This document shows, one piece after another, positions 1-64,000 of a stretch of DNA of 64,000 nucleotides (its first letter is position 1; the number at the start of each line of letters is the position of its first letter). The stretch covers positions 1,023,501 through 1,087,500 of the forward strand of contig NZ_CP046176.1 of NCBI RefSeq assembly GCF_013009555.1, written 5' to 3'. This DNA comes from Phocaeicola dorei (GTDB taxonomy: Bacteria > Bacteroidota > Bacteroidia > Bacteroidales > Bacteroidaceae). The notes below the pieces were generated by a model. That model saw nothing but the letters and a program-made list of their open reading frames with translations, was not told the DNA's origin and did no database searches. The position numbers and the translations under genes were made by a program.

Positions 1-1985
1 AAAAAAAACATGCCAAGCATATTCTGGATTCCGAATTGACTACTTGCTTGGTTAAAGAAGCTTTTCAGGAATTACCGGAAGTGGCATTGGTTCCCGGATT
101 TATTTCTACTGATAAGAACAGTGGTGAAGTGACCAATTTGGGACGTGGCGGTTCAGATTATACCGCTTCTGTCATAGCTGCGGCACTGAATGCGGATAGC
201 TTGGAAATATGGACGGATGTGGATGGTTTCATGACGGCGGATCCGCGTGTAATCAGTACGGCCTATACCATTAATGAGTTGAGCTATGTGGAAGCGATGG
301 AGCTTTGTAACTTTGGAGCGAAAGTGGTTTATCCACCGACTATTTATCCGGTATGTCATAAGAATATCCCTATTCTGATTAAGAATACGTTCAATCCTCA
401 AGGCGAGGGAACTATCATAAAGCAGGAAGTTAATTCCGGTTCTAAAGCCATTAAAGGTATTTCATCCATCAATGATACGAGTTTGATTACGGTTACCGGC
501 CTGGGAATGGTGGGAGTGATCGGAGTGAATTTCCGAATTTTTAAAGCATTGGCACAAAACGGAATCAGCGTGTTTATGGTATCGCAGGCATCTTCCGAGA
601 ACAGTACTTCTATCGGTGTGCGTAATCAAGATGCGGCGCTGGCTTGTGAAGTGCTGAATGAGGAATTCTCCAAAGAAATAGAAATGGGGGAAATCAGTCC
701 GGTAGTTGCCGAAATGAATTTGGCCACCATTGCTATTGTCGGTGAGAACATGAAACATACACCGGGCATCGCCGGTAAATTGTTCGGAACTTTAGGCCGT
801 AACGGCATTAGTGTGATTGCTTGTGCGCAAGGTGCTTCAGAAACCAATATCTCTTTCGTGGTAGAATCCAAGTCACTGCGCAAATCATTGAATGTGATTC
901 ATGATTCGTTCTTCTTGTCCGAATATCAGGTGCTGAACCTTTTTATCTGCGGTACAGGTACGGTAGGAGGCAGTTTGATAGAGCAAATCCGTTGTCAGCA
1001 ACAAAAGTTGATGCAGGAACGCGGTTTGAAGCTGAAAGTGGTAGGTATAGCCGATGGACATCATGCGTTGTTTACCCGTGCAGGCGTAGACTTGTCACAG
1101 TATAAGGAAGAGTTGGCAGAGAAAGGAATGCCTTCGTCCACCCAGGTGTTGCATGACGAGATTATAGGTATGAATATATTCAACTCTGTGTTTGTGGATT
1201 GTACAGCCAGTGCAGAAGTTGCATCCTTATATAAAGATTTTCTGATGAATAATATTTCGGTGGTAGCAGCCAACAAAATTGCTGCTTCTTCCGAATACTC
1301 CGTTTATAGTGAACTGAAACAAATAGCCCGTCGTCGCGGTGTGAAATTCTTGTTTGAAACCAATGTAGGAGCAGGGCTTCCCATTATCAACACAATTAAT
1401 GACTTGATAAACAGTGGAGACAAGATCTTGAAAATAGAGGCGGTATTGAGCGGTACGTTGAATTATATCTTTAATAAAATAAGTGCGGATATTCCTTTCA
1501 GTAAGACCATAAAAATGGCACAGGAAGAACGCTACTCGGAACCCGATCCGCGTATTGACCTAAGTGGCAAGGATGTAATCCGCAAATTGGTTATTCTGGC
1601 TCGTGAAGCCGGATATAAATTGGAACAGGAAGACGTGGAAAAACATCTTTTTGTACCGAATGATTTCTTTGCAGGCTCATTGGAGGAATTCTGGAAGAAA
1701 GTACCTTCTTTGGACGCGGATTTTGAATCACGCCGTCAAAAGTTGGAGGATGAAAACAAACGTTGGCGTTTTGTAGCCAAGCTGGAAAATGGGAAAGGCA
1801 GTGTGTCTTTGCAGGAAGTAGACAGTAAACATCCGTTCTATGGCCTGGAAGGCAGCAATAATATAATTCTGCTTACAACCGAGCGATACAAAGAATATCC
1901 GATGATGATACAAGGATATGGGGCCGGTGCCAGTGTGACTGCCGCCGGAGTATTTGCCGATATCATGAGCATCGCTAATATTTAG
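1..1985 (+). CDS. thrA: Bifunctional aspartokinase / homoserine dehydrogenase, 5' end outside window
   Basis: The frame is open from base 3 to the TAG at 1983-1985, so the gene starts upstream of the window; the TTG at 36 is an internal Leu codon. The visible 660 residues hold the end of the aspartate kinase domain (a stretch with GGSDYTA), two ACT-type regulatory segments, and a homoserine dehydrogenase half with a nucleotide-binding GTGTVGG motif, VAANK, and the catalytic region around EERYSEPDPRIDLSGKD. The family phosphorylates aspartate and reduces aspartate semialdehyde to homoserine, the first and third steps to threonine and methionine, in the cytosol. The mutase-like gene begins 4 nt after the stop and thrC follows, which makes a thr operon. 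The ACT segments suggest threonine feedback control (family knowledge). Only the promoter and N-terminus are unseen. Confidence 0.96.
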   Translation, partial: KKHAKHILDSELTTCLVKEAFQELPEVALVPGFISTDKNSGEVTNLGRGGSDYTASVIAAALNADSLEIWTDVDGFMTADPRVISTAYTINELSYVEAMELCNFGAKVVYPPTIYPVCHKNIPILIKNTFNPQGEGTIIKQEVNSGSKAIKGISSINDTSLITVTGLGMVGVIGVNFRIFKALAQNGISVFMVSQASSENSTSIGVRNQDAALACEVLNEEFSKEIEMGEISPVVAEMNLATIAIVGENMKHTPGIAGKLFGTLGRNGISVIACAQGASETNISFVVESKSLRKSLNVIHDSFFLSEYQVLNLFICGTGTVGGSLIEQIRCQQQKLMQERGLKLKVVGIADGHHALFTRAGVDLSQYKEELAEKGMPSSTQVLHDEIIGMNIFNSVFVDCTASAEVASLYKDFLMNNISVVAANKIAASSEYSVYSELKQIARRRGVKFLFETNVGAGLPIINTINDLINSGDKILKIEAVLSGTLNYIFNKISADIPFSKTIKMAQEERYSEPDPRIDLSGKDVIRKLVILAREAGYKLEQEDVEKHLFVPNDFFAGSLEEFWKKVPSLDADFESRRQKLEDENKRWRFVAKLENGKGSVSLQEVDSKHPFYGLEGSNNIILLTTERYKEYPMMIQGYGAGASVTAAGVFADIMSIANI

Positions 1986-1989
1986 GCTT

Positions 1990-3201
1990 ATGAAACATAT
2001 TATTATTTTAGGTGATGGTATGGCCGACTGGCCTGCTGAATCACTAGGAAACAAAACATTGCTGCAATACTCCAGTACACCCTATATGGATAAATTGGCT
2101 GCTATGGGACGCACCGGGAGATTGATTACAGTCGCTCCCGGATTTCATCCGGGTAGTGAAGTGGCGAATATGTCTGTTATGGGCTATAATTTACCGAAAG
2201 TGTACGAAGGTCGTGGGCCGTTGGAAGCAGCAAGCATCGGGGTGGAGTTGCAACCGGGCGATATGGCTATGCGTTGTAATATTATCTGCATCGAAGATGA
2301 GAAGATAAAAAATCATTCCGCCGGACATATCACTACCGAAGAAGCTGATGTGCTGGTTAAATATTTGGACGAGAAATTGGGTTCTGACCGGATTCATTTC
2401 TATACCGGTGTACAATATCGCCATTTGTTGGTGATAAAAGGGGGAAATAAACAATTGGACTGCACCCCGCCCCATGATGTGCCTTTGCAGCCTTTCCGTC
2501 CGCTCATGGTGAAGGCGGAAGTACCGGAGGCGCAGGAAACGGCCGGATTGATTAATAATCTTATCCTGGCTTCTCAGAAATTATTGGCAGATCATCCGAT
2601 TAATCAAAAACGTATAGCCGAAGGCAAAGATCCTGCTAATAGTATCTGGCCTTGGAGTCCGGGCTATCGTCCGCAGATGGAACCTCTTTTCGAGAAGTAT
2701 CCGGCCATACAGAAAGGATCTGTTATTTCAGCGGTGGACTTAATCAATGGCATAGGACATTATGCAGGATTACGCCGTATTGCTGTAGAGGGGGCTACCG
2801 GTTTATATAATACGAATTATGAGAATAAGGTTGCTGCGGCATTGGAAGCATTGAAGACGGACGACTTTGTGTATCTGCATATTGAGGCCAGTGATGAGGC
2901 CGGTCACGAAGGAGATTTTAAGTTGAAGCAGTTTACTATTGAAAATCTGGATAAACGTGCTGTAGGACCTATTTATGAAGCAGTGAAGGATTGGGATGAG
3001 CCTGTGGCTATCGCCGTGCTTCCGGATCATCCTACGCCTTGCGAACTCCGTACCCATACGGCCGAACCTGTGCCTTTCCTTATCTATTATCCCGGTATAG
3101 AACCAGACTGTGTGCAGACCTTTGATGAAGTGGCATGTGTGGAAGGCAGTTATGGAATATTGAAAGAAGATGAGTTTATGAATGAATTTATGAAAAAATA
3201 A
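1990..3201 (+). CDS. Phosphoglycerate mutase (ApgM)-like protein, candidate homoserine kinase
   Basis: This 403-residue protein belongs to the alkaline-phosphatase superfamily, ApgM branch of 2,3-bisphosphoglycerate-independent mutases. Visible metal-site motifs are ILGDGMADWP at the N-terminus, a nucleophile-type Ser near residue 62 in GSEVANMSVMGY, and the C-terminal HIEASDEAGHEGD and PDHPTPCELRTHT. It starts 4 nt after thrA and is followed by thrC, with no thrB (GHMP-type homoserine kinase) in between. Position and missing thrB suggest it makes O-phosphohomoserine; I recall that fitness data on the Bacteroides thetaiotaomicron homologue led others to propose this. The alternative is true glycolytic mutase activity. 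Membership of the fold is certain, the substrate is not. Confidence 0.85.
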   Translation: MKHIIILGDGMADWPAESLGNKTLLQYSSTPYMDKLAAMGRTGRLITVAPGFHPGSEVANMSVMGYNLPKVYEGRGPLEAASIGVELQPGDMAMRCNIICIEDEKIKNHSAGHITTEEADVLVKYLDEKLGSDRIHFYTGVQYRHLLVIKGGNKQLDCTPPHDVPLQPFRPLMVKAEVPEAQETAGLINNLILASQKLLADHPINQKRIAEGKDPANSIWPWSPGYRPQMEPLFEKYPAIQKGSVISAVDLINGIGHYAGLRRIAVEGATGLYNTNYENKVAAALEALKTDDFVYLHIEASDEAGHEGDFKLKQFTIENLDKRAVGPIYEAVKDWDEPVAIAVLPDHPTPCELRTHTAEPVPFLIYYPGIEPDCVQTFDEVACVEGSYGILKEDEFMNEFMKK

Positions 3202-3254
3202 TGTGGCAGTTTGCTAATTTGCCCCAATGGCAATCCTCCATGTAAAGCCCTTGG

Positions 3255-3278
3255 CACATTAGCACATTAACACATTGA
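3255..3278 (+). repeat. Three tandem 8-bp repeats before thrC
   Basis: CACATTAG, CACATTAA and CACATTGA lie head to tail in the 90-nt spacer before thrC, ending 13 nt before its ATG. They form no hairpin. Function unknown. Confidence 0.7.
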
Positions 3279-3291
3279 AAAATTGTTTACT

Positions 3292-4593
3292 ATGAAATAT
3301 TACAGTACGAATCACCAGGCTCCCGATGCTTCTTTGGAAGAAGCTGTAGTGAAGGGACTGGCTTCTGACAAAGGTTTGTATATGCCCGAGGCCATCAAGC
3401 CATTGCCGCAAGAGTTTTATGATCAGATTGAGAATCTGTCGTTTCAGGAAATTGCTTATCGCGTGGCCGATGCTTTCTTCGGTGAGGATGTTCCTGCTGA
3501 AACACTGAAGCAGATAGTTTATGATACATTGAGTTTTGATGTTCCTGCCGTAAAGGTAAAAGATAATATTTACTCTTTGGAACTGTTTCATGGTCCCACA
3601 TTGGCATTTAAAGATGTAGGTGGACGTTTCATGGCCCGTTTGTTGGGCTACTTCATTAAAAAAGAAGGGCAAAAGCAGGTGAATGTACTGGTTGCGACTT
3701 CGGGGGATACCGGTAGTGCTGTAGCCAATGGCTTCCTCGGAGTGGAAGGTATTCATGTGTATGTGCTTTATCCGAAAGGAAAAGTCAGTGAAATTCAGGA
3801 AAAGCAGTTCACGACTCTGGGTCAGAATATTACAGCGCTAGAAGTGGACGGTACTTTTGATGACTGCCAGGCATTGGTTAAGAATGCGTTTATGGATGCT
3901 GACTTGAATGCACACATGAAGTTGACTTCTGCCAACTCCATCAATGTGGCTCGTTTCCTGCCACAGGCATTTTATTACTTCTATGCCTACGCGCAGTTAA
4001 AGAAAGAAGGAAAAGCGGATCATCTGGTAGTATGCGTACCTAGCGGAAACTTTGGTAATATCACCGCCGGACTATTTGGTAAACGTATGGGCTTGCCTGT
4101 CAAGCGTTTTATTGCGGCCAATAACCGGAATGATATTTTCTACCAATACTTGCAGACCGGAAAATACAACCCTCGTCCTTCCATTGCTACTATTGCCAAT
4201 GCAATGGATGTGGGAGATCCAAGTAATTTTGCCCGTGTACTGGCATTGTATGATAACAGTCATGCTGCCATAACAGCGGATATCTCTGGTGCGACTTATA
4301 CGGATGAACAGATTCGTGAAACGGTGGGTGAGGTATATCGGGAAACCGGTTACTTGCTCGATCCGCATGGAGCCTGCGGTTATCGTGCTTTATCCGAAGG
4401 ATTGTTCCCCTGCGAGACGGGTATTTTTCTGGAAACGGCACATCCGGCTAAATTCCTGGAAACTGTGGAAGGTATCATTGGCGACAAAGTGGAGATTCCC
4501 ACCAAACTGCAAGAGTTTATGAAAGGAACTAAACAAAGTATTCCGATGGAAAAAGACTTTGAAAGTTTCAAAGGCTATTTGATGAAAGAATAG
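3292..4593 (+). CDS. thrC: Threonine synthase
   Basis: A PLP enzyme of 433 residues that converts O-phosphohomoserine to threonine and phosphate. The PLP lysine is about residue 107 in GPTLAFKDVGGRF, and a phosphate-binding loop lies in VATSGDTGSAVANGF, both typical of fold-II threonine synthases. I chose the ATG at 3292 (protein starts MKYYSTNHQ) over the TTG at 3283, because family members start this way and TTG starts are rare. It is the third gene of the thr operon. The 90-nt gap before it is longer than the 4-nt gap upstream. A 13-bp hairpin follows the stop. Confidence 0.96.
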   Translation: MKYYSTNHQAPDASLEEAVVKGLASDKGLYMPEAIKPLPQEFYDQIENLSFQEIAYRVADAFFGEDVPAETLKQIVYDTLSFDVPAVKVKDNIYSLELFHGPTLAFKDVGGRFMARLLGYFIKKEGQKQVNVLVATSGDTGSAVANGFLGVEGIHVYVLYPKGKVSEIQEKQFTTLGQNITALEVDGTFDDCQALVKNAFMDADLNAHMKLTSANSINVARFLPQAFYYFYAYAQLKKEGKADHLVVCVPSGNFGNITAGLFGKRMGLPVKRFIAANNRNDIFYQYLQTGKYNPRPSIATIANAMDVGDPSNFARVLALYDNSHAAITADISGATYTDEQIRETVGEVYRETGYLLDPHGACGYRALSEGLFPCETGIFLETAHPAKFLETVEGIIGDKVEIPTKLQEFMKGTKQSIPMEKDFESFKGYLMKE

Positions 4594-4629
4594 CTTTTAG
4601 AAATTCTGATAAGAGAGGGGGCCAAAAGT

Positions 4630-4683
4630 CCAAAGTAACTATCCAATGGTTCACCGTGGGGGCGGATTGAATAGTTACTTTGG
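4630..4683 (+). terminator. Hairpin after thrC
   Basis: A perfect 13-bp inverted repeat: CCAAAGTAACTAT at 4630-4642 and its complement at 4671-4683, with a 28-nt loop. It lies 36 nt after the thrC stop. No strong U-tract follows, so it may be an RNA 3'-end stabiliser rather than an intrinsic terminator. Confidence 0.6.
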
Positions 4684-4804
4684 GTTCATTTACATGAAGA
4701 ACAAAAAAGTTCCGTCACAGCAACATGCTCATTACTAATCACTTTCTGTGTGAAGGTTTCTCAAATCCCCCTCAATCGGTGGTATGCTTCCGGCTATCGA
4801 ATCC

Positions 4805-4820
4805 TGTTACGTATGTAACA
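4805..4820. repeat. Palindrome TGTTAC-N4-GTAACA
   Basis: A 16-bp dyad with 6-bp perfect arms in the convergent gap between thrC and btuD. It looks like a protein-binding dyad. No promoter or gene is obvious beside it. Confidence 0.5.
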
Positions 4821-4863
4821 AGAGCCTATTCCTATCATATTTTCACTCCGTTCCATTTGATAT

Positions 4864-4943
4864 TTCACCCGGGTGAAGCAACTGTTTCACCTAGGCGGAA
4901 ACGGCTGTTCACCTAAGTGAAATCGCCTCTTCACTCGGGTGAA
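4864..4943. repeat. Four palindromes phased at exactly 22 bp
   Basis: Units begin at 4864, 4886, 4908 and 4930. Each is a version of TTCACCCGGGTGAA: the first is a perfect 14-bp palindrome, the others are imperfect (TTCACCTAGGCGGAA, TTCACCTAAGTGAA, TTCACTCGGGTGAA). Spacers of 7-8 nt such as GCAACTGT separate them. The rest of 4684-5163 has no gene I can support; short open frames there have no family features. TGCACAG (5099-5105) pairs with CTGTGCA (5131-5137) as a weak hairpin near the end of btuD. Confidence 0.85.
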
Positions 4944-5163
4944 GCAACAAATGCAGATGGACAAAAATACGCCTTATGACGCTCCCCTGCAAGGAAGCAA
5001 CCGCAACTATGACACAGGAATTGGAACAACCAATATACGTCAAGTAGAATCTGGCAGTGGAGAATGGCAAACCGTTTCAGGGGAATTTAGAATATATTTG
5101 CACAGCATGTCGTTGATTTACAGAAAGATACTGTGCATAATTCGGAATGATTGATGCGTGTCT

Positions 5164-6171
5164 TTATTTTATTTCTTCCAGCAACTTTCCGAACGAAGTG
5201 AATGTCCGATGTTTCCCGTCCCGGGTGAGGTACAAGGCATCGGGGGCGATGACTTGTAGATGGGGCAGACCGGCAGGAGCGTTTTTGGCTTGCAGACAAG
5301 TATATCCGTGACGGTTCAGTGCGTTGATAGTCCAGTGCAGCAAGGTTTCATCTGTCGCTTCCACCGTTATTTCCTGCTTTCCATTCACGGTTGGATAGTA
5401 GATGCCATGATCATAATCGAACCGGATATTACTGTGTGAGAATAAGTTGTCCATCTGATGGCTTAGAATCATATCTTCCGTCACTCCACATTGCAATCCT
5501 TTCTCTTTAGACAACAGCCAAAGCTTGTCCGACAGGACTAGAGCTTGTTCTATATCATGGGTTGATAGCAGAATAGCCTTGTTTTGTTCCACGGCCAGCC
5601 TGTGCAGTAAAGTCATGATTTCTATCCGGCTTACTACATCCAGAAAGGCGGTTGGCTCATCCAGAATAATCAGTGGACATTCTTGTACCAATGCTTTGGC
5701 TATCATTACTTTCTGTCTCTCTCCGTCCGAAAGTTCGGCTGTATAACTTTGTGCTTTGTGAGTGATTCCTACGGCATTTAGGGCTTCTTGAATGATGGCA
5801 TGGTCATGCCGGTGCAATCTTCCGAAGAACCCCGTGTGCGGCTGGCGTCCCAAAGCTACCAGTTCATACACGGTCAATCCTCCTGCTTGGGTCTTGTCCG
5901 TCAAAACCACGCCAATGGTACGGGAGCGTTCTTTTTCCGAATAGTGTTGTAAAGGTTTGTCCAGTAATTGTAAATCTCCGGCTAAAGAGGGTTGTGAGGC
6001 GGATAATGTACGAAGTAACGTCGATTTTCCGGCTCCGTTGGCTCCAAGCAGACTGGTCAGTTCTCCTGGGTAAAGCTCGAAAGAAAGGTGTTCGTGCACT
6101 TTCTTCTCTTCTTTATGGGTGCGATAACCTATACATAGGTCTGTTGCGGTGATAACAGCTTGCTTTTCCAT
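5164..6171 (-). CDS. btuD: Cobalamin ABC transporter ATPase
   Basis: A 335-residue ABC ATPase of the FepC/BtuD type. It has Walker A GANGAGKS at residues 43-50, signature LSDGERQKV, Walker B LIILDEPTAF and an H-loop STHD. After the ATPase core there are about 90 extra residues of unknown role, which smaller BtuD proteins lack. It would power B12 import across the inner membrane with BtuC. Its ATG shares one base with the btuC stop (TGATG), so the two are translationally coupled. The family could also serve haem or siderophores, but the riboswitch, btuB and btuG upstream point to cobalamin. Confidence 0.88.
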   Translation of the reverse strand: MEKQAVITATDLCIGYRTHKEEKKVHEHLSFELYPGELTSLLGANGAGKSTLLRTLSASQPSLAGDLQLLDKPLQHYSEKERSRTIGVVLTDKTQAGGLTVYELVALGRQPHTGFFGRLHRHDHAIIQEALNAVGITHKAQSYTAELSDGERQKVMIAKALVQECPLIILDEPTAFLDVVSRIEIMTLLHRLAVEQNKAILLSTHDIEQALVLSDKLWLLSKEKGLQCGVTEDMILSHQMDNLFSHSNIRFDYDHGIYYPTVNGKQEITVEATDETLLHWTINALNRHGYTCLQAKNAPAGLPHLQVIAPDALYLTRDGKHRTFTSFGKLLEEIK

Positions 6172-7208
6172 CAGTTGAAATACTGGATTTTACGTTGGTT
6201 CACAATGACATAAATAATAATGGGCGCACCAATGACCGGGGTGACGGCGTTTAGCGGAATGATACCTGTTTCGCCCGGCAAAATACAGATAAAGTTACAA
6301 ACTAGTGCAATCACTCCGCCGGTCAGCATAGTGACGGGCAGCAAGGAATTATGATTGGATGTTCCCAACATCAGACGGGCGATATGAGGTACAGCCAGTC
6401 CGATGAAAGAAATCGGACCGCAAAAAGCAGTTGTTATTGCTGTCAGTATTCCGGTGGCGATAAGCAGCAGGTTGCGTGTACGGCGAATGTTAATTCCTAG
6501 GTTTTCGGCATAGCGTGTGCCTAGCAGCAAGGCATTCAGAGGTTTTATCAAGAGTATGGTAATCAGCAGCCCTGTCGCTGTAACCAGAGAGAAAAAGGGA
6601 AGCTGTTGTAAAGATACTCCTCCAAAGTTTCCCATTCCCCAAATCATGTAGGAATGTACTCCTTCTGCCGTGGAGAAAAAGTTGAGTAGGGAGATGGCAG
6701 ATGAAGTGATATACCCTATCATGATACCTATAATGAGCAGCATAATGCTGTTTTTTATCAAAGTGGAGAAGAATAGAATGATTCCCATCACCAGCATGGA
6801 TCCTATAAACGCTCCGATAATGACGGAAATAAAACCGGATAAAGTAAATACGCCGGCGGTGATTGTTCCTGCACCTGCCAGCATGACCAAAGCAACCCCC
6901 AGACTTGCCCCTGAACTGATGCCCAAGATGGAAGGATCGGCCAGGGGATTATTGAAAGTCGTTTGCAACATCAGTCCCGATGAGGCTAACGCCATTCCAC
7001 AGAGTAAAGCCGTAACCGCTTGCGGCAGGCGGGATTCCCAGACAATAAAACTCCAACTCGCCTTTTCTACTTCATTGCCTGTAAGGATATGCCACACCAC
7101 CTCGGCAGGGATGTTTACCGAACCGAACAACAGGTTGGCTCCTGTCAATGCAAGGATGAGGAGGAGCAGTATGATACCGTATTTCGTTCCTTTATTCTTC
7201 AAAATCAC
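6171..7208 (-). CDS. btuC: Cobalamin ABC transporter permease (FecCD family)
   Basis: A 345-residue hydrophobic protein with about 9-10 membrane segments, starting with a strong helix after MILKNKGTKYG. Family signatures include the LPQAVTALLCGMALASSGLMLQ-type coupling region and GISSGASLG, and near the C-terminus GPISFIGLAVPHIARLM. It forms the inner-membrane channel for B12 with BtuD. The start overlaps the btuF stop by 4 nt (ATGA). Substrate assignment comes from the operon. Confidence 0.88.
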   Translation of the reverse strand: MILKNKGTKYGIILLLLILALTGANLLFGSVNIPAEVVWHILTGNEVEKASWSFIVWESRLPQAVTALLCGMALASSGLMLQTTFNNPLADPSILGISSGASLGVALVMLAGAGTITAGVFTLSGFISVIIGAFIGSMLVMGIILFFSTLIKNSIMLLIIGIMIGYITSSAISLLNFFSTAEGVHSYMIWGMGNFGGVSLQQLPFFSLVTATGLLITILLIKPLNALLLGTRYAENLGINIRRTRNLLLIATGILTAITTAFCGPISFIGLAVPHIARLMLGTSNHNSLLPVTMLTGGVIALVCNFICILPGETGIIPLNAVTPVIGAPIIIYVIVNQRKIQYFN

Positions 7209-8332
7209 TCCGCTAATTTAGTGAAATATTTTAATTCATACCCTTCTAAAAGCGTAGGATGGAATATTTTTATCAAATCTTTCAGCAACCGGTCGGGATG
7301 GAAAGGGGAATCTTCGTAAAAGTCTACCTTCCCTGTGTTGCATCCATAAATGTTGCGTTCCTTGAATGCGCGGAAACCGGTGTATGGAGCATAGTCCTGC
7401 TCCAATTCCTTATAAGTCTTGTCAATGGCCTGATTATATTTGATGAGCCAAAAGTCTGCATTCTGCCCTTTGTCAAACACGGTTTCGAAGGCTAGGGGAA
7501 CAGAACCGCTATGCTCGTCATTGGCAAACACATAATTTGCCCCGGCATCCGCATAAATCCGTGCGGAGGTGCTTTTCCCTCCCGGAACATACCATGCCGA
7601 ACCATTCTTCAGTTCGCTGATAACGCTCGGTGCAGATGAAAGGGGAGCAACCAATGCTTTCAGCTCATTATAGTTTTTTTCCACCTCGGCAAACAAGCTG
7701 TCCGCTTTTTGTGCCTCACCGAACAGAAGGCCGTAGAAACGCATCCATTCGGCACGTCCCAATGCCGAAGTTTCCATGTAGTCTGCACATTCGATAATGG
7801 GGATGTTGAGTTTCTCCACCCGTCCGTATCCGCCACTGTTCTCAAAAGGGGAGAGCATAATGGCATCGGGATGCAGGTCGATTATCTTTTCTATATCCGG
7901 GTTCATTCCATTCCCTACATCGGCGATGCTTCCTGTGCGGCAGCCATCCTGCACTTCTTGCAGTTTGATATACTTCAAATCGCAGACTCCTCCAATACTT
8001 TTCAATGCACCAATCTGGTTGAGCAATCCGCAATGTACGGATGAGTAAACAACGGCCTTACTCAATGGCGTGCGGACAAGTGTCCCTTCCGGCAAGTCGG
8101 CAGGCAGGGACTTTTTTTTGTCAACCAAGACATAGGTGTGCAGTATCCGGGTCGTATCCCATGGATTGCGCAGACGGGCAATGGTATAGTCTTCGGTTGC
8201 AGACAGGCTGAGGTTTTCTGCATAACGCAAAGGGATTGCTTTTTCTGCTTCTATTACAGAAGAACTCTTGCTTTTTCCGCCGCAGGAGGAAAGAAGGGCA
8301 AGTAAGAAGATGAATAGGATTACTTGTTTCAT
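7205..8332 (-). CDS. btuF: Cobalamin-binding lipoprotein of the ABC transporter
   Basis: A 375-residue exported lipoprotein: signal MKQVILFIFLLALLSSC ends in a lipobox Cys, followed by GGKS. The rest matches the two-lobed periplasmic binding proteins of the FepB/BtuF class, with YSSVHCGLLNQIGALKSIGG and PDIEKIIDLHPDAIML as landmarks. It would carry B12 from BtuB to BtuCD. It starts 1 nt after the stop of the AlbA gene and overlaps btuC by 4 nt, so translation of this block is coupled. The B12 role is inferred from context. Confidence 0.87.
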   Translation of the reverse strand: MKQVILFIFLLALLSSCGGKSKSSSVIEAEKAIPLRYAENLSLSATEDYTIARLRNPWDTTRILHTYVLVDKKKSLPADLPEGTLVRTPLSKAVVYSSVHCGLLNQIGALKSIGGVCDLKYIKLQEVQDGCRTGSIADVGNGMNPDIEKIIDLHPDAIMLSPFENSGGYGRVEKLNIPIIECADYMETSALGRAEWMRFYGLLFGEAQKADSLFAEVEKNYNELKALVAPLSSAPSVISELKNGSAWYVPGGKSTSARIYADAGANYVFANDEHSGSVPLAFETVFDKGQNADFWLIKYNQAIDKTYKELEQDYAPYTGFRAFKERNIYGCNTGKVDFYEDSPFHPDRLLKDLIKIFHPTLLEGYELKYFTKLAE

Positions 8333-8333
8333 G

Positions 8334-9734
8334 TTATTTTTTATAATATCCGCCGGTTTTACGGGAACCTTTGTATTCTATTAATTCTTTATCTTTCAGT
8401 GATCGTAAATAACGCTCTGTCGTAGCAGCTCCTTTTTGGATATATTCTGCAATTTCATATCCTTTTGCACCGGGTTTCTTTTCCAAGAAGGTGAGGATAA
8501 GGCTTTCAAGTTCGTTTATTCCCTCATTTATTCCCTCATTTATTCCCTCATTTATTCCCTCATCTTTGTTTACTCCCTCATCAGCGATTCTGTCTATTAC
8601 TGAAATGAACTGCATACCTACCGGCTCATTAATGAATTTTATATTCGGCTCTTCTTGAAGTGCACGTATAATCCCCGAGCCCAGCCCGCGATAAGGCATC
8701 GTTTTAGCACAGAAATTAGCAATGAAAGGATTGCGTACTACGGCGCTTCCCAGTTTGATGCTTTCCACCGTCAACCCATCGGGAAGGCATCCCGGGCTGA
8801 TAATCTCTACACGGTTATCAAAAATGAGTAATCTTATCGGTGCATTACGCGTATAATCACGATGTACCAAGGCATTCTGCAAGATTTCTTCTAATGCCAC
8901 TTCTGATATTTCCAGTTTTCCGATAGAATTAAATCCTTGTCCTGCCTGTATATTATGAAGATTTGCTTTCAGAAAAGACATTCCCTTTTCAAATAATTCG
9001 GGCAGTGTGCCGGTGATATCTTTACTGTCCCGATAGTTGATACCTCCTATATCGTTACCAAAAAAAGAAACAGCTTTGATGACAAAAGTTGGACGGTACT
9101 GCTGAGGGTCTTTGCCGAAGAACAGCAGGCCTGCCAAAGTCATTCTGTCCTCTTTCATGATATGAAGGTTGTGTAAAAGTTCTGTGTATAGAATACCGAA
9201 TGAATCTTTTTCGCGACCATATTCTTTGCGGATAAAGTTGTCCAAAGCATATCCGTTGATATCTTTTTCGGAAGTGAAAGGAATGGGTTGCTCGTCAGCG
9301 TACAGTATGCCGGAGCATTGGAATAAACGCATAATTTCACTATTCTCCATTACTTTGCGCTTATCCGCCCCTTGTTTAGTCCAGATTATCCCGTTCAAAT
9401 CCTTGTAAGGTTTGTTATCACCTTCTGCTATGTGGGCGATAAGAAGGGAACGTTCATCTACAATAACGGTTTCCGTCTGTATATAGATAACCGGGCGAAG
9501 CAAGTTAGTGGCTATATTGGCCAAGATAGAATTGAGTTGCTGGATTTCCTGATAAGACAAGCCGATGATTTCTCCCGTTTTGTCTTTTATGCCGAATAGT
9601 ATCATTCCACCACGAGCATTGGACATAGCTACCATTTCGGCGGCAATACTGTCTTGGTTGGGAAAGCATTCCTTGAATTGTACCGTACTGGTTTCTCCAC
9701 ATTTTATAATGAGCTGTAATTCTTTGCTGTTCAT
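8334..9734 (-). CDS. AlbA_2/ATPase-domain DNA-binding regulator-like protein inside the B12 locus
   Basis: A 466-residue protein of the Schlafen-AlbA_2 plus HATPase_c_4 family. The N-terminal domain has QFKECFPNQDSI and NARGGMILFGIKDKTGEIIG. The middle has the ATPase-like EEILQNALVHRDYTRNAP. A linker with INEG repeats (coded by a 12-bp tandem repeat) leads to a C-terminal winged helix (AEYIQKGAATTERYLRSLKD). Such proteins are usually annotated as ATP-binding transcription regulators, with targets seldom known. It lies between btuG and btuF, 142 nt after btuG and 1 nt before btuF, and has a possible promoter of its own at 9763-9770. A role in B12 control is inference only. Confidence 0.85.
   Translation of the reverse strand: MNSKELQLIIKCGETSTVQFKECFPNQDSIAAEMVAMSNARGGMILFGIKDKTGEIIGLSYQEIQQLNSILANIATNLLRPVIYIQTETVIVDERSLLIAHIAEGDNKPYKDLNGIIWTKQGADKRKVMENSEIMRLFQCSGILYADEQPIPFTSEKDINGYALDNFIRKEYGREKDSFGILYTELLHNLHIMKEDRMTLAGLLFFGKDPQQYRPTFVIKAVSFFGNDIGGINYRDSKDITGTLPELFEKGMSFLKANLHNIQAGQGFNSIGKLEISEVALEEILQNALVHRDYTRNAPIRLLIFDNRVEIISPGCLPDGLTVESIKLGSAVVRNPFIANFCAKTMPYRGLGSGIIRALQEEPNIKFINEPVGMQFISVIDRIADEGVNKDEGINEGINEGINEGINELESLILTFLEKKPGAKGYEIAEYIQKGAATTERYLRSLKDKELIEYKGSRKTGGYYKK
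8515..8580 (-). repeat. 12-bp tandem repeat coding INEG
   Basis: Four perfect copies of TTTATTCCCTCA (plus strand) at 8515-8562, then TCTTTG and a variant TTTACTCCCTCA at 8569-8580. Each unit codes four residues, so slippage would change linker length by INEG units and keep the frame. Confidence 0.95.
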
Positions 9735-9762
9735 TTTTCTAGGTTTGTTTGTGAATCCTGTA

Positions 9763-9770
9763 CAAAAGTA
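9763..9770 (-). promoter_or_regulatory. Possible -7 box of the AlbA gene
   Basis: TACTTTTG on the minus strand fits the Bacteroides -7 consensus TAnnTTTG and lies 29 nt before the ATG at 9734. I find no clear TTTG -33 box. It sits inside a small GTAC-TTTT-GTAC dyad. Confidence 0.45.
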
Positions 9771-9829
9771 CGGTAAAAAAGTGAGGAAAGTTTTATGAGA
9801 TTATTTAATTTATGAGGGAAATAATTGTA

Positions 9830-9867
9830 GTTTTGCTTCCTTCATCAAAAGTGAAGAGAAGCAAAAC
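9830..9867 (-). terminator. Hairpin after btuG
   Basis: Outer arms GTTTTGCTTC (9830-9839) and GAAGCAAAAC (9858-9867) enclose CTTCA/TGAAG, a nearly continuous 15-bp stem 10 nt past the btuG stop. The U-tract is weak, so read-through into the AlbA-btuFCD genes is plausible. Confidence 0.6.
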
Positions 9868-9876
9868 CATATTTTA

Positions 9877-11019
9877 TTATTTCAGTAAGAAGGTTAATCC
9901 GCATGGACCTACCCCTACATTGTATTTGTTTGTAAATTTGCCGTTTGCCGAATATTCGTTTACATAGCCATCAGTGGTATAACTTGGCCATCCTCCAACC
10001 ATATTGTAAGAACTGATATAAATGTTTCCGGTAAATGGATTGACTGCGATGCCACAAGGGCTATCAACAGGTTGATCTATTAAATTTTTTGTTTCATTTC
10101 CTGTTTTTGTATCTATACTGAAATAAGTATTTGCCGTTGCGCCATAAGGAGCATTGATAAGGTAAAGGGTATTATCTTTTACAGTCATTAATGTTGCTTC
10201 CGTTACATCTGTAACAACATTCATATTGTCAATTTTTTGTACTTTAGCTGATATGTCATTATAATTACCCATTGCTAAGACATATACGTTTCCTTCCGTA
10301 GTAGAACAAATTTTAGTGGGATTTAGTCCTACGGGTATTCTTTTTGCTTCTGTAAATGTCTTTAGGCCTATTTTAGAAACACTTTTTCCATTTGCATAAT
10401 CTGCACCGTAATTCATTCCGTCTGAGTTAGCAACATACAGGTAGCCGTTGGCCACTGTCATCTCTTCTGGATTTGGACCAACGTTTAATGTTGCATCGAT
10501 AGTTAGACTAAGGGTGTCGATACGGGAAACGTACCCATCATACATAGAAACATATACTTTTCCATTAGCAGCTATAATATCACGTGGACCTTCCCCTTGA
10601 GTGGATGTCGGAACAATCTGTTTGATGGATTTAGCTGTATTTTTGTCTACTATTTCTATAATATTTGAACCATATATGGCAATATACATTTTCGAACCGT
10701 ACACTATTGCATCTTGAGGGGTACTTCCCAAACTTCTTTTGTTTATGTCAAAAAATACATTATTGCTTGCTGTTCCTTTTTCAAAGTTAATAAAAGAAAG
10801 TGTTCCATTAACATTGTTGCTAAGATTACCTGCATTAATAACGTACAAGCCTGTTGCCTCGGTTGGCGAAGTTACTTCGGGAGTCGTGTCGGGTTGTGAA
10901 GAAGGGTCTTCTTCCGGATCTCTAGGAACTTCGATCTCATTGTCATCATCGTTACAAGCACAGAACAGCGGAGCTATACTAAATAAGGCTGCTGCAAAAA
11001 ATAAATGTTTGAATTTCAT
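9877..11019 (-). CDS. btuG: Surface cobalamin-binding beta-propeller lipoprotein
   Basis: A 380-residue lipoprotein: signal MKFKHLFFAAALFSIAPLFCAC with lipobox, then an acidic, Pro-rich stretch (NDDDNEIEVPRDPEEDP) typical of surface-exported Bacteroides lipoproteins. The remainder is built of YVTN-like propeller blades (VYGSKMYIAIYGSN, NGKVYVSMYDG, NGYLYVANSDG, PFTGNIYISSYN). BtuG proteins of Bacteroides cap BtuB and bind B12 very tightly at the cell surface (established for the family). It lies 13 nt after btuB under the same riboswitch, which supports the call. Other YVTN propeller lipoproteins look similar by sequence alone. Confidence 0.86.
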   Translation of the reverse strand: MKFKHLFFAAALFSIAPLFCACNDDDNEIEVPRDPEEDPSSQPDTTPEVTSPTEATGLYVINAGNLSNNVNGTLSFINFEKGTASNNVFFDINKRSLGSTPQDAIVYGSKMYIAIYGSNIIEIVDKNTAKSIKQIVPTSTQGEGPRDIIAANGKVYVSMYDGYVSRIDTLSLTIDATLNVGPNPEEMTVANGYLYVANSDGMNYGADYANGKSVSKIGLKTFTEAKRIPVGLNPTKICSTTEGNVYVLAMGNYNDISAKVQKIDNMNVVTDVTEATLMTVKDNTLYLINAPYGATANTYFSIDTKTGNETKNLIDQPVDSPCGIAVNPFTGNIYISSYNMVGGWPSYTTDGYVNEYSANGKFTNKYNVGVGPCGLTFLLK

Positions 11020-11032
11020 ACTTATATAATTT

Positions 11033-13054
11033 TTAAAAATGAATACTGCAAGTTAGTTTATAGCTTCTACCCGGCATCGGGTAGCTTTTCACTATGTCAT
11101 ATTGTTTATTTCCCAAATTGATAATATCTCCCCGAAGATTGTATGTAAACTTCTTTATCTTGAAGCTGCGGTATAATGAAAGTCCGTATTCTATATATCC
11201 ATCCATTTCATTACTTGGACGATTTTCGGAAGCAATATATCGTTTGCTCACACCTGTAGCATGAAGAGAAGCATTTATGAAAGGATTTTCCAAGGCTAAA
11301 GAAGCACCTGCGCTATGACGTGGGGTATATGCAATCTGATGTTTGTAATATACGACTTCCGGGTCTGTTTTATCTACTGCATATTGATAGGTATAGTTTC
11401 CAGTCAATAGTAAGGAATAATGTTTTGCAAGTTGGAAAGTGGTGTTTATATTGGCATCTACTCCCCAAATTTCTACTTTGCCTAAATTTACCATATTCCA
11501 GATAAACATATTATAGGGCATTGCCACAATTTTATCTTTTACCTTATTATAATACCCATCCAATGTCAGACTGATTGCTGGTAGCCAGCTTGTAAAGTTG
11601 TTCTGGTAAGTGATACCTATATTATATTGTTGAGCCTTTTCGGGACGAAGATCACGGCTACCCATCCGGTCAAAGTAGTTTTCAGAAAAAGTAGCCACTC
11701 TGAATATGTCTTTATAGGAAGCCCGAAGGTATAGCTGTCCGTCTGTACAAGGTTTCCATGAAAAAGAGAAGGAAGGGGATAATTTTCGCCGGTTCTCAGC
11801 TCCGTTTCCTTCTTTTGCACCATTAAGATATATCGATCCGAGTAGTATGGCAACAGCTGTTATGTTATCAGTTTGATATCGGAGAGTTGCTGTTTGTAAT
11901 ATAGAATGCCGGTAAGGGCTTGTATTGTTAGGAGTATTGGCATTTAGGTTATTATATATGTAATCTGCCGCATAAACCATGCTCCAGTGACTAGTCGGAG
12001 TATATAGTAATGCTCCTGATGTATAGTATTCTCGTTGGAAATAACGGTCGTTTAATTCTCCTCCGGGGTATTTTCCTCCTTCATCGTGGTAATGAGATTG
12101 GCTCCAGTTAAATTTCCCATTGATTAACAAAGAAAGATTATTTTCCCAATAAGTACGGTAATGTACTTGTGAAAAGAAATTTCGTTCGCGTAACTTCTCA
12201 CGGCTTTTCGCGTTGTAAAGAATGACTGCACCGGGTAATTGCTGATTTGTATCGTAATAATAAATCTTTCCGTTCAGTGTGCTTCTGTTATTAGGGCTGA
12301 TGTAAAGATTCAGTTCTCCTCTGTAGGTTTGAATGTTGTTGTTATAGCGTTTTTCTTTGGAAACATAATCTCCGTTGACTAAAGTGAAAGGATATAGGTT
12401 ATCTGCCCTCATAAATTCACCAGTGGTAGATGCTGAAATCTTTTCGTTAAACTTTTGTTCGTAGCGGATAAGGGGATTAATCATCCCGAAAGAACCTGTC
12501 TTTATCTGTCCCGTCAAGTGATTTTTTTTGTTTGAAAAATCCGGGGATATGCTTTGTAATTTTAAGGCGGCAGCAGAAGCAACTGTACGTGCCGGTACAA
12601 AAATATCTTCATTGTCCCCAATGGTCAGTGAAATTTGCTGGATATTGTCAATAGAGAAACGAGACAAGTCTATTTGTCCGCTTTGACAATCACTGAGTGT
12701 AACCCCGTCATAAACTACGGCTGTATGTTTGGCTCCTAAACTCCGAACGGAGATAGTTTTCATTCCTCCTGCACCCCCATAATCCTTTATGTTGACTCCT
12801 GAGAAGCGACGTAAAGCATCAGCAATATCCGTAATGCCTTGTTGTTGCAATTGCTTCTTGTCGAGTTGTTGGAAGGGACTGCTACTTTTAACCTGTTGCT
12901 TGGTACGTTCAGCCGTAACCGTAACTTCGTCTATTTTATGCACTTTCCCGGTAATGGAATCTCCTTTCTCCTGTGCCTGTATTTCAAGCGGCAATAGGAT
13001 AAAGCTGCAAAGCAGACAAAGCCATAGCTTATAAGCCTGGTTATTTCCTTTCAT
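11033..13054 (-). CDS. btuB: TonB-dependent outer-membrane cobalamin receptor
   Basis: A 673-residue TonB-dependent transporter. After a signal ending near LEIQAQEKGD come a TonB box (DEVTVTAE), a plug domain (TDIADALRRFSGVNIKDYGG, SVRSLGAKHTAVVYDGV) and a 22-strand-type beta barrel ending in an aromatic residue (TCSIHF). It would import B12 through the outer membrane together with BtuG. It is the first gene after the cobalamin riboswitch, with a leader of about 280 nt. The size is slightly above that of E. coli BtuB, as is usual in Bacteroides. Substrate is supported by riboswitch plus neighbours. Confidence 0.93.
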   Translation of the reverse strand: MKGNNQAYKLWLCLLCSFILLPLEIQAQEKGDSITGKVHKIDEVTVTAERTKQQVKSSSPFQQLDKKQLQQQGITDIADALRRFSGVNIKDYGGAGGMKTISVRSLGAKHTAVVYDGVTLSDCQSGQIDLSRFSIDNIQQISLTIGDNEDIFVPARTVASAAALKLQSISPDFSNKKNHLTGQIKTGSFGMINPLIRYEQKFNEKISASTTGEFMRADNLYPFTLVNGDYVSKEKRYNNNIQTYRGELNLYISPNNRSTLNGKIYYYDTNQQLPGAVILYNAKSREKLRERNFFSQVHYRTYWENNLSLLINGKFNWSQSHYHDEGGKYPGGELNDRYFQREYYTSGALLYTPTSHWSMVYAADYIYNNLNANTPNNTSPYRHSILQTATLRYQTDNITAVAILLGSIYLNGAKEGNGAENRRKLSPSFSFSWKPCTDGQLYLRASYKDIFRVATFSENYFDRMGSRDLRPEKAQQYNIGITYQNNFTSWLPAISLTLDGYYNKVKDKIVAMPYNMFIWNMVNLGKVEIWGVDANINTTFQLAKHYSLLLTGNYTYQYAVDKTDPEVVYYKHQIAYTPRHSAGASLALENPFINASLHATGVSKRYIASENRPSNEMDGYIEYGLSLYRSFKIKKFTYNLRGDIINLGNKQYDIVKSYPMPGRSYKLTCSIHF

Positions 13055-13130
13055 TTAAAAAAACATATTAATGAATAAATACCGCATTCTTACCGCTGCT
13101 CTTTCCTCGAAAGCGACGGTCGATGACTTT

Positions 13131-13335
13131 ACGTTTTGCAGGTCTTCTGACTTACTCCTGTTTACTTGCCTTCCCACCTTAATTATATATACAGGCAGTG
13201 GCGTGAGTGGATAAATAAACCTATCCCCTTATAGGGGTAGATGGAGCTTACAGCAGCGGGACTGTTCAGGACTTGCACCTGATTCCCTTTTCATCCGCTT
13301 CCTCGCATCAGTCGGAGGTACGCGGAACAAAACGT
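13131..13335 (-). promoter_or_regulatory. Cobalamin (adenosylcobalamin) riboswitch
   Basis: On the minus strand P1 pairs ACGTTTTG (13335-13328) with CAAAACGT (13138-13131). Between them are the conserved core GGGAATCAGGTGCAAGTCC, then ACAGTCCCGCTGCTGTAAG, a GCCACTG segment, GGGAAGGC, and the B12 box AGTCAGAAGACCTGC (13152-13138). These match the cobalamin aptamer consensus. The 76 nt before btuB (13055-13130) hold a hairpin around CTTTCGAGGAAAG that may be the expression platform. B12 binding should lower btuB expression (family knowledge). Confidence 0.95.
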
Positions 13336-13337
13336 GG

Positions 13338-13345
13338 CAAAGATA
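13338..13345 (-). promoter_or_regulatory. -7 box of the btu operon
   Basis: TATCTTTG on the minus strand, a perfect TAnnTTTG, lies 2 nt before riboswitch P1, so the transcript would begin at the aptamer. 13346-13572 holds no gene; it is AT-rich spacer with the hydrolase promoter at its right edge. Confidence 0.75.
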
Positions 13346-13572
13346 GTTTGTTTGGATGAATAAGAAAAGGGAAATGATAAAAAATCCTTTTTTGAAATTA
13401 GTTGCAGATTTATTTCTTTCCCAGCAAAAGTAGGCGTGTGTAACGGTTCTTTTTTAGTGGCAAAACTAGTTGATTCTATCCATGTTGAAGATAAAATGAA
13501 ATAGTATTGAATAAAATAAAACTGATGCTTAACAACATTCAAATATTGATTCGCTTTATTCAATATAATCAC

Positions 13573-13580
13573 TATATTTG
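13573..13580 (+). promoter_or_regulatory. -7 box of the hydrolase gene
   Basis: TATATTTG on the plus strand fits TAnnTTTG, 30 nt before the ATG at 13611. No good -33 box was found. Confidence 0.6.
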
Positions 13581-13610
13581 TTAAATGAATAATCTTAAAA
13601 TACGTAATAG

Positions 13611-14582
13611 ATGAAACATTTGAATTTTATTTTAGCCGGTTTATTTTTCCTGTGCGGTCTTTGTTGTCGGGCACAGGTGCTTCCTTTGGAAGAAAATGTG
13701 GTGTTGAACACCAAGGAAGGACAAATCAAAGGAAAACTGCTTTTGCCCGGTGGGGTGAAAACCTGTCCGGTGGTGCTTATTATAGCCGGATCCGGACCTA
13801 CGGATATGGATGGTAATTCAGCCATTGGCAATTTGAGGAATAATTCGTTGAAGTTCCTGGCAGAAGGCTTGGCGGCAAACGGCATCGCTTCCTTGCGCTT
13901 TGACAAGCGGGGGATAGGAACCAGTGCGTCGGCTGGTAAGGAGGAAGCGAAACTTCGTTTTGAAGATTATGTGAACGATGTAACTGGCTGGATTGATTAC
14001 CTGTCGAAAGAGAAACGTTTTACGACGATCACGGTGGCAGGACATAGCGAAGGGGCGCTGATTGGAATGTTGGCCTGTCAGAACCGGCCGAAGGTGAAAG
14101 GCTATATCTCGATTGCCGGTGCGGGTCGTCCTGCCTACGAGATTATAGAGGCGCAAGTGACCGCTCAACAGAATCCGGAAGCGGTGCGGAAAGAGGTGGC
14201 ATCCATTAACGGGTCTTTGAAAAACGGCAAGGAAGTGAGTGACGTGCCGGCTTATCTGCAATCATTGTATCGGGCTTCTGTCCAGCCTTATTTGATTTCC
14301 TGGTTCAAGTATAATCCCCGGACGGTGATTGCTTCCGTCAAAGTGCCGGTTCTCATTGTTCAGGGTAAAAATGATATTCAGGTATCGGTGGAGGATGCCG
14401 AATTTCTGAAAAAGGGTTGCCCGGCTGCCGAGCTGCTTTTGATTGATAAGATGAACCATGTGCTGAAAGATTGTGAGTCAAAGGCCGTACAGCAGCAGAT
14501 GCTTACTTATGGGAATCCTTCTCTGCCGGTGAACAATGCTTTGATAGCTTCTGTCAGTACATTTGTGAAAAAACTGAAATGA
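13611..14582 (+). CDS. Exported alpha/beta hydrolase
   Basis: A 323-residue alpha/beta-hydrolase fold protein with a signal peptide (MKHLNFILAGLFFLCGLCCRAQ), so probably periplasmic. It has the oxyanion-type strand VVLIIAGSGPTDMDGN, the nucleophile elbow GHSEG (VAGHSEGALIGM), an acid in VQGKNDIQV and a late His in MNHVLKD, i.e. a full Ser-Asp-His set. Substrate is unknown; many relatives are annotated as peptidase or esterase. The following DUF2089 gene begins 1 nt after the stop and may be co-transcribed. The CC before RAQ could be read as a lipobox, but signal peptidase I cleavage after Ala fits better. Confidence 0.88.
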   Translation: MKHLNFILAGLFFLCGLCCRAQVLPLEENVVLNTKEGQIKGKLLLPGGVKTCPVVLIIAGSGPTDMDGNSAIGNLRNNSLKFLAEGLAANGIASLRFDKRGIGTSASAGKEEAKLRFEDYVNDVTGWIDYLSKEKRFTTITVAGHSEGALIGMLACQNRPKVKGYISIAGAGRPAYEIIEAQVTAQQNPEAVRKEVASINGSLKNGKEVSDVPAYLQSLYRASVQPYLISWFKYNPRTVIASVKVPVLIVQGKNDIQVSVEDAEFLKKGCPAAELLLIDKMNHVLKDCESKAVQQQMLTYGNPSLPVNNALIASVSTFVKKLK

Positions 14583-14583
14583 T

Positions 14584-14865
14584 ATGGGAGAAATAAAGAA
14601 ACGTTTGCCGTTGCAATGCCCTGCGTGTAATGCACCGTTGAGGGTGGGTAGGCTTTTCTGTGGAGAATGCCGCACGGAAGTGTGCGGAGATTTTGAACTG
14701 CCTGTGCTGGCACGGCTTTCAGATAAAGAGCAGCAGTTTATTCTTGCGTTTGTCAAATCGAGCGGAAGTTTGAAGGGCATGGCGAAAAGTATGGGGGTCA
14801 GTTACCCTACGGTGAGAAATATCTTGGACGATTTAATTGATAGACTTTCTAAAATGGATGAGTAA
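14584..14865 (+). CDS. DUF2089 family zinc-ribbon/helix-turn-helix protein
   Basis: A 93-residue protein with two CxxC knuckles (CPACNAP and CGECRTEVC) and a C-terminal helix-turn-helix-like part (SGSLKGMAKSMGVSYPTVRNILDDLIDRL). This fits the DUF2089 family, small putative DNA-binding proteins. Its TAA shares a base with the next ATG (TAATG). In other genomes DUF2089 genes often precede a small membrane protein gene (family knowledge). Function is not established. Confidence 0.85.
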   Translation: MGEIKKRLPLQCPACNAPLRVGRLFCGECRTEVCGDFELPVLARLSDKEQQFILAFVKSSGSLKGMAKSMGVSYPTVRNILDDLIDRLSKMDE

Positions 14866-15059
14866 TGGGAAATAAAATGATAGGCAAAGCGGTGAATCAG
14901 TTTATACAGATTGCCGGTATGTGGGCATTGGTATGGGGAGCGTTGGGGGGCCTCATTTCGGTCCGGTCCCAATCCTGCCTGGTGGTGTTATGCGGCAGAG
15001 CATCTGATTGTGTGGCTGTTGTGCCATATGTTGATAAATCATTTTTATGGATAAAATAA
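14865..15059 (+). pseudogene. Small membrane-type protein, possibly frameshifted at a G6 run
   Basis: The 64-codon frame begins MGNKMIGKAVNQFIQIAGMWALVWGALGG and overlaps the DUF2089 stop by one base. After six Gs at 14945-14950 the product becomes Cys/Val-rich and atypical. Dropping one G gives a smoother continuation (SFRSGPNPAWWCYAAEHL, then a hydrophobic stretch) ending near 15056. So it is either a decayed gene, a phase-variable one, or a genuine short protein. I do not recognise a family. Confidence 0.4.
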
Positions 15060-15061
15060 AA

Positions 15062-15103
15062 AAGAGGATGCAAAAAGTCTTGTTGGAGCTTTGACATCCT
15101 CTT
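15062..15103. terminator. Hairpin between convergent genes
   Basis: AAGAGGATG (15062-15070) pairs with CATCCTCTT (15095-15103), with inner CAAA/TTTG pairs. An A-run on the left gives a U-tract for the minus strand, although tyrA ends beside it at 15122, so it can serve both directions. Confidence 0.75.
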
Positions 15104-15121
15104 CTATGTTATACTGATGCG

Positions 15122-15895
15122 TTATTTAATCTTTTCTCGAATCTTGCTAAGATAGGCACGCATCCCCGCAGCATCTTTCTTGTTGATGATATCCAACAGC
15201 TCATTTAATTCTGTACGGATACCTTCTACCTGTGCCGGGGTGCGGGGATTGAATAAAATTTCCTGCAACAGGTAGTCGTCTTCGCTTAGTACTCCTTTAG
15301 CTATCTTCATGTGGCGTTTGAAAGTAGTACCGGGAGCGTCCTGATGCTTCATCACTGCCGCAAAAACAAAAGTGGAAACAAAAGGGATAGACAGTGAATA
15401 GGCCACTGTCTCATCGTGCTCGTCGAAGGTATACTCAAAGATATTCAGACCAAGGTTTTGGTATAAGTCTTTGAAGAAGATTTTACCCAAATGGTCCCCT
15501 TCGCTGATGATGATGGCATTTTCGGTGCTCAGTTTGTCTAGGTTGGCAAATGTGGGACCGAACATGGGGTGAGTAGACACATAACGGAATCCGCATTGGT
15601 CATAAAATTCTTTCAGTCCGGTCTTTACCGAGGCAATATCGCTGATGATGCAATCCTTGGGGAGAGCAGGCAATACTTGGTGAAAAGCATCCAGTGTATA
15701 TTTCACGGTTGCCGCATTGATAACCAGTTCGGGCTTGAATTCTTCAATCTCTTCGAGTGTGGTATATCGGTAGGTATTGTAAACAAAACGAAGGCGTTTC
15801 GGGTCTACATCAAATACGGCGGTTTCGTGCTGGAAGCTCAATACATCGGTAAAGAAGGAGCCCATTTTACCGGCTCCTAAAATTAATATTCTCAT
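15122..15895 (-). CDS. tyrA: Prephenate dehydrogenase
   Basis: A 257-residue NAD(P)-dependent enzyme with a Rossmann motif at the N-terminus (LILGAGKMGSFF) and STHPMFGPTFANL, typical of the TyrA family. It converts prephenate to 4-hydroxyphenylpyruvate for tyrosine. It is the last gene of the aromatic operon, 4 nt after the DAHP synthase gene. I see no ACT domain, so feedback inhibition may act on the other enzymes. Control probably comes from the attenuator ahead of pheA. Confidence 0.92.
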   Translation of the reverse strand: MRILILGAGKMGSFFTDVLSFQHETAVFDVDPKRLRFVYNTYRYTTLEEIEEFKPELVINAATVKYTLDAFHQVLPALPKDCIISDIASVKTGLKEFYDQCGFRYVSTHPMFGPTFANLDKLSTENAIIISEGDHLGKIFFKDLYQNLGLNIFEYTFDEHDETVAYSLSIPFVSTFVFAAVMKHQDAPGTTFKRHMKIAKGVLSEDDYLLQEILFNPRTPAQVEGIRTELNELLDIINKKDAAGMRAYLSKIREKIK

Positions 15896-15899
15896 CGGT

Positions 15900-16967
15900 T
15901 TACTTATTTATGATTTCCATTTGTTGCCTTACGCTTTCTTCGTGGATGGCTTCGAATACTTTTTTAATGAAATCTGAGTCCATGCCGCACAGTGAGCCTT
16001 GTGCACCGCGCTTGTCTAGAATTTCATTGTAACGGCCTGTCTGCAGAATGGTCATATCATGTTCTTTCTTGAATGTACCGATTTCACGGCAGACACGCAT
16101 ACGTTTTGCCAATACCTCGATAATCTCATTGTCGCAATCATCGATTTGGTTACGCAGTTCGCCCAGGTTTTCGGTGGTTTGGGTTTCTTTGCGGATGACT
16201 AGCAGATTTAGGATATAGTCCAGCACATCGGGAGTGACTTGTTGGGCGGCATCGCTCCATGCACAGTCGGGATTGCAGTGTGATTCTACGATTAAACCGT
16301 CAAAACCTAAGTCCATCGCCTGCTGGCAGAGGGGAGCTACCAACTCGCGCTTGCCACCGATATGGCTGGGATCACAGAAAATCGGTAGTTCGGGAATGCG
16401 GCGACGCAATTCGATAGGGATATGCCATTGAGGCAGGTTACGGTAAATCTTTTTATCATAAGAAGAGAATCCGCGATGGATAGCACCCAGTTGCTTCAAA
16501 CCTGCATTATTGATGCGCTCGAAAGCTCCAATCCACAATTCAAGGTCAGGGTTGACAGGGTTTTTAATCAATATAGGAATGTCCACACCTTTCAGAGCAT
16601 CAGCAATTTCCTGCACGGCAAACGGGTTGGCAGTGGTGCGTGCGCCAATCCAAAGCACATCAATACCTGCCTTTAAACATTCGTAAACGTGTTTGGCTGT
16701 AGCCACTTCGGTGGCAACATACATACCGGTTTCCTGTTTCACACGTTTCAGCCATGCCAGGCCATCTACACCGATGCCTTCGAAACCTCCCGGTTTGGTA
16801 CGCGGTTTCCAAATGCCGGCACGGAAAATCTTGATGCCTTTATTGGCCAGCATGAGAGCTGTATCCATAACTTGCTGTTCTGTTTCGGCACTACATGGGC
16901 CGGCGATAATCATCGGGCGTTTTTTTTCAATTCCCGGAAGTTCGATGGGTTTTAAATCTAATTCCAT
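15900..16967 (-). CDS. aroF: Bifunctional DAHP synthase / chorismate mutase
   Basis: 355 residues. The N-terminal part (about 1-260) is a DAHP synthase of the short type-I-beta class (MIIAGPCSAETEQQ, FRAGIWKPRTKPGGFEG, CDPSHIGGKRELV). The C-terminal 90 residues are an AroQ chorismate mutase helix bundle (LGELRNQIDDCDNEIIEVLAKR). It thus catalyses the first step of the shikimate route and the chorismate-to-prephenate branch. Fusion of the two with the mutase at the C-terminus is known in Bacteroidetes, and the mutase domain may transmit prephenate or chorismate feedback. It lies 19 nt after the aminotransferase and 4 nt before tyrA. Confidence 0.93.
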   Translation of the reverse strand: MELDLKPIELPGIEKKRPMIIAGPCSAETEQQVMDTALMLANKGIKIFRAGIWKPRTKPGGFEGIGVDGLAWLKRVKQETGMYVATEVATAKHVYECLKAGIDVLWIGARTTANPFAVQEIADALKGVDIPILIKNPVNPDLELWIGAFERINNAGLKQLGAIHRGFSSYDKKIYRNLPQWHIPIELRRRIPELPIFCDPSHIGGKRELVAPLCQQAMDLGFDGLIVESHCNPDCAWSDAAQQVTPDVLDYILNLLVIRKETQTTENLGELRNQIDDCDNEIIEVLAKRMRVCREIGTFKKEHDMTILQTGRYNEILDKRGAQGSLCGMDSDFIKKVFEAIHEESVRQQMEIINK

Positions 16968-16986
16968 AATCTGATATTTTGTTTTG

Positions 16987-18171
16987 TTACATTATCTTTT
17001 TAATTCTTTCCAGTGCTTCAGCCAGTTTTTCTTCTTTGGCACAGAGGGAAATACGTATATAGCGTTTGCCGTTACTGCCGAAGATGAAACCCGGAGTGAT
17101 GAACACACGTGCTTCGTGCAAAACTTTTTCGGTCAGTTCTTCCACGTCATTGTAAGATTCGGGAATACGTCCCCAAAGGAACATACCTACCTGATTGGGA
17201 TCAAAGCTACAACCGAGTACTTTCATAATCTCTTCTGCCAGTTGGCGGCGGCGGCTATATACATTGACGTTCGCTTCTTCGTGCCATTCCACACTATTGT
17301 TGTAAGCTTGTGCGGCGGCCAGTTGCATGGGGCGGAAAGTTCCTGAATCAATATTACTCTTTATTTTCAATATCCATTGTACAAACTGCGCATTGGTGGC
17401 AAGCATTCCCACACGCCAGCCGGGCATATTGTGGCTCTTGCTCATAGAGTTGAACTCGATACAGCATTCTTTGGCTCCGGGCACATTGAGAATACTCAGT
17501 GGTTTTTTGTTCAGAATAAAGCTGTATGGGTTGTCGTTTACAATCACAATATTATGGCGGCGTGCAAAGTTTACCAGCTTTTCATAAAGTTCCATCGTGG
17601 CGTTCGCTCCGGTCGGCATATTGGGATAGTTGGTCCACATAATCTTGACGCGGCTCAAGTCCATCTTCTCCAGTTCATCAAAATCGGGTTGCCAATGGTT
17701 GTCTTCGCACAGGTTGTAGTTCACAATCTCACTGCCCAATATTTTATTTAAAGAGGTGTAGGTAGGATATCCCGGATTGGGAACTAATACTTGGTCACCA
17801 GGATTGACCAATGCCAACGTCACATGCAGGATACCTTCCTTGGAACCGATCAGAGGCTGGATTTCTGTCGCCGGATCAAGATCGACGTGATACCATCGTT
17901 TATACCAGTCGGCCATAGCTTTGCGTAGTTCGGGGATGCCGACAGTAGGTTGGTATCCGTGAACATCGGGGCGTTTTGCTTGCTCGCACAGTACTTGCAC
18001 GGTTTCTTCCGAAGGGGGCATGTCAGGGCTTCCGATGCCCAAACTGATTACATTCTTACCTTCGGCATTCATTTGTGCCACTTCTTTCAGTTTACGGCTG
18101 AAGTAGTATTCGCTAACATTCGCCAGACGGTTTGCCGGCTGAATATTATATGGTTGATGTTCCTTCTGCAT
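16987..18171 (-). CDS. Class I/II aminotransferase, probably aromatic
   Basis: A 394-residue PLP enzyme of the aminotransferase I/II fold. The PLP lysine is in FNSMSKSHNMPGWRVGM; NPGYPTY and the WTNYPNMPTGA segment are family motifs. The start overlaps the pheA end by 26 nt. In an operon with pheA, DAHP synthase/mutase and tyrA, transamination of phenylpyruvate and 4-hydroxyphenylpyruvate to Phe and Tyr is the natural role (inference). Sequence-wise it also resembles LL-diaminopimelate and alanine aminotransferases, so the substrate should be treated as unproven. Confidence 0.88.
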   Translation of the reverse strand: MQKEHQPYNIQPANRLANVSEYYFSRKLKEVAQMNAEGKNVISLGIGSPDMPPSEETVQVLCEQAKRPDVHGYQPTVGIPELRKAMADWYKRWYHVDLDPATEIQPLIGSKEGILHVTLALVNPGDQVLVPNPGYPTYTSLNKILGSEIVNYNLCEDNHWQPDFDELEKMDLSRVKIMWTNYPNMPTGANATMELYEKLVNFARRHNIVIVNDNPYSFILNKKPLSILNVPGAKECCIEFNSMSKSHNMPGWRVGMLATNAQFVQWILKIKSNIDSGTFRPMQLAAAQAYNNSVEWHEEANVNVYSRRRQLAEEIMKVLGCSFDPNQVGMFLWGRIPESYNDVEELTEKVLHEARVFITPGFIFGSNGKRYIRISLCAKEEKLAEALERIKKIM

Positions 18172-18988
18172 ATTCTCCTAATATTTTAAGTTCTTTTGTC
18201 AATGGTGAAACGGCGTCGATAGATTGCTTGTATCTTAAATAATCATTGAAGATCACGTCTACGTAGAACAGATATTCCCATTCTCGGCCTATAATCGGTA
18301 ATGATTGAATCTTGGTCAGGTTTATTTTATAGAAAGAAAAGATAGAGAGCACTTGCGACAAGCTTCCTTCGTTGTGAGGGAGGGAGAAAACGATGTTGGC
18401 TTTGTTTACTTTCGAACGTTCACGTAAGTCATCGGCTTTCCATGGGTCGGCCACTACAAGGAAACGCGTGAAGTTGTGTTTGTTTGTTTCGATGCCTTCT
18501 TCCAATACTTTCATTCCGTATAGATCGGCGGCATATTTGGAACAGATGGCGGCATGACCTTTCAAGTTTTCCCGTTTGATGGCTTCTGCACTTCCTGCTG
18601 TATCTTCCGTTTCTACTATCTTCAGTTTCGGATGTTGCATCAGGAACTCTCGGCATTGTGCCAAGGCAACGGGGTGGGAGTTTACTTCGGTCAATGTATT
18701 CCAGTCATCGTCGGGCAGACACATGAAACTGTGCTTGATGCGTAGTTTGTGTTCTCCGATAATGGTCATTCCACTTTCGCGCAGCAACTCATAGTTATGC
18801 AACAAGCTTCCTGCAATGGTGTTCTCGATAGCAAGCATACCAATGACATTGCTATCCTGTTTCATATTCGAAAAGATTTCTTCGAATGTGGAGCAGCAGA
18901 TTAGTTCGATTTCTTCACCTGGGAAGAATTTGTGGGCGGCAATGTCATGATATGAGCCCGGTACACCTTGTATTGCTATCTTTTTCAT
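18146..18988 (-). CDS. pheA: Prephenate dehydratase
   Basis: 280 residues. The catalytic domain spans about 1-180 (IQGVPGSYHDIAAHKFF, AIENTIAGSLLHNY, and TRFLVVADP). A C-terminal ACT domain has NIVFSLPHNEGSLSQVLSIFSFYKINLTKIQS, with the ESRP-type position replaced by QSLPI. It converts prephenate to phenylpyruvate; the ACT domain normally binds Phe for feedback. It is the first structural gene behind the leader-peptide attenuator at 19004-19158. There is no fused chorismate mutase here because the mutase is on the DAHP synthase. Confidence 0.94.
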   Translation of the reverse strand: MKKIAIQGVPGSYHDIAAHKFFPGEEIELICCSTFEEIFSNMKQDSNVIGMLAIENTIAGSLLHNYELLRESGMTIIGEHKLRIKHSFMCLPDDDWNTLTEVNSHPVALAQCREFLMQHPKLKIVETEDTAGSAEAIKRENLKGHAAICSKYAADLYGMKVLEEGIETNKHNFTRFLVVADPWKADDLRERSKVNKANIVFSLPHNEGSLSQVLSIFSFYKINLTKIQSLPIIGREWEYLFYVDVIFNDYLRYKQSIDAVSPLTKELKILGEYAEGTSTI

Positions 18989-19003
18989 TCGCTATTGTAT
19001 TAT

Positions 19004-19033
19004 AAAAAAATCCCGCTTCTGCCGGAAGCGGGA
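19004..19033 (-). terminator. Attenuator terminator ahead of pheA
   Basis: Minus strand: TCCCGCTTC (19033-19025), loop CGGCA, GAAGCGGGA (19019-19011), then seven U (19010-19004): a perfect 9-bp intrinsic terminator 16 nt before pheA. A second copy of GAAGCGGGA at 19096-19088, inside the leader peptide gene, can pair with the first arm instead and act as antiterminator. Confidence 0.93.
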
Positions 19034-19068
19034 TTTCGTTGTTATTATCACATTGATTTATTCGTTGT

Positions 19069-19158
19069 TTAACGTATACATACAAATTCCCGCTTCACTT
19101 TGTTGCTAAAGTAAAAGTAATAAAAGAAGAAAAAGTATGTATTGTATAATGCTTTCAT
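19069..19158 (-). CDS. Phe/Tyr-rich leader peptide of the aromatic operon
   Basis: A 29-codon frame: MKALYNTYFFFFYYFYF, then SNKVKREFVCIR and stop at 19069. Of residues 5-17, ten are Phe or Tyr, and nine of these are consecutive. It starts 29 nt after the -7 box and ends 35 nt before the terminator hairpin. The antiterminator strand (19096-19088) lies in codons 21-24, a little after the aromatic run. A ribosome stalled for lack of Phe-tRNA or Tyr-tRNA would leave it free, and a ribosome at the stop codon would mask it. This is the classic attenuation layout. I did not find a gene symbol in use for it. Confidence 0.9.
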   Translation of the reverse strand: MKALYNTYFFFFYYFYFSNKVKREFVCIR

Positions 19159-19186
19159 TTTGTTCTTATTGTTATTGAATACGCTG

Positions 19187-19216
19187 CAAAAGTAATATAT
19201 TTCTAGCAAAAACAAA
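19187..19216 (-). promoter_or_regulatory. Promoter of the aromatic operon
   Basis: Minus strand: -33 TTTG (19216-19213), 18-nt spacer, -7 TACTTTTG (19194-19187). It matches the Bacteroides consensus at both boxes and sits just before the leader peptide. Confidence 0.8.
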
Positions 19217-19247
19217 TAAATAAGAAGTTTTTTTTCAATTTTTTTTT

Positions 19248-19604
19248 TTAGACAGTGCCTGTTTGGCTCCTGCTTTCCATAATTCCCGGCATCTGTTGTA
19301 AAGCCCAATCTACTAATCCTTCTATATGTGGTATTAAGCTTTTCCCTCTTTCTGTCAGTTCATATTCTACTCGTGGCGGAACTTCGGCATATACTCTCCG
19401 GCTCACTAGTCCGTCAGTTTCCAGTGTGCGCAGGGTTACAGTCAGCATGCGTTGTGAGATATCGGCTATTGTCTTATGAATATCGCAAAATCGCATGGTT
19501 CCGTTAGCATTTAATGTGATAAGAACTAGCATAGACCACTTATCACCAAGCCTGCACAATACATTCCGTACAGGACAATTATCATCCGGATGAAAATTTT
19601 TCAT
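19248..19604 (-). CDS. HxlR family transcription regulator
   Basis: A 118-residue winged-helix protein with HxlR landmarks: a Cys near the N-terminus (DNCPVRNVLCRLGDKWSML), RFCDIHKTIADISQRMLTVTLRTLETDGLVSR and VPPRVEYELTERGKSL. HxlR regulators such as YodB and HypR sense electrophiles or oxidants through the conserved Cys. It is divergent from a DJ-1/PfpI protein gene 189 bp away, so it probably controls that gene and itself. A dyad AGTA-N7-TACT overlaps its -7 box. The aromatic operon promoter lies just past its stop, but I see no link. Confidence 0.9.
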   Translation of the reverse strand: MKNFHPDDNCPVRNVLCRLGDKWSMLVLITLNANGTMRFCDIHKTIADISQRMLTVTLRTLETDGLVSRRVYAEVPPRVEYELTERGKSLIPHIEGLVDWALQQMPGIMESRSQTGTV

Positions 19605-19702
19605 TTTTTAATATTTCCTATTTCCTTGTCGTTCAACAATGGTTACCTCTATGTAAGTTCCTTATCTACAGGTGCCTTCTTGTTTTTTGGAAGAAGGATA
19701 CT

Positions 19703-19734
19703 TATATTTGTATCACAAAAGTAATAAACTTACT
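19703..19734. promoter_or_regulatory. Divergent hxlR / DJ-1 promoters and candidate HxlR operator
   Basis: Minus-strand -7 TACTTTTG at 19723-19716 and plus-strand -7 TATATTTG at 19703-19710 face away from each other. The dyad AGTAATAAACTTACT (19720-19734) overlaps the first. Its AGTA-N7-TACT form mirrors the spacing known for YodB-type operators (TACT-N7-AGTA). Confidence 0.55.
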
Positions 19735-19793
19735 AAAGATAACTATTGTTTTACTAGATAAATTTATTGTTTCACTTATAATTAGTTAAGATT

Positions 19794-20324
19794 ATGGCAA
19801 AGAAAGTAGCTGTTTTAGCAGTAAATCCGGTGAACGGATTCGGTTTGTTCCAATATTTGGAAGCGTTTTTTGAAAATGCTATATCCTATAAGGTGTATGC
19901 AGTGGCGGAAACAAAGGAAATTAAAACAAACTCGGGTATTGAATTGGTGGCCGATGATGTGATTGCAAATCTTATAGGGCATGAGGATGATTTTGATGCT
20001 TTGGTTTTTGCCTGTGGGGATGCGGTTCCTGTATTCGCTCAAAATGCGGATAAGCCTTATAATGTGGACTTGATGTCGGTCTTGAAAGCATTTGCTGGGA
20101 AAGGAAAGATCCTGATAGGTCATTGTGCTGCAGGCCTGTTGTTTGATTTTGCTGGAATTACAGAGGGAAAGAGATTAGCTGTGCATCCTTTGGCAAAACC
20201 GGCTGTAAGTAAAGGGATGGCTACTGATGAAAAATCGGTTGTTGATGGTAATTTTTATACAGCACAAAGTGAAAACTTTGTTTGGACAATGATGCCTCAG
20301 GTAATTGAAGCCTTGAAAAAATAA
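19794..20324 (+). CDS. DJ-1/PfpI family protein
   Basis: A 176-residue single-domain protein of the class-I glutamine amidotransferase-like superfamily. It has the nucleophile-elbow Cys in LIGHCAAGLLFDFAG and the early acidic position in AVNPVNGFGLFQYLEAF. The set DALVFACGDAVPVF replaces the usual GG stretch. Members act as glyoxalase III, deglycase or chaperone, or are of unknown function. Divergence from hxlR suggests a response to reactive electrophiles (inference). Confidence 0.85.
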   Translation: MAKKVAVLAVNPVNGFGLFQYLEAFFENAISYKVYAVAETKEIKTNSGIELVADDVIANLIGHEDDFDALVFACGDAVPVFAQNADKPYNVDLMSVLKAFAGKGKILIGHCAAGLLFDFAGITEGKRLAVHPLAKPAVSKGMATDEKSVVDGNFYTAQSENFVWTMMPQVIEALKK

Positions 20325-20334
20325 GGGAATTAAT

Positions 20335-20370
20335 GTCGCCCAATGTAGAAATTTCCTATATTTGGGCGAC
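20335..20370. promoter_or_regulatory. Inverted repeat over the patB promoter
   Basis: GTCGCCCAA (20335-20343) and TTGGGCGAC (20362-20370) form a perfect 9-bp dyad. The -7 box TATATTTG (20357-20364) overlaps the right arm, 27 nt before the patB ATG. It may be an operator, or the terminator of the DJ-1 gene that ends at 20324. Confidence 0.6.
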
Positions 20371-20390
20371 AATTCCTAAAAATAGAAACA

Positions 20391-21566
20391 ATGAGATACA
20401 ATTTTGATAAAGTGATAGATCGCAGCGGTACGTCTGCTGAGAAAGTAGAAGGGCTGAAGCATATTTGGGGACGTACGGATTTGATTCCTTTATGGGTGGC
20501 TGATATGGATTTTGCCACAGCTCCTTTTGTAACAGATGCTATCCGTAAACGTTGCGAAAATGAAGTTCTAGGGTATACAGGTAAACCAGATAGCTATTAT
20601 AATGCGATTATAAACTGGGTAAAACAGCGTTATGATCTGGTTGTGGTCAAGGAAATGATAAATTTTGTTCCCGGCATTGTACCAGGTATCGGTATGGCTA
20701 TGAATTGTTTTACTCAGAAAGGGGATAAGGTAATGATTCAACCTCCTGTTTATCATCCTTTTGCATGGGTTACTACTCGTAATGAGCGCACTTTGGTTAC
20801 CAATCCGTTAAAATGGGAAAACGGCATGTATCGTATGGATTTGGATACTTTTCGTGAACAGATTAAAGGTTGTAAGCTGTTTATTTTATGTAATCCTCAT
20901 AATCCGGGTGGCGTTGTGTGGACTGAAGCAGAGTTACGAGCGATAGCTGATATCTGTTATGATGAGAAAGTATTGGTCTTCTCGGATGAAATTCATGCGG
21001 ATTTGACTTTACCTCCTCATACACATCGTCCTTTTGCTACTGTCAGTGAAAAGGCTCGAATGAACTCTGTTACTTTTATGTCTCCTAGCAAGGCTTTTAA
21101 TATGCCGGGACTATCTGCCTCACATGCTCTTATTTTTAATGAAGATTTGTGTAAACGTTTCCGTATCTATATGGATGCCGGTGAGTTGGATATGGGACAT
21201 GTCTTTGCTTTTCTTTCTGTTGAGGCTGCTTATAGTCATGGTACGGAATGGCTTGACCAATGTTTGGCATATATACAAGGAAATATAGATTTTGTAGACG
21301 ATTTTTTGAAAAATCATGCACCTAAAATCAAGGCCATTCGTCCGGAGGCTTCTTATTTAGTTTGGCTGGATTGCCGTGAACTGAAGTTGAGCCAGAAAGA
21401 TTTGAATGAATTCTTTGTAGATAAAGCACATTTGGCATTGAATGACGGGGAGATGTTTGGTAAGGAAGGTATTGGCTTTATGCGTTTAAATGTGGCAAGT
21501 CCGCGTTGTATCATCGAAAAGGCGATGAAACAACTGGCGGATGCTTATCAACTATATATAAAGTGA
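20391..21566 (+). CDS. patB: PatB/MalY-type C-S lyase (cystathionine beta-lyase)
   Basis: A 391-residue PLP enzyme of the MalY/PatB branch of aminotransferases: N-terminus DRSGTSAEKV, LIPLWVADMDFATAPFV, NPHNPGGVVW, and the PLP lysine in MSPSKAFNMPGLSAS. These enzymes cleave cystathionine or cysteine conjugates to thiols, pyruvate and ammonia. Its promoter is covered by a 9-bp inverted repeat. It ends one base before the convergent permease gene. True substrate unknown. Confidence 0.87.
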   Translation: MRYNFDKVIDRSGTSAEKVEGLKHIWGRTDLIPLWVADMDFATAPFVTDAIRKRCENEVLGYTGKPDSYYNAIINWVKQRYDLVVVKEMINFVPGIVPGIGMAMNCFTQKGDKVMIQPPVYHPFAWVTTRNERTLVTNPLKWENGMYRMDLDTFREQIKGCKLFILCNPHNPGGVVWTEAELRAIADICYDEKVLVFSDEIHADLTLPPHTHRPFATVSEKARMNSVTFMSPSKAFNMPGLSASHALIFNEDLCKRFRIYMDAGELDMGHVFAFLSVEAAYSHGTEWLDQCLAYIQGNIDFVDDFLKNHAPKIKAIRPEASYLVWLDCRELKLSQKDLNEFFVDKAHLALNDGEMFGKEGIGFMRLNVASPRCIIEKAMKQLADAYQLYIK

Positions 21567-22568
21567 TTATTTTAAGTATTGCGTCTTGAAAATATTCACG
21601 CATAAAATGAAGATGGATAACAATAACGGTCCGAATATGACACCCATGAATCCGAATAAAGAAAGTCCGATGACTACTCCAAAAATGGTGATGAGTGGAT
21701 GGGTGTCTGCCATCTTCTTTTGCAGAATAAAACGGATGAGATTATCAATGTTTGTTACAATTAATCCACAATAAAGAAGTAATCCGATGGCATGTGTCCA
21801 ATCTCCTGAAAGAGCAAGATAGGCAGCTAGCGGGAACCATACCAATGCTGTTCCTACAATAGGAATGACGGTGGCAAAGCAGGTCAGGAAGCCAAACAAT
21901 AGCGCGCTGGGTACATCAAATAAATAGTAACCTAATGTAGCTATTCCTCCTTGAATGACTGCTAGTAAGGGAATACCTATCGCATTACTCCTTACAATCA
22001 TATTAATTTCTTTCAGTACATTTTTTTTGTTTGTATCGCTGAAAGGAAGTAACTCATAGATATATTTTTCCATTTGAATTCCGCCAATTAGCATGAAATA
22101 GAGAACAAAGACCAATACGAAAGCATTAACGGCAAAGCTACTGATACTTCCCATCAGAAACTGTCCGATGGCAGGAAGAATTGAGGCTATGGATGAAATG
22201 TTTTCCGCATTTAGTAAGTCATATCCCGTCTTGGTATGGAGCCAATCGGCAAGATTGGTTACCGTATGGATAAAACCTGTCGTATCTACGTTTACCGTCT
22301 GTAATTTATTGATTAATAACCATACGGCCAATGATAAAGGTACAAGAAAGCACATAATAGCTTCTATCAAGAGTAAAATGGCTGTAATGCTTTTTTTGAA
22401 ATGCTTTTCTTGGGTAAGATAAAACATTTGTTTTCTTACCATAATGTAAATGGTGCATGCTCCTAAAATACCTCCCATGAAAGGAGACATTTTTATAAAT
22501 AAAATAAGTCCTAATCCCAGTATAATGGTGATAAGGGAGTATTTCCAATATTGTTCTTTTACGCTCAT
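21567..22568 (-). CDS. AI-2E family (PerM/UPF0118) membrane protein
   Basis: 333 residues with about 7-8 membrane segments in the arrangement of the AI-2 exporter-like family. Signatures are GGIATLGYYLFDVPSALLFGFLTCFATVIPIVGTALVW and the C-terminal LFGFMGVIFGPLLL. Members have been linked to autoinducer-2 export or Na+/H+ exchange, so substrate is open. It is convergent with patB, with stops adjacent and no terminator space. The TPR gene lies 59 nt upstream on the same strand. Confidence 0.87.
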   Translation of the reverse strand: MSVKEQYWKYSLITIILGLGLILFIKMSPFMGGILGACTIYIMVRKQMFYLTQEKHFKKSITAILLLIEAIMCFLVPLSLAVWLLINKLQTVNVDTTGFIHTVTNLADWLHTKTGYDLLNAENISSIASILPAIGQFLMGSISSFAVNAFVLVFVLYFMLIGGIQMEKYIYELLPFSDTNKKNVLKEINMIVRSNAIGIPLLAVIQGGIATLGYYLFDVPSALLFGFLTCFATVIPIVGTALVWFPLAAYLALSGDWTHAIGLLLYCGLIVTNIDNLIRFILQKKMADTHPLITIFGVVIGLSLFGFMGVIFGPLLLSIFILCVNIFKTQYLK

Positions 22569-22627
22569 GTGTTTTTTGCTTATTTTGTATATAAATAAAC
22601 AATAAAACGAATTGAAATGTTCCGCTT

Positions 22628-23578
22628 TTAAAACGGAACATTCTTAGTCATGTTTTCATAATTATTGTATTGACCGCTAATATTAATTTCATTTTCAGGA
22701 GCCAGTTCTATTGCTTTCTTCATATCTTCCACAGATCCGTCTTTGTCTCCTTTAAGTAATTTGATACGTCCTCGTTCATGATATGCTTTGGCAAAGTTTG
22801 GATTGATTTCAATGGCTTCATCATATATAACCAATGCTTTGTCAAAATCTTTGTTTGCCAGATATAGTTCGCCTGACAGGATATAGGCCTTTTCATTGAA
22901 CGGATTGAGTGACAATACTTGATTAAAACATTCTTGTGCTTGTTCCGGTTCATTGGTGGCGGCTAGAATTTCTCCTTTCAAGAGCAAGGCTTGTTCGTCG
23001 TCGGGATTGAGGCTGAGTAACTTTTGTATATCTTCAGCAGCATCTTTTGCTTGTTTCATTTTCCAAAGTACTTCAGCGCGTAGCTGGTATGCTTCGGTAT
23101 AATCTTCTTTCAATACGATAGCTTTAGTCAGCATGGCAATGGCAGTGATATCATCTTTCATGCCGATAGCTGCTTTTGCTGTCAAATAGAAAGATAGGGG
23201 GTTCTTATTATCTAAAACCAAAGCTTTTTGGCAGGCATCCTTCATATTTTCGTAATCTTCCTGCATATAGCAGATGCCAGCTAGTGAAAGGAAGGTGTTT
23301 ACTTGTTCAGGATCTTTTGTAGCCATGCGGTCTAGTGTGATACGGGCGTCATCTAGTCGGTTCGCCTGTGTATAAGCAGTGGCTAGCAGGCTGAGAGTTT
23401 CTAATTCATCGTTGATGGCAACTGCCTCTTCAAAACATTTAATGGCATAAGGTAGTTTACCCATACGTTGGGCGCGGATGCCATCGTATTTTAAAATCTC
23501 GAAGTTCTTTTTATCATTTTTCTCTTTTTCGGTTTCGGGGATGTTGTTTCCGCCGAATAAGGATTTAAATAAGCCCAT
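22628..23578 (-). CDS. TPR-repeat protein
   Basis: 316 residues, mostly tetratricopeptide repeats of about 34 residues from residue 35 on (KCFEEAVAINDELETLSLLATAY, ECFNQVLSLNPFNEKAYILSGELYL, VIYDEAIEINPNFAKAYHERGRI). A short N-terminal GLFKSLFGGNN precedes them. No signal peptide, so cytosolic. TPR proteins are scaffolds, and no partner is visible. It ends before the permease and starts 14 nt after the GH84 gene, so it is likely co-transcribed. Confidence 0.85.
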   Translation of the reverse strand: MGLFKSLFGGNNIPETEKEKNDKKNFEILKYDGIRAQRMGKLPYAIKCFEEAVAINDELETLSLLATAYTQANRLDDARITLDRMATKDPEQVNTFLSLAGICYMQEDYENMKDACQKALVLDNKNPLSFYLTAKAAIGMKDDITAIAMLTKAIVLKEDYTEAYQLRAEVLWKMKQAKDAAEDIQKLLSLNPDDEQALLLKGEILAATNEPEQAQECFNQVLSLNPFNEKAYILSGELYLANKDFDKALVIYDEAIEINPNFAKAYHERGRIKLLKGDKDGSVEDMKKAIELAPENEINISGQYNNYENMTKNVPF

Positions 23579-23592
23579 AATTTATAGTTGTT

Positions 23593-25806
23593 TTATTTGT
23601 CTATTGTTATAATAAATCGTCTGAGGTAAATTTCTTGTTCCTGATGCTGCATGTTGGTAAAACGTGCTGCCTTTATTGGTTTCTGTTGTAAACTGGCAGT
23701 CAGTAGGTTCTTTTCTTGTGTAAAGTTTACTTTACTCCAATCTTTTCCATTTGCAGATATCTCAAGGCTTCCCCAAGTTGCGATTTCCGGTTTCCCGAAA
23801 TCTATCTCTATATTTTCTCCGGGATAAACTTGATCCAGTTCGATAGTCAATGAACCATTACCGGGCCATTTGATAACTTCCAGCGCCGGAGAAATCTGAA
23901 TGCGGTTTATCTTTACCTGTAAAGGTAAGTTCTTTATCTGACTGATATCGCTTATTAGTTTATGCGGCATATAGTCGGTTTCAGCATTCAGCAGTGTACT
24001 ATATTTTTGGTTATAGCATTGCGTGACGGTGGCGAAAGTTTGATCAATCAATGGCTTGATTACCCTTCCTGCTGTCTTTATACCCGGCTGGTAAGGGTTT
24101 TGGTTGTATGTCTGGTCAATTTGAAACATTTGTTGTTGTAAGGCTTTCACGTGCTTGTATTTACGCATAAATAAAGATTGGTCATTTTTGTCGTATGCTT
24201 TGACCATTGCCAATACTTCATTTCCGGTTTCTCCCAATAGTTTGAATTGATAAAGCCAAGGCATGATTTCTACTATAATCGGATTTTTATCAGCATGGGC
24301 GACTAAAATATCACTTGATTCAATCATCTGGCTGAAGGTTTCTTGTAGAATAGAGAAATCTTTTTCAGTGTAAGTCTTATTTTTTATGTAACTTTCAGTA
24401 AAGCTTTGCGCTGTAGGTTGGAGATTTACAGATTCCTCTCGGCGATATTTATGTCCATTGGGACCCAAGTCCGAATTGTGGGCAGCAAAGAATTCCAATT
24501 CAGTGGCTGCATCGGGCAAAATGTTCATAATAGCATCTTTCCAAGTTTTTTCACTGTTATATTTTTGGGGATTCCAAGCGTATGAGGCTACACTATAAAT
24601 AGCTATTTTAGAAGCCTCGGCATGTTCCATCGGATTAGTTACAAAGCCAGACATCTGATGGGCTATTTGAGTATCGTTTCCATATACTGGTCCCATGAGC
24701 AGATGATCTCTAACGTAATCGGAAACAGGAAAGTTCCACCATATATATGCCGGACGTTTAATCCGGTCGTTTATCCATTGAATACCATCTTGGGTAATAT
24801 CGGAAATAACTCGGTCTCCTGTCCACATAATTTGTATGGATGGATTCAGTTTGTCTCCTAAAGTAGTAAGATATCCTTTAGCAGGGTCGGACCAACTTTT
24901 ATTGTATTCCGTGGGACACATGATAAGGGGAGTTACATCTGGTTTTACTTTTACAAAATGTTCATCTATGTAGTTCAGCAGTTCTGCTTGTTTCACAGGG
25001 TTAGTACCTTCTCCTGAAATATCATCAAAGAAGACGGCAAAAGAACGGACACCGAGATGATACATCTTTTCAAATTTTGCCAATAATAGTTCACGGTCTT
25101 CCTTATTCCATTTGATGTCTTGCCCTGGATGGATGGCCCAAACAAAATCTATTTCGTTTTCTTGGGCTACTTTTACTAATTCCTGTAATTGTTTTGCTTC
25201 TTTTTCGGGGTAAGGCAAGCGCCAGTTGGGAGAACTATGGTAAGGATCATCTTTAGGACCGTATATATAGGTGTTCATTTTGTTTTCACCATAAAATTGA
25301 AGTTGGCGAAGACGGGCATTATGGCTCCAGGGAGTCCCGTAAAATCCTTCTACGACACCACGGTAGCATATGGCCGGATAGTCTTGTATCTCTATTATCG
25401 GTAATTGGTTATCTTTGAGCAATTGTTTTAAGGTTTGCAAGGCATAGTAGGTTCCACGTTCATCGTTCCCTGCCAGAATTATTTCCTTATTATTGATGGA
25501 TAGATAATAACCTTCCTTTTGGTTGGGGATTTGACGAGTAAACTTGCGGATAGATTTGTCTCCTTTTTCTCCAATATAAATGCGCAAACCGGTATTGGCC
25601 GGGTGTTTTCCACCTAATAAATCTTTTAATTCTTGTACGGCATATGGATTAGCTTCAGTTTCTCCCAAGAGCTGGTAAGTTTCAGGTAAATTGATTTGTC
25701 CGCCTTGTTTGGAAACTTGTTGAGGGATGGGCTGTACATCTATGTTTTGGGCAAAGATAGTACAACCGGTAAAAAGACAAATGATTGCCAGATGCATTTT
25801 TTTCAT
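23593..25806 (-). CDS. GH84 beta-N-acetylglucosaminidase (O-GlcNAcase type)
   Basis: 737 residues, the same length as I recall for B. thetaiotaomicron BT4395. Signal peptide MKKMHLAIICLFTGCTIFAQ, then a GH20b-like N-terminal domain, a GH84 barrel (YRGVVEGFYGTPWSHNARL) and C-terminal helical and beta domains. The catalytic pair Asp261-Asp262 is in AVFFDDISGEG. The family removes beta-linked GlcNAc with substrate assistance; in gut Bacteroides it probably acts on host mucin or glycoproteins. A -7 box (TATCTTTG) lies at 25841-25848. It is next to no SusC/SusD genes, so it is not part of a clear utilisation locus. Confidence 0.94.
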   Translation of the reverse strand: MKKMHLAIICLFTGCTIFAQNIDVQPIPQQVSKQGGQINLPETYQLLGETEANPYAVQELKDLLGGKHPANTGLRIYIGEKGDKSIRKFTRQIPNQKEGYYLSINNKEIILAGNDERGTYYALQTLKQLLKDNQLPIIEIQDYPAICYRGVVEGFYGTPWSHNARLRQLQFYGENKMNTYIYGPKDDPYHSSPNWRLPYPEKEAKQLQELVKVAQENEIDFVWAIHPGQDIKWNKEDRELLLAKFEKMYHLGVRSFAVFFDDISGEGTNPVKQAELLNYIDEHFVKVKPDVTPLIMCPTEYNKSWSDPAKGYLTTLGDKLNPSIQIMWTGDRVISDITQDGIQWINDRIKRPAYIWWNFPVSDYVRDHLLMGPVYGNDTQIAHQMSGFVTNPMEHAEASKIAIYSVASYAWNPQKYNSEKTWKDAIMNILPDAATELEFFAAHNSDLGPNGHKYRREESVNLQPTAQSFTESYIKNKTYTEKDFSILQETFSQMIESSDILVAHADKNPIIVEIMPWLYQFKLLGETGNEVLAMVKAYDKNDQSLFMRKYKHVKALQQQMFQIDQTYNQNPYQPGIKTAGRVIKPLIDQTFATVTQCYNQKYSTLLNAETDYMPHKLISDISQIKNLPLQVKINRIQISPALEVIKWPGNGSLTIELDQVYPGENIEIDFGKPEIATWGSLEISANGKDWSKVNFTQEKNLLTASLQQKPIKAARFTNMQHQEQEIYLRRFIITIDK

Positions 25807-25840
25807 ATTCTGTTGGGGTAAAAGGTTAATAAATCAATGG

Positions 25841-25848
25841 CAAAGATA
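25841..25848 (-). promoter_or_regulatory. -7 box of the GH84 gene
   Basis: TATCTTTG on the minus strand, 34 nt before the GH84 ATG and only 4 nt past the recQ stop. Confidence 0.65.
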
Positions 25849-25852
25849 CGAT

Positions 25853-27748
25853 TTATACAGAAAGAATTCCATTTTTTAATTGTATTATTTCTTCGGAAAG
25901 TAGGTAGGAGAGTACCTTTTCCGCTTTTTCACGATTGCTATTCAATTGGTTCAGTAGTTCTGAAACAGGCATGGCGTTTGCCTGTAATAGCTGTTTGATT
26001 TGTTTTTCCAATTCTTGAAATTCCCCCTGTTTTATTCCTGAATGATGTTTGTTAAGGCATACATCACATTGTCCGCAGTTGTGTTCGTTCTTTTCTCCAA
26101 AATATCTGAGTAGCATTCGGCTACGACATTTATCATCGGCTGTGGCATATTCTATCATAGCCTTGATTCGGGTGGTATAGCTTTTTTTTCGGTCTTCGTA
26201 TATTTCCCGAGTTAGGACAAGGCGATTCTTTTCTTGCCGTTCACGGGTATATATAATATAAGGTGTCTTTTTCCGTGGAATGTAATGTATGATATGTCTA
26301 CGAGTTAGCGTCAGTAGAATTTCATAGATTCGTTGGCGGGTTAATCCGGAACGGATTACTAAGGAATCTTCGTTAATATAGGCATAATCAGTAAATAATC
26401 CTGTATAAGAACGCAAGATGATGTTTATCAGTTTCTCTGTATCTGTATCATTCTCGTGTAGTTTATAGAGTTCGTCGCGTTTCATAGTGAAAAGAATACG
26501 TGAAGCATTATCTTGCTCGTCCGTATATTCTAAATATCCGGCACGGGTCAGAATCTTTAAAGCGCTGTCTGCTTGTACGGGGAAATGTTTGAAGTTACGA
26601 CAGAATTCATCCAAGTTAAAAGCAAAGGTGCAACCTATACCGTCTCCCATGGCCATTTGAAAATAGTAGTTGATATCTTCGTACACTTTTCGGATATAAT
26701 CCTTGTCGGGAAATGTATCACTGATACGTTTGTTGAGAGTGGTTTTATCACTTTGGGCGTATAGCAGAACAGCATATGCTTTCTGCCCGTCACGCCCTGC
26801 TCGTCCGGCTTCTTGAAAATAGGCTTCAGGAGAATCAGGCATATCTATGTGGATAACGATACGTACATCTGGCTTGTCGATACCCATGCCGAAAGCGTTG
26901 GTTGCTACCATAGTACGGCTTTCTCCGGTGAGCCAGCTTTTTTGACGTTGATCTTTTACATCATTATTCAAACCGGCATGATAGAAAGTGGCAGTTATGC
27001 CGTTATTGACCAGTAGTTCGGCAATTTCACGTGTGCGTTTCCGGTTGCGGGTATAGACAATGGCGCAGCCGGGCACACTATTTAAAATATGTAATAGCTC
27101 TTCCTGTTTATTTTCTGTAGGACGTACAATATAAGCCAAGTTTTTTCTTTCGAAACTCATTCGGAAAACCTGACTGTTTTTTTTAAAGTTTAGTTTTGTT
27201 TGAATATCTGTTACTACTTCCGGAGTGGCAGTTGCTGTCAGTGCCAATATAGGTATGTCAGGAAGGAGTTCTCGAATTTCTGCAATTTTCAGATAAGCAG
27301 GGCGGAAATCATATCCCCATTGAGATATACAGTGTGACTCATCTACTGTGATCATACTTACCTTCATGTTCCGTAGTTTGTTACGGAATATTTCAGTATC
27401 CAGTCTTTCCGGAGAAATATAAAGGAATTTATAGTCGCCGAAGATACAGTTTTCCAATGCAACGATGATCTCTTCGCGCGTCATGCCTGAATAAATTGCT
27501 AAAGCTTTGATACCCCGGTCGCGTAAATTGCGTACCTGGTCCTTCATCAGGGCAATAAGAGGTGTGATAACTAAACATAATCCGGGTTGTGCTAAAGCTG
27601 GTACTTGGAAGGTAATGGATTTGCCGCCACCGGTAGGCATCAATCCTAGCGTGTCGTGACCGTTGCCTATACTTTCAATGATTTCTTTCTGTATGCCCCG
27701 AAAGTTATCATATCCCCAATATTGTTTTAGAATTTCTTTATAGGTCAT
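25853..27748 (-). CDS. recQ: RecQ-family ATP-dependent DNA helicase
   Basis: 631 residues. Superfamily-2 motifs in order: MPTGGGKSITFQVPA (I), DESHCISQWGYDFRPAY (II, DEAH-type with aromatic-rich loop), ALTATATP (III), and AGRAGRDGQKAYAVLLY (VI). A RecQ zinc-binding Cys cluster follows (CRSRMLLRYFGE, CGQCDVC), then a winged-helix region; no HRDC domain is evident. It unwinds 3'-tailed DNA in repair. Bacteroides genomes carry several RecQ copies, and this is the shorter kind. recJ lies upstream across an inverted repeat. Confidence 0.92.
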   Translation of the reverse strand: MTYKEILKQYWGYDNFRGIQKEIIESIGNGHDTLGLMPTGGGKSITFQVPALAQPGLCLVITPLIALMKDQVRNLRDRGIKALAIYSGMTREEIIVALENCIFGDYKFLYISPERLDTEIFRNKLRNMKVSMITVDESHCISQWGYDFRPAYLKIAEIRELLPDIPILALTATATPEVVTDIQTKLNFKKNSQVFRMSFERKNLAYIVRPTENKQEELLHILNSVPGCAIVYTRNRKRTREIAELLVNNGITATFYHAGLNNDVKDQRQKSWLTGESRTMVATNAFGMGIDKPDVRIVIHIDMPDSPEAYFQEAGRAGRDGQKAYAVLLYAQSDKTTLNKRISDTFPDKDYIRKVYEDINYYFQMAMGDGIGCTFAFNLDEFCRNFKHFPVQADSALKILTRAGYLEYTDEQDNASRILFTMKRDELYKLHENDTDTEKLINIILRSYTGLFTDYAYINEDSLVIRSGLTRQRIYEILLTLTRRHIIHYIPRKKTPYIIYTRERQEKNRLVLTREIYEDRKKSYTTRIKAMIEYATADDKCRSRMLLRYFGEKNEHNCGQCDVCLNKHHSGIKQGEFQELEKQIKQLLQANAMPVSELLNQLNSNREKAEKVLSYLLSEEIIQLKNGILSV

Positions 27749-27769
27749 TGGAAGGAGAATAAGAAAATT

Positions 27770-27842
27770 ATGTCAAAACCCCAATGACTTGTCATCTTAT
27801 TATTCTGATAAGTATCTGATAACGTCATTAAAGTTTTGACAT
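27770..27842. repeat. Interrupted inverted repeat bounded by TGTCAAAAC
   Basis: ATGTCAAAAC (27770-27779) pairs with GTTTTGACAT (27833-27842). Inside, AATGAC (27783-27788) pairs with GTCATT (27824-27829) and CTTAT (27795-27799) with ATAAG (27808-27812). It fills most of the recQ-recJ gap and must also hold the recQ promoter or read-through signals. Confidence 0.7.
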
Positions 27843-27865
27843 ATTTCAAAGATAAATTTTTACCA

Positions 27866-29587
27866 TTATTCCTCACTGGGTTTTATATCTTCTATTTGCA
27901 ATTGTACTTCACCACGCTTGTGCGTATTCTCTTCAATGGTATAACAAATATCAAAAGAACGTTTGGTCTTAATATAGCGTGCTTGTGAACTTTGTCCGAA
28001 AGCGATGCCATTCATCACATTGTTTGATTTATTGTCTACCAATTCCAACTTGATATGCTCCTGATCACGACCTACTACTTTGCTGGTACCATAATCATAT
28101 ACATTATGTGTACAAAAGATAGGTTTGTGGTTGTCTGGTCCGAAGGGATTGAACTTTTTCAGGTCGGCATGGAACTTCGGAGTGATATCCCGGAAGTCAA
28201 TTTCTGCATCAATATCTATTACAGCACTAGTCTGTTCCGGCAAAATATGTTCTGTGACATAGGTCTCAAAACGGCGGGTGAATTCTTCCACATTTTCCAC
28301 TTTCATGGATAGTCCTGCAGCGTAAGTGTGTCCTCCAAAATTTTCCAACAAGTCACGACAATATTCGATAGCTTTGTAAACATCGAAACCTGATACGGAA
28401 CGGGCAGAACCAGTTGCTAGATTATCTGTACGGGTTAATACAACTGCCGGGCGATAATAAATCTCTGTAAGGCGTGAAGCTACGATACCGATAACACCTT
28501 TGTGCCACGCTTCATTATAGATGACAATGGAACGCCGGTCTGCTAGTCCTTCCAAGTGGTCTACAATTTGGTTGGCCTCTTCGGTCATGGTCTTATCCAG
28601 ATCTTTACGGGTTTCATTGTATTGGTTGATTTGGTTGGCTTTCTCTAATGCTGCCGAGAAGTCCTTTTCTATGAGCAATTCCACCGCTTCTTTTCCGTTC
28701 TGTATACGTCCGGATGCGTTGATGCGCGGACCTATCTTGAATACGATATCACCTACGGTAATTTCTTTTTCTGATAATCCGCATACATCAATAATAGCTT
28801 TCAGACCTACACTGGGATTGGAGTTCAACTGCTTTAAACCATGATGTGTCAGCACTCGGTTCTCTCCCATGATAGGTACGATGTCTGATGCTACACTGAC
28901 AGCAACCAAATCTAATAAAGGAGTTAGTTGATGAAATTCAATGCCATTATTCAAAGCGAAAGCCTGCATGAATTTGAAGCCTACACCACACCCTGAAAGA
29001 TGATCGTAAGGATACGTATTGTCTGCCCGTTTGGCATTCAGAATAGCTACGGCTGGTGGCAATATATCATCAGGTACATGGTGGTCGCAGATGATGAAAT
29101 CGATACCTTTTTCTTTTGCATAAGCAATTTCCTCTACGGCTTTAATACCGCAATCTAACACAATAATAAGTTTTACACCTGTTTCACAGGCATAATCCAC
29201 TCCTTTTACTGATACTCCGTAGCCCTCATTATATCGGTCGGGAATATAGTAGTCAATGTTCGAATAGAACTGCTGGAGAAATTTGTATACCAATGCTACA
29301 GCTGTTGTACCGTCTACATCATAATCTCCATAAACCATGATACGTTCTTTCCTGCCCATAGCTTGATTGAGCCGTTCTACGGCAATGCTCATATCCTTCA
29401 TCAGGAATGGGTCGTGTAGCTCGTTAAGCTGGGGACGGAAAAATCTTTTAGCCTCTGCTGCTGAGGTTATACCTCTTTCCAGCAACAGCTTACAAAGAAT
29501 CGGGCTGATCCCTGTTTCCTTTGCTAATGCTTTAGCTGCTTCTGTCTGTTCTTGGCTTGGAGGTTGATAATTCCATTTGTGATTCAT
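27866..29587 (-). CDS. recJ: Single-stranded-DNA exonuclease RecJ
   Basis: 573 residues from the ATG at 29587 (MNHKWNYQPPSQEQTEAA); an in-frame upstream ATG at 29638 would add a basic 17-residue stretch without homology features. DHH phosphoesterase motifs: MVYGDYDVDGTTA (I), LDCGIKAVEE (II), CDHHVPDD (III), and the DHHA1 part with FGGHTYAAGLSMK. It degrades single-stranded DNA 5'-to-3' in recombination and mismatch repair, with Mn/Mg bound by the Asp and His residues. recQ follows on the same strand. Confidence 0.94.
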   Translation of the reverse strand: MNHKWNYQPPSQEQTEAAKALAKETGISPILCKLLLERGITSAAEAKRFFRPQLNELHDPFLMKDMSIAVERLNQAMGRKERIMVYGDYDVDGTTAVALVYKFLQQFYSNIDYYIPDRYNEGYGVSVKGVDYACETGVKLIIVLDCGIKAVEEIAYAKEKGIDFIICDHHVPDDILPPAVAILNAKRADNTYPYDHLSGCGVGFKFMQAFALNNGIEFHQLTPLLDLVAVSVASDIVPIMGENRVLTHHGLKQLNSNPSVGLKAIIDVCGLSEKEITVGDIVFKIGPRINASGRIQNGKEAVELLIEKDFSAALEKANQINQYNETRKDLDKTMTEEANQIVDHLEGLADRRSIVIYNEAWHKGVIGIVASRLTEIYYRPAVVLTRTDNLATGSARSVSGFDVYKAIEYCRDLLENFGGHTYAAGLSMKVENVEEFTRRFETYVTEHILPEQTSAVIDIDAEIDFRDITPKFHADLKKFNPFGPDNHKPIFCTHNVYDYGTSKVVGRDQEHIKLELVDNKSNNVMNGIAFGQSSQARYIKTKRSFDICYTIEENTHKRGEVQLQIEDIKPSEE

Positions 29588-29694
29588 TTTATATATTGTT
29601 TTTTCTTTTTTCTGCTCTCGGAGACGGGATGATACCATTTTCTAGTTATACTTACCCAATCAATCCGTAAAGTTAGGAAAAAACAAATAAAAAA

Positions 29695-29731
29695 ACCGCT
29701 AATTCCATATATATTTTATGGAATTAGCGGT
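29695..29731 (-). terminator. Terminator of the C1 peptidase gene
   Basis: A perfect 15-bp stem, ACCGCTAATTCCATA (29695-29709) with its complement at 29717-29731, followed on the minus strand by a T-run. It lies 21 nt past the stop at 29753. Confidence 0.9.
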
Positions 29732-29752
29732 AAAGTATTGTATAGTAGCGGA

Positions 29753-30964
29753 TTATTTGATGCCTAATTTTTTAGCAATTTCTTTAGGCAGTGCATTTTT
29801 ATTGACTACGATATTCATGGTTTTGTAACGAACGAATGCTTTTGAGGCGTACCATAAGCCTTCGTATTTTCCAGCTTTTCCCCAAGAATTCTTTACCATA
29901 TAATAGTCATTTCCTTCTTGGTCTTTAGCTATACCGTAAATCAACATGCCATGATCGTCGGTTGTTTCCCAATTGTCATATGCTTCCTGGCGTTCTTCTT
30001 GTGTACACCATTTCTGAGGTTGTGGTTTGGTGTTCAGTTTCTTTTCTTCCGGTTTCATTTTCAACCAATGAGCCATGTCTGACCCACTTAGTTCTTGCAC
30101 TTTTTCCGTGTCGGGCATAACAGCTACGCCATCACGTGTAAAACCTTGTTCACTGACATCAGATCCCCATGCGATTGGATAGCCGTTATTAATGGCATTG
30201 TCAAAAACCTGCATGAATTCATCAATGGGAAGGTTGTATGATTGTCCCCAACGCCAGTTGTCTTGAATTTCAAGGACAAATGGTTCGTAGAACGGATGGT
30301 GGGTATACGAGGTTAATGAAATGTAATCATTTGGATTTAATCCTGTTGATTCGAAGAATGAATGGGGAGTGTATTCTTTTCCTTTATAAGTGAATTTTTC
30401 AGGGCATTTACCTAAATAGATATCATGAATAGCGGCAATGGCCTTTTTCCATAATGGATTATGGTTATTATCTGTTTGGAGTTTGCGTAATTTTCCTTTG
30501 GCTATTGCTGCTACTACAGCATCCGATACGGCTGTAAGTTCTGTATGGTTACTTAGTGTATCACCATACATGACTCCCGGACGCATAACTTCTTCGGGCA
30601 CCAGACCAAATTTTTTCATTCCATAGATAACGTCATAGAATGATCCTCCTTGGGAAAAAGATATATCTCCATGAGTACGTACGGCGGCATCAGCTCGATC
30701 CAAATAAGTTTGGTGTACGATGTACATTTCAGAAAAGTCGTATTCTCCTTTTCCCATACGAAGTAATTCTGATTCTAGAAAGGCCATACTGGAATAGCAC
30801 CAGCAAGTACCGGCACGGCTTTGGTTCTTGACAGAAGTAATAGGCAGTTCTTTTACTGTAGTGAATACAAACCCTTCTTCCTTTGGCTCTTCTTTTTGTG
30901 CATCTTGTGCAAAGAGGCTTATACTGCATAAACCTAATGCTGCTAATAATGTAAATCTTTTCAT
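29753..30964 (-). CDS. Exported C1-family cysteine peptidase (bleomycin-hydrolase-like)
   Basis: 403 residues from the ATG at 30964, which gives a clean signal peptide (MKRFTLLAALGLCSISLFAQ) and clears the upstream pepP gene; the ATG at 31000 would overlap pepP. Catalytic Cys in QSRAGTCWCYSS, His in DDHGMLIYGIA, Asn in VKNSWGKAGKYEG: a papain-fold triad of the C1B type. Canonical bleomycin hydrolases are cytosolic and about 450 residues, so the export signal is notable. It probably works in the periplasm or outside. It sits beside a proline-specific aminopeptidase (peptide use, inference). Confidence 0.9.
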   Translation of the reverse strand: MKRFTLLAALGLCSISLFAQDAQKEEPKEEGFVFTTVKELPITSVKNQSRAGTCWCYSSMAFLESELLRMGKGEYDFSEMYIVHQTYLDRADAAVRTHGDISFSQGGSFYDVIYGMKKFGLVPEEVMRPGVMYGDTLSNHTELTAVSDAVVAAIAKGKLRKLQTDNNHNPLWKKAIAAIHDIYLGKCPEKFTYKGKEYTPHSFFESTGLNPNDYISLTSYTHHPFYEPFVLEIQDNWRWGQSYNLPIDEFMQVFDNAINNGYPIAWGSDVSEQGFTRDGVAVMPDTEKVQELSGSDMAHWLKMKPEEKKLNTKPQPQKWCTQEERQEAYDNWETTDDHGMLIYGIAKDQEGNDYYMVKNSWGKAGKYEGLWYASKAFVRYKTMNIVVNKNALPKEIAKKLGIK

Positions 30965-30992
30965 TTTAGAAATAAAAGTTTTGTTTGTTATG

Positions 30993-32384
30993 TTACTCAT
31001 TCATAATAGTTTCTACTTCTTCGATAGTGATAGGGATGCGTTTCTCGCCAGTGAAACGGGAGCCTTCCGAAGTAATCAAAATATCATCTTCCAAGCGGAT
31101 GCCTCCAAAATCTTTGAATTTTTCAATAGCATCAAAGTTCAGGAAGTCTGTATGCATTTTCTCTGCTTTCCATTTGTCAATCAATGCTGGAATAAAATAA
31201 CAACCCGGTTCATCAGTAATTACAAAGCCTTTCTGTAAGCGACGTCCCATGCGTAGAGAGGCTAGCCCGAACTGGGAAGAAGGACGGATTTCATCGTCAT
31301 ATCCTACGTAAATTTGTCCTAGGTCTTCCATGTCATGTACATCCAATCCCATCATATGACCTAATCCATGAGGCAGGAATAAAGCATGTGCACCAGCGGC
31401 AACAGCTTCTTCCACGTCGCCCTTCATGAGTCCCAGGTCTTTTAATCCTTGAACTAGCACTTTGCAGACTTCTAAGTGTACAGACATATAGGTTATACCT
31501 GGACGAGTAATTTCCAATGCTTTATCATGGCAAGCCAATACAATATTATACACATCTTTTTGCCGTCCTTCAAATTTGCCTCCCACAGGTACGGTACGTG
31601 TATGGTCTGAACAATAATTTGTGACTCTTTCAGCTCCGGCATCTGTTAGCATCATGCGCCCTGGCTCTAAGATATGGCTATGGTCATGGTTATGTAATGT
31701 CTCCCCATGTTGAGTCAGGATAGTGGCAAATGAAGTCATGCTTCCATAAGAAGCGGCGATGCCATCCAGTACTCCGGCGATATATTGTTCCTTTATTCCT
31801 GGTTTACATAGACGCATGGCGGTTGTGTGCATTTCATAACCAATATTACATGCCAAGTCGATTTCTGCTATTTCGCAAGCTTCTTTTACAGAACGTAAAT
31901 CAACTACAGCTTTTATCAATTCTACAGAAGCATATTTCTTTACTATAGCCGCACGGATACCGGTTAAGTCTTCTAAGAGCATCATATTATCGAATCGGTA
32001 GGGAGGAAGGAAATGTACTTTTCTCCCTTGTGTGATAGCTTTTTTTACCACTTCTTTTAGCTGGGGGAAAGGAAAACTTTTCTGAATACCTACTTGTGCA
32101 GCCAATTCTTTCACACTGGGTTGGGGCCCCATCCAGATAATGTCGTCCATATCTACATCATTTCCGAAGAAATAATCTTCTCCTGCTTCTATATCTATTA
32201 CACCTGCATATCCGGGGTGAGAATGACCGAAGAAGTAGAGGAATGAACTGTCCTGACGGAATTTATATGTGTTATCCGGATAGTTTGCCGGAGCTTCATT
32301 ATTACCTAGTATAAGGATAATACCATTTTGCACTTTATTTCTAAGTGCCTGACGGCGTCTTTGATAAGTTGCGGAATCAAACAT
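30993..32384 (-). CDS. pepP: M24 aminopeptidase P (Xaa-Pro aminopeptidase)
   Basis: 463 residues with an N-terminal AMP_N-type domain (about 1-150; LILGNNEAPANYPDNTYKFRQDSSF) and a pita-bread catalytic domain. Metal ligands are visible as the Asp pair in LTDAGAERV and CSDHTRTVP, His in LPHGLGHMMGLDVHD, and the Glu pair in ITDEPGCYF and IRLEDDILIT. It removes N-terminal residues that precede proline, using two Mn ions. No signal peptide, so cytosolic. The C1 peptidase follows 28 nt downstream. Confidence 0.93.
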   Translation of the reverse strand: MFDSATYQRRRQALRNKVQNGIILILGNNEAPANYPDNTYKFRQDSSFLYFFGHSHPGYAGVIDIEAGEDYFFGNDVDMDDIIWMGPQPSVKELAAQVGIQKSFPFPQLKEVVKKAITQGRKVHFLPPYRFDNMMLLEDLTGIRAAIVKKYASVELIKAVVDLRSVKEACEIAEIDLACNIGYEMHTTAMRLCKPGIKEQYIAGVLDGIAASYGSMTSFATILTQHGETLHNHDHSHILEPGRMMLTDAGAERVTNYCSDHTRTVPVGGKFEGRQKDVYNIVLACHDKALEITRPGITYMSVHLEVCKVLVQGLKDLGLMKGDVEEAVAAGAHALFLPHGLGHMMGLDVHDMEDLGQIYVGYDDEIRPSSQFGLASLRMGRRLQKGFVITDEPGCYFIPALIDKWKAEKMHTDFLNFDAIEKFKDFGGIRLEDDILITSEGSRFTGEKRIPITIEEVETIMNE

Positions 32385-32425
32385 GGTTAACTTTATTTTA
32401 ATTGAATATTTATTGAACTGTGTTG

Positions 32426-32433
32426 CAAATGTA
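32426..32433 (-). promoter_or_regulatory. -7 box of pepP
   Basis: TACATTTG on the minus strand, 41 nt before the pepP ATG. The divergent gap 32385-32713 also holds the patatin -7 box and a dyad TTGATAA (32550-32556)/TTATCAA (32573-32579); I see no gene in it. Confidence 0.6.
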
Positions 32434-32662
32434 ATAATTATAATCTTAAAAGTACTATTTGCTTATTTGATTTTTTAATCGATTTCGGCTTTATTTTTAT
32501 CATTTGTCAATCTTGCTTTTCTAATTTCACAGGTTTCTCTTATATTTCCTTGATAAGTTGCCATTCAGTAATTTATCAATGAAGGAGAATTTGATTGATT
32601 TTTATGATGGAATGCAATTATTTAATAAATATAAAAGATACGGCTAAATACTTTGAAAAGGT

Positions 32663-32670
32663 TAACTTTG
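32663..32670 (+). promoter_or_regulatory. -7 box of the patatin gene
   Basis: TAACTTTG on the plus strand fits TAnnTTTG, 43 nt before the ATG at 32714. Confidence 0.6.
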
Positions 32671-32713
32671 CACTGAACTCTTTCAAGGATAGATTTGTTC
32701 CTCAACATTGATT

Positions 32714-33568
32714 ATGAAAATAGATGATAAAACAGGACTGGTACTGGAAGGCGGAGGTATGCGCGGAGTTTTTACCTGCGGGGTATTAGACTATATGATG
32801 GATAAGAAGGTTTGGTTTCCGTATGGGGTAGGAGTTTCTGCCGGAGCGTGCAATGGTCTTTCATATATGTCTCGCCAGCGTGGTAGAGCTAAGTTTAGTA
32901 ATATTGATTTATTGGAGAAATATCATTATATCGGCATAAAGCATTTATGGCGTAAGCACAGTATTCTTGATCAGGAATTGCTTTATGAACATTTTCCTAA
33001 GGAAATTCTTCCTTATGATTATAAAACATATGCTGAAAATTCTGCTCGTTTTGAAATGGTGACTACTAATTGCATTACGGGTAGGGCGTGTTATTTGGAA
33101 GAGAAACATGATCCTCGACGTATTATTGCCATAGCTAAGGCGTCCAGCAGTCTTCCTTATGTTTGTCCTATAGCTTATGTAGATGGTGAGCCGATGCTTG
33201 ATGGGGGAATTGTGGATTCTATTCCTGTGTTGCGTGCTATTGAACAAGGATATGATAAAAATGTAGTGGTACTTACCCGTAATCGGGGATATCGCAAAAA
33301 AGGAAAGGATATGAAAATTCCTCATTTTATCTATAAAAAATACCCTCGTTTGCGCGTGGTTTTAAGTAAACGTTGCCGTATTTACAACGAACAGCTTGAT
33401 TTAGTAGAGCAATTGGAAGACAAGGGCAGGATTGTGGTAATTCGTCCTGAAAAGCCGATGGAAGTGGATCGTATTGAAACAGATATAAAGAAACTGACCG
33501 ATTTATATGAGGAAGGGTATGTCTGTGCAAAAAAAATGTTTGAAGAAAAACAAATACTTCAAAAATAA
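32714..33568 (+). CDS. Patatin-like phospholipase
   Basis: 284 residues from the ATG at 32714 (MKIDDKTGLVLEGGGMRG); the TTG at 32708 is less likely. It has an oxyanion loop GGGMRGVF, the nucleophile elbow GVSAGACNG, and the catalytic Asp in MLDGGIVDSIP, i.e. the Ser-Asp dyad of patatins (YjjU-like). No signal peptide. It probably hydrolyses membrane or lyso-phospholipids in the cytosol. It stands alone, flanked by a 19-bp hairpin downstream. Confidence 0.9.
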   Translation: MKIDDKTGLVLEGGGMRGVFTCGVLDYMMDKKVWFPYGVGVSAGACNGLSYMSRQRGRAKFSNIDLLEKYHYIGIKHLWRKHSILDQELLYEHFPKEILPYDYKTYAENSARFEMVTTNCITGRACYLEEKHDPRRIIAIAKASSSLPYVCPIAYVDGEPMLDGGIVDSIPVLRAIEQGYDKNVVVLTRNRGYRKKGKDMKIPHFIYKKYPRLRVVLSKRCRIYNEQLDLVEQLEDKGRIVVIRPEKPMEVDRIETDIKKLTDLYEEGYVCAKKMFEEKQILQK

Positions 33569-33619
33569 ATTTTTGGCCAAGAATGTTTTTATAAATGGGG
33601 ATATTGGAGGAATGGGGGA

Positions 33620-33671
33620 TCATTCTTGTTATATGGGGTGGAACTTCATCTGCCCCATATAACAAGAATGA
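33620..33671. terminator. Long perfect hairpin between convergent genes
   Basis: A 19-bp perfect stem, 33620-33638 with 33653-33671, loop of 14 nt. The arms carry CTTGTTATATGGGG. It lies between the stops of the patatin gene (33568) and the convergent lipoprotein gene (33705) and likely ends both. Confidence 0.8.
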
Positions 33672-33704
33672 ATGCTCTTTCCTTTTGGAAAGAAAGATAA
33701 TATA

Positions 33705-34505
33705 TTAGTAATATAAATGTGACGGTACAGTTAATACTTGCTCGGTATAAACTTGCTCGACAGTCGGATAATCTATAGTGAATGTCTTTTTTAAATCTTC
33801 AAAAAAAGCCATGAGGACTATGGGGGAAGTCCTGGAAGAAGGTATATATTCGGAAATTATAAATGTTCTTTTGGGCTGTTCTGGAAGAGTTAAATCAAAT
33901 GAGATGAGATGTTTTGTCCCCCATTGTTCATTTTCTATTTCATTGGACTTTCTTTCAAAACTACCTTCTATAGCTTTGTCTCCAAACTTTTCTTGATAAA
34001 CCAGTACTTTGCCTCTTGCTATTTCTGCATCCGTATAGATAAATTTGTATCCTCCTCCTGTTTTTACTGGTATTGTAGCTAATGCTTTTTCTTTAATTGT
34101 TTGTTTTTCAGAGTCTTTTAAATCTCCTGTAAGAAATATATCCTGTTTGCTTACAATGTAATTATCGGTGTAATAGTCTACTATTACATGAATGTCAAGT
34201 GTGTTTCCTGATTGATCTTTTACAGTAATAATTGCTTCACCTAATGCTAATGCTTTTATGGATATGTCACAAGAAGAAATCATTTTAGTTTCTATAATTT
34301 CCGGTTTATCGCAGCTTATTTCATAATTCCCGTCTCCTCCTTGCAAGGGAAAAGAGTATGTCTGATTATTAGGATAGTTTAATTTTATATTTGCTGTTTC
34401 TCTATTTTTTAAGGAGATGGGAGCAAGTTCATCATTGCTGCACGATGAAATTACTAAAGAGCAAAGGAAAATAAGCACTGTGGCTAGCATACTGTTAAGT
34501 CTCAT
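33705..34505 (-). CDS. Lipoprotein of unknown function
   Basis: A 266-residue lipoprotein with signal MRLNSMLATVLIFLCSLVISSC and lipobox ISSC, followed by SNDE, which suggests outer-membrane anchoring. Residues about 35-105 look like a beta-rich Ig-type domain of the BIG_2 or BACON kind (INLNY-like PNNQTYSFPLQGGDGNYEISC, ALALGEAIITVKD). I do not recognise the C-terminal part. It stands alone between two terminators. Confidence 0.75.
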   Translation of the reverse strand: MRLNSMLATVLIFLCSLVISSCSNDELAPISLKNRETANIKLNYPNNQTYSFPLQGGDGNYEISCDKPEIIETKMISSCDISIKALALGEAIITVKDQSGNTLDIHVIVDYYTDNYIVSKQDIFLTGDLKDSEKQTIKEKALATIPVKTGGGYKFIYTDAEIARGKVLVYQEKFGDKAIEGSFERKSNEIENEQWGTKHLISFDLTLPEQPKRTFIISEYIPSSRTSPIVLMAFFEDLKKTFTIDYPTVEQVYTEQVLTVPSHLYY

Positions 34506-34635
34506 AGTTTGATCTTATTTTATGTTCTACATAGTTTAAATGAGAGATTAGATGATTTACTGCTTGGCAATTAGAAATTTATTTTTTCTTGAATTTGTCC
34601 AGTCTGTGGATAAAATATGAGAATGTAAAATGAAA

Positions 34636-34668
34636 AATCCCTCTTTCTTCTAAAGAAAAAGAGGGATT
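34636..34668 (-). terminator. Terminator of rny
   Basis: AATCCCTCTTT (34636-34646) pairs with AAAGAGGGATT (34658-34668), with extra inner pairs; a T-run follows on the minus strand. 27 nt past the rny stop. Confidence 0.9.
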
Positions 34669-34694
34669 ATAGTTGAGTTTCTAGTTTCTGATTT

Positions 34695-36230
34695 TTATTT
34701 GGCAAAACTTACGGCACGTGTTTCGCGGATGACTGTAATCTTCACTTGTCCCGGATAAGTCATTTCGTCTTGAATCTTCTTCGCAATTTCACCGGATAAA
34801 CTTTCAGTTTGTTTGTCGTCAATCTTGTCGGCACCTACAATCACACGTAATTCGCGGCCAGCTTGGATGGCATAAGTTTTTGTTACCCCTGGATAAGACA
34901 TAGCTAATTGTTCTAGATCATTCAAACGCTTGATATAAGCTTCTACAATTTCACGACGAGCGCCTGGACGTGCGCCTGAAATGGCATCGCATACCTGTAC
35001 GATAGGAGCCAGCAGGCTAGTCATTTCTGTTTCGTCATGGTGAGCACCGATAGCGTTACAGATATCTGGTTTCTCTTTATATTTTTCGGCTATCTTCATG
35101 CCTAACAATGCGTGCGGCAATTCTGGTTCTTCATCAGGTACTTTACCTATATCATGCAGTAATCCAGCACGTTTTGCTTTTTTAGGATTCAAACCTAATT
35201 CAGAAGCCATCACAGCGCAAAGATTGGCTGTTTCACGAGCGTGTTGTAGAAGGTTCTGACCGTATGAGGAACGATATTTCATCTTACCGATAATGCGGAT
35301 TAATTCAGGGTGTAGGCCATGAATACCTAAATCAATAGTGGTACGTTTACCAGTCTCAATAATTTCTTCTTCTACCTGTTTGCGTACTTTAGCTACCACT
35401 TCTTCAATGCGTGCCGGGTGGATACGTCCATCAGTAACCAGTTGGTGTAATGCTAAGCGGGCAATTTCGCGGCGTACAGGGTCAAACGCTGAAAGTACAA
35501 TAGCCTCGGGAGTGTCATCTACAACAATTTCGACGCCGGTTGCTGCTTCTAAAGCTCGGATGTTACGCCCTTCACGACCGATGATGCGTCCTTTTATTTC
35601 GTCCGATTCAATATGGAATACGGTTACAGAGTTTTCGATAGCAGTTTCTGTGGCTACTCGTTGGATAGACTGGATAACGATACGTTTAGCTTCTTTATTA
35701 GCTGTCAACTTGGCGTCGTCCATAATGTCGTTAATATAGGAAGCAGCCTGTGTTTTCGCTTCTTCTTTCAAAGATTCAATCAGGCGTTCTTTGGCCTCCT
35801 CGGCAGAAAGACCGGAAAGAGCTTCCAGTTTTTCACGTTCTTGCATTTGTAATTTATCCAGTTCATCCTTTTTCTTGTCTATGATGACAATTTGAGCTTC
35901 TAGATTTTCTTTGATAGCTTCCGCTTCTGTACGTTTGCGTTGGACCTCTTCCTGTTTTTGGTTCAACATCAGTTCGCGTTGTTTTAGTTTATTTTCGGCC
36001 TGCTGAATCTTTTGGTTGCGTAAGGCGACTTCTTTTTCCAGATCAGCTTTTTTGTTCAGGAATTTTTCTTTTACTTCCAAAAGCTTGTTTTTTTTAATTA
36101 CTTCAGCTTCCGTCTGTGCTTCTTTGATGATGATGTCATACTTAGATTTCAGGCCATATCTGAAAAGCATGTATGATAGGCCACCACCTACAGCGAAACA
36201 CACAATTGCTATTATTACCGTTGTTATCAT
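34695..36230 (-). CDS. rny: Ribonuclease Y
   Basis: 511 residues from the ATG at 36230 ([17 protein letters not shown]); an upstream ATG at 36263 lies inside a hairpin's U-tract region and is unlikely. Layout: N-terminal membrane helix, coiled coil to about residue 190, KH domain ([20 protein letters not shown]), HD domain ([20 protein letters not shown]), and a C-terminal conserved region. It is a membrane-bound endonuclease that starts mRNA decay. Linked to zapA upstream, an order known in Bacteroidetes. A strong hairpin with U-tract sits about 22 nt before its start. Confidence 0.96.
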
Positions 36231-36252
36231 TGTTATTAATTTATATATAAAT

Positions 36253-36308
36253 AAAAAACGCACAATCTATCTGTTAAGAACCCTTCTCTTGACAGTATAG
36301 CTGTGCGT
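36253..36308 (-). terminator. Long hairpin with U-tract just before rny
   Basis: Minus strand: ACGCACA (36308-36302 as complement of TGTGCGT) pairs with its partner at 36264-36258. Inner CTAT/ATAG, CTGT/ACAG and AAGA/TCTT pairs are interrupted by single mismatches, then six U. It looks like an intrinsic terminator of zapA, or an attenuator ahead of rny. Confidence 0.75.
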
Positions 36309-36333
36309 GAATATCCTTATTAATTCTAAACTA

Positions 36334-36627
36334 TTACTCTCTGTTACTGATCTGTTTTTCAAGTTCTTTGGTTAGCTCCTGTAATTTTTCCTGATAAGGC
36401 GCAGTATCATTCCTGTCTTTCATAGAAATATTTTCGAAAGCCAACTCCAGTGCAGCCATTGCCCAATGCCTTGCGGGGCTGAAATCGGGGTAATAACTAC
36501 GGTATTTGTTTAGTTTATTGTCAATCTGTTTGGCAGCGTCCCTGTATAACTGTTCATCTTCACGACGAATGGTCATCGGGTATCGTTCGTTGTCAATCAG
36601 TAGATGTATCTTCATCATATCGTCCAT
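36334..36627 (-). CDS. zapA: Cell division protein ZapA
   Basis: 97 residues of the ZapA family: KIHLLIDNERYPMTIRREDEQLYRDAAKQIDNKLNKY, followed by a helix with ARHWAMAALELAFENISM. ZapA binds and bundles FtsZ at the division ring. The start may be the ATG at 36627 or the Met at 36615. It follows a coiled-coil gene by 29 nt and precedes rny. Confidence 0.88.
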   Translation of the reverse strand: MDDMMKIHLLIDNERYPMTIRREDEQLYRDAAKQIDNKLNKYRSYYPDFSPARHWAMAALELAFENISMKDRNDTAPYQEKLQELTKELEKQISNRE

Positions 36628-36656
36628 AATACTATCGTTTTATTGTTCAACTTCTT

Positions 36657-36950
36657 CTATTCGTTTAATAAAGCGATGCATTTGTCGACTTCACGCACAA
36701 GCCTTGACAACCGTTGTTTTGTATCATTGATATCTTTATCATGAATACTGATTGTCCTGGCCATTTTCAAATTGGTATACATTACTTCTAATTCTTTCCG
36801 GCTATTCTCTAATCGTCTCACCTCCTCGTTTTTTTCAGTGAGAAGTTGCTTTAACTTTGCATTTTCATGTTTCAATTCATCATGCAAATACATAAAATGC
36901 CTCAGTTTTGCCTCGAAAGTATTTAATAGCTTTTTGTCTTCTTCAGTCAT
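36657..36950 (-). CDS. Coiled-coil protein, ZapB-like candidate
   Basis: 97 residues from the ATG at 36950 (MTEEDKKLLNTFEAKLRHFM). Nearly all of it is predicted coiled coil with heptads (LKHENAKLKQLLTEKNEEVRRLENSRKELEVMY). It precedes zapA by 29 nt on the same strand. Size, coiled coil and neighbour suggest a ZapB-type partner of ZapA (inference); I know no proven function. A -7 box lies at 36970-36977. Confidence 0.75.
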   Translation of the reverse strand: MTEEDKKLLNTFEAKLRHFMYLHDELKHENAKLKQLLTEKNEEVRRLENSRKELEVMYTNLKMARTISIHDKDINDTKQRLSRLVREVDKCIALLNE

Positions 36951-36969
36951 TTTATACCAAAATTGTACA

Positions 36970-37009
36970 CAAATATAAAGGATTGGGAGCAAACACGAAA
37001 ATATTTCGT
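36970..37009 (-). promoter_or_regulatory. Promoter and dyad before the coiled-coil/zapA genes
   Basis: Minus-strand -7 box TATATTTG at 36977-36970, 20 nt before the ATG at 36950. A dyad ACGAAA-ATA-TTTCGT at 36995-37009 lies at about the -33 position and could bind a regulator. Confidence 0.55.
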
Positions 37010-37122
37010 CCTAAATTTATCGTTTATCGTTTAAAAAACTTTTTTAACGTCTTTATTAGCTGTTTTTCCCGTGCTATTCGAATATGATCTTTTTACTATT
37101 ACATATATCTGTTGAGGATTGT

Positions 37123-37485
37123 TTACTGTTTTAATGTTTTATAGGATACTATGTGCCAGGTGGTACTGATTGCAATAATCAGGAACAGGATTCTTGCCCA
37201 AATGTAGGGTAGTATCCAGATGGCGCAATAGCTTAGGGTAATCCATATTAATGATACGGAAACGATCTTGGCATGTAAAGGTATTGCTTTATGCTCGCGG
37301 AAATTGCGGATGTAGCTTCCTAAATATTTTTGTTGGATGAGCCAATAATACAAGCGTGGTGAACTGCGGAAATACATGGCAGCTGTCAGTAATAAAAAGG
37401 GGGTGGTAGGCAGTAAAGGAAGAAATATGCCGATAATGCCTAATATGAGTGAGGTCGTTCCTACAATGGTATATAGTATTTTCAT
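37123..37485 (-). CDS. DUF454 (YbaN-like) inner-membrane protein
   Basis: 120 residues from the ATG at 37485 (MKILYTIVGTTSLILGIIGIFLPLLPTTPFLLL), the hallmark N-terminus of the DUF454/YbaN family. Three to four membrane helices; the FRSSPRLYYWLIQQKYLGSYIRNFREHKAIP motif is also typical. Role unknown. A longer frame starting at 37584 adds a basic stretch without family match, so I reject it. The gene is divergent from queD. Confidence 0.87.
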   Translation of the reverse strand: MKILYTIVGTTSLILGIIGIFLPLLPTTPFLLLTAAMYFRSSPRLYYWLIQQKYLGSYIRNFREHKAIPLHAKIVSVSLIWITLSYCAIWILPYIWARILFLIIAISTTWHIVSYKTLKQ

Positions 37486-37552
37486 AGATGCAAATATAGA
37501 CCAAAAAACAAAAAAATGCTGTGTCCTTTTTATATTATTCTTTTTTATGGTG

Positions 37553-37560
37553 TATCTTTG
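37553..37560 (+). promoter_or_regulatory. -7 box of queD-queE
   Basis: TATCTTTG on the plus strand, 59 nt before the queD ATG. The leader shows no preQ1 riboswitch motif that I recognise. Confidence 0.65.
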
Positions 37561-37619
37561 CGTCCTGTAGCACCGAGGTGACATTAGGTGTGAGTTCTTT
37601 CTTATTATAATTAAATGCT

Positions 37620-37952
37620 ATGTATACAGTAATTAAACGAATGGAAATTTCAGCTTCCCATAGCTTGAAGCTGTCGTATAGAAGTAAATGTGAGAATTTG
37701 CACGGTCACAATTGGATTATTACCGTTTATTGTCGTTCCGAGGTTTTGAACGAGGATGGTATGGTGGTGGATTTCACGCATATCAAGGAAACGGTGATGG
37801 GGCGTTTGGATCACCGGAATTTGAATGAGGTTGTTTCTTTTAATCCTACAGCTGAAAATATTGCACGCTGGGTATGTGAGCAAATTCCCACTTGTTTCAA
37901 GGTTGAAGTTCGCGAGTCAGAAGGAAATACCGTTATCTATGAGAAGGATTAA
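37620..37952 (+). CDS. queD: 6-carboxytetrahydropterin synthase
   Basis: 110 residues of the QueD/PTPS-I family. Zn-binding His residues appear in EISASHSLKL and NLHGHNW, and the catalytic Cys is in RSKCENLHGH. It makes 6-carboxy-tetrahydropterin for queuosine and 7-deazaguanine synthesis. The queE start overlaps its end by 14 nt, so translation is coupled. Confidence 0.95.
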   Translation: MYTVIKRMEISASHSLKLSYRSKCENLHGHNWIITVYCRSEVLNEDGMVVDFTHIKETVMGRLDHRNLNEVVSFNPTAENIARWVCEQIPTCFKVEVRESEGNTVIYEKD

Positions 37953-38484
37953 TGAAATATTTTACAGCTTACAGGGGGAGGGGTATCATACTGGAATACC
38001 TGCCGTTTTTGTACGTTTTTCCGGATGCAATTTGAGATGTCCTTTTTGCGATACTCAGCATGAAGAGGGGACATTGATGAGTGATGAGGATATTGCAATG
38101 GAAGTGGCAAAATATTCGACTCAAGTAGTAATACTGACTGGTGGTGAGCCAGGATTGTGGATTGATGAAAAATTAGTTGATGCATTGCATCATGAAGGGA
38201 AGTATGTTTGTATTGAGACAAACGGCACTTGTCTGCTGCCTGAAAATATAGATTGGGTTACTTGTTCCCCTAAAGAAGGGGCGAAAATAAATCTAGATCG
38301 TATAGATGAGGTGAAAGTGGTTTATGTGGGACAAGATGTTTCTGCTTATTTGGATTTGTCTGCCAGTCATTATTTTTTGCAGCCTTGTTCTTGTGCTAAT
38401 ACAGAAGAAGTGATTGCTTACATTTTGCAACATCCAGAGTGGCGGTTGAGCCTACAAACTCATAAACTTTTGCAAATTCCTTAA
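37939..38484 (+). CDS. queE: 7-carboxy-7-deazaguanine synthase
   Basis: 181 residues from the ATG at 37939 (MRRINEIFYSLQGEGYHTG), which matches family N-termini; the longer frame from 37825 lies over queD. Radical-SAM cluster CNLRCPFC (CX3CX2C), then TGGEPGLW. It converts carboxytetrahydropterin to 7-carboxy-7-deazaguanine with SAM and a 4Fe-4S cluster. The gene ends at a bidirectional terminator shared with tRNA-Trp. Confidence 0.95.
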   Translation: MRRINEIFYSLQGEGYHTGIPAVFVRFSGCNLRCPFCDTQHEEGTLMSDEDIAMEVAKYSTQVVILTGGEPGLWIDEKLVDALHHEGKYVCIETNGTCLLPENIDWVTCSPKEGAKINLDRIDEVKVVYVGQDVSAYLDLSASHYFLQPCSCANTEEVIAYILQHPEWRLSLQTHKLLQIP

Positions 38485-38500
38485 GAAAGTAGAAGATATA

Positions 38501-38542
38501 AAAAAAGATTATCCAATGGCGTGGCATTGAATAATCTTTTTT
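38501..38542. terminator. Bidirectional terminator of queE and tRNA-Trp
   Basis: AAAAAAGATTAT (38501-38512) pairs with ATAATCTTTTTT (38531-38542), with inner CAATG/CATTG. A- and T-runs at both ends make it work in either direction. Confidence 0.93.
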
Positions 38543-38543
38543 G

Positions 38544-38616
38544 CACGGGAGGAGAGGCTCGAACTCCCGACACCCGGTTTTGGAGACCGGTGCTCTACCA
38601 ACTGAGCTACTCCCGT
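38544..38616 (-). tRNA. tRNA-Trp (anticodon CCA)
   Basis: 73 nt. Acceptor ACGGGAG/CTCCCGT, D-stem GCTC/GAGC, anticodon stem CCGGT/ACCGG with loop CTCCAAA, T-arm GGGAG TTCGAGC CTCTC, discriminator G. CCA is not encoded. Consensus promoter directly upstream. Confidence 0.96.
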
Positions 38617-38627
38617 GTTTGCGGCTG

Positions 38628-38658
38628 CAAAGGTAGTGTAATATTTGGAATATACAAA
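38628..38658 (-). promoter_or_regulatory. tRNA-Trp promoter
   Basis: Minus strand -33 TTTG (38658-38655), 19-nt spacer, -7 TACCTTTG (38635-38628), a full Bacteroides consensus promoter. Confidence 0.9.
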
Positions 38659-38683
38659 CCTATTTATGAAAAAATATTGTTCA

Positions 38684-39277
38684 TTATTCGTTTAATAGGC
38701 CTAACTCATTGAACATGACCCGGTATATTGCTGATTTTTTTTCAATGGGCAACGGGTAGGCACGGCTGGACGAAGGCATTCTGTATAATCGCATTATCCG
38801 GTCTTCGAATTCAAAAGGTTCGCTGGTTCCTACAACGGGTTCTTTCACCTTTATTTGTTCACGAATAATATCCGTTGCTTTTTGTCCTGTGGTTACAATA
38901 GCCTTGCACATTGGAATCTGCTTCAGTAGCAAACTGATATCTGTCTGTTCTACAACTTCCAGAAATTTGTCTGAGGCATTGTCCTGTAAACGGCGAACAG
39001 CTGAAGCGGTATCATAAAGTGCGATACCTTTTTTATTTAAGAGATCAATAATACGTTCCTTGTCAAACACTTTTTTATCAGGATTCAGAAAGTGCTCTTT
39101 GTTTTGGAAAAATATTATTCCAAAAATACGCCACATATCATTTTGCAGATTGGGATAAAAGAATTCCATGCTCCATCGTTTCTTTTGTGGGGGAAAACTA
39201 CCTAACATCAGCAGTTTGGCGTTAGCCGGTAAAAAAGGCTCTAATGGATGTTCTTCTATATTTAATAAGGATTTCAT
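38684..39277 (-). CDS. Uracil-DNA-glycosylase superfamily protein
   Basis: 197 residues in the UDG fold: motif 1-like LLMLGSFPPQKKRWSMEFFYPN, YDTASAVRRLQ, IVTTGQKATDII, and a C-terminal MPSSSRAYPLP in the place of the HPS loop. It is close to the mismatch-specific MUG/TDG or the broad DNA glycosylase group and may excise damaged uracil. Substrate not certain. It starts 14 nt after the unknown gene upstream on the same strand. Confidence 0.83.
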   Translation of the reverse strand: MKSLLNIEEHPLEPFLPANAKLLMLGSFPPQKKRWSMEFFYPNLQNDMWRIFGIIFFQNKEHFLNPDKKVFDKERIIDLLNKKGIALYDTASAVRRLQDNASDKFLEVVEQTDISLLLKQIPMCKAIVTTGQKATDIIREQIKVKEPVVGTSEPFEFEDRIMRLYRMPSSSRAYPLPIEKKSAIYRVMFNELGLLNE

Positions 39278-39291
39278 AAAATCTTTAATGA

Positions 39292-39918
39292 TTATTCTTT
39301 TGGCTTTGGTTCTTTTTTAGCCAGTAATACGATGTTATACACATATTCCGTCATCCAGTTTTCAGAATATCCTAAGGCTTGTTTGTATTTACGAATGGCA
39401 ACACAGGTCTTGTGCACGCTTTCGTCTTTCCAGTCGGTCTTGGTCATGATATCATGAATTGTTTTCTCGGTCATGTTACGTAACATTTTTTTCATTACGC
39501 TGGGCATACGGAATTTCCATTGCATCAAATTACCTATCAGCATCATCAAGTCATTGCTGAATCCTTGGAACATAAAAAGATAAGTCTTGACATCATTTAC
39601 ATTCTTGCAATTCTTTTTTATAGAACCGTCAATTTCTTTAAAGAAATCATCACTTAAACCATAAAGTTCTACTAACATCTTTTTGCAGCGTGATTTCTCA
39701 GCAATTCCCAACTTGTTGTTTTGGGTTGGTATTTTGAGTGTACGTTTGAAAACTGCCATATCTGGCAAAAAATTAATATTTGTGATACCTATATTGCAGG
39801 CCATTACAGACTGATAATATACACGGATCAGTGTCATGAAGTCTTCCATACCACCTACGTGGCTTGTTTCTTCTCCTTCTGTCTGTTTTTTACCAAATAA
39901 TTTTGAAAATATGCTCAT
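39292..39918 (-). CDS. Conserved protein of unknown function
   Basis: 208 residues, starting MSIFSKLFGKKQTEGEE, no signal peptide. Mostly helical by composition, with basic stretches (KRTLKIPTQNNKLGIAEKSRCKKM) and Met-rich LMMLIGNLMQWKFRMPSVMKKML. I do not recognise a family. A -7 box TATCTTTG on the minus strand is at 39951-39958. It probably shares a transcript with the UDG-like gene 14 nt downstream. Confidence 0.75.
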   Translation of the reverse strand: MSIFSKLFGKKQTEGEETSHVGGMEDFMTLIRVYYQSVMACNIGITNINFLPDMAVFKRTLKIPTQNNKLGIAEKSRCKKMLVELYGLSDDFFKEIDGSIKKNCKNVNDVKTYLFMFQGFSNDLMMLIGNLMQWKFRMPSVMKKMLRNMTEKTIHDIMTKTDWKDESVHKTCVAIRKYKQALGYSENWMTEYVYNIVLLAKKEPKPKE

Positions 39919-39950
39919 TGTGTTCTTAAATTATATTGTTTTCCTGTCTG

Positions 39951-39958
39951 CAAAGATA
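39951..39958 (-). promoter_or_regulatory. -7 box of the unknown gene and UDG-like gene
   Basis: TATCTTTG on the minus strand, 32 nt before the ATG at 39918. Confidence 0.65.
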
Positions 39959-40058
39959 GCGATAAAAACTGAAACATTTTTGATTAAAATCCTTTTGTTT
40001 TACTATTTATCATTTTTATTGAATGGTTGATGCCGGGGTTTTGTTTTATTGCTTTGTG

Positions 40059-41459
40059 TTACCAGCATTCCAAATCATTTTCAATGTCTTTCATTCTGTC
40101 TTTGGTGAAAACTGGATTTTTGACCCCGTTGCGTTTTTGAATTCGGTAGTCTTCCAATAGACGGAATGCATATTTCCCTAGTAAAGTAATGGCTATCAAG
40201 TTACAGATAGTCATAAATCCCATTGCCATATCGGCCAGGCTCCATGCCAGGTCCAGACTGGCTAATGCCCCAAACATAACCATCCCCCCCACTGATATAC
40301 GATAAATGGGGATAGCCCATTTCTGATGAGTTATGTAGCGTACATTGGCTTCACCGTAATAATAATTTCCCAAAATGCTGCTATAGGCGAAAAACAGAAT
40401 TGCCACCGCTACATAAATAGTCCCAATGTTGCCTATTTCATTATTTAGTGCCATTTGAGTAAGTTTTATTCCATTGACTTCTTTAGTGGAGACCCCTCCG
40501 CTGAAAAGAATGATGAAAGCAGTGCAGGTACATATGACAAGTGTATCGGTAAAGACTCCCAATGTCTGAATTAATCCTTGTTTTACAGGATGGGTAACAT
40601 CGGCACTTGCCGCTACATTGGGTGCGGAACCCATACCGGCCTCATTGCTGAATAATCCACGTTTGATTCCTTGCATTAATGCTATGCCTATACCTCCGCT
40701 CAATGCCTGTTCCCAGCCAAAGGCATTCGCTATAATCAATTCAATAACTTCTGGCAAATGCTTTGCATTCACAATTACGATGAAAAGGGATAAAAAGATG
40801 TATCCCAATGCCATGACAGGAACAATAATACTACTTACTTTGGCAATACGCTGAATACCTCCGAAGATGATAACTAATGTGAGCGAGGTAAGTATCACTC
40901 CCATTAAGCTGGGAGGAATATTGAATGCTTCCTCGAAAGCAGCGCAAATGGTATTGCTTTGTACTGAATTAAAAGCAAATCCAAAAGTAAAGATAAGCAG
41001 AAAGGCAAACAAAACTCCCATCCATGGCTGTTTTAATCCTTTTTTCATGTAATAAGCTGGCCCGCCAACGAAAGAATTATGTCCGTGTACTTTATATAAT
41101 TGGGCCAATGTGGACTCAATAAAAGCGCTGCTGGCACCCAAAAGAGCAATTACCCACATCCAGAAAACAGCACCCGGACCACCCAAAGTAATAGCGGTGG
41201 CAACTCCTGCTAAATTACCTGTTCCCACGCGACTAGCTATGGAAACGGCAAAAGCTTGAAAAGAGGAAATATGGTGTTCGCGACCTTCTGTCTTGCCGGT
41301 AGAATCACCTAATAGACGTACCATTTCTCTTATCATGCGGAATTGTACGAAATTTGTTTTAAAAGTAAACCAAAACGCACATCCTAACAGCATGATGATC
41401 AAAATGTAAGTCCAAAGCACATCATTCACTCTGCTGATTAATAGGGTCAGTATATCCAT
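40059..41459 (-). CDS. Sodium:alanine/glycine symporter (AGCS family)
   Basis: 466 residues, about 10-11 membrane helices. Family signatures: ASRVGTGNLAGVATAITLGGPGAVFWMW and the conserved FSNEAGMGSAPNVAASADVTHPVKQGLIQ. It takes up alanine, glycine or a similar amino acid with Na+. The AlbA_2 gene upstream on the same strand ends 5 nt before it, so the two form an operon. Substrate is uncertain within the family. Confidence 0.92.
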   Translation of the reverse strand: MDILTLLISRVNDVLWTYILIIMLLGCAFWFTFKTNFVQFRMIREMVRLLGDSTGKTEGREHHISSFQAFAVSIASRVGTGNLAGVATAITLGGPGAVFWMWVIALLGASSAFIESTLAQLYKVHGHNSFVGGPAYYMKKGLKQPWMGVLFAFLLIFTFGFAFNSVQSNTICAAFEEAFNIPPSLMGVILTSLTLVIIFGGIQRIAKVSSIIVPVMALGYIFLSLFIVIVNAKHLPEVIELIIANAFGWEQALSGGIGIALMQGIKRGLFSNEAGMGSAPNVAASADVTHPVKQGLIQTLGVFTDTLVICTCTAFIILFSGGVSTKEVNGIKLTQMALNNEIGNIGTIYVAVAILFFAYSSILGNYYYGEANVRYITHQKWAIPIYRISVGGMVMFGALASLDLAWSLADMAMGFMTICNLIAITLLGKYAFRLLEDYRIQKRNGVKNPVFTKDRMKDIENDLECW

Positions 41460-41464
41460 TTTAC

Positions 41465-42112
41465 TTATTCCTTGTTTAATTTAAAATAGAACTTATGTCC
41501 ATGGAAAACAAGTTCCACTAGACCAAAACGGATAAAGTCTGCTAATAGTTCACAAGTTGTCTTGTGGTTTAATCTGCAAAGTTTGCAACATTGATTTAAT
41601 GAAAGTTTTTCTTTTTCTTTCAAGACATCCAGTAACCGTTGCTCTCTTTCGGTAAATGTTACAAGTGCTCCTTCAGGTTTCTTGCTGTGTTGCCACATCT
41701 TTAGATGGACGGGAGTGGCCAGTATGTTTTCGTCTTTGATGCGGATATAGGCCCATGGCTTATCCATTTCATCTAGGGCATATACAGGTTTAGAAACCGT
41801 TTCGTTAATACGTATTTCCAATACAGTCTTTCCTTCTACCTTGTAAGTCTGCGTTTCCAGTTCGACTTTGGGCTTGCAATACATGGTTGCTGCTGCTTCT
41901 ATCATATATATTTCTTCGTCAGAGCGGACTCCTGCTATTTTGCCATTGTCCTTTACTCCTATTAATAGCCTGCCGCCCTCGGTATTGGCGAATGCGGAAA
42001 GGCTGCGGGCTATTTTGCGTGCGTCCGAAATCTCGAATTTAAAATCCTGATGACAGTGTTCTCCCTCCGAGACAAGCTGTCGTATGTATTGTGTATCCGT
42101 TAATGCTTTCAT
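41465..42112 (-). CDS. AlbA_2-domain protein next to the symporter
   Basis: 215 residues: a Schlafen-AlbA_2 domain at the N-terminus (HQDFKFEISDARKIARSLSAFANTEGGRLLIGVKDNGKIAG) and a C-terminal winged helix (REQRLLDVLKEKEKLSLNQCCKLCRL). It probably binds DNA. It is co-transcribed with the AGCS transporter 5 nt downstream and divergent from the sensor/AraC regulator. Its -7 box lies only 9 nt before the ATG, so the message may be leaderless or nearly so. Target unknown. Confidence 0.82.
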   Translation of the reverse strand: MKALTDTQYIRQLVSEGEHCHQDFKFEISDARKIARSLSAFANTEGGRLLIGVKDNGKIAGVRSDEEIYMIEAAATMYCKPKVELETQTYKVEGKTVLEIRINETVSKPVYALDEMDKPWAYIRIKDENILATPVHLKMWQHSKKPEGALVTFTEREQRLLDVLKEKEKLSLNQCCKLCRLNHKTTCELLADFIRFGLVELVFHGHKFYFKLNKE

Positions 42113-42120
42113 TTCAATTG

Positions 42121-42128
42121 CAAAAATA
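42121..42128 (-). promoter_or_regulatory. -7 box right before the AlbA_2 gene
   Basis: TATTTTTG on the minus strand ends 8 nt before the ATG at 42112, so the transcript would begin at or near the start codon. No -33 box is clear. Confidence 0.5.
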
Positions 42129-42244
42129 GGAAAAATGAAACATATTGTGGGTATCGAATGATAAAAAAGCCGATATTAGTTTGTCTGTTATCAAGCTTTT
42201 TGCTTCATTTGCAGTGGAATAAAAATAATTAGCCTTTAAAATCT

Positions 42245-45200
42245 ATGGGAATAAGAAAAAAATGTTTGATCATTACATTATTATGCTTTTCTAGTCTAAT
42301 GTATGCAAGTGAATTCATGTTTAAACATTTGGAGGTGAAAGATGGTCTGTCAAACAATCAAGTTCTTGATATCTTTAAAGATTCCGAAGGTTTTATGTGG
42401 TTTGCCACAGCTTCTGGGTTGAATCGGTATGACGGGTGTCAGATGACTTTGTTTCGTAGTTATAATGCCGATCCGGCTTCTTTACCTGATAATTATATCA
42501 AAAGCATACAAGAAGATTATAAAGGAAACTTATGGATTCTTACCGGTGTGGGTTATGCCATTTACAACTCGGAATCAGAAACATTTAATAGGGAGGTGCA
42601 TGCATGGCTATGTGAAGTCGGTATTGACGGAACTCCTGCATTAGTATATATAGACCATAATAAAAATATGTGGTTTTATATAAAAGGAAAAGGCTGTTAT
42701 TTGTACATTCCGGAATCTCAATTACTATATCCGCTTTTGTTTGATACTCATCAGTTGCCAGAAGGTGATATTACGGACATTGTAGAATGTAGAGAGGGAA
42801 TCTTGTTGGTATATAATACCGGGAGGCTTGTTTGTCTGGATACTCGGACAAATAAGATTAAATGGCAGCAGGATGATTTAGCTAGGGAGTTGGGAACTGA
42901 CAAGCAGGGAATTTTCACTCTGTTTGTAGATCGTGATAATGATATATGGATGTATAGTCCATTTGGAATATGGGTTTATAGTCCGGAGCAGAAGAAGTGG
43001 CTGTCTTGGCTGGCAAATATTATCAAGCGTCGGTCTCATAACATGGTCCGTGCTGTATCACAGGATAAGCAGGGGCGTATATGGATAGGAACAGATCAGG
43101 ATGGCATTGATATATTAGATAAGAAGACAGGGGAAGTGAGGCAGTTGCGGAACAAGGCAGGTGATGAACGTAGCTTGCAAAATAATACAGTAATGGTTCT
43201 ATACGAGGATTCCAGTGAAACTATGTGGGTGGGGACTTATAAAAAAGGAATTTCCTATTTTAATGAGTGTGCTTTTAAATTTGGTGCAGAGTATATGGGA
43301 GATATTAGTTGCATTGAAGAAGACAAAGAGGGCTATGTGTGGCTGGGTATCAACGATGTCGGTATCATATATTGGAATTCCGTGACTGGCAATCGGGCTG
43401 CTTTTCCACAGAAAGGTACGGATAAACTCATTACTGATGCCATTGTTTGCATTTTGAAAGCTAGTGATGGGAAACTTTGGATTGGTACTTTGGGGGGAGG
43501 CCTGATTTGTTATGATAACGGTCGTATTATTCATTATAAAAAAAACATACCGGAACGGCAAAATTCTTTGGCTCATAATAATGTATTGGCTTTGGCTGAA
43601 GATAAGCAGGGGATTATATGGATAGGTACATTGGGTGGGGGAGTGCAGAGTTTGAATCCCAAGACGGGTTTGTTCACCACTTATAATACAACTTCGGCCG
43701 GCTTGATATCCGATTATGTTTCCTCTTTGTGTATGGGAAAAGAGGGCTCTTTGTGGATTGGCACCGTTCAGGGACTTTCGGAATTGGATATTGAAACTAA
43801 AAAAGTGGTTAATCTGGAAGGTACTAAATCTGGTAAGGAATATTTTTCTGATCAGAATATAAGTCAGGTGTATGAGGATAGCCGTGGATTGATATGGATT
43901 GGTACATGTGAGGGGCTGAATGTTTATAATCCCAAAACGGATGAACTGATTATATTAGGAGTGGAGCAAGGAGTTTCCAGCCCTATCATTTCTGGAATAG
44001 TAGAAGATGGTAATGAAAATATATGGGTGACTACAGCACGTGGAATAACTAATGTTATACCGGCAGTAGATTTAAAAACAGGGCGCTATATTTTTCATAG
44101 TTGTGTTTATGATGATAAAGATGGTTTGCAAAATAGTGGGTTCAACCTGCGTTCCATTAAAAAATTGTCTTCTGGAGAAATTTTTATGGGAGGGCTGTAT
44201 GGCATTAACCGTTTCCGCCCGGATGATATAAAATACAATAAAAAATGTCCCAGCGTGATGTTTACCCGTTTGTTCTTGTTCAATGAAGAAGTAGGGGTGG
44301 GTGAGGAATATGAAGGTAGGGTGATTTTGGATAAGGCGTTGAACAAGGTAGATCAGATAAAATTGAGTTATGAGCAGAATATGTTCAGTGTACAATTTGC
44401 TTCTGATAACTATATTTTGCCGGAAAAAACAGAGTATGCTTATAGGCTGAAAGGTTTCAATGAGGATTGGATGACTACTACCTATGACAAAGTGACTTAT
44501 ACTAATCTAGCCCCCGGAACTTATATGCTGAAAGTGAAAGCAGTCAACAGTGACGGATATGGTGGAGATGAAGAAGCTTCATTGAAAATTGTTATCTATC
44601 CTCTTTTTTGGCGTTCCGTTTGGGCATATATTGTTTATAGCCTTTTGGTGGTTGCTGTATTGGTATTGGGATGCTATTGGGTTCTGCGTGGAGAACGGAA
44701 TAAATTTAAGATACAGCAAATAAAGCAAGAAATAGAGAGGAATCAGGAGAAGGCAGATATGAATTTGAAGTTTTTCACTCATGTCAGCCATGAACTACGT
44801 ACTCCGCTCACTCTTATTATCTCACCGTTGGAAACGCTGATGAAGGAATATCAATCGGATGCTGTTCTGATGGATAAATTAAATATAGTGCAACGCAATG
44901 CGGTAAGGTTGTTGAATCTTGTAAATCAGTTGTTGGATTTTAGGAAAATTGATGTGAATGGATATTATTTAAGTTTGTCTGATGATGATATCATCTCTTA
45001 TATTCATACGATTTGTGATTCTTTTATCTCTTTGTCTGAACAGAAAGATGTTTCTCTCACTTTTTATTCAGCTGTTTCCTCATTGAATATGTTGTTTGAT
45101 GGGGATAAAATGAGGGAAGTGATAATGAGTCTGCTTTCCAATGCTTTTAAATTTACTTGCAGTGGTGGAAGAGTTGATGTGTCTGTCAGTTTAGTGGAAG

Positions 45201-46204
45201 GACAGGATTCTCGGGAAATGCTGGAAATCAGAGTGGCTGATACAGGGATCGGCATTAAAAAAGAAGACAGAGAACGCATTTTCGGACATTTTTATCAAGT
45301 GGATTATCCGGATATGAGCTTCTCAGGTGGCGGAGGTAGTCTGAGTATTGTACGTGATTTTGTCACGCTTCACGATGGCACGGTGAACGTAATGGATAAT
45401 ACCCCTGTCGGTTGTGTTTTTATTATCCATATTCCAGTAAAACGTTCTGGGGGTAAACCGATGAAGATAGAACAGGTGCAAGTTGTAGATAAGTCGGTAG
45501 AAGATATTTCCACACTTCAAGTTCCGGAGTCTTATGTGGCGTCTAATGTCGGGGAGGAATCGAAAGAAGAACTGAACCATATAATAACAATAGAAGGACT
45601 GGAGGAGGATATTCGAAGATTAGAATCTGGTAATACGGAAGAAATTGCAGAAGAAAAAAATATAGAAACAATCTCTGCCGTTGCTCCACAAAGAGCAACG
45701 GTGATTCAATTGGTTGAGGGTGAGAGTAATGAGATGATAACTCATATTATTCCACCGGAGGGGGTACCGGAAATGGTGACCGCTGTTCCTGAAGAAAAAA
45801 GTGAACTGGAGTTGAAAACGGTTTGGAATCATGCTTATATTGATCTCAAACCTAGTGGGACTGCCATAACTTCGATGGATGAAAAACTGATAAATCATGC
45901 TGTGAAATATGTAGAGGATAATATTGCACGCAGCGATTTGTCTGTAGAAGAGCTAAGCAAGGAATTAGGGATGAGCCGCGTTCATTTATATAAAAAGTTA
46001 TTGGCTATTACCGGTAAGACCCCTATCGAGTTTATTCGTATAATTCGTTTAAAGCGGGCTGCCCAATTACTCCGTGGAAGTCAACAGAATATTTCAGAAA
46101 TAGCCTATCAGGTGGGTTTTAATAATCCGAAATATTTCAGTCGATATTTTAAGGAAGAATTTGGTATACTACCTTCGGCTTTCCAATATAAACAAGGTAG
46201 ATAG
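42245..46204 (+). CDS. Hybrid sensor/AraC regulator lacking a receiver domain
   Basis: 1319 residues. Signal MGIRKKCLIITLLCFSSLMYA; two-bladed-type Reg_prop sensor to about residue 680; Y_Y_Y domain; one membrane helix at 789-815 (WRSVWAYIVYSLLVVAVLVL); DHp domain with His849 in FTHVSHELRTPLTLI; HATPase with an N-box (MSLLSNAFKF) and G1 (DTGIGI) but a degenerate G2 (GGGGSLSIVRDF); then an acidic linker of about 140 residues; then an AraC-type HTH (1210-1319). Hybrid two-component systems of Bacteroides carry a receiver (REC) domain in the linker's place; I find none in any frame. No utilisation locus lies beside it. Target unknown. Confidence 0.92.
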   Translation: MGIRKKCLIITLLCFSSLMYASEFMFKHLEVKDGLSNNQVLDIFKDSEGFMWFATASGLNRYDGCQMTLFRSYNADPASLPDNYIKSIQEDYKGNLWILTGVGYAIYNSESETFNREVHAWLCEVGIDGTPALVYIDHNKNMWFYIKGKGCYLYIPESQLLYPLLFDTHQLPEGDITDIVECREGILLVYNTGRLVCLDTRTNKIKWQQDDLARELGTDKQGIFTLFVDRDNDIWMYSPFGIWVYSPEQKKWLSWLANIIKRRSHNMVRAVSQDKQGRIWIGTDQDGIDILDKKTGEVRQLRNKAGDERSLQNNTVMVLYEDSSETMWVGTYKKGISYFNECAFKFGAEYMGDISCIEEDKEGYVWLGINDVGIIYWNSVTGNRAAFPQKGTDKLITDAIVCILKASDGKLWIGTLGGGLICYDNGRIIHYKKNIPERQNSLAHNNVLALAEDKQGIIWIGTLGGGVQSLNPKTGLFTTYNTTSAGLISDYVSSLCMGKEGSLWIGTVQGLSELDIETKKVVNLEGTKSGKEYFSDQNISQVYEDSRGLIWIGTCEGLNVYNPKTDELIILGVEQGVSSPIISGIVEDGNENIWVTTARGITNVIPAVDLKTGRYIFHSCVYDDKDGLQNSGFNLRSIKKLSSGEIFMGGLYGINRFRPDDIKYNKKCPSVMFTRLFLFNEEVGVGEEYEGRVILDKALNKVDQIKLSYEQNMFSVQFASDNYILPEKTEYAYRLKGFNEDWMTTTYDKVTYTNLAPGTYMLKVKAVNSDGYGGDEEASLKIVIYPLFWRSVWAYIVYSLLVVAVLVLGCYWVLRGERNKFKIQQIKQEIERNQEKADMNLKFFTHVSHELRTPLTLIISPLETLMKEYQSDAVLMDKLNIVQRNAVRLLNLVNQLLDFRKIDVNGYYLSLSDDDIISYIHTICDSFISLSEQKDVSLTFYSAVSSLNMLFDGDKMREVIMSLLSNAFKFTCSGGRVDVSVSLVEGQDSREMLEIRVADTGIGIKKEDRERIFGHFYQVDYPDMSFSGGGGSLSIVRDFVTLHDGTVNVMDNTPVGCVFIIHIPVKRSGGKPMKIEQVQVVDKSVEDISTLQVPESYVASNVGEESKEELNHIITIEGLEEDIRRLESGNTEEIAEEKNIETISAVAPQRATVIQLVEGESNEMITHIIPPEGVPEMVTAVPEEKSELELKTVWNHAYIDLKPSGTAITSMDEKLINHAVKYVEDNIARSDLSVEELSKELGMSRVHLYKKLLAITGKTPIEFIRIIRLKRAAQLLRGSQQNISEIAYQVGFNNPKYFSRYFKEEFGILPSAFQYKQGR

Positions 46205-46289
46205 TTTTCAATATTTTATAGTGCCATTTAAGGTTTGTATCGGAGTTTCGTCAACAGACATACGTTCTGTAACAGATTTCATCTATGAG

Positions 46290-46320
46290 TAAAAACAATT
46301 CCATTTTATTATTGTTTTTA
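46290..46320 (+). terminator. Hairpin after the sensor/regulator gene
   Basis: TAAAAACAAT (46290-46299) pairs with ATTGTTTTTA (46311-46320), with a T-run in the right arm. Low GC, so moderate confidence. Confidence 0.6.
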
Positions 46321-46353
46321 TTAATAATAGTCATACATTAAAATCAATATAGA

Positions 46354-46632
46354 ATGGAACATACAGTTATACATGACGAGAAAGTAGACCGTTTCGAAGT
46401 ATTTGAATCGGGACAAATCGCCTATTTGCAATATGATGAAAAGAACGGAGTTTTGGATATCCTTCATACAATAGTTCCCCCACAGTTGGAGGGGCAGGGA
46501 ATAGCTCAGGCTTTGACCGAGGCCGCTGTGAGATATGCTTCGGTCGTAGGGCTTAAAATACGTCCTACTTGTTCTTTTGCAAAAATGTTTTTTACCCGGC
46601 ATACCCAATATAAAGACATGTTGGTGGAGTGA
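46354..46632 (+). CDS. GNAT-type acetyltransferase, small (Acetyltransf_CG)
   Basis: 92 residues with the YjdJ/NATD1-type short GNAT core: GQIAYLQYDEKNGVLDILHTIVPPQLEGQGIAQALTEAAVRYA and KIRPTCSFAKMFFTRH. The acetyl-CoA loop is QGIAQAL. Substrate unknown. It stands alone with a strong terminator behind. Confidence 0.85.
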   Translation: MEHTVIHDEKVDRFEVFESGQIAYLQYDEKNGVLDILHTIVPPQLEGQGIAQALTEAAVRYASVVGLKIRPTCSFAKMFFTRHTQYKDMLVE

Positions 46633-46639
46633 GAAATAA

Positions 46640-46675
46640 AATCAGACACGGATTGTATAAACACCGTGTCTGATT
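46640..46675. terminator. Bidirectional terminator
   Basis: AATCAGACACGG (46640-46651) pairs with CCGTGTCTGATT (46664-46675), followed by CGTTTTTA. It lies between the acetyltransferase and the convergent cyuA-like gene. Confidence 0.9.
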
Positions 46676-46707
46676 CGTTTTTAGCTCTCTTATCTTTATA
46701 TATACCT

Positions 46708-48003
46708 TTAATCACATTGTTTGTGTGTCATAATATCCAATACTAGTTTATCGGTTTCATTCATGCCTTGTGAACCGATTCTGGTAAGGTTGCGGATGCT
46801 ACGGTCCACATCATTATCAATGATACCTTCTACAGAAGATACGCATTTATGTTCCATCGCTAATATGGCTGAAAATACAGCGGTAGAGACACCGCTGCTT
46901 AATTTCAGAGCACAACTGGGTTTGGCTCCGTCACAAATCATACCCGTCAGGTTGGCGATCATATTCTGTACAGCAAAAGTGATTTGCTCATAAGTGCCTC
47001 CCATCAAATAAGTGATACCACAGCTAGAACCTGTTGCAGCTACTACACAACCGCATAGTGCAGACAGACGCCCCAAGCTTTGTTTGATGTAAATCACTGT
47101 TAGGTGACTGAGTGTCAGTGCGCGGATCAATTCTTCTTCTGATTTATGGTTATCTTCGGCATAGACTACTACCGGTAAGGTAGCTGTAATTCCTTGGTTT
47201 CCGCTTCCCGAATTGCTCATGACAGGAATCATGGCTCCCGCCATACGTGCATCGCAAGCTGCCGAGGTATAAGAAAGGATGTGGGTAAATGTATTACTTC
47301 CCAATATTTGTTCTTCACTTTTGCTACTTTTCAGAATTTTGCCTAATTCGTGACCGTAGTTTCCTTTGAAAGAACGTTCTGCCGCCGCTTTGTTCAAACG
47401 TTTGGTTTCAAGAATAAAACGAATTTCATCCAATGGTGTGGTGGTGGCAAAATCGTACACTTTTCGCAAGTTCAACTCCGGTTTTTTTGCATCCTCATTG
47501 CAGGCGGCGGTAGTTTGTTTGTTTAGTAAAACTTGGTTGTTAAAGGCCACATATATAAAATTGGTATGCCCGCAAGCAATAATGGCCGTTGCTTTATCAC
47601 CGTCAGCTTCACAGATAATTTCGATATATAACTTTTCTTCTATATTCTCTTTCAGCCCGATAGAGATAGCTTGTGAGTCAATTAGTTTTTTACCCTCTGC
47701 TACGGCTTCAGGAGTGCTGTCTTTTAAGACTTCCAATTGATATTCGGATTTCCCGATTAATGCCCCTAAGGCGATAGCGATAGGTAGTCCAATCATTCCT
47801 GTCCCCGGGATGCCTACTCCCATGGCGTTCTTAAGAATATTGGCGCTGAGTAAAGCTTTAATCCTTTCAGGTCTTTTACCTAGTGTTTCTGTTGCTTTTG
47901 CTACACAAAGGGCTACGGCTATGGGTTCTGTGCACCCGATAGCCGGAACGACCTCGCGATTTATAAGGGCAATGATTTGCTCTCTTTCTGGTTTGGCGAT
48001 CAT
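46708..48003 (-). CDS. CyuA/UPF0597-like L-cysteine desulfidase
   Basis: 431 residues of the serine-dehydratase-alpha-like/UPF0597 family. Conserved features are VVPAIGCTEPIAVAL near the N-terminus, GVGIPGTGMIGLPIA, NSGSGNQGITATLPV and the Cys region CGCVVAATGSSCGITYL with MICDGAKPSCALK. Homologues hold a 4Fe-4S cluster and split cysteine to sulfide, pyruvate and ammonia (CyuA, CyuR-regulated in enterics). The gene is divergent from no clear partner; DsbD lies upstream across an inverted repeat. Activity on cysteine rather than another amino acid is inferred from the family. Confidence 0.85.
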   Translation of the reverse strand: MIAKPEREQIIALINREVVPAIGCTEPIAVALCVAKATETLGKRPERIKALLSANILKNAMGVGIPGTGMIGLPIAIALGALIGKSEYQLEVLKDSTPEAVAEGKKLIDSQAISIGLKENIEEKLYIEIICEADGDKATAIIACGHTNFIYVAFNNQVLLNKQTTAACNEDAKKPELNLRKVYDFATTTPLDEIRFILETKRLNKAAAERSFKGNYGHELGKILKSSKSEEQILGSNTFTHILSYTSAACDARMAGAMIPVMSNSGSGNQGITATLPVVVYAEDNHKSEEELIRALTLSHLTVIYIKQSLGRLSALCGCVVAATGSSCGITYLMGGTYEQITFAVQNMIANLTGMICDGAKPSCALKLSSGVSTAVFSAILAMEHKCVSSVEGIIDNDVDRSIRNLTRIGSQGMNETDKLVLDIMTHKQCD

Positions 48004-48045
48004 AGTAGATAATTATTAAGGGGTCTTGCAAAAATCTTTTTGAAA

Positions 48046-48189
48046 GTGTATCAAAACTCGAATAAAACTATCATTTCGTTTGTCTTTTCCTTTTCGTTGA
48101 TTTTCAGAATATTTTTCATTAAAGAATATTCTGAATGAATAGAATGATAGGTTTATTTAGTTTTGACACCCCTTCGACTTTTGACACAC
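48046..48189. repeat. Second TGTCAAAAC-type inverted repeat
   Basis: GTGTATCAAAAC (48046-48057) pairs with GTTTTGACAC (48160-48169) with one bulge; AATAAA/TTTATT and TATCATT/AATGATA pair inside; in the middle a perfect 11-bp hairpin TTCAGAATATT (48103-48113) with its complement at 48125-48135. A further CTTTTGACACAC lies at 48178-48189. Confidence 0.7.
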
Positions 48190-48194
48190 TTTGG

Positions 48195-50228
48195 TTATTT
48201 TTTATAGTTTTGTAATCCGGTCTGGAGGAAGTCAACATATTTATCTATATCCTCATCATATGAATATGATTTATTCAACGGTTTTCCTTCATTGTCAATC
48301 AATACATAGAAAGGTTGTGCGTTGGCACCGAATTTAGAACGTTGCAAGTAACTCCATTTATCACCGATCGTGCGTAGTGTACGTTCCTTACCGTTTTCCA
48401 TCACTTTGATGTGTTCGGGCAACGGGGTTTTGTTATCAACGAACAATGTTATCAGTACATAGTCCTCAGTCATCAACTTGTTTACTTTCGGATCAGTCCA
48501 TACAGCGGCTTCCATTTTACGGCAATTTACACATCCGTAACCTGTAAAGTCGAGCATTACCGGTTTTCCGGTACGTTTTGCATATTCCATACCGGCATCG
48601 TAGTCATCAAACTGCGCATGTACTTCATTGGTATATAAGTTGAAGTCTTGTGTATTCATGGGAGGAGCAAATGCGCTGACAGCTTTCAAAGGAGCACCCC
48701 ATAAGCCCGGTACCATATATACAGCAAATGCAAGTGAGATAAGAGCCATAAAAAAACGGGCAACACCTACTTTATCATCATCATCATCGTGAGGGAATTT
48801 GATCTTACCCAACAGATAGAAGCCTAGCAAAGCGAAAATCACAATCCATAAAGCAAGGAATGTTTCACGGTCTAGAATCCCCCATCCATAAGCCAAGTCA
48901 GCAACCGACAGGAATTTCAAAGCAAACGCAAGTTCGAGGAAGCCTAATACGACTTTAATTACATTCATCCAGCCACCTGATTTAGGCATGGATTTCAACC
49001 AGGATGGGAACATGGCAAACAGAGTGAACGGTAATGCCAGTGCAATGGCGAAACCTAACATACCGATGGCAGGGGCAATCACACTACCTGTGGTGGAAAC
49101 TTCTACTAACAAAAAGCCGATGATAGGGCCTGTACATGAGAATGAAACCAAAGATAGGGTGAATGCCATCAAGAAGATACTTAACAAACCACTGGTCTGT
49201 TCCGCTTTACTGTCTACTGCGTTGCTCCATTTTGAAGGAAGAGTAAGTTCGAATGCTCCAAAGAAAGAGGCTGCGAATACAATTAGCATCAAGCAGAAGA
49301 ATATGTTAAAAATAGCATTTGTGGAAAGTGCATTCAAGGCACTGGCACCGAATATCAAGGTTATGGCAAGACCTAATAATACATAGATCACTACAATAGA
49401 AGCACCATATGTCCATGCATCACGGATTCCTTTCTTTTTGTCTTTGCTACGTTTTAAAAAGAAACTTACCGTCATTGGGATGATAGGCCATACACAGGGC
49501 GTAAATAAGGCTAGTAATCCACCGATAAATCCGGCAAAGAAGATGTAAATCCATGAACGGTCTTGTTGTGATGTCGTTTCGCCAAATGCGTTCAACTCTT
49601 GGATAACCGGAGTCCAGTAATCTTGGACAGCAGTGTCATTGCCGATCAGGGCGGCAGTTGTAGCACTATCTGTTGCGGTAGTTGCAGTAGCTGTTTCCGC
49701 TACAGGAACTTCCGTTATGGCTGTTTCTGTTTTTGCGGGTTCAGTAGTCTTGCTTGTAGTAGCAGCGGCAACTCCTTTTCCGGAGAAAGAGAAAGAAACT
49801 TCAGTAGGAGGCAGACAGTTTTCATCGTTGCAGGCACCGAATTCCATATAACCTTCTATCATATAGGTAGCGCCAGTTATTTTTAGTTTCTGAATGAAAA
49901 TGGCAGTGTTCTCAAAGTAACGTAATTTCATTTCAAACACCTTGTCGAAGTTTTCAATTTCTTTACCTTGTGGAGTGAGCTTCCCTACTAATTCTACTCC
50001 TTCTATCTTGTCTACGTTGAAAGTAGCGGAGATAGGACCTCCCGAAGGAAGGTCCGTGGAATAAACGTGCCATCCGGCGTCAATCTTACCAGTGAATACT
50101 ATTTGTGCTTCCGTATCGGAAATCGTCTTTAACTCGGTTTTGAATTGTACCGGATCTTGAATCTGGGCAACTGCCGGAAGCAATGCCATAACGATTAAGA
50201 GGCAACTTAAAAAAAACTTCTTTTTCAT
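48195..50228 (-). CDS. dsbD: Thiol:disulfide interchange protein DsbD
   Basis: 677 residues: signal MKKKFFLSCLLIVMALLPAVAQ, N-terminal DsbD-alpha-like domain (residues about 25-150; EFGACNDENCLPPTEV), a Thr-rich linker, an eight-helix membrane part (FTPCVWPIIPMTVSFF, FSCTGPIIG), and a C-terminal thioredoxin domain with the CVNC motif in FTGYGCVNCRKMEA. It passes electrons from the cytosol to periplasmic disulfide and cytochrome-c partners. It is single, 130 nt after the AraC-type gene's terminator. Confidence 0.93.
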   Translation of the reverse strand: MKKKFFLSCLLIVMALLPAVAQIQDPVQFKTELKTISDTEAQIVFTGKIDAGWHVYSTDLPSGGPISATFNVDKIEGVELVGKLTPQGKEIENFDKVFEMKLRYFENTAIFIQKLKITGATYMIEGYMEFGACNDENCLPPTEVSFSFSGKGVAAATTSKTTEPAKTETAITEVPVAETATATTATDSATTAALIGNDTAVQDYWTPVIQELNAFGETTSQQDRSWIYIFFAGFIGGLLALFTPCVWPIIPMTVSFFLKRSKDKKKGIRDAWTYGASIVVIYVLLGLAITLIFGASALNALSTNAIFNIFFCLMLIVFAASFFGAFELTLPSKWSNAVDSKAEQTSGLLSIFLMAFTLSLVSFSCTGPIIGFLLVEVSTTGSVIAPAIGMLGFAIALALPFTLFAMFPSWLKSMPKSGGWMNVIKVVLGFLELAFALKFLSVADLAYGWGILDRETFLALWIVIFALLGFYLLGKIKFPHDDDDDKVGVARFFMALISLAFAVYMVPGLWGAPLKAVSAFAPPMNTQDFNLYTNEVHAQFDDYDAGMEYAKRTGKPVMLDFTGYGCVNCRKMEAAVWTDPKVNKLMTEDYVLITLFVDNKTPLPEHIKVMENGKERTLRTIGDKWSYLQRSKFGANAQPFYVLIDNEGKPLNKSYSYDEDIDKYVDFLQTGLQNYKK

Positions 50229-50337
50229 TACGTATTATTTAAATTTTGATTAATGTTCATACCGCAAAGTAAGGGATAATATCTTAGATATGTCTCTCTA
50301 TACCTATATAAATATCGGCAATTGCTGTTTTCAGAAT

Positions 50338-50370
50338 AAAAAATAGAGCAAAAAGATAATCTATTGCTCT
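50338..50370 (-). terminator. Terminator overlapping the end of the TPR/AraC gene
   Basis: TTGCTCT (50364-50370) and AGAGCAA (50345-50351) form the stem; the left arm on the minus strand includes the last codons and the TAG (50363-50361). A U-rich stretch follows. Confidence 0.75.
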
Positions 50371-52112
50371 TTTTGGAGTTCCATAACTTTGTTTCTATAT
50401 TGGGAGGGGGGCATTCCCACAGAGGATTGGAAAAGGTTATAAAAGGTGGAAATGGAGTTAAATCCCAACTCTGCAGAAATGGCTTTCATCGGAGTTTCGT
50501 TATTGGGGTCAGATAATAGGCGGATAGCTTCTTCAATACGGAAACGATTTACATAATGAGTGAAGGATAATTTGGATTGCTCATTGATGATACGTGATAA
50601 ATAAGTACGGTTAGTTCCTAGTATTTCCGCTACTTTGTCTTTTGTTATAAAATTGTCTTTGTAAATTTTTTCTTCTCTCATAATACGCTCTAATGTACGG
50701 AAAAGTTCTAAACTTTTCTCATCGGTGAGTGAGGAGGAAGCATACTTTTCGGAAGTAGAAACCATGGAGGGGGCATTGGTTTCCAATTCTTTTATACGGC
50801 GATTCAGTTCCGTTTCTCTTTTGATTGCTTCTTGATTTTGCTTGACAATACTTAAATAAAGTTTGTTTTTACGGCGGTAGAGGTAATAAAGCAACCCTAA
50901 AACAATTACAGTGATAATAAGAATAAATGTTTGTTGCTGTATACGCTGTTCTTTCTGCATTACATCTAGTTTGCTTTGTTTTATTAAATTTTCCTGCCGC
51001 TCAGAGTCATATTTGAATCGCATTTCGCTTAAATCTCTTTCTTTGTCCTTGTTGAAAAGGCTGTCGTTTTCCAAACGGAATATTTTATAATACTTCAGTG
51101 CGTCATGATATTGGTGCAATTGCTCATAGCAGGTAGACAGATTTTCGTATAGTTCATTGCGATGGATGGCGTTGACGCGTGCATAAGAAATAGCTATTCC
51201 TTGTTTTAACAATAAAATAGCTTCTGGTTGTTTGTTTTGCTGCATTAGTATACGTGCATATCCCAAATGGGCATAGACAATAGAGGAAGTTTGTGCCGCC
51301 TGTTTATCCTTCATGGCTTTTTTGTAATATTCCAAAGCCTGAGCATATTCACCCATATCATATAATATATTGCCAAAGAGATTATAGGTATGGGCTTGGT
51401 CGTAGAAATCATTTTCCAGCATCAATGTTTCGGCTTCATGGATATATTTCATTGCTTCCTCATTCTGTTTCATTAAAAAATACATATAGGCAGAATTTAC
51501 TGCACCGGAATAAATGATGTATGGATTACGCATACTGTGTCCTAATTCATAACATTCTAATGCGTATTTGATGCCGGCTGTATCTTTTTTGAGGTAATAG
51601 ATATTTGCTAAATTGCCTAAAAGCAAAGCGTATTGTTGTTGGAAATTATTTTGTTGTGCCAATTGGATACCTTTATAAAGCCATCGTATGGCACGGTAAT
51701 AATCGGTTTCAATATTTGCTGAATAGAGTCCGAGACTACCATAGACGGAACAAAGGGTGGAGTCATTATTCAGTTTGGTTGCTAATTCAAGAGAAAGATT
51801 CAAGTTTTTTTTGGCTATTTTTTCCCGTCCGCTCATCATTTGCGCTTGTGCTTGGTAGATATATGAATAGAGTTGGAGTAGAGGATTTTTAGTCTTGTCC
51901 GCTACGTTTTTCATAATCTCAGCGTAAGTGATGGTTTTGGAATAATCTCCTTTATTTAAATAGTATTGGCATAGAAATTTTAAGGCATCCCCGTTATCAG
52001 GTTCTTTCCTAATGATTTCCAACTGTTTCTCAAGGATGACGGGGCGCTTTTGTGCATGTACACAAAAGGATATCCCCAAAAGTAACAGTAAGAAAAGACA
52101 TTTTAGTTTCAT
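50361..52112 (-). CDS. TPR-domain membrane protein with C-terminal AraC DNA-binding domain
   Basis: 583 residues. Signal MKLKCLFLLLLLGISFCVHAQ; periplasmic TPR repeats from about 25 to 370 (LYGNILYDMGEYAQALEYYKKAM); one membrane helix (QTFILIITVIVLGLLYYLYRRK); short coiled coil; C-terminal HTH_18 (DKVAEILGTNRTYLSRIINEQSKLSFTHYVNRFRI, AISAELGFNSISTFYNLFQSSVGMPPSQYR). A one-component membrane regulator of this layout is common in Bacteroidetes. Ligand and targets unknown. A -7 box TATATTTG on the minus strand is at 52135-52142. Confidence 0.9.
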   Translation of the reverse strand: MKLKCLFLLLLLGISFCVHAQKRPVILEKQLEIIRKEPDNGDALKFLCQYYLNKGDYSKTITYAEIMKNVADKTKNPLLQLYSYIYQAQAQMMSGREKIAKKNLNLSLELATKLNNDSTLCSVYGSLGLYSANIETDYYRAIRWLYKGIQLAQQNNFQQQYALLLGNLANIYYLKKDTAGIKYALECYELGHSMRNPYIIYSGAVNSAYMYFLMKQNEEAMKYIHEAETLMLENDFYDQAHTYNLFGNILYDMGEYAQALEYYKKAMKDKQAAQTSSIVYAHLGYARILMQQNKQPEAILLLKQGIAISYARVNAIHRNELYENLSTCYEQLHQYHDALKYYKIFRLENDSLFNKDKERDLSEMRFKYDSERQENLIKQSKLDVMQKEQRIQQQTFILIITVIVLGLLYYLYRRKNKLYLSIVKQNQEAIKRETELNRRIKELETNAPSMVSTSEKYASSSLTDEKSLELFRTLERIMREEKIYKDNFITKDKVAEILGTNRTYLSRIINEQSKLSFTHYVNRFRIEEAIRLLSDPNNETPMKAISAELGFNSISTFYNLFQSSVGMPPSQYRNKVMELQKEQ

Positions 52113-52134
52113 ATGCTTTTTTCGATTGAGAGTG

Positions 52135-52142
52135 CAAATATA
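52135..52142 (-). promoter_or_regulatory. -7 box of the TPR/AraC gene
   Basis: TATATTTG on the minus strand, 22 nt before the ATG at 52112. Confidence 0.6.
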
Positions 52143-52196
52143 ATAAAACCTTTAATTTTTCTTGTTCAAAAGTCTTGCATATTTAAAATAAAGTCG

Positions 52197-52204
52197 TACC
52201 TTTG
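52197..52204 (+). promoter_or_regulatory. tRNA-Ser promoter -7 box
   Basis: TACCTTTG on the plus strand, with CTTG about 19 nt upstream as the -33 box; 38 nt before the tRNA. Confidence 0.75.
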
Positions 52205-52242
52205 CAACGCTTTCAACAAAAGCACTTCTGAAAGGAAGTTTG

Positions 52243-52327
52243 GGAGAGGTGGCAGAGTGGTCGATTGCGGCGGTCTTGAAAACCGTTGTACTGCGAGGTA
52301 CCCGGGGTTCGAATCCCTGTCTCTCCG
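52243..52327 (+). tRNA. tRNA-Ser (anticodon TGA)
   Basis: 85 nt with a long variable arm (class II). Acceptor GGAGAGG/TCTCTCC with one G-U pair, anticodon stem CGGT/ACCG with loop CTTGAAA, T-arm with GGTTCGAATCC, discriminator G. CCA is not encoded. Confidence 0.95.
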
Positions 52328-52350
52328 CTGGAAAGAATTGTAAAACAAAG

Positions 52351-52387
52351 AAAATCCCTGTAAATTAATACTTTACGGGGATTTTTT
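52351..52387 (+). terminator. Terminator of tRNA-Ser
   Basis: AATCCCTGTAAA and TTTACGGGGATT form a stem with one G-U pair, followed by TTTT. Confidence 0.9.
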
Positions 52388-52526
52388 ATTTTTTGATGTA
52401 TAGTAAAAATAGGCATATCAAAGTATTCTTTCGGTGTACCTTATTACGGATCACCTGTAAAATATGGAGAGTGTTGCAAAGCTGTTTTCATTTCGCATCA
52501 GAAAGCATACTTTTGCATGGAACTAT

Positions 52527-52582
52527 ACATACGTATGTGCAGGGTTATATATGTGTACGTACAGTCTTATGCGTACATATGT
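52527..52582. repeat. Cluster of three TAC/GTA palindromes
   Basis: ACATACGTATGT (52527-52538), TGTACGTACA (52554-52563) and ACATATGT (52575-52582) lie within 56 bp, centres 26 and 20 bp apart. No gene is supported anywhere in 52388-52999. Confidence 0.6.
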
Positions 52583-52611
52583 GATATCCTCATGCCCAAA
52601 AAGTGTTTTTT

Positions 52612-52692
52612 AAAAGATCAAGAACTTTTCAAAAAAGAAGACGACCTTTTTAAAAAATAACAGGAACTTTTTTAAAAACGTCTTGATCTTTT
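52612..52692. repeat. 21-bp phased CTTTTnAAAAA units inside a 12-bp inverted repeat
   Basis: AAAAGATCAAGA (52612-52623) pairs with TCTTGATCTTTT (52681-52692). Between them, three A/T palindrome-like units (ACTTTTCAAAAAAG, CCTTTTTAAAAAAT, ACTTTTTTAAAAAC) have key C bases at 52625, 52646 and 52667, exactly 21 bp apart. Confidence 0.75.
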
Positions 52693-52999
52693 TTATTGCT
52701 GCCAATACATCGTAAACCGTCATTCTGTGGAGGTACAAACTTTTCATGTGTACTTTTTGTGGGGAAAAAGCCTAAAATACCCTACTTTATATCAAGCCGA
52801 AACAATTTATAAAAAAAGAATATATAGCTGAAAACAAGGATGTTATGTAAAAATATGCTTCAAAACGTTGTGAGAGTATGAGAACATGAATAAGAGCAAG
52901 TATTTTTATCCTTACTACATAAATAGTTTATAATAAACCTGTTATATATGCAGTGAGGGTATGAGGGTATACATGGTTCGAACTTTTCTTAGAAACATG

Positions 53000-53042
53000 C
53001 AAAACGGCTATATTCCACGATATAGGAATATATGCCGTTTTG
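53000..53042 (-). terminator. Hairpin after the OmpA-family gene
   Basis: The arm 53000-53016 (CAAAACGGC plus TATATTCC) pairs with 53025-53042 with one bulge. It lies just past the stop at 53060 on the minus strand. The U-tract is weak. Confidence 0.65.
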
Positions 53043-53059
53043 ATAGAGGGGAAATTTTT

Positions 53060-54250
53060 TTATGGTATATAATTCCAATAATCCATATTTGTAACGATTT
53101 GAACTATAATTTTACGATCTCCTTCTCGTATTTCGTTGGGAGCATTCTGAGATGCATAAGATATTTTTGCGCCCACTCCTTTTGCTTTTAACATTTTATT
53201 GGGAACTCCTTTCTTTATAAGTGCATTGACTACAGCGTCTGCACGTTTTTGGGATAGTTCCATATTGTATTGTGATGATCCTTTTGCATCAGTACATCCT
53301 GTAATGAGATATTTTTTGCTTGTGTCTGTCAGCATAATTTGAGCTATTTCATCAATGATAGTAGCTGCTTTAGGAGTTATTTCTGTTTTATCAAACTCAA
53401 AATAGATATTGTTGAATAAATCACATAAAACATTGGGCTGGTTTGGAGTCTCTACAATTTGTTTCATGATTATAGGTTTTTCTATTTCTTTTTCTATGAT
53501 TTTTTCCACATATTGAATTTCCGGTTTGACTTTTAGGGATTTACCACCAATGCGCCACATCAATCGAATGCTTCCTTGCCATGAATTGGCTATATGTTTG
53601 TATGGCATGATGAGATAGTCTCCTTGGAGTCCTATGCCAATGTTGTCATTAAGCCACATATTCACGCCTATTCCCAATGAAATAGGGATAAGATTTTGTT
53701 TATCCTTCCCTTCTTTAGTATAATCATTTGACAGATTCCATCCCATCTCCTCACTGTTGAATTCTTCCATCCCCTTATAATTGATCTTAAAATTCTTGTA
53801 CATATAGTTGACCCCCATTCGAAGAAAAGGATCAATATAATTTGAATGGAAATATTCACCTAGGCGCCACTGTAAACCGATTCCTGTCATACCTAGCCAT
53901 CTTGATTCCTTACCGTTACGGACAGGATCGGAACTGTAGTCTAATGTTCCTTGTAAATCTAGATAAAAATGAGAGTTAAGTTCACGAGCAAAATATAGAT
54001 TTCCTCCGAAAATGAAATCTTTTTTGTTAGTACCTACAGTGTAACCGCCTTTATTATTAGTATGGAAATTAATAACATTAAAACGTGTCATTTGAAGTCC
54101 GGTTGCGCCTATACCTATTTCCCATGCTTTTTTATTATTATCGGTTGTTCCATTCTTTGCGCTTTTTTGTGCATTTATAGGTAAACCGAAACATAATACT
54201 GAGGTAAAGCATAGTATGAGATGGATTTTATGTATATATATTTTCTTCAT
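53060..54250 (-). CDS. OmpA-family outer-membrane protein
   Basis: 396 residues from the ATG at 54250 (MKKIYIHKIHLILCFTSVLCFGLPINAQ); longer starts would lie inside the collagen-like gene. An eight-strand-type barrel N-terminus (IGIGATGLQMTRFN, YLDLQGTLDYSS) is followed by a coiled linker (VEKIIEKEIEKPIIMKQ) and a C-terminal OmpA peptidoglycan-binding domain (IYFEFDKTEITPKAATIIDEIAQ, TGCTDAKGSSQYNMELSQKRADAVVNAL). It anchors the outer membrane to the wall. It starts 4 nt after the collagen-like gene's stop, so the two probably act together. Confidence 0.9.
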   Translation of the reverse strand: MKKIYIHKIHLILCFTSVLCFGLPINAQKSAKNGTTDNNKKAWEIGIGATGLQMTRFNVINFHTNNKGGYTVGTNKKDFIFGGNLYFARELNSHFYLDLQGTLDYSSDPVRNGKESRWLGMTGIGLQWRLGEYFHSNYIDPFLRMGVNYMYKNFKINYKGMEEFNSEEMGWNLSNDYTKEGKDKQNLIPISLGIGVNMWLNDNIGIGLQGDYLIMPYKHIANSWQGSIRLMWRIGGKSLKVKPEIQYVEKIIEKEIEKPIIMKQIVETPNQPNVLCDLFNNIYFEFDKTEITPKAATIIDEIAQIMLTDTSKKYLITGCTDAKGSSQYNMELSQKRADAVVNALIKKGVPNKMLKAKGVGAKISYASQNAPNEIREGDRKIIVQIVTNMDYWNYIP

Positions 54251-54254
54251 ATTT

Positions 54255-57053
54255 TTATTCTTCATAGATAACTTGTACTTCGGGCAACTCATAAGAGCTG
54301 TTATAGTTTTCAATAATAAATGTTTTTTCATCCTTTCCTTTTCGGAGATAACCTTGATAATATCTATAGAAATATGAACTATTGCCATTGTCAATGTATA
54401 TGGATGAATTTAAAAACGGTGCGAATACTTTGAACGTTGGAACTTCTGCAGAAGATCTGTTATTAGAACTTGATGCTTCTTGTGAACCAGCTGTTGAGGT
54501 ATATCTGAATGTGATATATGCCATTTTAAGTTTGTTGGCTTCTTCTTCAGTATAAGCTATCGGTTCTACATAGTCCATTCCATTTTCTTTAACGACACGT
54601 GTGGTCGATGATTTGTAAATTCTTGTAAAGTCTATTTTTGAAAAATCCAATTCACCTTCTGCAGATGAGAAACTGGGTGCTTCTCCATTGGATATTATTT
54701 TTAATTTTAATGTTTTTAGCGTAGGTCCCATTTGATAAGGAGCTAATAAACAAATACCATTCCATTGGAAAGTTTCTCCATAATAAGGCTCTCTAGCTTT
54801 TACAGTGTAATAAACGTCACTTCCATCCCAATATTCAGATTGATTGTTTTTGAATTTTCCGGGATTTTCTTGAATGAACCGATAGGTATAAATATAGTAA
54901 TAATATCCTCCATTATTTGAACTAGAATTTTGGCTTGAATATAATTTTTTGTCTGACAAAATACTGTTGGGATTATTTTTATCAGAGACTCTATATGCGT
55001 CTAAATTCCTTGAACCACTATTAGGTAAATAAGAAGGGATATTTTGCCATTGGTCTTCCGGATTAACTTTTCGTTGTATATAGAAATATAGATACTGATA
55101 ATCGTATAATGAATTTGAATTATCGCGAAGGATCATTCTCATGCGTACTCTATTGGGAACATATGTGTTTTTAGCGGATTCTTGCGGTGTCTTTCCGGCT
55201 AGGGTTACTTCTTTTACCGTTCCCCAGCGTAAGTTTATGTCTTGTATTTCGGGTAAATCTTCTTTAGGTACAATAAACTCTCCGTTTTCATTGGTTATGT
55301 AAGTTTTTTCTGCATTGATACCCGGCATACCTTTTACTTGAGCTTTGGGTGCGATTTGTCCAGTTTCATCATATACTTTATAGAGTACACCTCCATCAGT
55401 TGTGCGTACATATTCACCATATTCTGATTGAGAATATTGTGCAATAACATTAGGTATACCCTTAATGATGGTAACTTCTGTTCCCGGTTTTCCTGGTTCT
55501 CCGGGTTTGCCGTCTTTGCCATCTTCTCCGTCTTTGCCATCTTTTCCGCGTAGATAGTCATAAAAATCATTTAACGTATTTTTTTCACAGTTCCATACTC
55601 CACCATTTTTGTGATCGATAAGTGCGTCTGTTGTACCACAACGTTTAGCTAAGTCATTTTTCCACAGTTCATGTGCTGACAAACCATTGCTTCCGTTTAT
55701 TCCGTCTTTACCGGCTAAATAATTGAAAAAATCATATTCTGAAACTTTGTCAGAAGGCCATTTTTGTCCTGGATTTTTAGGATCATTAATATTGCCTGTT
55801 CCTACAGTTTCTTTCCATAGTTCATAAGTGGATTTTCCATTGTTACCATTTGTTCCACTGAGGTAAGTATAGAAATCTGCCATTGTAATTTTATCTTTGG
55901 CCCATGCTGAATTATTTTTGTCTTTGATTTTGTCATTTTTGACATCATTCACCCATAATTCGTATGCAGATGCTCCGTTAACTCCTTTTTCTCCTTGAGC
56001 TTTTATTCCTGTATCAGTAGTACCTATCCACCAATTTCCGTTATTACCTATATGGGGAGATATGCCATCATCTCCTTTCTCTCCTTGAGCTTTTATTTTT
56101 GTATCGGTAGTACCTATCCACCAGTTCCCATTTTTTATAACCGGGGTAAGTCCGTCCGTTCCTTTATCACCTTGTTCTCCTTTGGGGCCTTGCACTGCAA
56201 TCCCTGTATTGGATGTGCCTATCCACCAGTATCCGTCTTTAATGAAAGGGGTTAAGCCGTCGCTTCCTTTTTCTCCTTGAGCTTTTATTTTTGTATCGGA
56301 TGTATTGATCCACCAGTTTCCATTAGGACCAATATAAGGGGATGCTCCGTCTTTACCATTTTCTCCTTTTTGACCTTGAGCGGGAAAATTTGTATCATGA
56401 TTGCCAATGTACCAATTACCATTTTCACCAACATGTGGAGTAATACCATTTTCACCATCTTTCCCTTTTAAATATAAAAAGAAATGTTCCATTGTTGTTT
56501 GGTTTTTGGGCCAATTTATATTGCCGTCAGCAACAGATTGTTTCCATAATTCATAAGCGGAAAGTCCGTCTTTTCCATTAATTCCATTCTTTCCATCTTT
56601 GCCGATAGCTTTGATTTCTGTGTCTTTATTGCCGATATACCAATTTCCATTTTCACCAATATGAGGTGATTGTCCGTCTCTTCCGCTAAGAAAATCCCAA
56701 AAATCGGCTTCTGTATTTTTTGAAGAGGGCCAAATGAGCGAAGGGTCATGAGGGTTGGTGACATTACCTTGGGTGATCAGGATTTTCCATTGATCGTATG
56801 CAGACATTCCATCTTTTCCTTTGTCTCCTTTTTCTCCTTTTATATAAACTAAAAAGTCTGCTAAATCAACTTGGGTGGAAGGCCAGTTTATATGACCGGT
56901 TTCAACTTCTTCTTTCCATATCTCATAAGCGGATTTGCCATTGGTTCCCTGAGGACCTTGGGGTAATTCAAAATCAATACTGCTGCACGAGAAAAAAAAT
57001 GTGCAAAGTAGCACTGATAATACATAAATTTTGCATTTCTTTTTTGTATACAT
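54255..57053 (-). CDS. Collagen-like repeat lipoprotein
   Basis: 932 residues. Signal MYTKKKCKIYVLSVLLCTFFFSC with lipobox FFSC. Residues about 30-470 alternate Gly-X-Y collagen-like linkers (GEKGDKGKDG) with two repeat types: six SAYELWK units (about 45 residues with WPS and DFFxYL) and six SPHIGxNGNWWIG units (about 30 residues, IKAQGEKG). A Gly-rich stretch (GKDGEDGKDGKPGEPGKPG) leads to a C-terminal half of about 400 residues I do not recognise, with CarboxypepD-like GVLYKVYDETG and Ser/Asn-rich patches. It is probably surface-exposed. The OmpA-family gene follows at 4 nt. Confidence 0.85.
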   Translation of the reverse strand: MYTKKKCKIYVLSVLLCTFFFSCSSIDFELPQGPQGTNGKSAYEIWKEEVETGHINWPSTQVDLADFLVYIKGEKGDKGKDGMSAYDQWKILITQGNVTNPHDPSLIWPSSKNTEADFWDFLSGRDGQSPHIGENGNWYIGNKDTEIKAIGKDGKNGINGKDGLSAYELWKQSVADGNINWPKNQTTMEHFFLYLKGKDGENGITPHVGENGNWYIGNHDTNFPAQGQKGENGKDGASPYIGPNGNWWINTSDTKIKAQGEKGSDGLTPFIKDGYWWIGTSNTGIAVQGPKGEQGDKGTDGLTPVIKNGNWWIGTTDTKIKAQGEKGDDGISPHIGNNGNWWIGTTDTGIKAQGEKGVNGASAYELWVNDVKNDKIKDKNNSAWAKDKITMADFYTYLSGTNGNNGKSTYELWKETVGTGNINDPKNPGQKWPSDKVSEYDFFNYLAGKDGINGSNGLSAHELWKNDLAKRCGTTDALIDHKNGGVWNCEKNTLNDFYDYLRGKDGKDGEDGKDGKPGEPGKPGTEVTIIKGIPNVIAQYSQSEYGEYVRTTDGGVLYKVYDETGQIAPKAQVKGMPGINAEKTYITNENGEFIVPKEDLPEIQDINLRWGTVKEVTLAGKTPQESAKNTYVPNRVRMRMILRDNSNSLYDYQYLYFYIQRKVNPEDQWQNIPSYLPNSGSRNLDAYRVSDKNNPNSILSDKKLYSSQNSSSNNGGYYYYIYTYRFIQENPGKFKNNQSEYWDGSDVYYTVKAREPYYGETFQWNGICLLAPYQMGPTLKTLKLKIISNGEAPSFSSAEGELDFSKIDFTRIYKSSTTRVVKENGMDYVEPIAYTEEEANKLKMAYITFRYTSTAGSQEASSSNNRSSAEVPTFKVFAPFLNSSIYIDNGNSSYFYRYYQGYLRKGKDEKTFIIENYNSSYELPEVQVIYEE

Positions 57054-57579
57054 GACTATAAATAATTAAAAATGAATTACTTTTTGTTGTTACATATTTG
57101 ATAAACTCAGTTCTGCTTTATTGAATACTGTATCGTCGGGGGTGTTCATGCAATTTTATATTTTAGGTTATTCTACTGTGTGCGATTTACATTATAATAA
57201 TATTCACATTTTATTTAGGTGCAAAGTTCTATATTTGGTGCTAAAAAGAAGTTGCGTATTTAAAAGATTTGTTTGCATATAATCAATCTTTTCTTTTATA
57301 TCTGCATAAAAAGGTTTCCTATTTTTCTTAATGTTCGTTTTTGGATAGTTTTAAATGGTAGATACTTCATATGATTTTACATAAGGAGTATATGTGATAA
57401 GTTTTTTCATATATTGATGGTGGATTATGATTAAGTTTTGTGATATTTGTTTTTATATGACGTATAGAAACTCTTAAAATAGATCCATATACCGAGATCA
57501 GGAAACAAACTTATTCTTAGCTTCAGTATGTATGATGGAGATAAGTATATTCATAATCTTTAGGATGCGGGATGTTTGT
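57054..57579. other. 526-bp AT-rich gap with no gene
   Basis: Upstream region of the collagen-like operon and downstream region of the araC gene. No reading frame of interest. No clean minus-strand TAnnTTTG is seen; a near match GAACTTTG lies around 57220-57230. Confidence 0.6.
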
Positions 57580-58488
57580 TTAATCGTTTGCGGAAACAGA
57601 ATATGTTTCGAGAGGAGGTGTACCTTTTGATTCTTCTCCTTTTTTACGTATTTCGTTAGGAGTGGCTCCAATATTCCTTTTACAGTAGGTCGTAAAATGG
57701 GAAAATGTCTTGAAATGATAGTCCAACATTATTTGTTTGATGGGTAGGGTACTTTCTTTTAACTTGAATTCAATTTCATAAGATGTTTGCTTTTGTAACC
57801 ATTGATATGGTGTATCTCCATGAAAGTTTTTTTTGAATAACTGTGTGAAAATAAGGTCGTTATATCCGCATAGAATAGCTAATTCTTTGGCAGTTCTGCA
57901 AGCTTTGTAATGTGTCATGACGGATACGAAAAACTGAAGATCATTCGAAAGGGCATAACGGAAAATGGAGGCAATTTCGTTTTTGCTATAGCAAATTTTA
58001 AATAATGAGAACAGCTCATATTCTTTGGCTCGATGTAAGTCGGGAATTTCTGTTCCATTTTTCATGTAATCGACCAGCAAATCCAAGTAGGAACGTATTA
58101 ACGGATAAATGGGAAGAACTTCTACCGGTTTTACTTCTTCGATGGATATGTCTTGTAGATATTCTATTATTCTGCTATGTAGATAAGGGGCCACAATATT
58201 ACATGCATGGATGACGAGTTGTACATCATCCATTGTTTTGATTTTACATTTATGTAAGCTGCTGATAAAGAAAAATTCATTTTGCACTGCTATCAGAGGC
58301 ATTGATTCCATTTGATCTCTGAAGAGACATAAAGATCCTTTTAGTACAAAACAAACTTGGAATTCATGGTTTTCATTCAGATTTTGGATAATTTCTCCCT
58401 TGCCTATATGAAGATATCTGAATTGGCTGAATCTGGATAGTGCAAGAGGATCACGGTATAAATTCTTTAGTAAAAATAGCATTTCCAT
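57580..58488 (-). CDS. AraC-family transcription regulator
   Basis: 302 residues. The N-terminal part (about 1-130) resembles a cupin-like sensing domain (FVLKGSLCLFRDQMESMPLIAVQNEFFFISS). The C-terminal HTH_18 covers about 185-285 (TAKELAILCGYNDLIFTQLFKKNFHGDTPYQWLQKQ, LPIKQIMLDYHFKTFSHFTTYCKRNIGATPNEIRKK). Upstream of the collagen-like/OmpA operon on the same strand, so that operon is its likely target (inference). A -7 box (TATATTTG, minus) is at 58539-58546. Confidence 0.85.
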   Translation of the reverse strand: MEMLFLLKNLYRDPLALSRFSQFRYLHIGKGEIIQNLNENHEFQVCFVLKGSLCLFRDQMESMPLIAVQNEFFFISSLHKCKIKTMDDVQLVIHACNIVAPYLHSRIIEYLQDISIEEVKPVEVLPIYPLIRSYLDLLVDYMKNGTEIPDLHRAKEYELFSLFKICYSKNEIASIFRYALSNDLQFFVSVMTHYKACRTAKELAILCGYNDLIFTQLFKKNFHGDTPYQWLQKQTSYEIEFKLKESTLPIKQIMLDYHFKTFSHFTTYCKRNIGATPNEIRKKGEESKGTPPLETYSVSAND

Positions 58489-58538
58489 ATATTATAAACA
58501 TTTTAAGATAAAAAAAGTTTTGATATATCTATCCCAGG

Positions 58539-58546
58539 CAAATATA
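58539..58546 (-). promoter_or_regulatory. -7 box of the araC-type gene
   Basis: TATATTTG on the minus strand, 50 nt before the ATG at 58488. The rest of 58489-58758 is AT-rich with nothing else I can support. Confidence 0.55.
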
Positions 58547-58758
58547 ACTTGATATTTAAAATGTTTTAAAGCTATAGAAGGAATATGCAACTAAATCATT
58601 GCTAATATGAAATTGAATCTTCTGTTTAAGAAAGAGTTTATCAACATATGAAATTATAAGGTATTTAAGGCCGGATGCTTTGGATAGTAGCTTATAAAGT
58701 GGAAGATGTTTACTGATTTTTTATGAGTGAATGTAAATAAGTGATTTGGAATGGAGAA

Positions 58759-58820
58759 AAATTTAAGGATCTTTTCCTTATTGTTTACAAGATAACAATA
58801 AGGAAAAGATCCTTAAATTT
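58759..58820 (-). terminator. 27-bp perfect terminator stem after the GH28 gene
   Basis: 58759-58785 and 58794-58820 are perfect complements with an 8-nt loop and a T-run on the minus strand. It begins 3 nt past the GH28 stop at 58824. The stem is unusually long. Confidence 0.9.
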
Positions 58821-58823
58821 AAA

Positions 58824-60176
58824 TTATTGCTGGTATTGGCCATTCACTATAACATTTTTCATACGAATATTGTGAAAAGCATCTTTATTCCATTGGGAAA
58901 ATTTAGTTTCGATCTTTACATCTTTAAATGAAAAATTGGATAACTCATACTCAGCTTCATTTTTATTCACATTTAGAAATTTGTCACATTTCAGTTCTAT
59001 GTTGTGCATCGTGATATGGCTTCCGTAGGATTTAGGAATCGTTGTTCTTCCTTTCAAGTCATAAAATTGTTTCCATGACGAAACTCCTAGTAAAGCCTTG
59101 CAGAAGCCTTTTACATTTTCTACTGTGATGTATTCATAGTGTTGCGGAGTATCAGGCCGCATTTTCAATAGAAGTAGTTCATTACCGCCTTCTGCTCTGC
59201 AATTGCGCATTAATACATTATAGACATGGATGGACTCGCTGCCACAAGTCATGCAACTGCCAGTAGTATGATCAAAGAAACAATCTTCTATTAGAATGTT
59301 TTTATTGGGACCGTTATAAGTATCCTGATCGGCATAAGGTCCTTTTCCACCTTTAAAGCAGATGGCGTCATCATTTACAGTAAACCGGCATCCTTTAATA
59401 TGAAAATTGGTACATACATCCATATCTATACCGTCCGCACTAGCTGATTTTATAGGTTTGATAGGAGAGAAAATTCGTAGATTGAGTAATTTCACTTTAT
59501 CGCAGCGATAATAATGGCTGGTCCAAAAAGGAGAGTTCTGTAAAGTCACATCAGCAACCTGCACATTACGGCAATGAGCTATGTAAAGTAGGCGTGGTCG
59601 CATTTCGTCCTTGTTTGTACATTGAGGATTCCATTCGCGACGTAGGCGGAAAGCTTTCCAGTAGGGAGTGCCGTTTCCGTCAATTGTACCTTTGCCGCTA
59701 ATTGTAAAGGTATCTAACCCGTCGGCATTGATTAATGCACCGAAGTATTTGCAGTATTCACCTTCAATGCGAGTCATGAGGAGAGGGAAATCCATAATGT
59801 TCTCACTACCTAGTAAGGTGGCGCCTTTTGACAAATAAAGATGAGTCCCTTGTTTGAAAAAGAGGGAACCGCTTTTATAAATTCCTTCAGGGATGTAAAT
59901 GACCCCACCGCCATTGGCTGCCGCTTCGTCTATGATCTTTTGTATTTTCTGTGTTTGAACGATATGGGGATTGCTTTCAATTCCATAATCGGAAAGGTCG
60001 TATTTTTTTCCTAAGGAGTCAGGATGGACCACTTTAGTTTGGAGAAACCATTCGGAGATAGGAGTACCATCAGGAAACACATTTTGTTTTCTTTGTTCTT
60101 TTTTTGCCATTGAGGGTACTATTATGCTCAAGCATAACAGGAGTGATAGTAATTGTTTCATAAATAAGTTTTTCAT
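58824..60176 (-). CDS. GH28-family glycoside hydrolase (polygalacturonase-like)
   Basis: 450 residues from the ATG at 60176 (MKNLFMKQLLSLLLCLSIIVPSMA), a signal peptide; an upstream ATG at 60221 adds an unlikely stretch. A right-handed parallel beta-helix of the GH28 type: PEGIYKSGSLFFKQGTHLYL, then the acid motifs SADGIDMDVCTNF and RFTVNDDAICFKGG. In the third motif, where GH28 enzymes have G-H-G, it reads TGSCMTCGSES, so the usual His is missing. It may cleave pectin or rhamnogalacturonan side chains, or another substrate. A SusC/SusD pair is divergent from it. Confidence 0.85.
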   Translation of the reverse strand: MKNLFMKQLLSLLLCLSIIVPSMAKKEQRKQNVFPDGTPISEWFLQTKVVHPDSLGKKYDLSDYGIESNPHIVQTQKIQKIIDEAAANGGGVIYIPEGIYKSGSLFFKQGTHLYLSKGATLLGSENIMDFPLLMTRIEGEYCKYFGALINADGLDTFTISGKGTIDGNGTPYWKAFRLRREWNPQCTNKDEMRPRLLYIAHCRNVQVADVTLQNSPFWTSHYYRCDKVKLLNLRIFSPIKPIKSASADGIDMDVCTNFHIKGCRFTVNDDAICFKGGKGPYADQDTYNGPNKNILIEDCFFDHTTGSCMTCGSESIHVYNVLMRNCRAEGGNELLLLKMRPDTPQHYEYITVENVKGFCKALLGVSSWKQFYDLKGRTTIPKSYGSHITMHNIELKCDKFLNVNKNEAEYELSNFSFKDVKIETKFSQWNKDAFHNIRMKNVIVNGQYQQ

Positions 60177-60565
60177 TTGGTTCATATTATGTGGATGACA
60201 AAGAAAAACAATAACAGTCAATTGTATCTGTATTTATTGTTTTATTCAATGGAAAATTGTACGGCTTGATTCTTTTCATTAAGGCGGATGGTTGTGATAT
60301 AGAGAGATTCCTTAGTCTGGAAAGAACAATTTAGGAGCTTTTTTTATCTGCACAGTCGTTTCTCCAAACTTATAAAAGCTTGAATAAATCGCGCTTTTTG
60401 CCCTGTTTATACTATTTTCCATCTATGTAGATTCTTTTCCATATTTTCAGAGGTTTGTGGCTGTTCCGGCTATTTTTTATTCATGGCATTATATCTAGTT
60501 TTGCCATGTTCCTTGATGAAGAAATGAAGGGATTAGATTTTATGTATAACTTTAATTAATTACAA
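60177..60565. other. 389-bp divergent promoter region
   Basis: Between the GH28 gene and the susC-like gene. No gene, no HTCS or ECF sigma/anti-sigma genes. It must carry the promoters of both; no clean -7 consensus is visible, only TAACTTTA near 60546. Confidence 0.55.
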
Positions 60566-63500
60566 ATGAAAGACTCGGAGAACAAACTATCGGGAAGTAT
60601 GCATTCTTTTAAAAGGATGCTTTCCTTTGGTATTCTTATGGTAATTGCGATGACCCTGTTTGCTCAGGTTAAGAATGTATCGGGCGTGGTGCTTGATAAA
60701 AAAGGGGAGAGCATAATTGGTGCCAGTGTATTGGTGAAAGGTACTACTAATGGTACGATTACCGATTTTGACGGTAATTTTGTTTTGAGGAATGTGGCCG
60801 ACAATGCCATTTTGCAGATTAGTTTTGTCGGATATCAAACTTCAGATGTATCAGTTAAGGGACAGAACAATATTAAGGTGGTATTGTCAGAAGATACTGA
60901 GACATTGGATGAGGTGGTAGTCATAGGATATGGCTCGGTTAAGAAAAGCACTTTGACGGGTGCGGTTGCCAAAATGGATTCTAAGGCAATAGAGGATCGT
61001 CCTTTGGCTCGTGCAGAGAATGCTTTGCAAGGTCAATTGGCTGGAGTGACAGTACGTAATACAACAGGTGAGCCGGGAGCCGATATGCAGATCCGTGTCC
61101 GCGGTGCGGCTTCTGTCAATGCAAATTCCGATCCACTTTATGTGGTTGATGGGGTGCCTATGAATACGTTGAGCGGATTGAATCCTTCGGATATCGCTTC
61201 CATAGAAGTTTTGAAAGATGCTGCTTCTGCTGCGATTTATGGTTCACGTGGTTCCAATGGAGTTGTTTTGGTTAGTACTAAACAAGGTAAGAGTGGAAAA
61301 GCGAAGGTGGCGTTCAATGCTAGTTTCGGTGTACAGACATTAGAGAAAAAAATGGATGTGCTTAATGCGACGGAATGGATGGAATTTAAATTGAGATGGA
61401 ATGATGCAAACTATTTGCAGGAAGCGAAGAAATTGGGTTTGACTAGTGCCAATATAAAGGATGATAATGCCACACGTTTGTCTAATCTCGGAATTCAGGC
61501 AGGTACGGCAAACTCTTATCTGGTTGTTTTTGATGAACGTTGGTTTAACTATTTGGGAGATGACATGAGGAATGCGCATACTTATACTCCCAATCCGGAA
61601 CAACTTAGCCTGTTGGATTGGCAGGATGAGTTTTTTCGTAACTCTATCGTACAGGATTATAGTTTGAATGTTTCGGGAGGGACGGAAAACACATCTTATT
61701 TATTCTCAGGTGGATATATGAATCAGGCTGGTATCGTTACCGGTACGGGATATGAAAGATTCTCTTTTCGTGCCAATATTGAATCAAAGATAAACAAATA
61801 TCTTACAATAGGTATGAATATGGCTCCTACGTATATTGTGCAGGATGGTTCCGGACAGGCAAATGGTAAGGATTCCCAGGTACATCAGGCTTTGTATGCT
61901 ACACCGGTATCGGAACCGGGGGTAGGATATATGACAAATGTTGATCCGAATCCCTATTATCTTTGGGCGGGAAGCACATCGAGTCCGGTTTATAATATGG
62001 AGAAGAATATCAAACAGAATAGAATGATGCGTTTGGTTGGGAATGCTTTCGTACGTATCACTCCGTTTAAAGATTTCAGGGTAGAACTTTCTGCTTCGGC
62101 TAATTATTATGATTTGGATGGAAATGATTATAAGTACACTAGTACAACCGGTAGTTGGGCGCAGGGAGAAGGACAAAACTCTTCGGGGGGGCATAATACG
62201 GAAAGAAAATGGAGTACTCTTTTGCAGGCTCTTGCAAATTATGACCATGTTTTTGGCAATCATGGAATTAGTGTAATGGCGGGTTTTTCTTCCGAACAGA
62301 GTAATCTTGGTTTCAGTACGGCCCAATCTTTTAACAAACCATTTCCCAATGATGCCATAACAGGTTCCTTTGATGGTTCGAAAGTTACAGCAGGAACTAA
62401 TACGGTAACAGAGAAAACAGCCAATAAATTGTTGTCTGTGTTTGGACGTTTGCAATATAATTATGCAGAACGTTATATGTTGTCCGGTAGTTTGCGTTAT
62501 GATGGCGGTTCCGTATTCGGAGCTAACAATAAGTGGGGCATCTTTCCGGCTGTTTCCGGAGGTTGGTTAGTGTCAAATGAGAAATTCTTTAAAAATTGGA
62601 GAATGTCTTGGTGGAATACATTGAAGCTGAGGGCTAGCTATGGTGTGACCGGTAATAATTCTATCAGTAACACGGCTGCTTATCCTACTTTGTCTGCAGG
62701 AAATTATGCAGGTGCTCCCGGTTATAAGGCAAATTCTTTAGGTAATGCTGATTTAGGTTGGGAAAAAACACATAGTACTGATGTTGCGCTTGATTTAGGA
62801 TTCTTCAATAATAGAATTCAATTGTCGCTGGATTGGTATACCAAGAATACGACTGATTTGTTATATCAGGTACCTGTGGAAGGAGCTTCCGGTTTTACTA
62901 CCGTTTGGGATAATTTAGGAGATATCCATAATGAAGGCTTTGAGATCGAATTGAATACGCATAATCTCACAGGAAAATTTTCATGGAGTACGTCATTCAA
63001 TATGTCATATAATAAAAATGAGGTGAAAGCTCTAGGGAAAGATAATACTCCGGTATATTCGGGATTTGATAAGAACAATCCGTCTAATATTCTGACTGTG
63101 GGAAAGCCTGTTAATACATTCTATATGTATGATGCAATAGGTGTATGGAAAAATCAAGCTGAAATTGATGCTTATAGTGCTGCCCATGGAGGAAAGCCGG
63201 TTACTTTTGAAGGAAAACAAATTGTACCGGGTGATATCCGATACAAAGATGTAAATAATGATGGTGTGTTCGATAAAGATAATGACAGGGACTATTTAGG
63301 TAGTCCTACTCCTAAATTAGTATTTGGAATGACGAATACTTTTACTTACAGAAATTTTGATTTGTCTATCTTGATGACAGCTCAGACAGGAGGAAAGATT
63401 TTTGGTGTATTGGGACGTGCCATTGACCGTCCGGGTATGGGGGCTAAAGGGAATGCTTTAGGACATTGGAGAGAGGCATGGTGGTCGGAAGATGAGCCGG

Positions 63501-63826
63501 GCAATGGAAAAGTACCTTATATTTTAAGTTCTACTACAGGTGCTACGTTAGACTCCCGATGGTTATATTCTTCCAATTATCTGCGTATCAAGAATTTGAC
63601 TTTGGGGTATAAATTACCTATTAATCCTAAATTTATTTCCTATGCACGTGTATATGTATCCATTGAAAATCTGGCTAAATGGGATAGTTATTATGGAGGG
63701 TACTCTCCGGAGGCGGCCAATACGGCAGCCAGTTCCTCACCCGGAGGTAGCAGTGCTTTGGGATTGGACTATGGTGGTTATCCTTCACCGAGAATTTACA
63801 CTTTGGGTATCAACGTTAATTTCTAA
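60566..63826 (+). CDS. SusC/RagA-family TonB-linked outer-membrane protein
   Basis: 1086 residues. Signal around MLSFGILMVIAMTLFAQ, carboxypeptidase-D-like domain (VSGVVLDKKGESIIGASVLVKGTTNGTITDFDGNF), TonB box and plug (ETLDEVVVIGYG, ALQGQLAGVTVR, YVVDGVP, YGSRGSNGVVLV), then a large barrel ending SPRIYTLGINVNF. It imports glycans or other ligands through the outer membrane with its SusD partner. A susD-like gene follows after 15 nt. Start taken at 60566; Met at residues 12 or 18 is possible. With the divergent GH28 gene, a pectin-like substrate is possible (inference). Confidence 0.95.
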   Translation: MKDSENKLSGSMHSFKRMLSFGILMVIAMTLFAQVKNVSGVVLDKKGESIIGASVLVKGTTNGTITDFDGNFVLRNVADNAILQISFVGYQTSDVSVKGQNNIKVVLSEDTETLDEVVVIGYGSVKKSTLTGAVAKMDSKAIEDRPLARAENALQGQLAGVTVRNTTGEPGADMQIRVRGAASVNANSDPLYVVDGVPMNTLSGLNPSDIASIEVLKDAASAAIYGSRGSNGVVLVSTKQGKSGKAKVAFNASFGVQTLEKKMDVLNATEWMEFKLRWNDANYLQEAKKLGLTSANIKDDNATRLSNLGIQAGTANSYLVVFDERWFNYLGDDMRNAHTYTPNPEQLSLLDWQDEFFRNSIVQDYSLNVSGGTENTSYLFSGGYMNQAGIVTGTGYERFSFRANIESKINKYLTIGMNMAPTYIVQDGSGQANGKDSQVHQALYATPVSEPGVGYMTNVDPNPYYLWAGSTSSPVYNMEKNIKQNRMMRLVGNAFVRITPFKDFRVELSASANYYDLDGNDYKYTSTTGSWAQGEGQNSSGGHNTERKWSTLLQALANYDHVFGNHGISVMAGFSSEQSNLGFSTAQSFNKPFPNDAITGSFDGSKVTAGTNTVTEKTANKLLSVFGRLQYNYAERYMLSGSLRYDGGSVFGANNKWGIFPAVSGGWLVSNEKFFKNWRMSWWNTLKLRASYGVTGNNSISNTAAYPTLSAGNYAGAPGYKANSLGNADLGWEKTHSTDVALDLGFFNNRIQLSLDWYTKNTTDLLYQVPVEGASGFTTVWDNLGDIHNEGFEIELNTHNLTGKFSWSTSFNMSYNKNEVKALGKDNTPVYSGFDKNNPSNILTVGKPVNTFYMYDAIGVWKNQAEIDAYSAAHGGKPVTFEGKQIVPGDIRYKDVNNDGVFDKDNDRDYLGSPTPKLVFGMTNTFTYRNFDLSILMTAQTGGKIFGVLGRAIDRPGMGAKGNALGHWREAWWSEDEPGNGKVPYILSSTTGATLDSRWLYSSNYLRIKNLTLGYKLPINPKFISYARVYVSIENLAKWDSYYGGYSPEAANTAASSSPGGSSALGLDYGGYPSPRIYTLGINVNF

Positions 63827-63841
63827 TAAAAATATAGAGCT

Positions 63842-64000
63842 ATGTTCAAATTAAAAAATATATTGCAATTGAGTGCATTGATGTTCTTTGTTATGTCGTG
63901 CGATGATTATTTGGAAACTCCTCCTGCTGATTTAATGACCTCTGATGGTTTCTATCAGACTCCCAGTCAGTCTGAACAAGGGGTGGTAGGTATTTATTCC
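63842..64000 (+). CDS. SusD-family lipoprotein, cut by the window end
   Basis: The frame from the ATG at 63842 is open to the window end (53 codons): MFKLKNILQLSALMFFVMSCDDYLETPPA, with lipobox MSC and the CDDYLE motif typical of SusD lipoproteins. It lies 15 nt after the susC-like gene and would be its surface glycan-binding partner. Confidence 0.92.
   Translation, partial: MFKLKNILQLSALMFFVMSCDDYLETPPADLMTSDGFYQTPSQSEQGVVGIYS

Follow-up and report, generated by a model that had tools for sequence, protein, structure and literature searches.

The sequence upstream of pheA in Phocaeicola dorei is, by comparison with its relatives, very probably a ribosome-mediated transcription attenuator that responds when charged tRNA-Phe or tRNA-Tyr runs short, with a joint phenylalanine/tyrosine operon under its control. 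The leader lies on the minus strand of the window, the whole 64,000-nucleotide stretch of DNA analysed here, between an HxlR-type gene on the same strand (end 19248) and pheA (start 18988); its parts are listed in Table 1. The first-pass annotation had already placed a leader-peptide attenuator here, and the 29-codon frame, the seven U residues and the antiterminator copy at codons 21-24 that it described were all found in the sequence. Its pairing of that copy with the first terminator arm, with three extra pairs after one mismatch, also holds: GAAGCGGGA can base-pair with the terminator 5' arm, and UUU extends the pairing past the mismatch (19096-19084), giving a duplex of -20.7 kcal/mol. 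Two of its figures needed correction, as the Phe/Tyr run counts ten codons in a row instead of nine (codons 8-17, 19137-19108) and the terminator stem GAAATCCCGCTTC/GAAGCGGGATTTT pairs over 13 bp instead of 9 (19037-19007, -19.3 kcal/mol, with T7 at 19010-19004). The consensus promoter that it had named is present as a motif, with TTTG (19216-19213) and TACTTTTG (19194-19187) separated by 18 nt, which we take to be of the Bacteroidota type; a sigma-70 scan did not call it. The start of the aminotransferase ORF as called lies within pheA, overlapping its last 26 nt (18146-18171), which suggests translational coupling.

Table 1. Parts of the pheA leader and the genes of the operon behind it (positions in the window).
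Feature	Position	Strand	Basis
-33 box TTTG, Bacteroidota-type promoter	19213..19216	-	sequence
-7 box TACTTTTG (TAnnTTTG)	19187..19194	-	sequence; relatives compared
Leader ORF, 29 codons plus stop, MKALYNTYFFFFYYFYFSNKVKREFVCIR	19069..19158	-	sequence; leader in 113/115 distinct family loci
Sensing codons, ten Phe/Tyr in a row (codons 8-17), YFFFFYYFYF	19108..19137	-	sequence
Region 1, TTT TAC TTT closing the run (three codons), able to pair with codons 20-22	19108..19116	-	folds (about -5 kcal/mol), synonymous codon bias
Weak 1:2 protector hairpin, 3' side (codons 20-22), overlapping antiterminator	19093..19101	-	folds
Region 2, antiterminator strand GAAGCGGGA(A)UUU within leader ORF (codons 21-24)	19084..19096	-	pairing, spacing, covariation
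Region 3, terminator 5' arm GAAATCCCGCTTC	19025..19037	-	terminator fold
Region 4, terminator 3' arm GAAGCGGGATTTT	19007..19019	-	terminator fold
U7 tract (partly within region 4)	19004..19010	-	sequence
pheA, prephenate dehydratase (PF00800)	18146..18988	-	Pfam
Class I/II aminotransferase (PF00155; here named aspC)	16987..18171	-	Pfam
aroF, DAHP synthase fused to chorismate mutase (PF00793, PF01817)	15900..16967	-	Pfam
tyrA, prephenate dehydrogenase (PF02153)	15122..15895	-	Pfam

The PheA protein shares 97-98% identity with its counterparts in P. vulgatus, P. massiliensis, P. sartorii and P. faecalis. PheA loci were sampled from named species genomes (80) and from the family (30 and 20 more), together with 57 of the 59 matches in other families of the order and 43 of the 47 matches in other orders of the class; removal of 15 duplicates left 215 distinct upstream regions (115 family, 57 order and 43 class). 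With a leader defined by at least six Phe/Tyr codons within 12 codons, one precedes pheA at 113/115 distinct family loci, 50/57 order loci and 26/43 class loci, and shuffled sequences reached the same level in 18/1300, 20/560 and 5/430 cases, respectively. No leader above this threshold was found at 2/115 family loci (L034 and L166), 7/57 order loci, including one whose upstream sequence is just 15 nt long (L133), and 17/43 class loci. The leader is not universal before a Phe/Tyr operon, since aspC, aroF or tyrA lies downstream at 17 of the 24 order and class loci without one; at L122, L151, L191 and L196 all three genes lie behind pheA and no leader exceeds the threshold. L196 and L199 do contain short sub-threshold frames with YFWFY. 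In the 120 nt before the leader ATG, a TAnnTTTG box is present in 111/113 family, 37/49 order and 15/26 class leaders (control in reversed sequence: 14, 3 and 4 leaders, respectively), and an intrinsic terminator, weak in some cases, stands between leader and pheA in 109/113, 48/50 and 26/26 leaders, respectively. The fold of the 202-nt P. dorei leader was equalled by 1 of 200 shuffles (z -3.1).

The codon content of the run follows the gene content of the operon, which lends indirect support to the first-pass proposal of a single switch that reads both amino acids. Among the order and class loci sampled first, Tyr occurs in the run of all 72 leaders with partner genes (aroF being detected behind 71 of them) versus its absence from three of the four leaders before a lone pheA (Fisher p 5.7e-5); for those four pheA genes, a search of about 3.9 to 6.0 kb of downstream sequence gave no match to the aminotransferase, aroF or tyrA, and the reading frames there agree. 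Once more loci from the four families of these lone genes were added, 0/82 leaders with aroF, aminotransferase or tyrA as partners lack Tyr in the run and the Tyr fraction is 0.43. The 17 lone-pheA leaders have a Tyr fraction of 0.06, 10 of them carry no Tyr in the run, and some of the remaining Tyr codons lie outside the dense run; since they come from only four families, the independent events behind the rule are few. A further 13 of the 30 lone-pheA rows in these families gave no counted leader, and leader loss before a lone pheA is thus common too. About 210 nt after one lone pheA (L236, family f39), same-strand frames resemble ilvD and ilvB by reading.

In three of the four lone-pheA families (f19, f29 and f99), aroF and tyrA form separate units with leaders of their own, in which Tyr codons outnumber Phe codons. 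The f19 tyrA-aroF unit carries MNNTFGYYAFYYYFFYNN; an example from the f29 aspC-aroF-tyrA unit is MIKNISVFAYFYYYFYFSKK (four genomes, in which pheA has a leader with a Phe-only run in two and none detected in two); and the f99 aspC-tyrA-aroF unit has two leaders, for example MTTYTFSYFYYWFRTP and MITSSFYYFWNYYYLFY. In the fourth family, f39, the tyrA query had no match in eight of nine genomes and a weak match in the ninth. This query misses divergent TyrA proteins, so that tyrA is under-counted in the partner-gene tallies; the f19 and f99 prephenate dehydrogenases, Pfam-confirmed in the separate units (L351 and L349, respectively), matched it only at E values of about 1e-4 to 1e-6. Four of five f99 loci (L349, L350, L353 and L354) have two aromatic leaders in tandem upstream of aspC-tyrA-aroF, each followed by a separate terminator and by a stretch that could act as antiterminator (-5.4 to -11.1 kcal/mol, weak in some), and at L352 the first of two leaders would start before the available sequence. 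Trp codons inside or ending the Phe/Tyr run are seen in order and class leaders (for example L137, L183-L186 and L227); they occur in 15/82 runs with partner genes and 0/17 before lone pheA, too few cases to claim Trp as a third input.

These leaders bear directly on whether the attenuator answers Phe alone in practice, with the Tyr codons passive, which we regard as rather unlikely. Such a response would match the C. glutamicum AroR leader, which is described as reacting to Phe limitation without a Tyr effect (PMC11802643), a report that also qualifies the two-amino-acid claim, and Phe codons do exceed Tyr codons in runs with partner genes (394 to 294). However, passive Tyr codons would hardly account for a residue that is nearly absent before lone pheA, yet present in 82/82 runs with partner genes, and that outnumbers Phe where aroF and tyrA stand apart. 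We consider it reasonably likely that Bacteroidia as a class inherited a single attenuator with mixed Phe and Tyr codons from a common ancestor and that these codons were re-tuned as the operon broke up, becoming Phe-only before lone pheA and Tyr-rich before aroF/tyrA, with Trp sometimes added and two attenuators placed in series in one family, the codon mix being an evolvable input layer. The split operons offer a natural experiment on the matching of leader codons to the genes they control and open two-amino-acid sensing to a direct test; if this re-tuning took place, the regulatory inputs of an operon could be read from its leader.

Conserved F/Y runs and compensatory changes, for which the first-pass annotation had advised looking in relatives, were both seen. 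The distance from the end of the run to GCGGG is 14 nt in 105/108 family rows (108 of 110 measurable; duplicates included), and leader length varies, the stop codon preceding the antiterminator in 20/108 rows; a spacing that is nearly fixed despite a moved stop points to selection on RNA geometry and not on the peptide. Family runs almost always end in TTT TAC TTT with near-zero synonymous variation, TTC being absent at the last and third-last run codons and TAC standing at the second-last in 112/113, and both TAT/TAC and TTT/TTC vary further upstream in the run. This bias fits the weak 1:2 hairpin with codons 20-22.

The pairing cores of antiterminator and terminator arm differ by lineage, as in ACGGGAT/ATCCCGT (L115), GGCAGGA/TCCTGCC (L116), AAGGTGGGA/TCCCACCTT (L114) and AGGTGAGGC/GCCTCACCT (L189). 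A first automatic search for terminator and antiterminator, by identity with arm 4, returned wrong matches (T runs) because arm 4 often has mismatches or G-U pairs against arm 3, and it was replaced by a search for pairing with arm 3. In a swap test, a leader's own terminator arm pairs better than the mean of the arms of other loci in 88/109 family, 46/48 order and 24/26 class cases. A PheA tree with 121 tips (90 from the family and 31 from the order), read at eight pair columns, gives 27 inferred double changes that preserve pairing, along with 12 one-sided changes that keep it, 30 that break it and 6 that repair it, and one column changed from GC to AT six times with zero breaks; these counts cost a double change at 1.5 and pick the register by best pairing, both of which favour compensatory readings. 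The swap test, in which the same optimisation acts on both sides, is the fairer control and carries more weight, since the cost scheme of the tree favours double events. Leader conservation, covariation between antiterminator and terminator arm, and near-constant spacing in the family all argue for the ribosome-mediated attenuation that the first-pass annotation had recognised.

It is very unlikely that the nascent peptide itself arrests the ribosome, in the manner of TnaC or Erm, in place of uncharged tRNA. Peptide endings like KVKREFV are frequent in the family, but base pairing explains this ending, which is lost where the stop comes earlier; moreover, Phe and Tyr swap at run positions -4 to -10, leader length is variable, and amino acid content tracks operon content. 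Slightly harder still to credit is a metabolite-binding riboswitch or an RNA-binding protein that works the hairpins and leaves the frame incidental: two alternative hairpins would fit any attenuator, yet it is the reading frame and its spacing that are conserved, and no Rfam family reaches its gathering score in the leader region (Rfam 15; a permissive threshold gave only sub-threshold matches). The run by itself does not settle the question of chance, as the 5.6 Mb genome has two matches to a nine-codon TWY pattern and two more when the pattern is read backwards; the pheA leader is the sole such run in a leader-like setting, the second (L111) being rejected as a leader because it is antisense to the end of a frame read as dinB-like. 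It is conservation that excludes chance, and there is next to no likelihood that a chance frame in a T-rich tract precedes the ordinary terminator of the HxlR-type gene, even with that gene ending close by at 19248 on the same strand, as class-wide conservation before pheA and covariation contradict it.

From the parts, conservation, spacing, covariation and codon-to-operon rule observed in these leaders, we infer stalling, termination and a response to either amino acid. RNA polymerase would make the 29-codon leader with a ribosome close behind. When Phe and Tyr are plentiful, the ribosome would pass codons 8-17 and cover codons 21-24 as the terminator 5' arm emerges, and with the antiterminator covered the terminator would form just upstream of pheA. 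When Phe or Tyr is short, the ribosome would stall within the run; the antiterminator strand, starting about 11-12 nt past the run and thus just beyond the assumed ribosome footprint, would be free to pair with the terminator 5' arm, allowing transcription into pheA-aminotransferase-aroF-tyrA.

Folding models with assumed footprint sizes give stalled states in which the antiterminator forms before arm 4 is made (family mean 0.94-0.95). With the ribosome at the stop codon, the antiterminator probability is 0.41 as the family mean, 0.47 for the P. dorei leader, 0.05 for the order and 0.17 for the class. Masking in this state is large in the order and class sets and partial in the family, where most leaders extend beyond the antiterminator; the models thus imply that the family off state would have to rely on ribosome transit, the 1:2 hairpin or timing. 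In the ribosome-free model the antiterminator is already favoured at the stage before arm 4 (0.98 for the P. dorei leader, family mean 0.72), owing to the weakness of the 1:2 hairpin, and superattenuation via a strong 1:2 hairpin found no support in the energies (1:2 about -5 versus 2:3 about -20.7 kcal/mol). In full-length equilibrium folds the terminator is dominant on average in every modelled state, and the modelled switch must therefore be kinetic.

Other regulatory elements are present in the genome. Upstream of hisG (L344), the leader MVRTATHHHHFPNE is followed by what reads as a hairpin with a T run, and is likely a His attenuator. A Bacteroid-trp RNA (L343, 79.8 bits) with the leader MVNTYWWRFLQLNKS lies upstream of a frame read as trpB-like. 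A cobalamin riboswitch occupies 13120-13347 of the window on the minus strand (95.8 bits).

The attenuation principle is classical and the lineage is little described; its presence here is well supported by comparison of sequences. Among the matches listed from open-licence literature, no title or abstract opening names a Bacteroidales Phe/Tyr attenuator. What is new, as far as searched, is the element in Bacteroidales, how widely it occurs, the codon-to-operon rule and the tandem copies. A mechanism best known from proteobacteria thereby gains a firm comparative footing in Bacteroidales, a major gut group, and the leader type spans gut and environmental bacteria, with inputs predicted gene by gene.

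The leader of E. coli pheL has Phe codons and no Tyr run. The P. dorei leader is like pheL-pheA (Rfam Phe_leader, RF01859) in placing leader-peptide attenuation before pheA, and unlike it in mixing Phe with Tyr and in an operon that adds aroF and tyrA; RF01859 scores 28.3 bits on the leader region, below its cut-off of 55. In E. coli single leaders also read more than one amino acid, at the ilvGMEDA and thrABC attenuators; the P. dorei leader would share this property, but those attenuators are proteobacterial and read other amino acids. The AroR leader of C. glutamicum reportedly lies upstream of aroF (Neshat 2014). Compared by description, it too has Phe and Tyr codons before a DAHP synthase operon; it differs in phylum and operon and reads Phe-Tyr-Phe. 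The account that reports no effect of Tyr availability on AroR also describes the pheL attenuation as dependent on charged tRNA-Phe (PMC11802643).

Within Bacteroidota, Bacteroid-trp (RF01692) is a described RNA element (PMC2864571). The pheA leader has another leader peptide and another target, and Bacteroid-trp is absent from the 22 Rfam matches of the leader region at E up to 10. Small ORFs recalling leader peptides have been noted in 5' UTRs of B. thetaiotaomicron (PMC7366714), and comparative work published in 2010 (Lopatovskaya and colleagues, cited in PMC4833913) may hold related predictions. The first-pass view that the mechanism is best described in proteobacteria stands with an addition, as it leaves out published hints from Flavobacteriaceae, in which a conserved pheA 5' element without Rfam matches and leader-peptide clues upstream of amino acid operons have been reported (PMC9723704). 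That description, in the parts available, gives no sensing codons, antiterminator or wider reach (PMC9723704). Like the P. dorei leader, this pheA 5' element is of the same class, precedes the same first gene and has no Rfam match, and the two are probably the same ancestral element.
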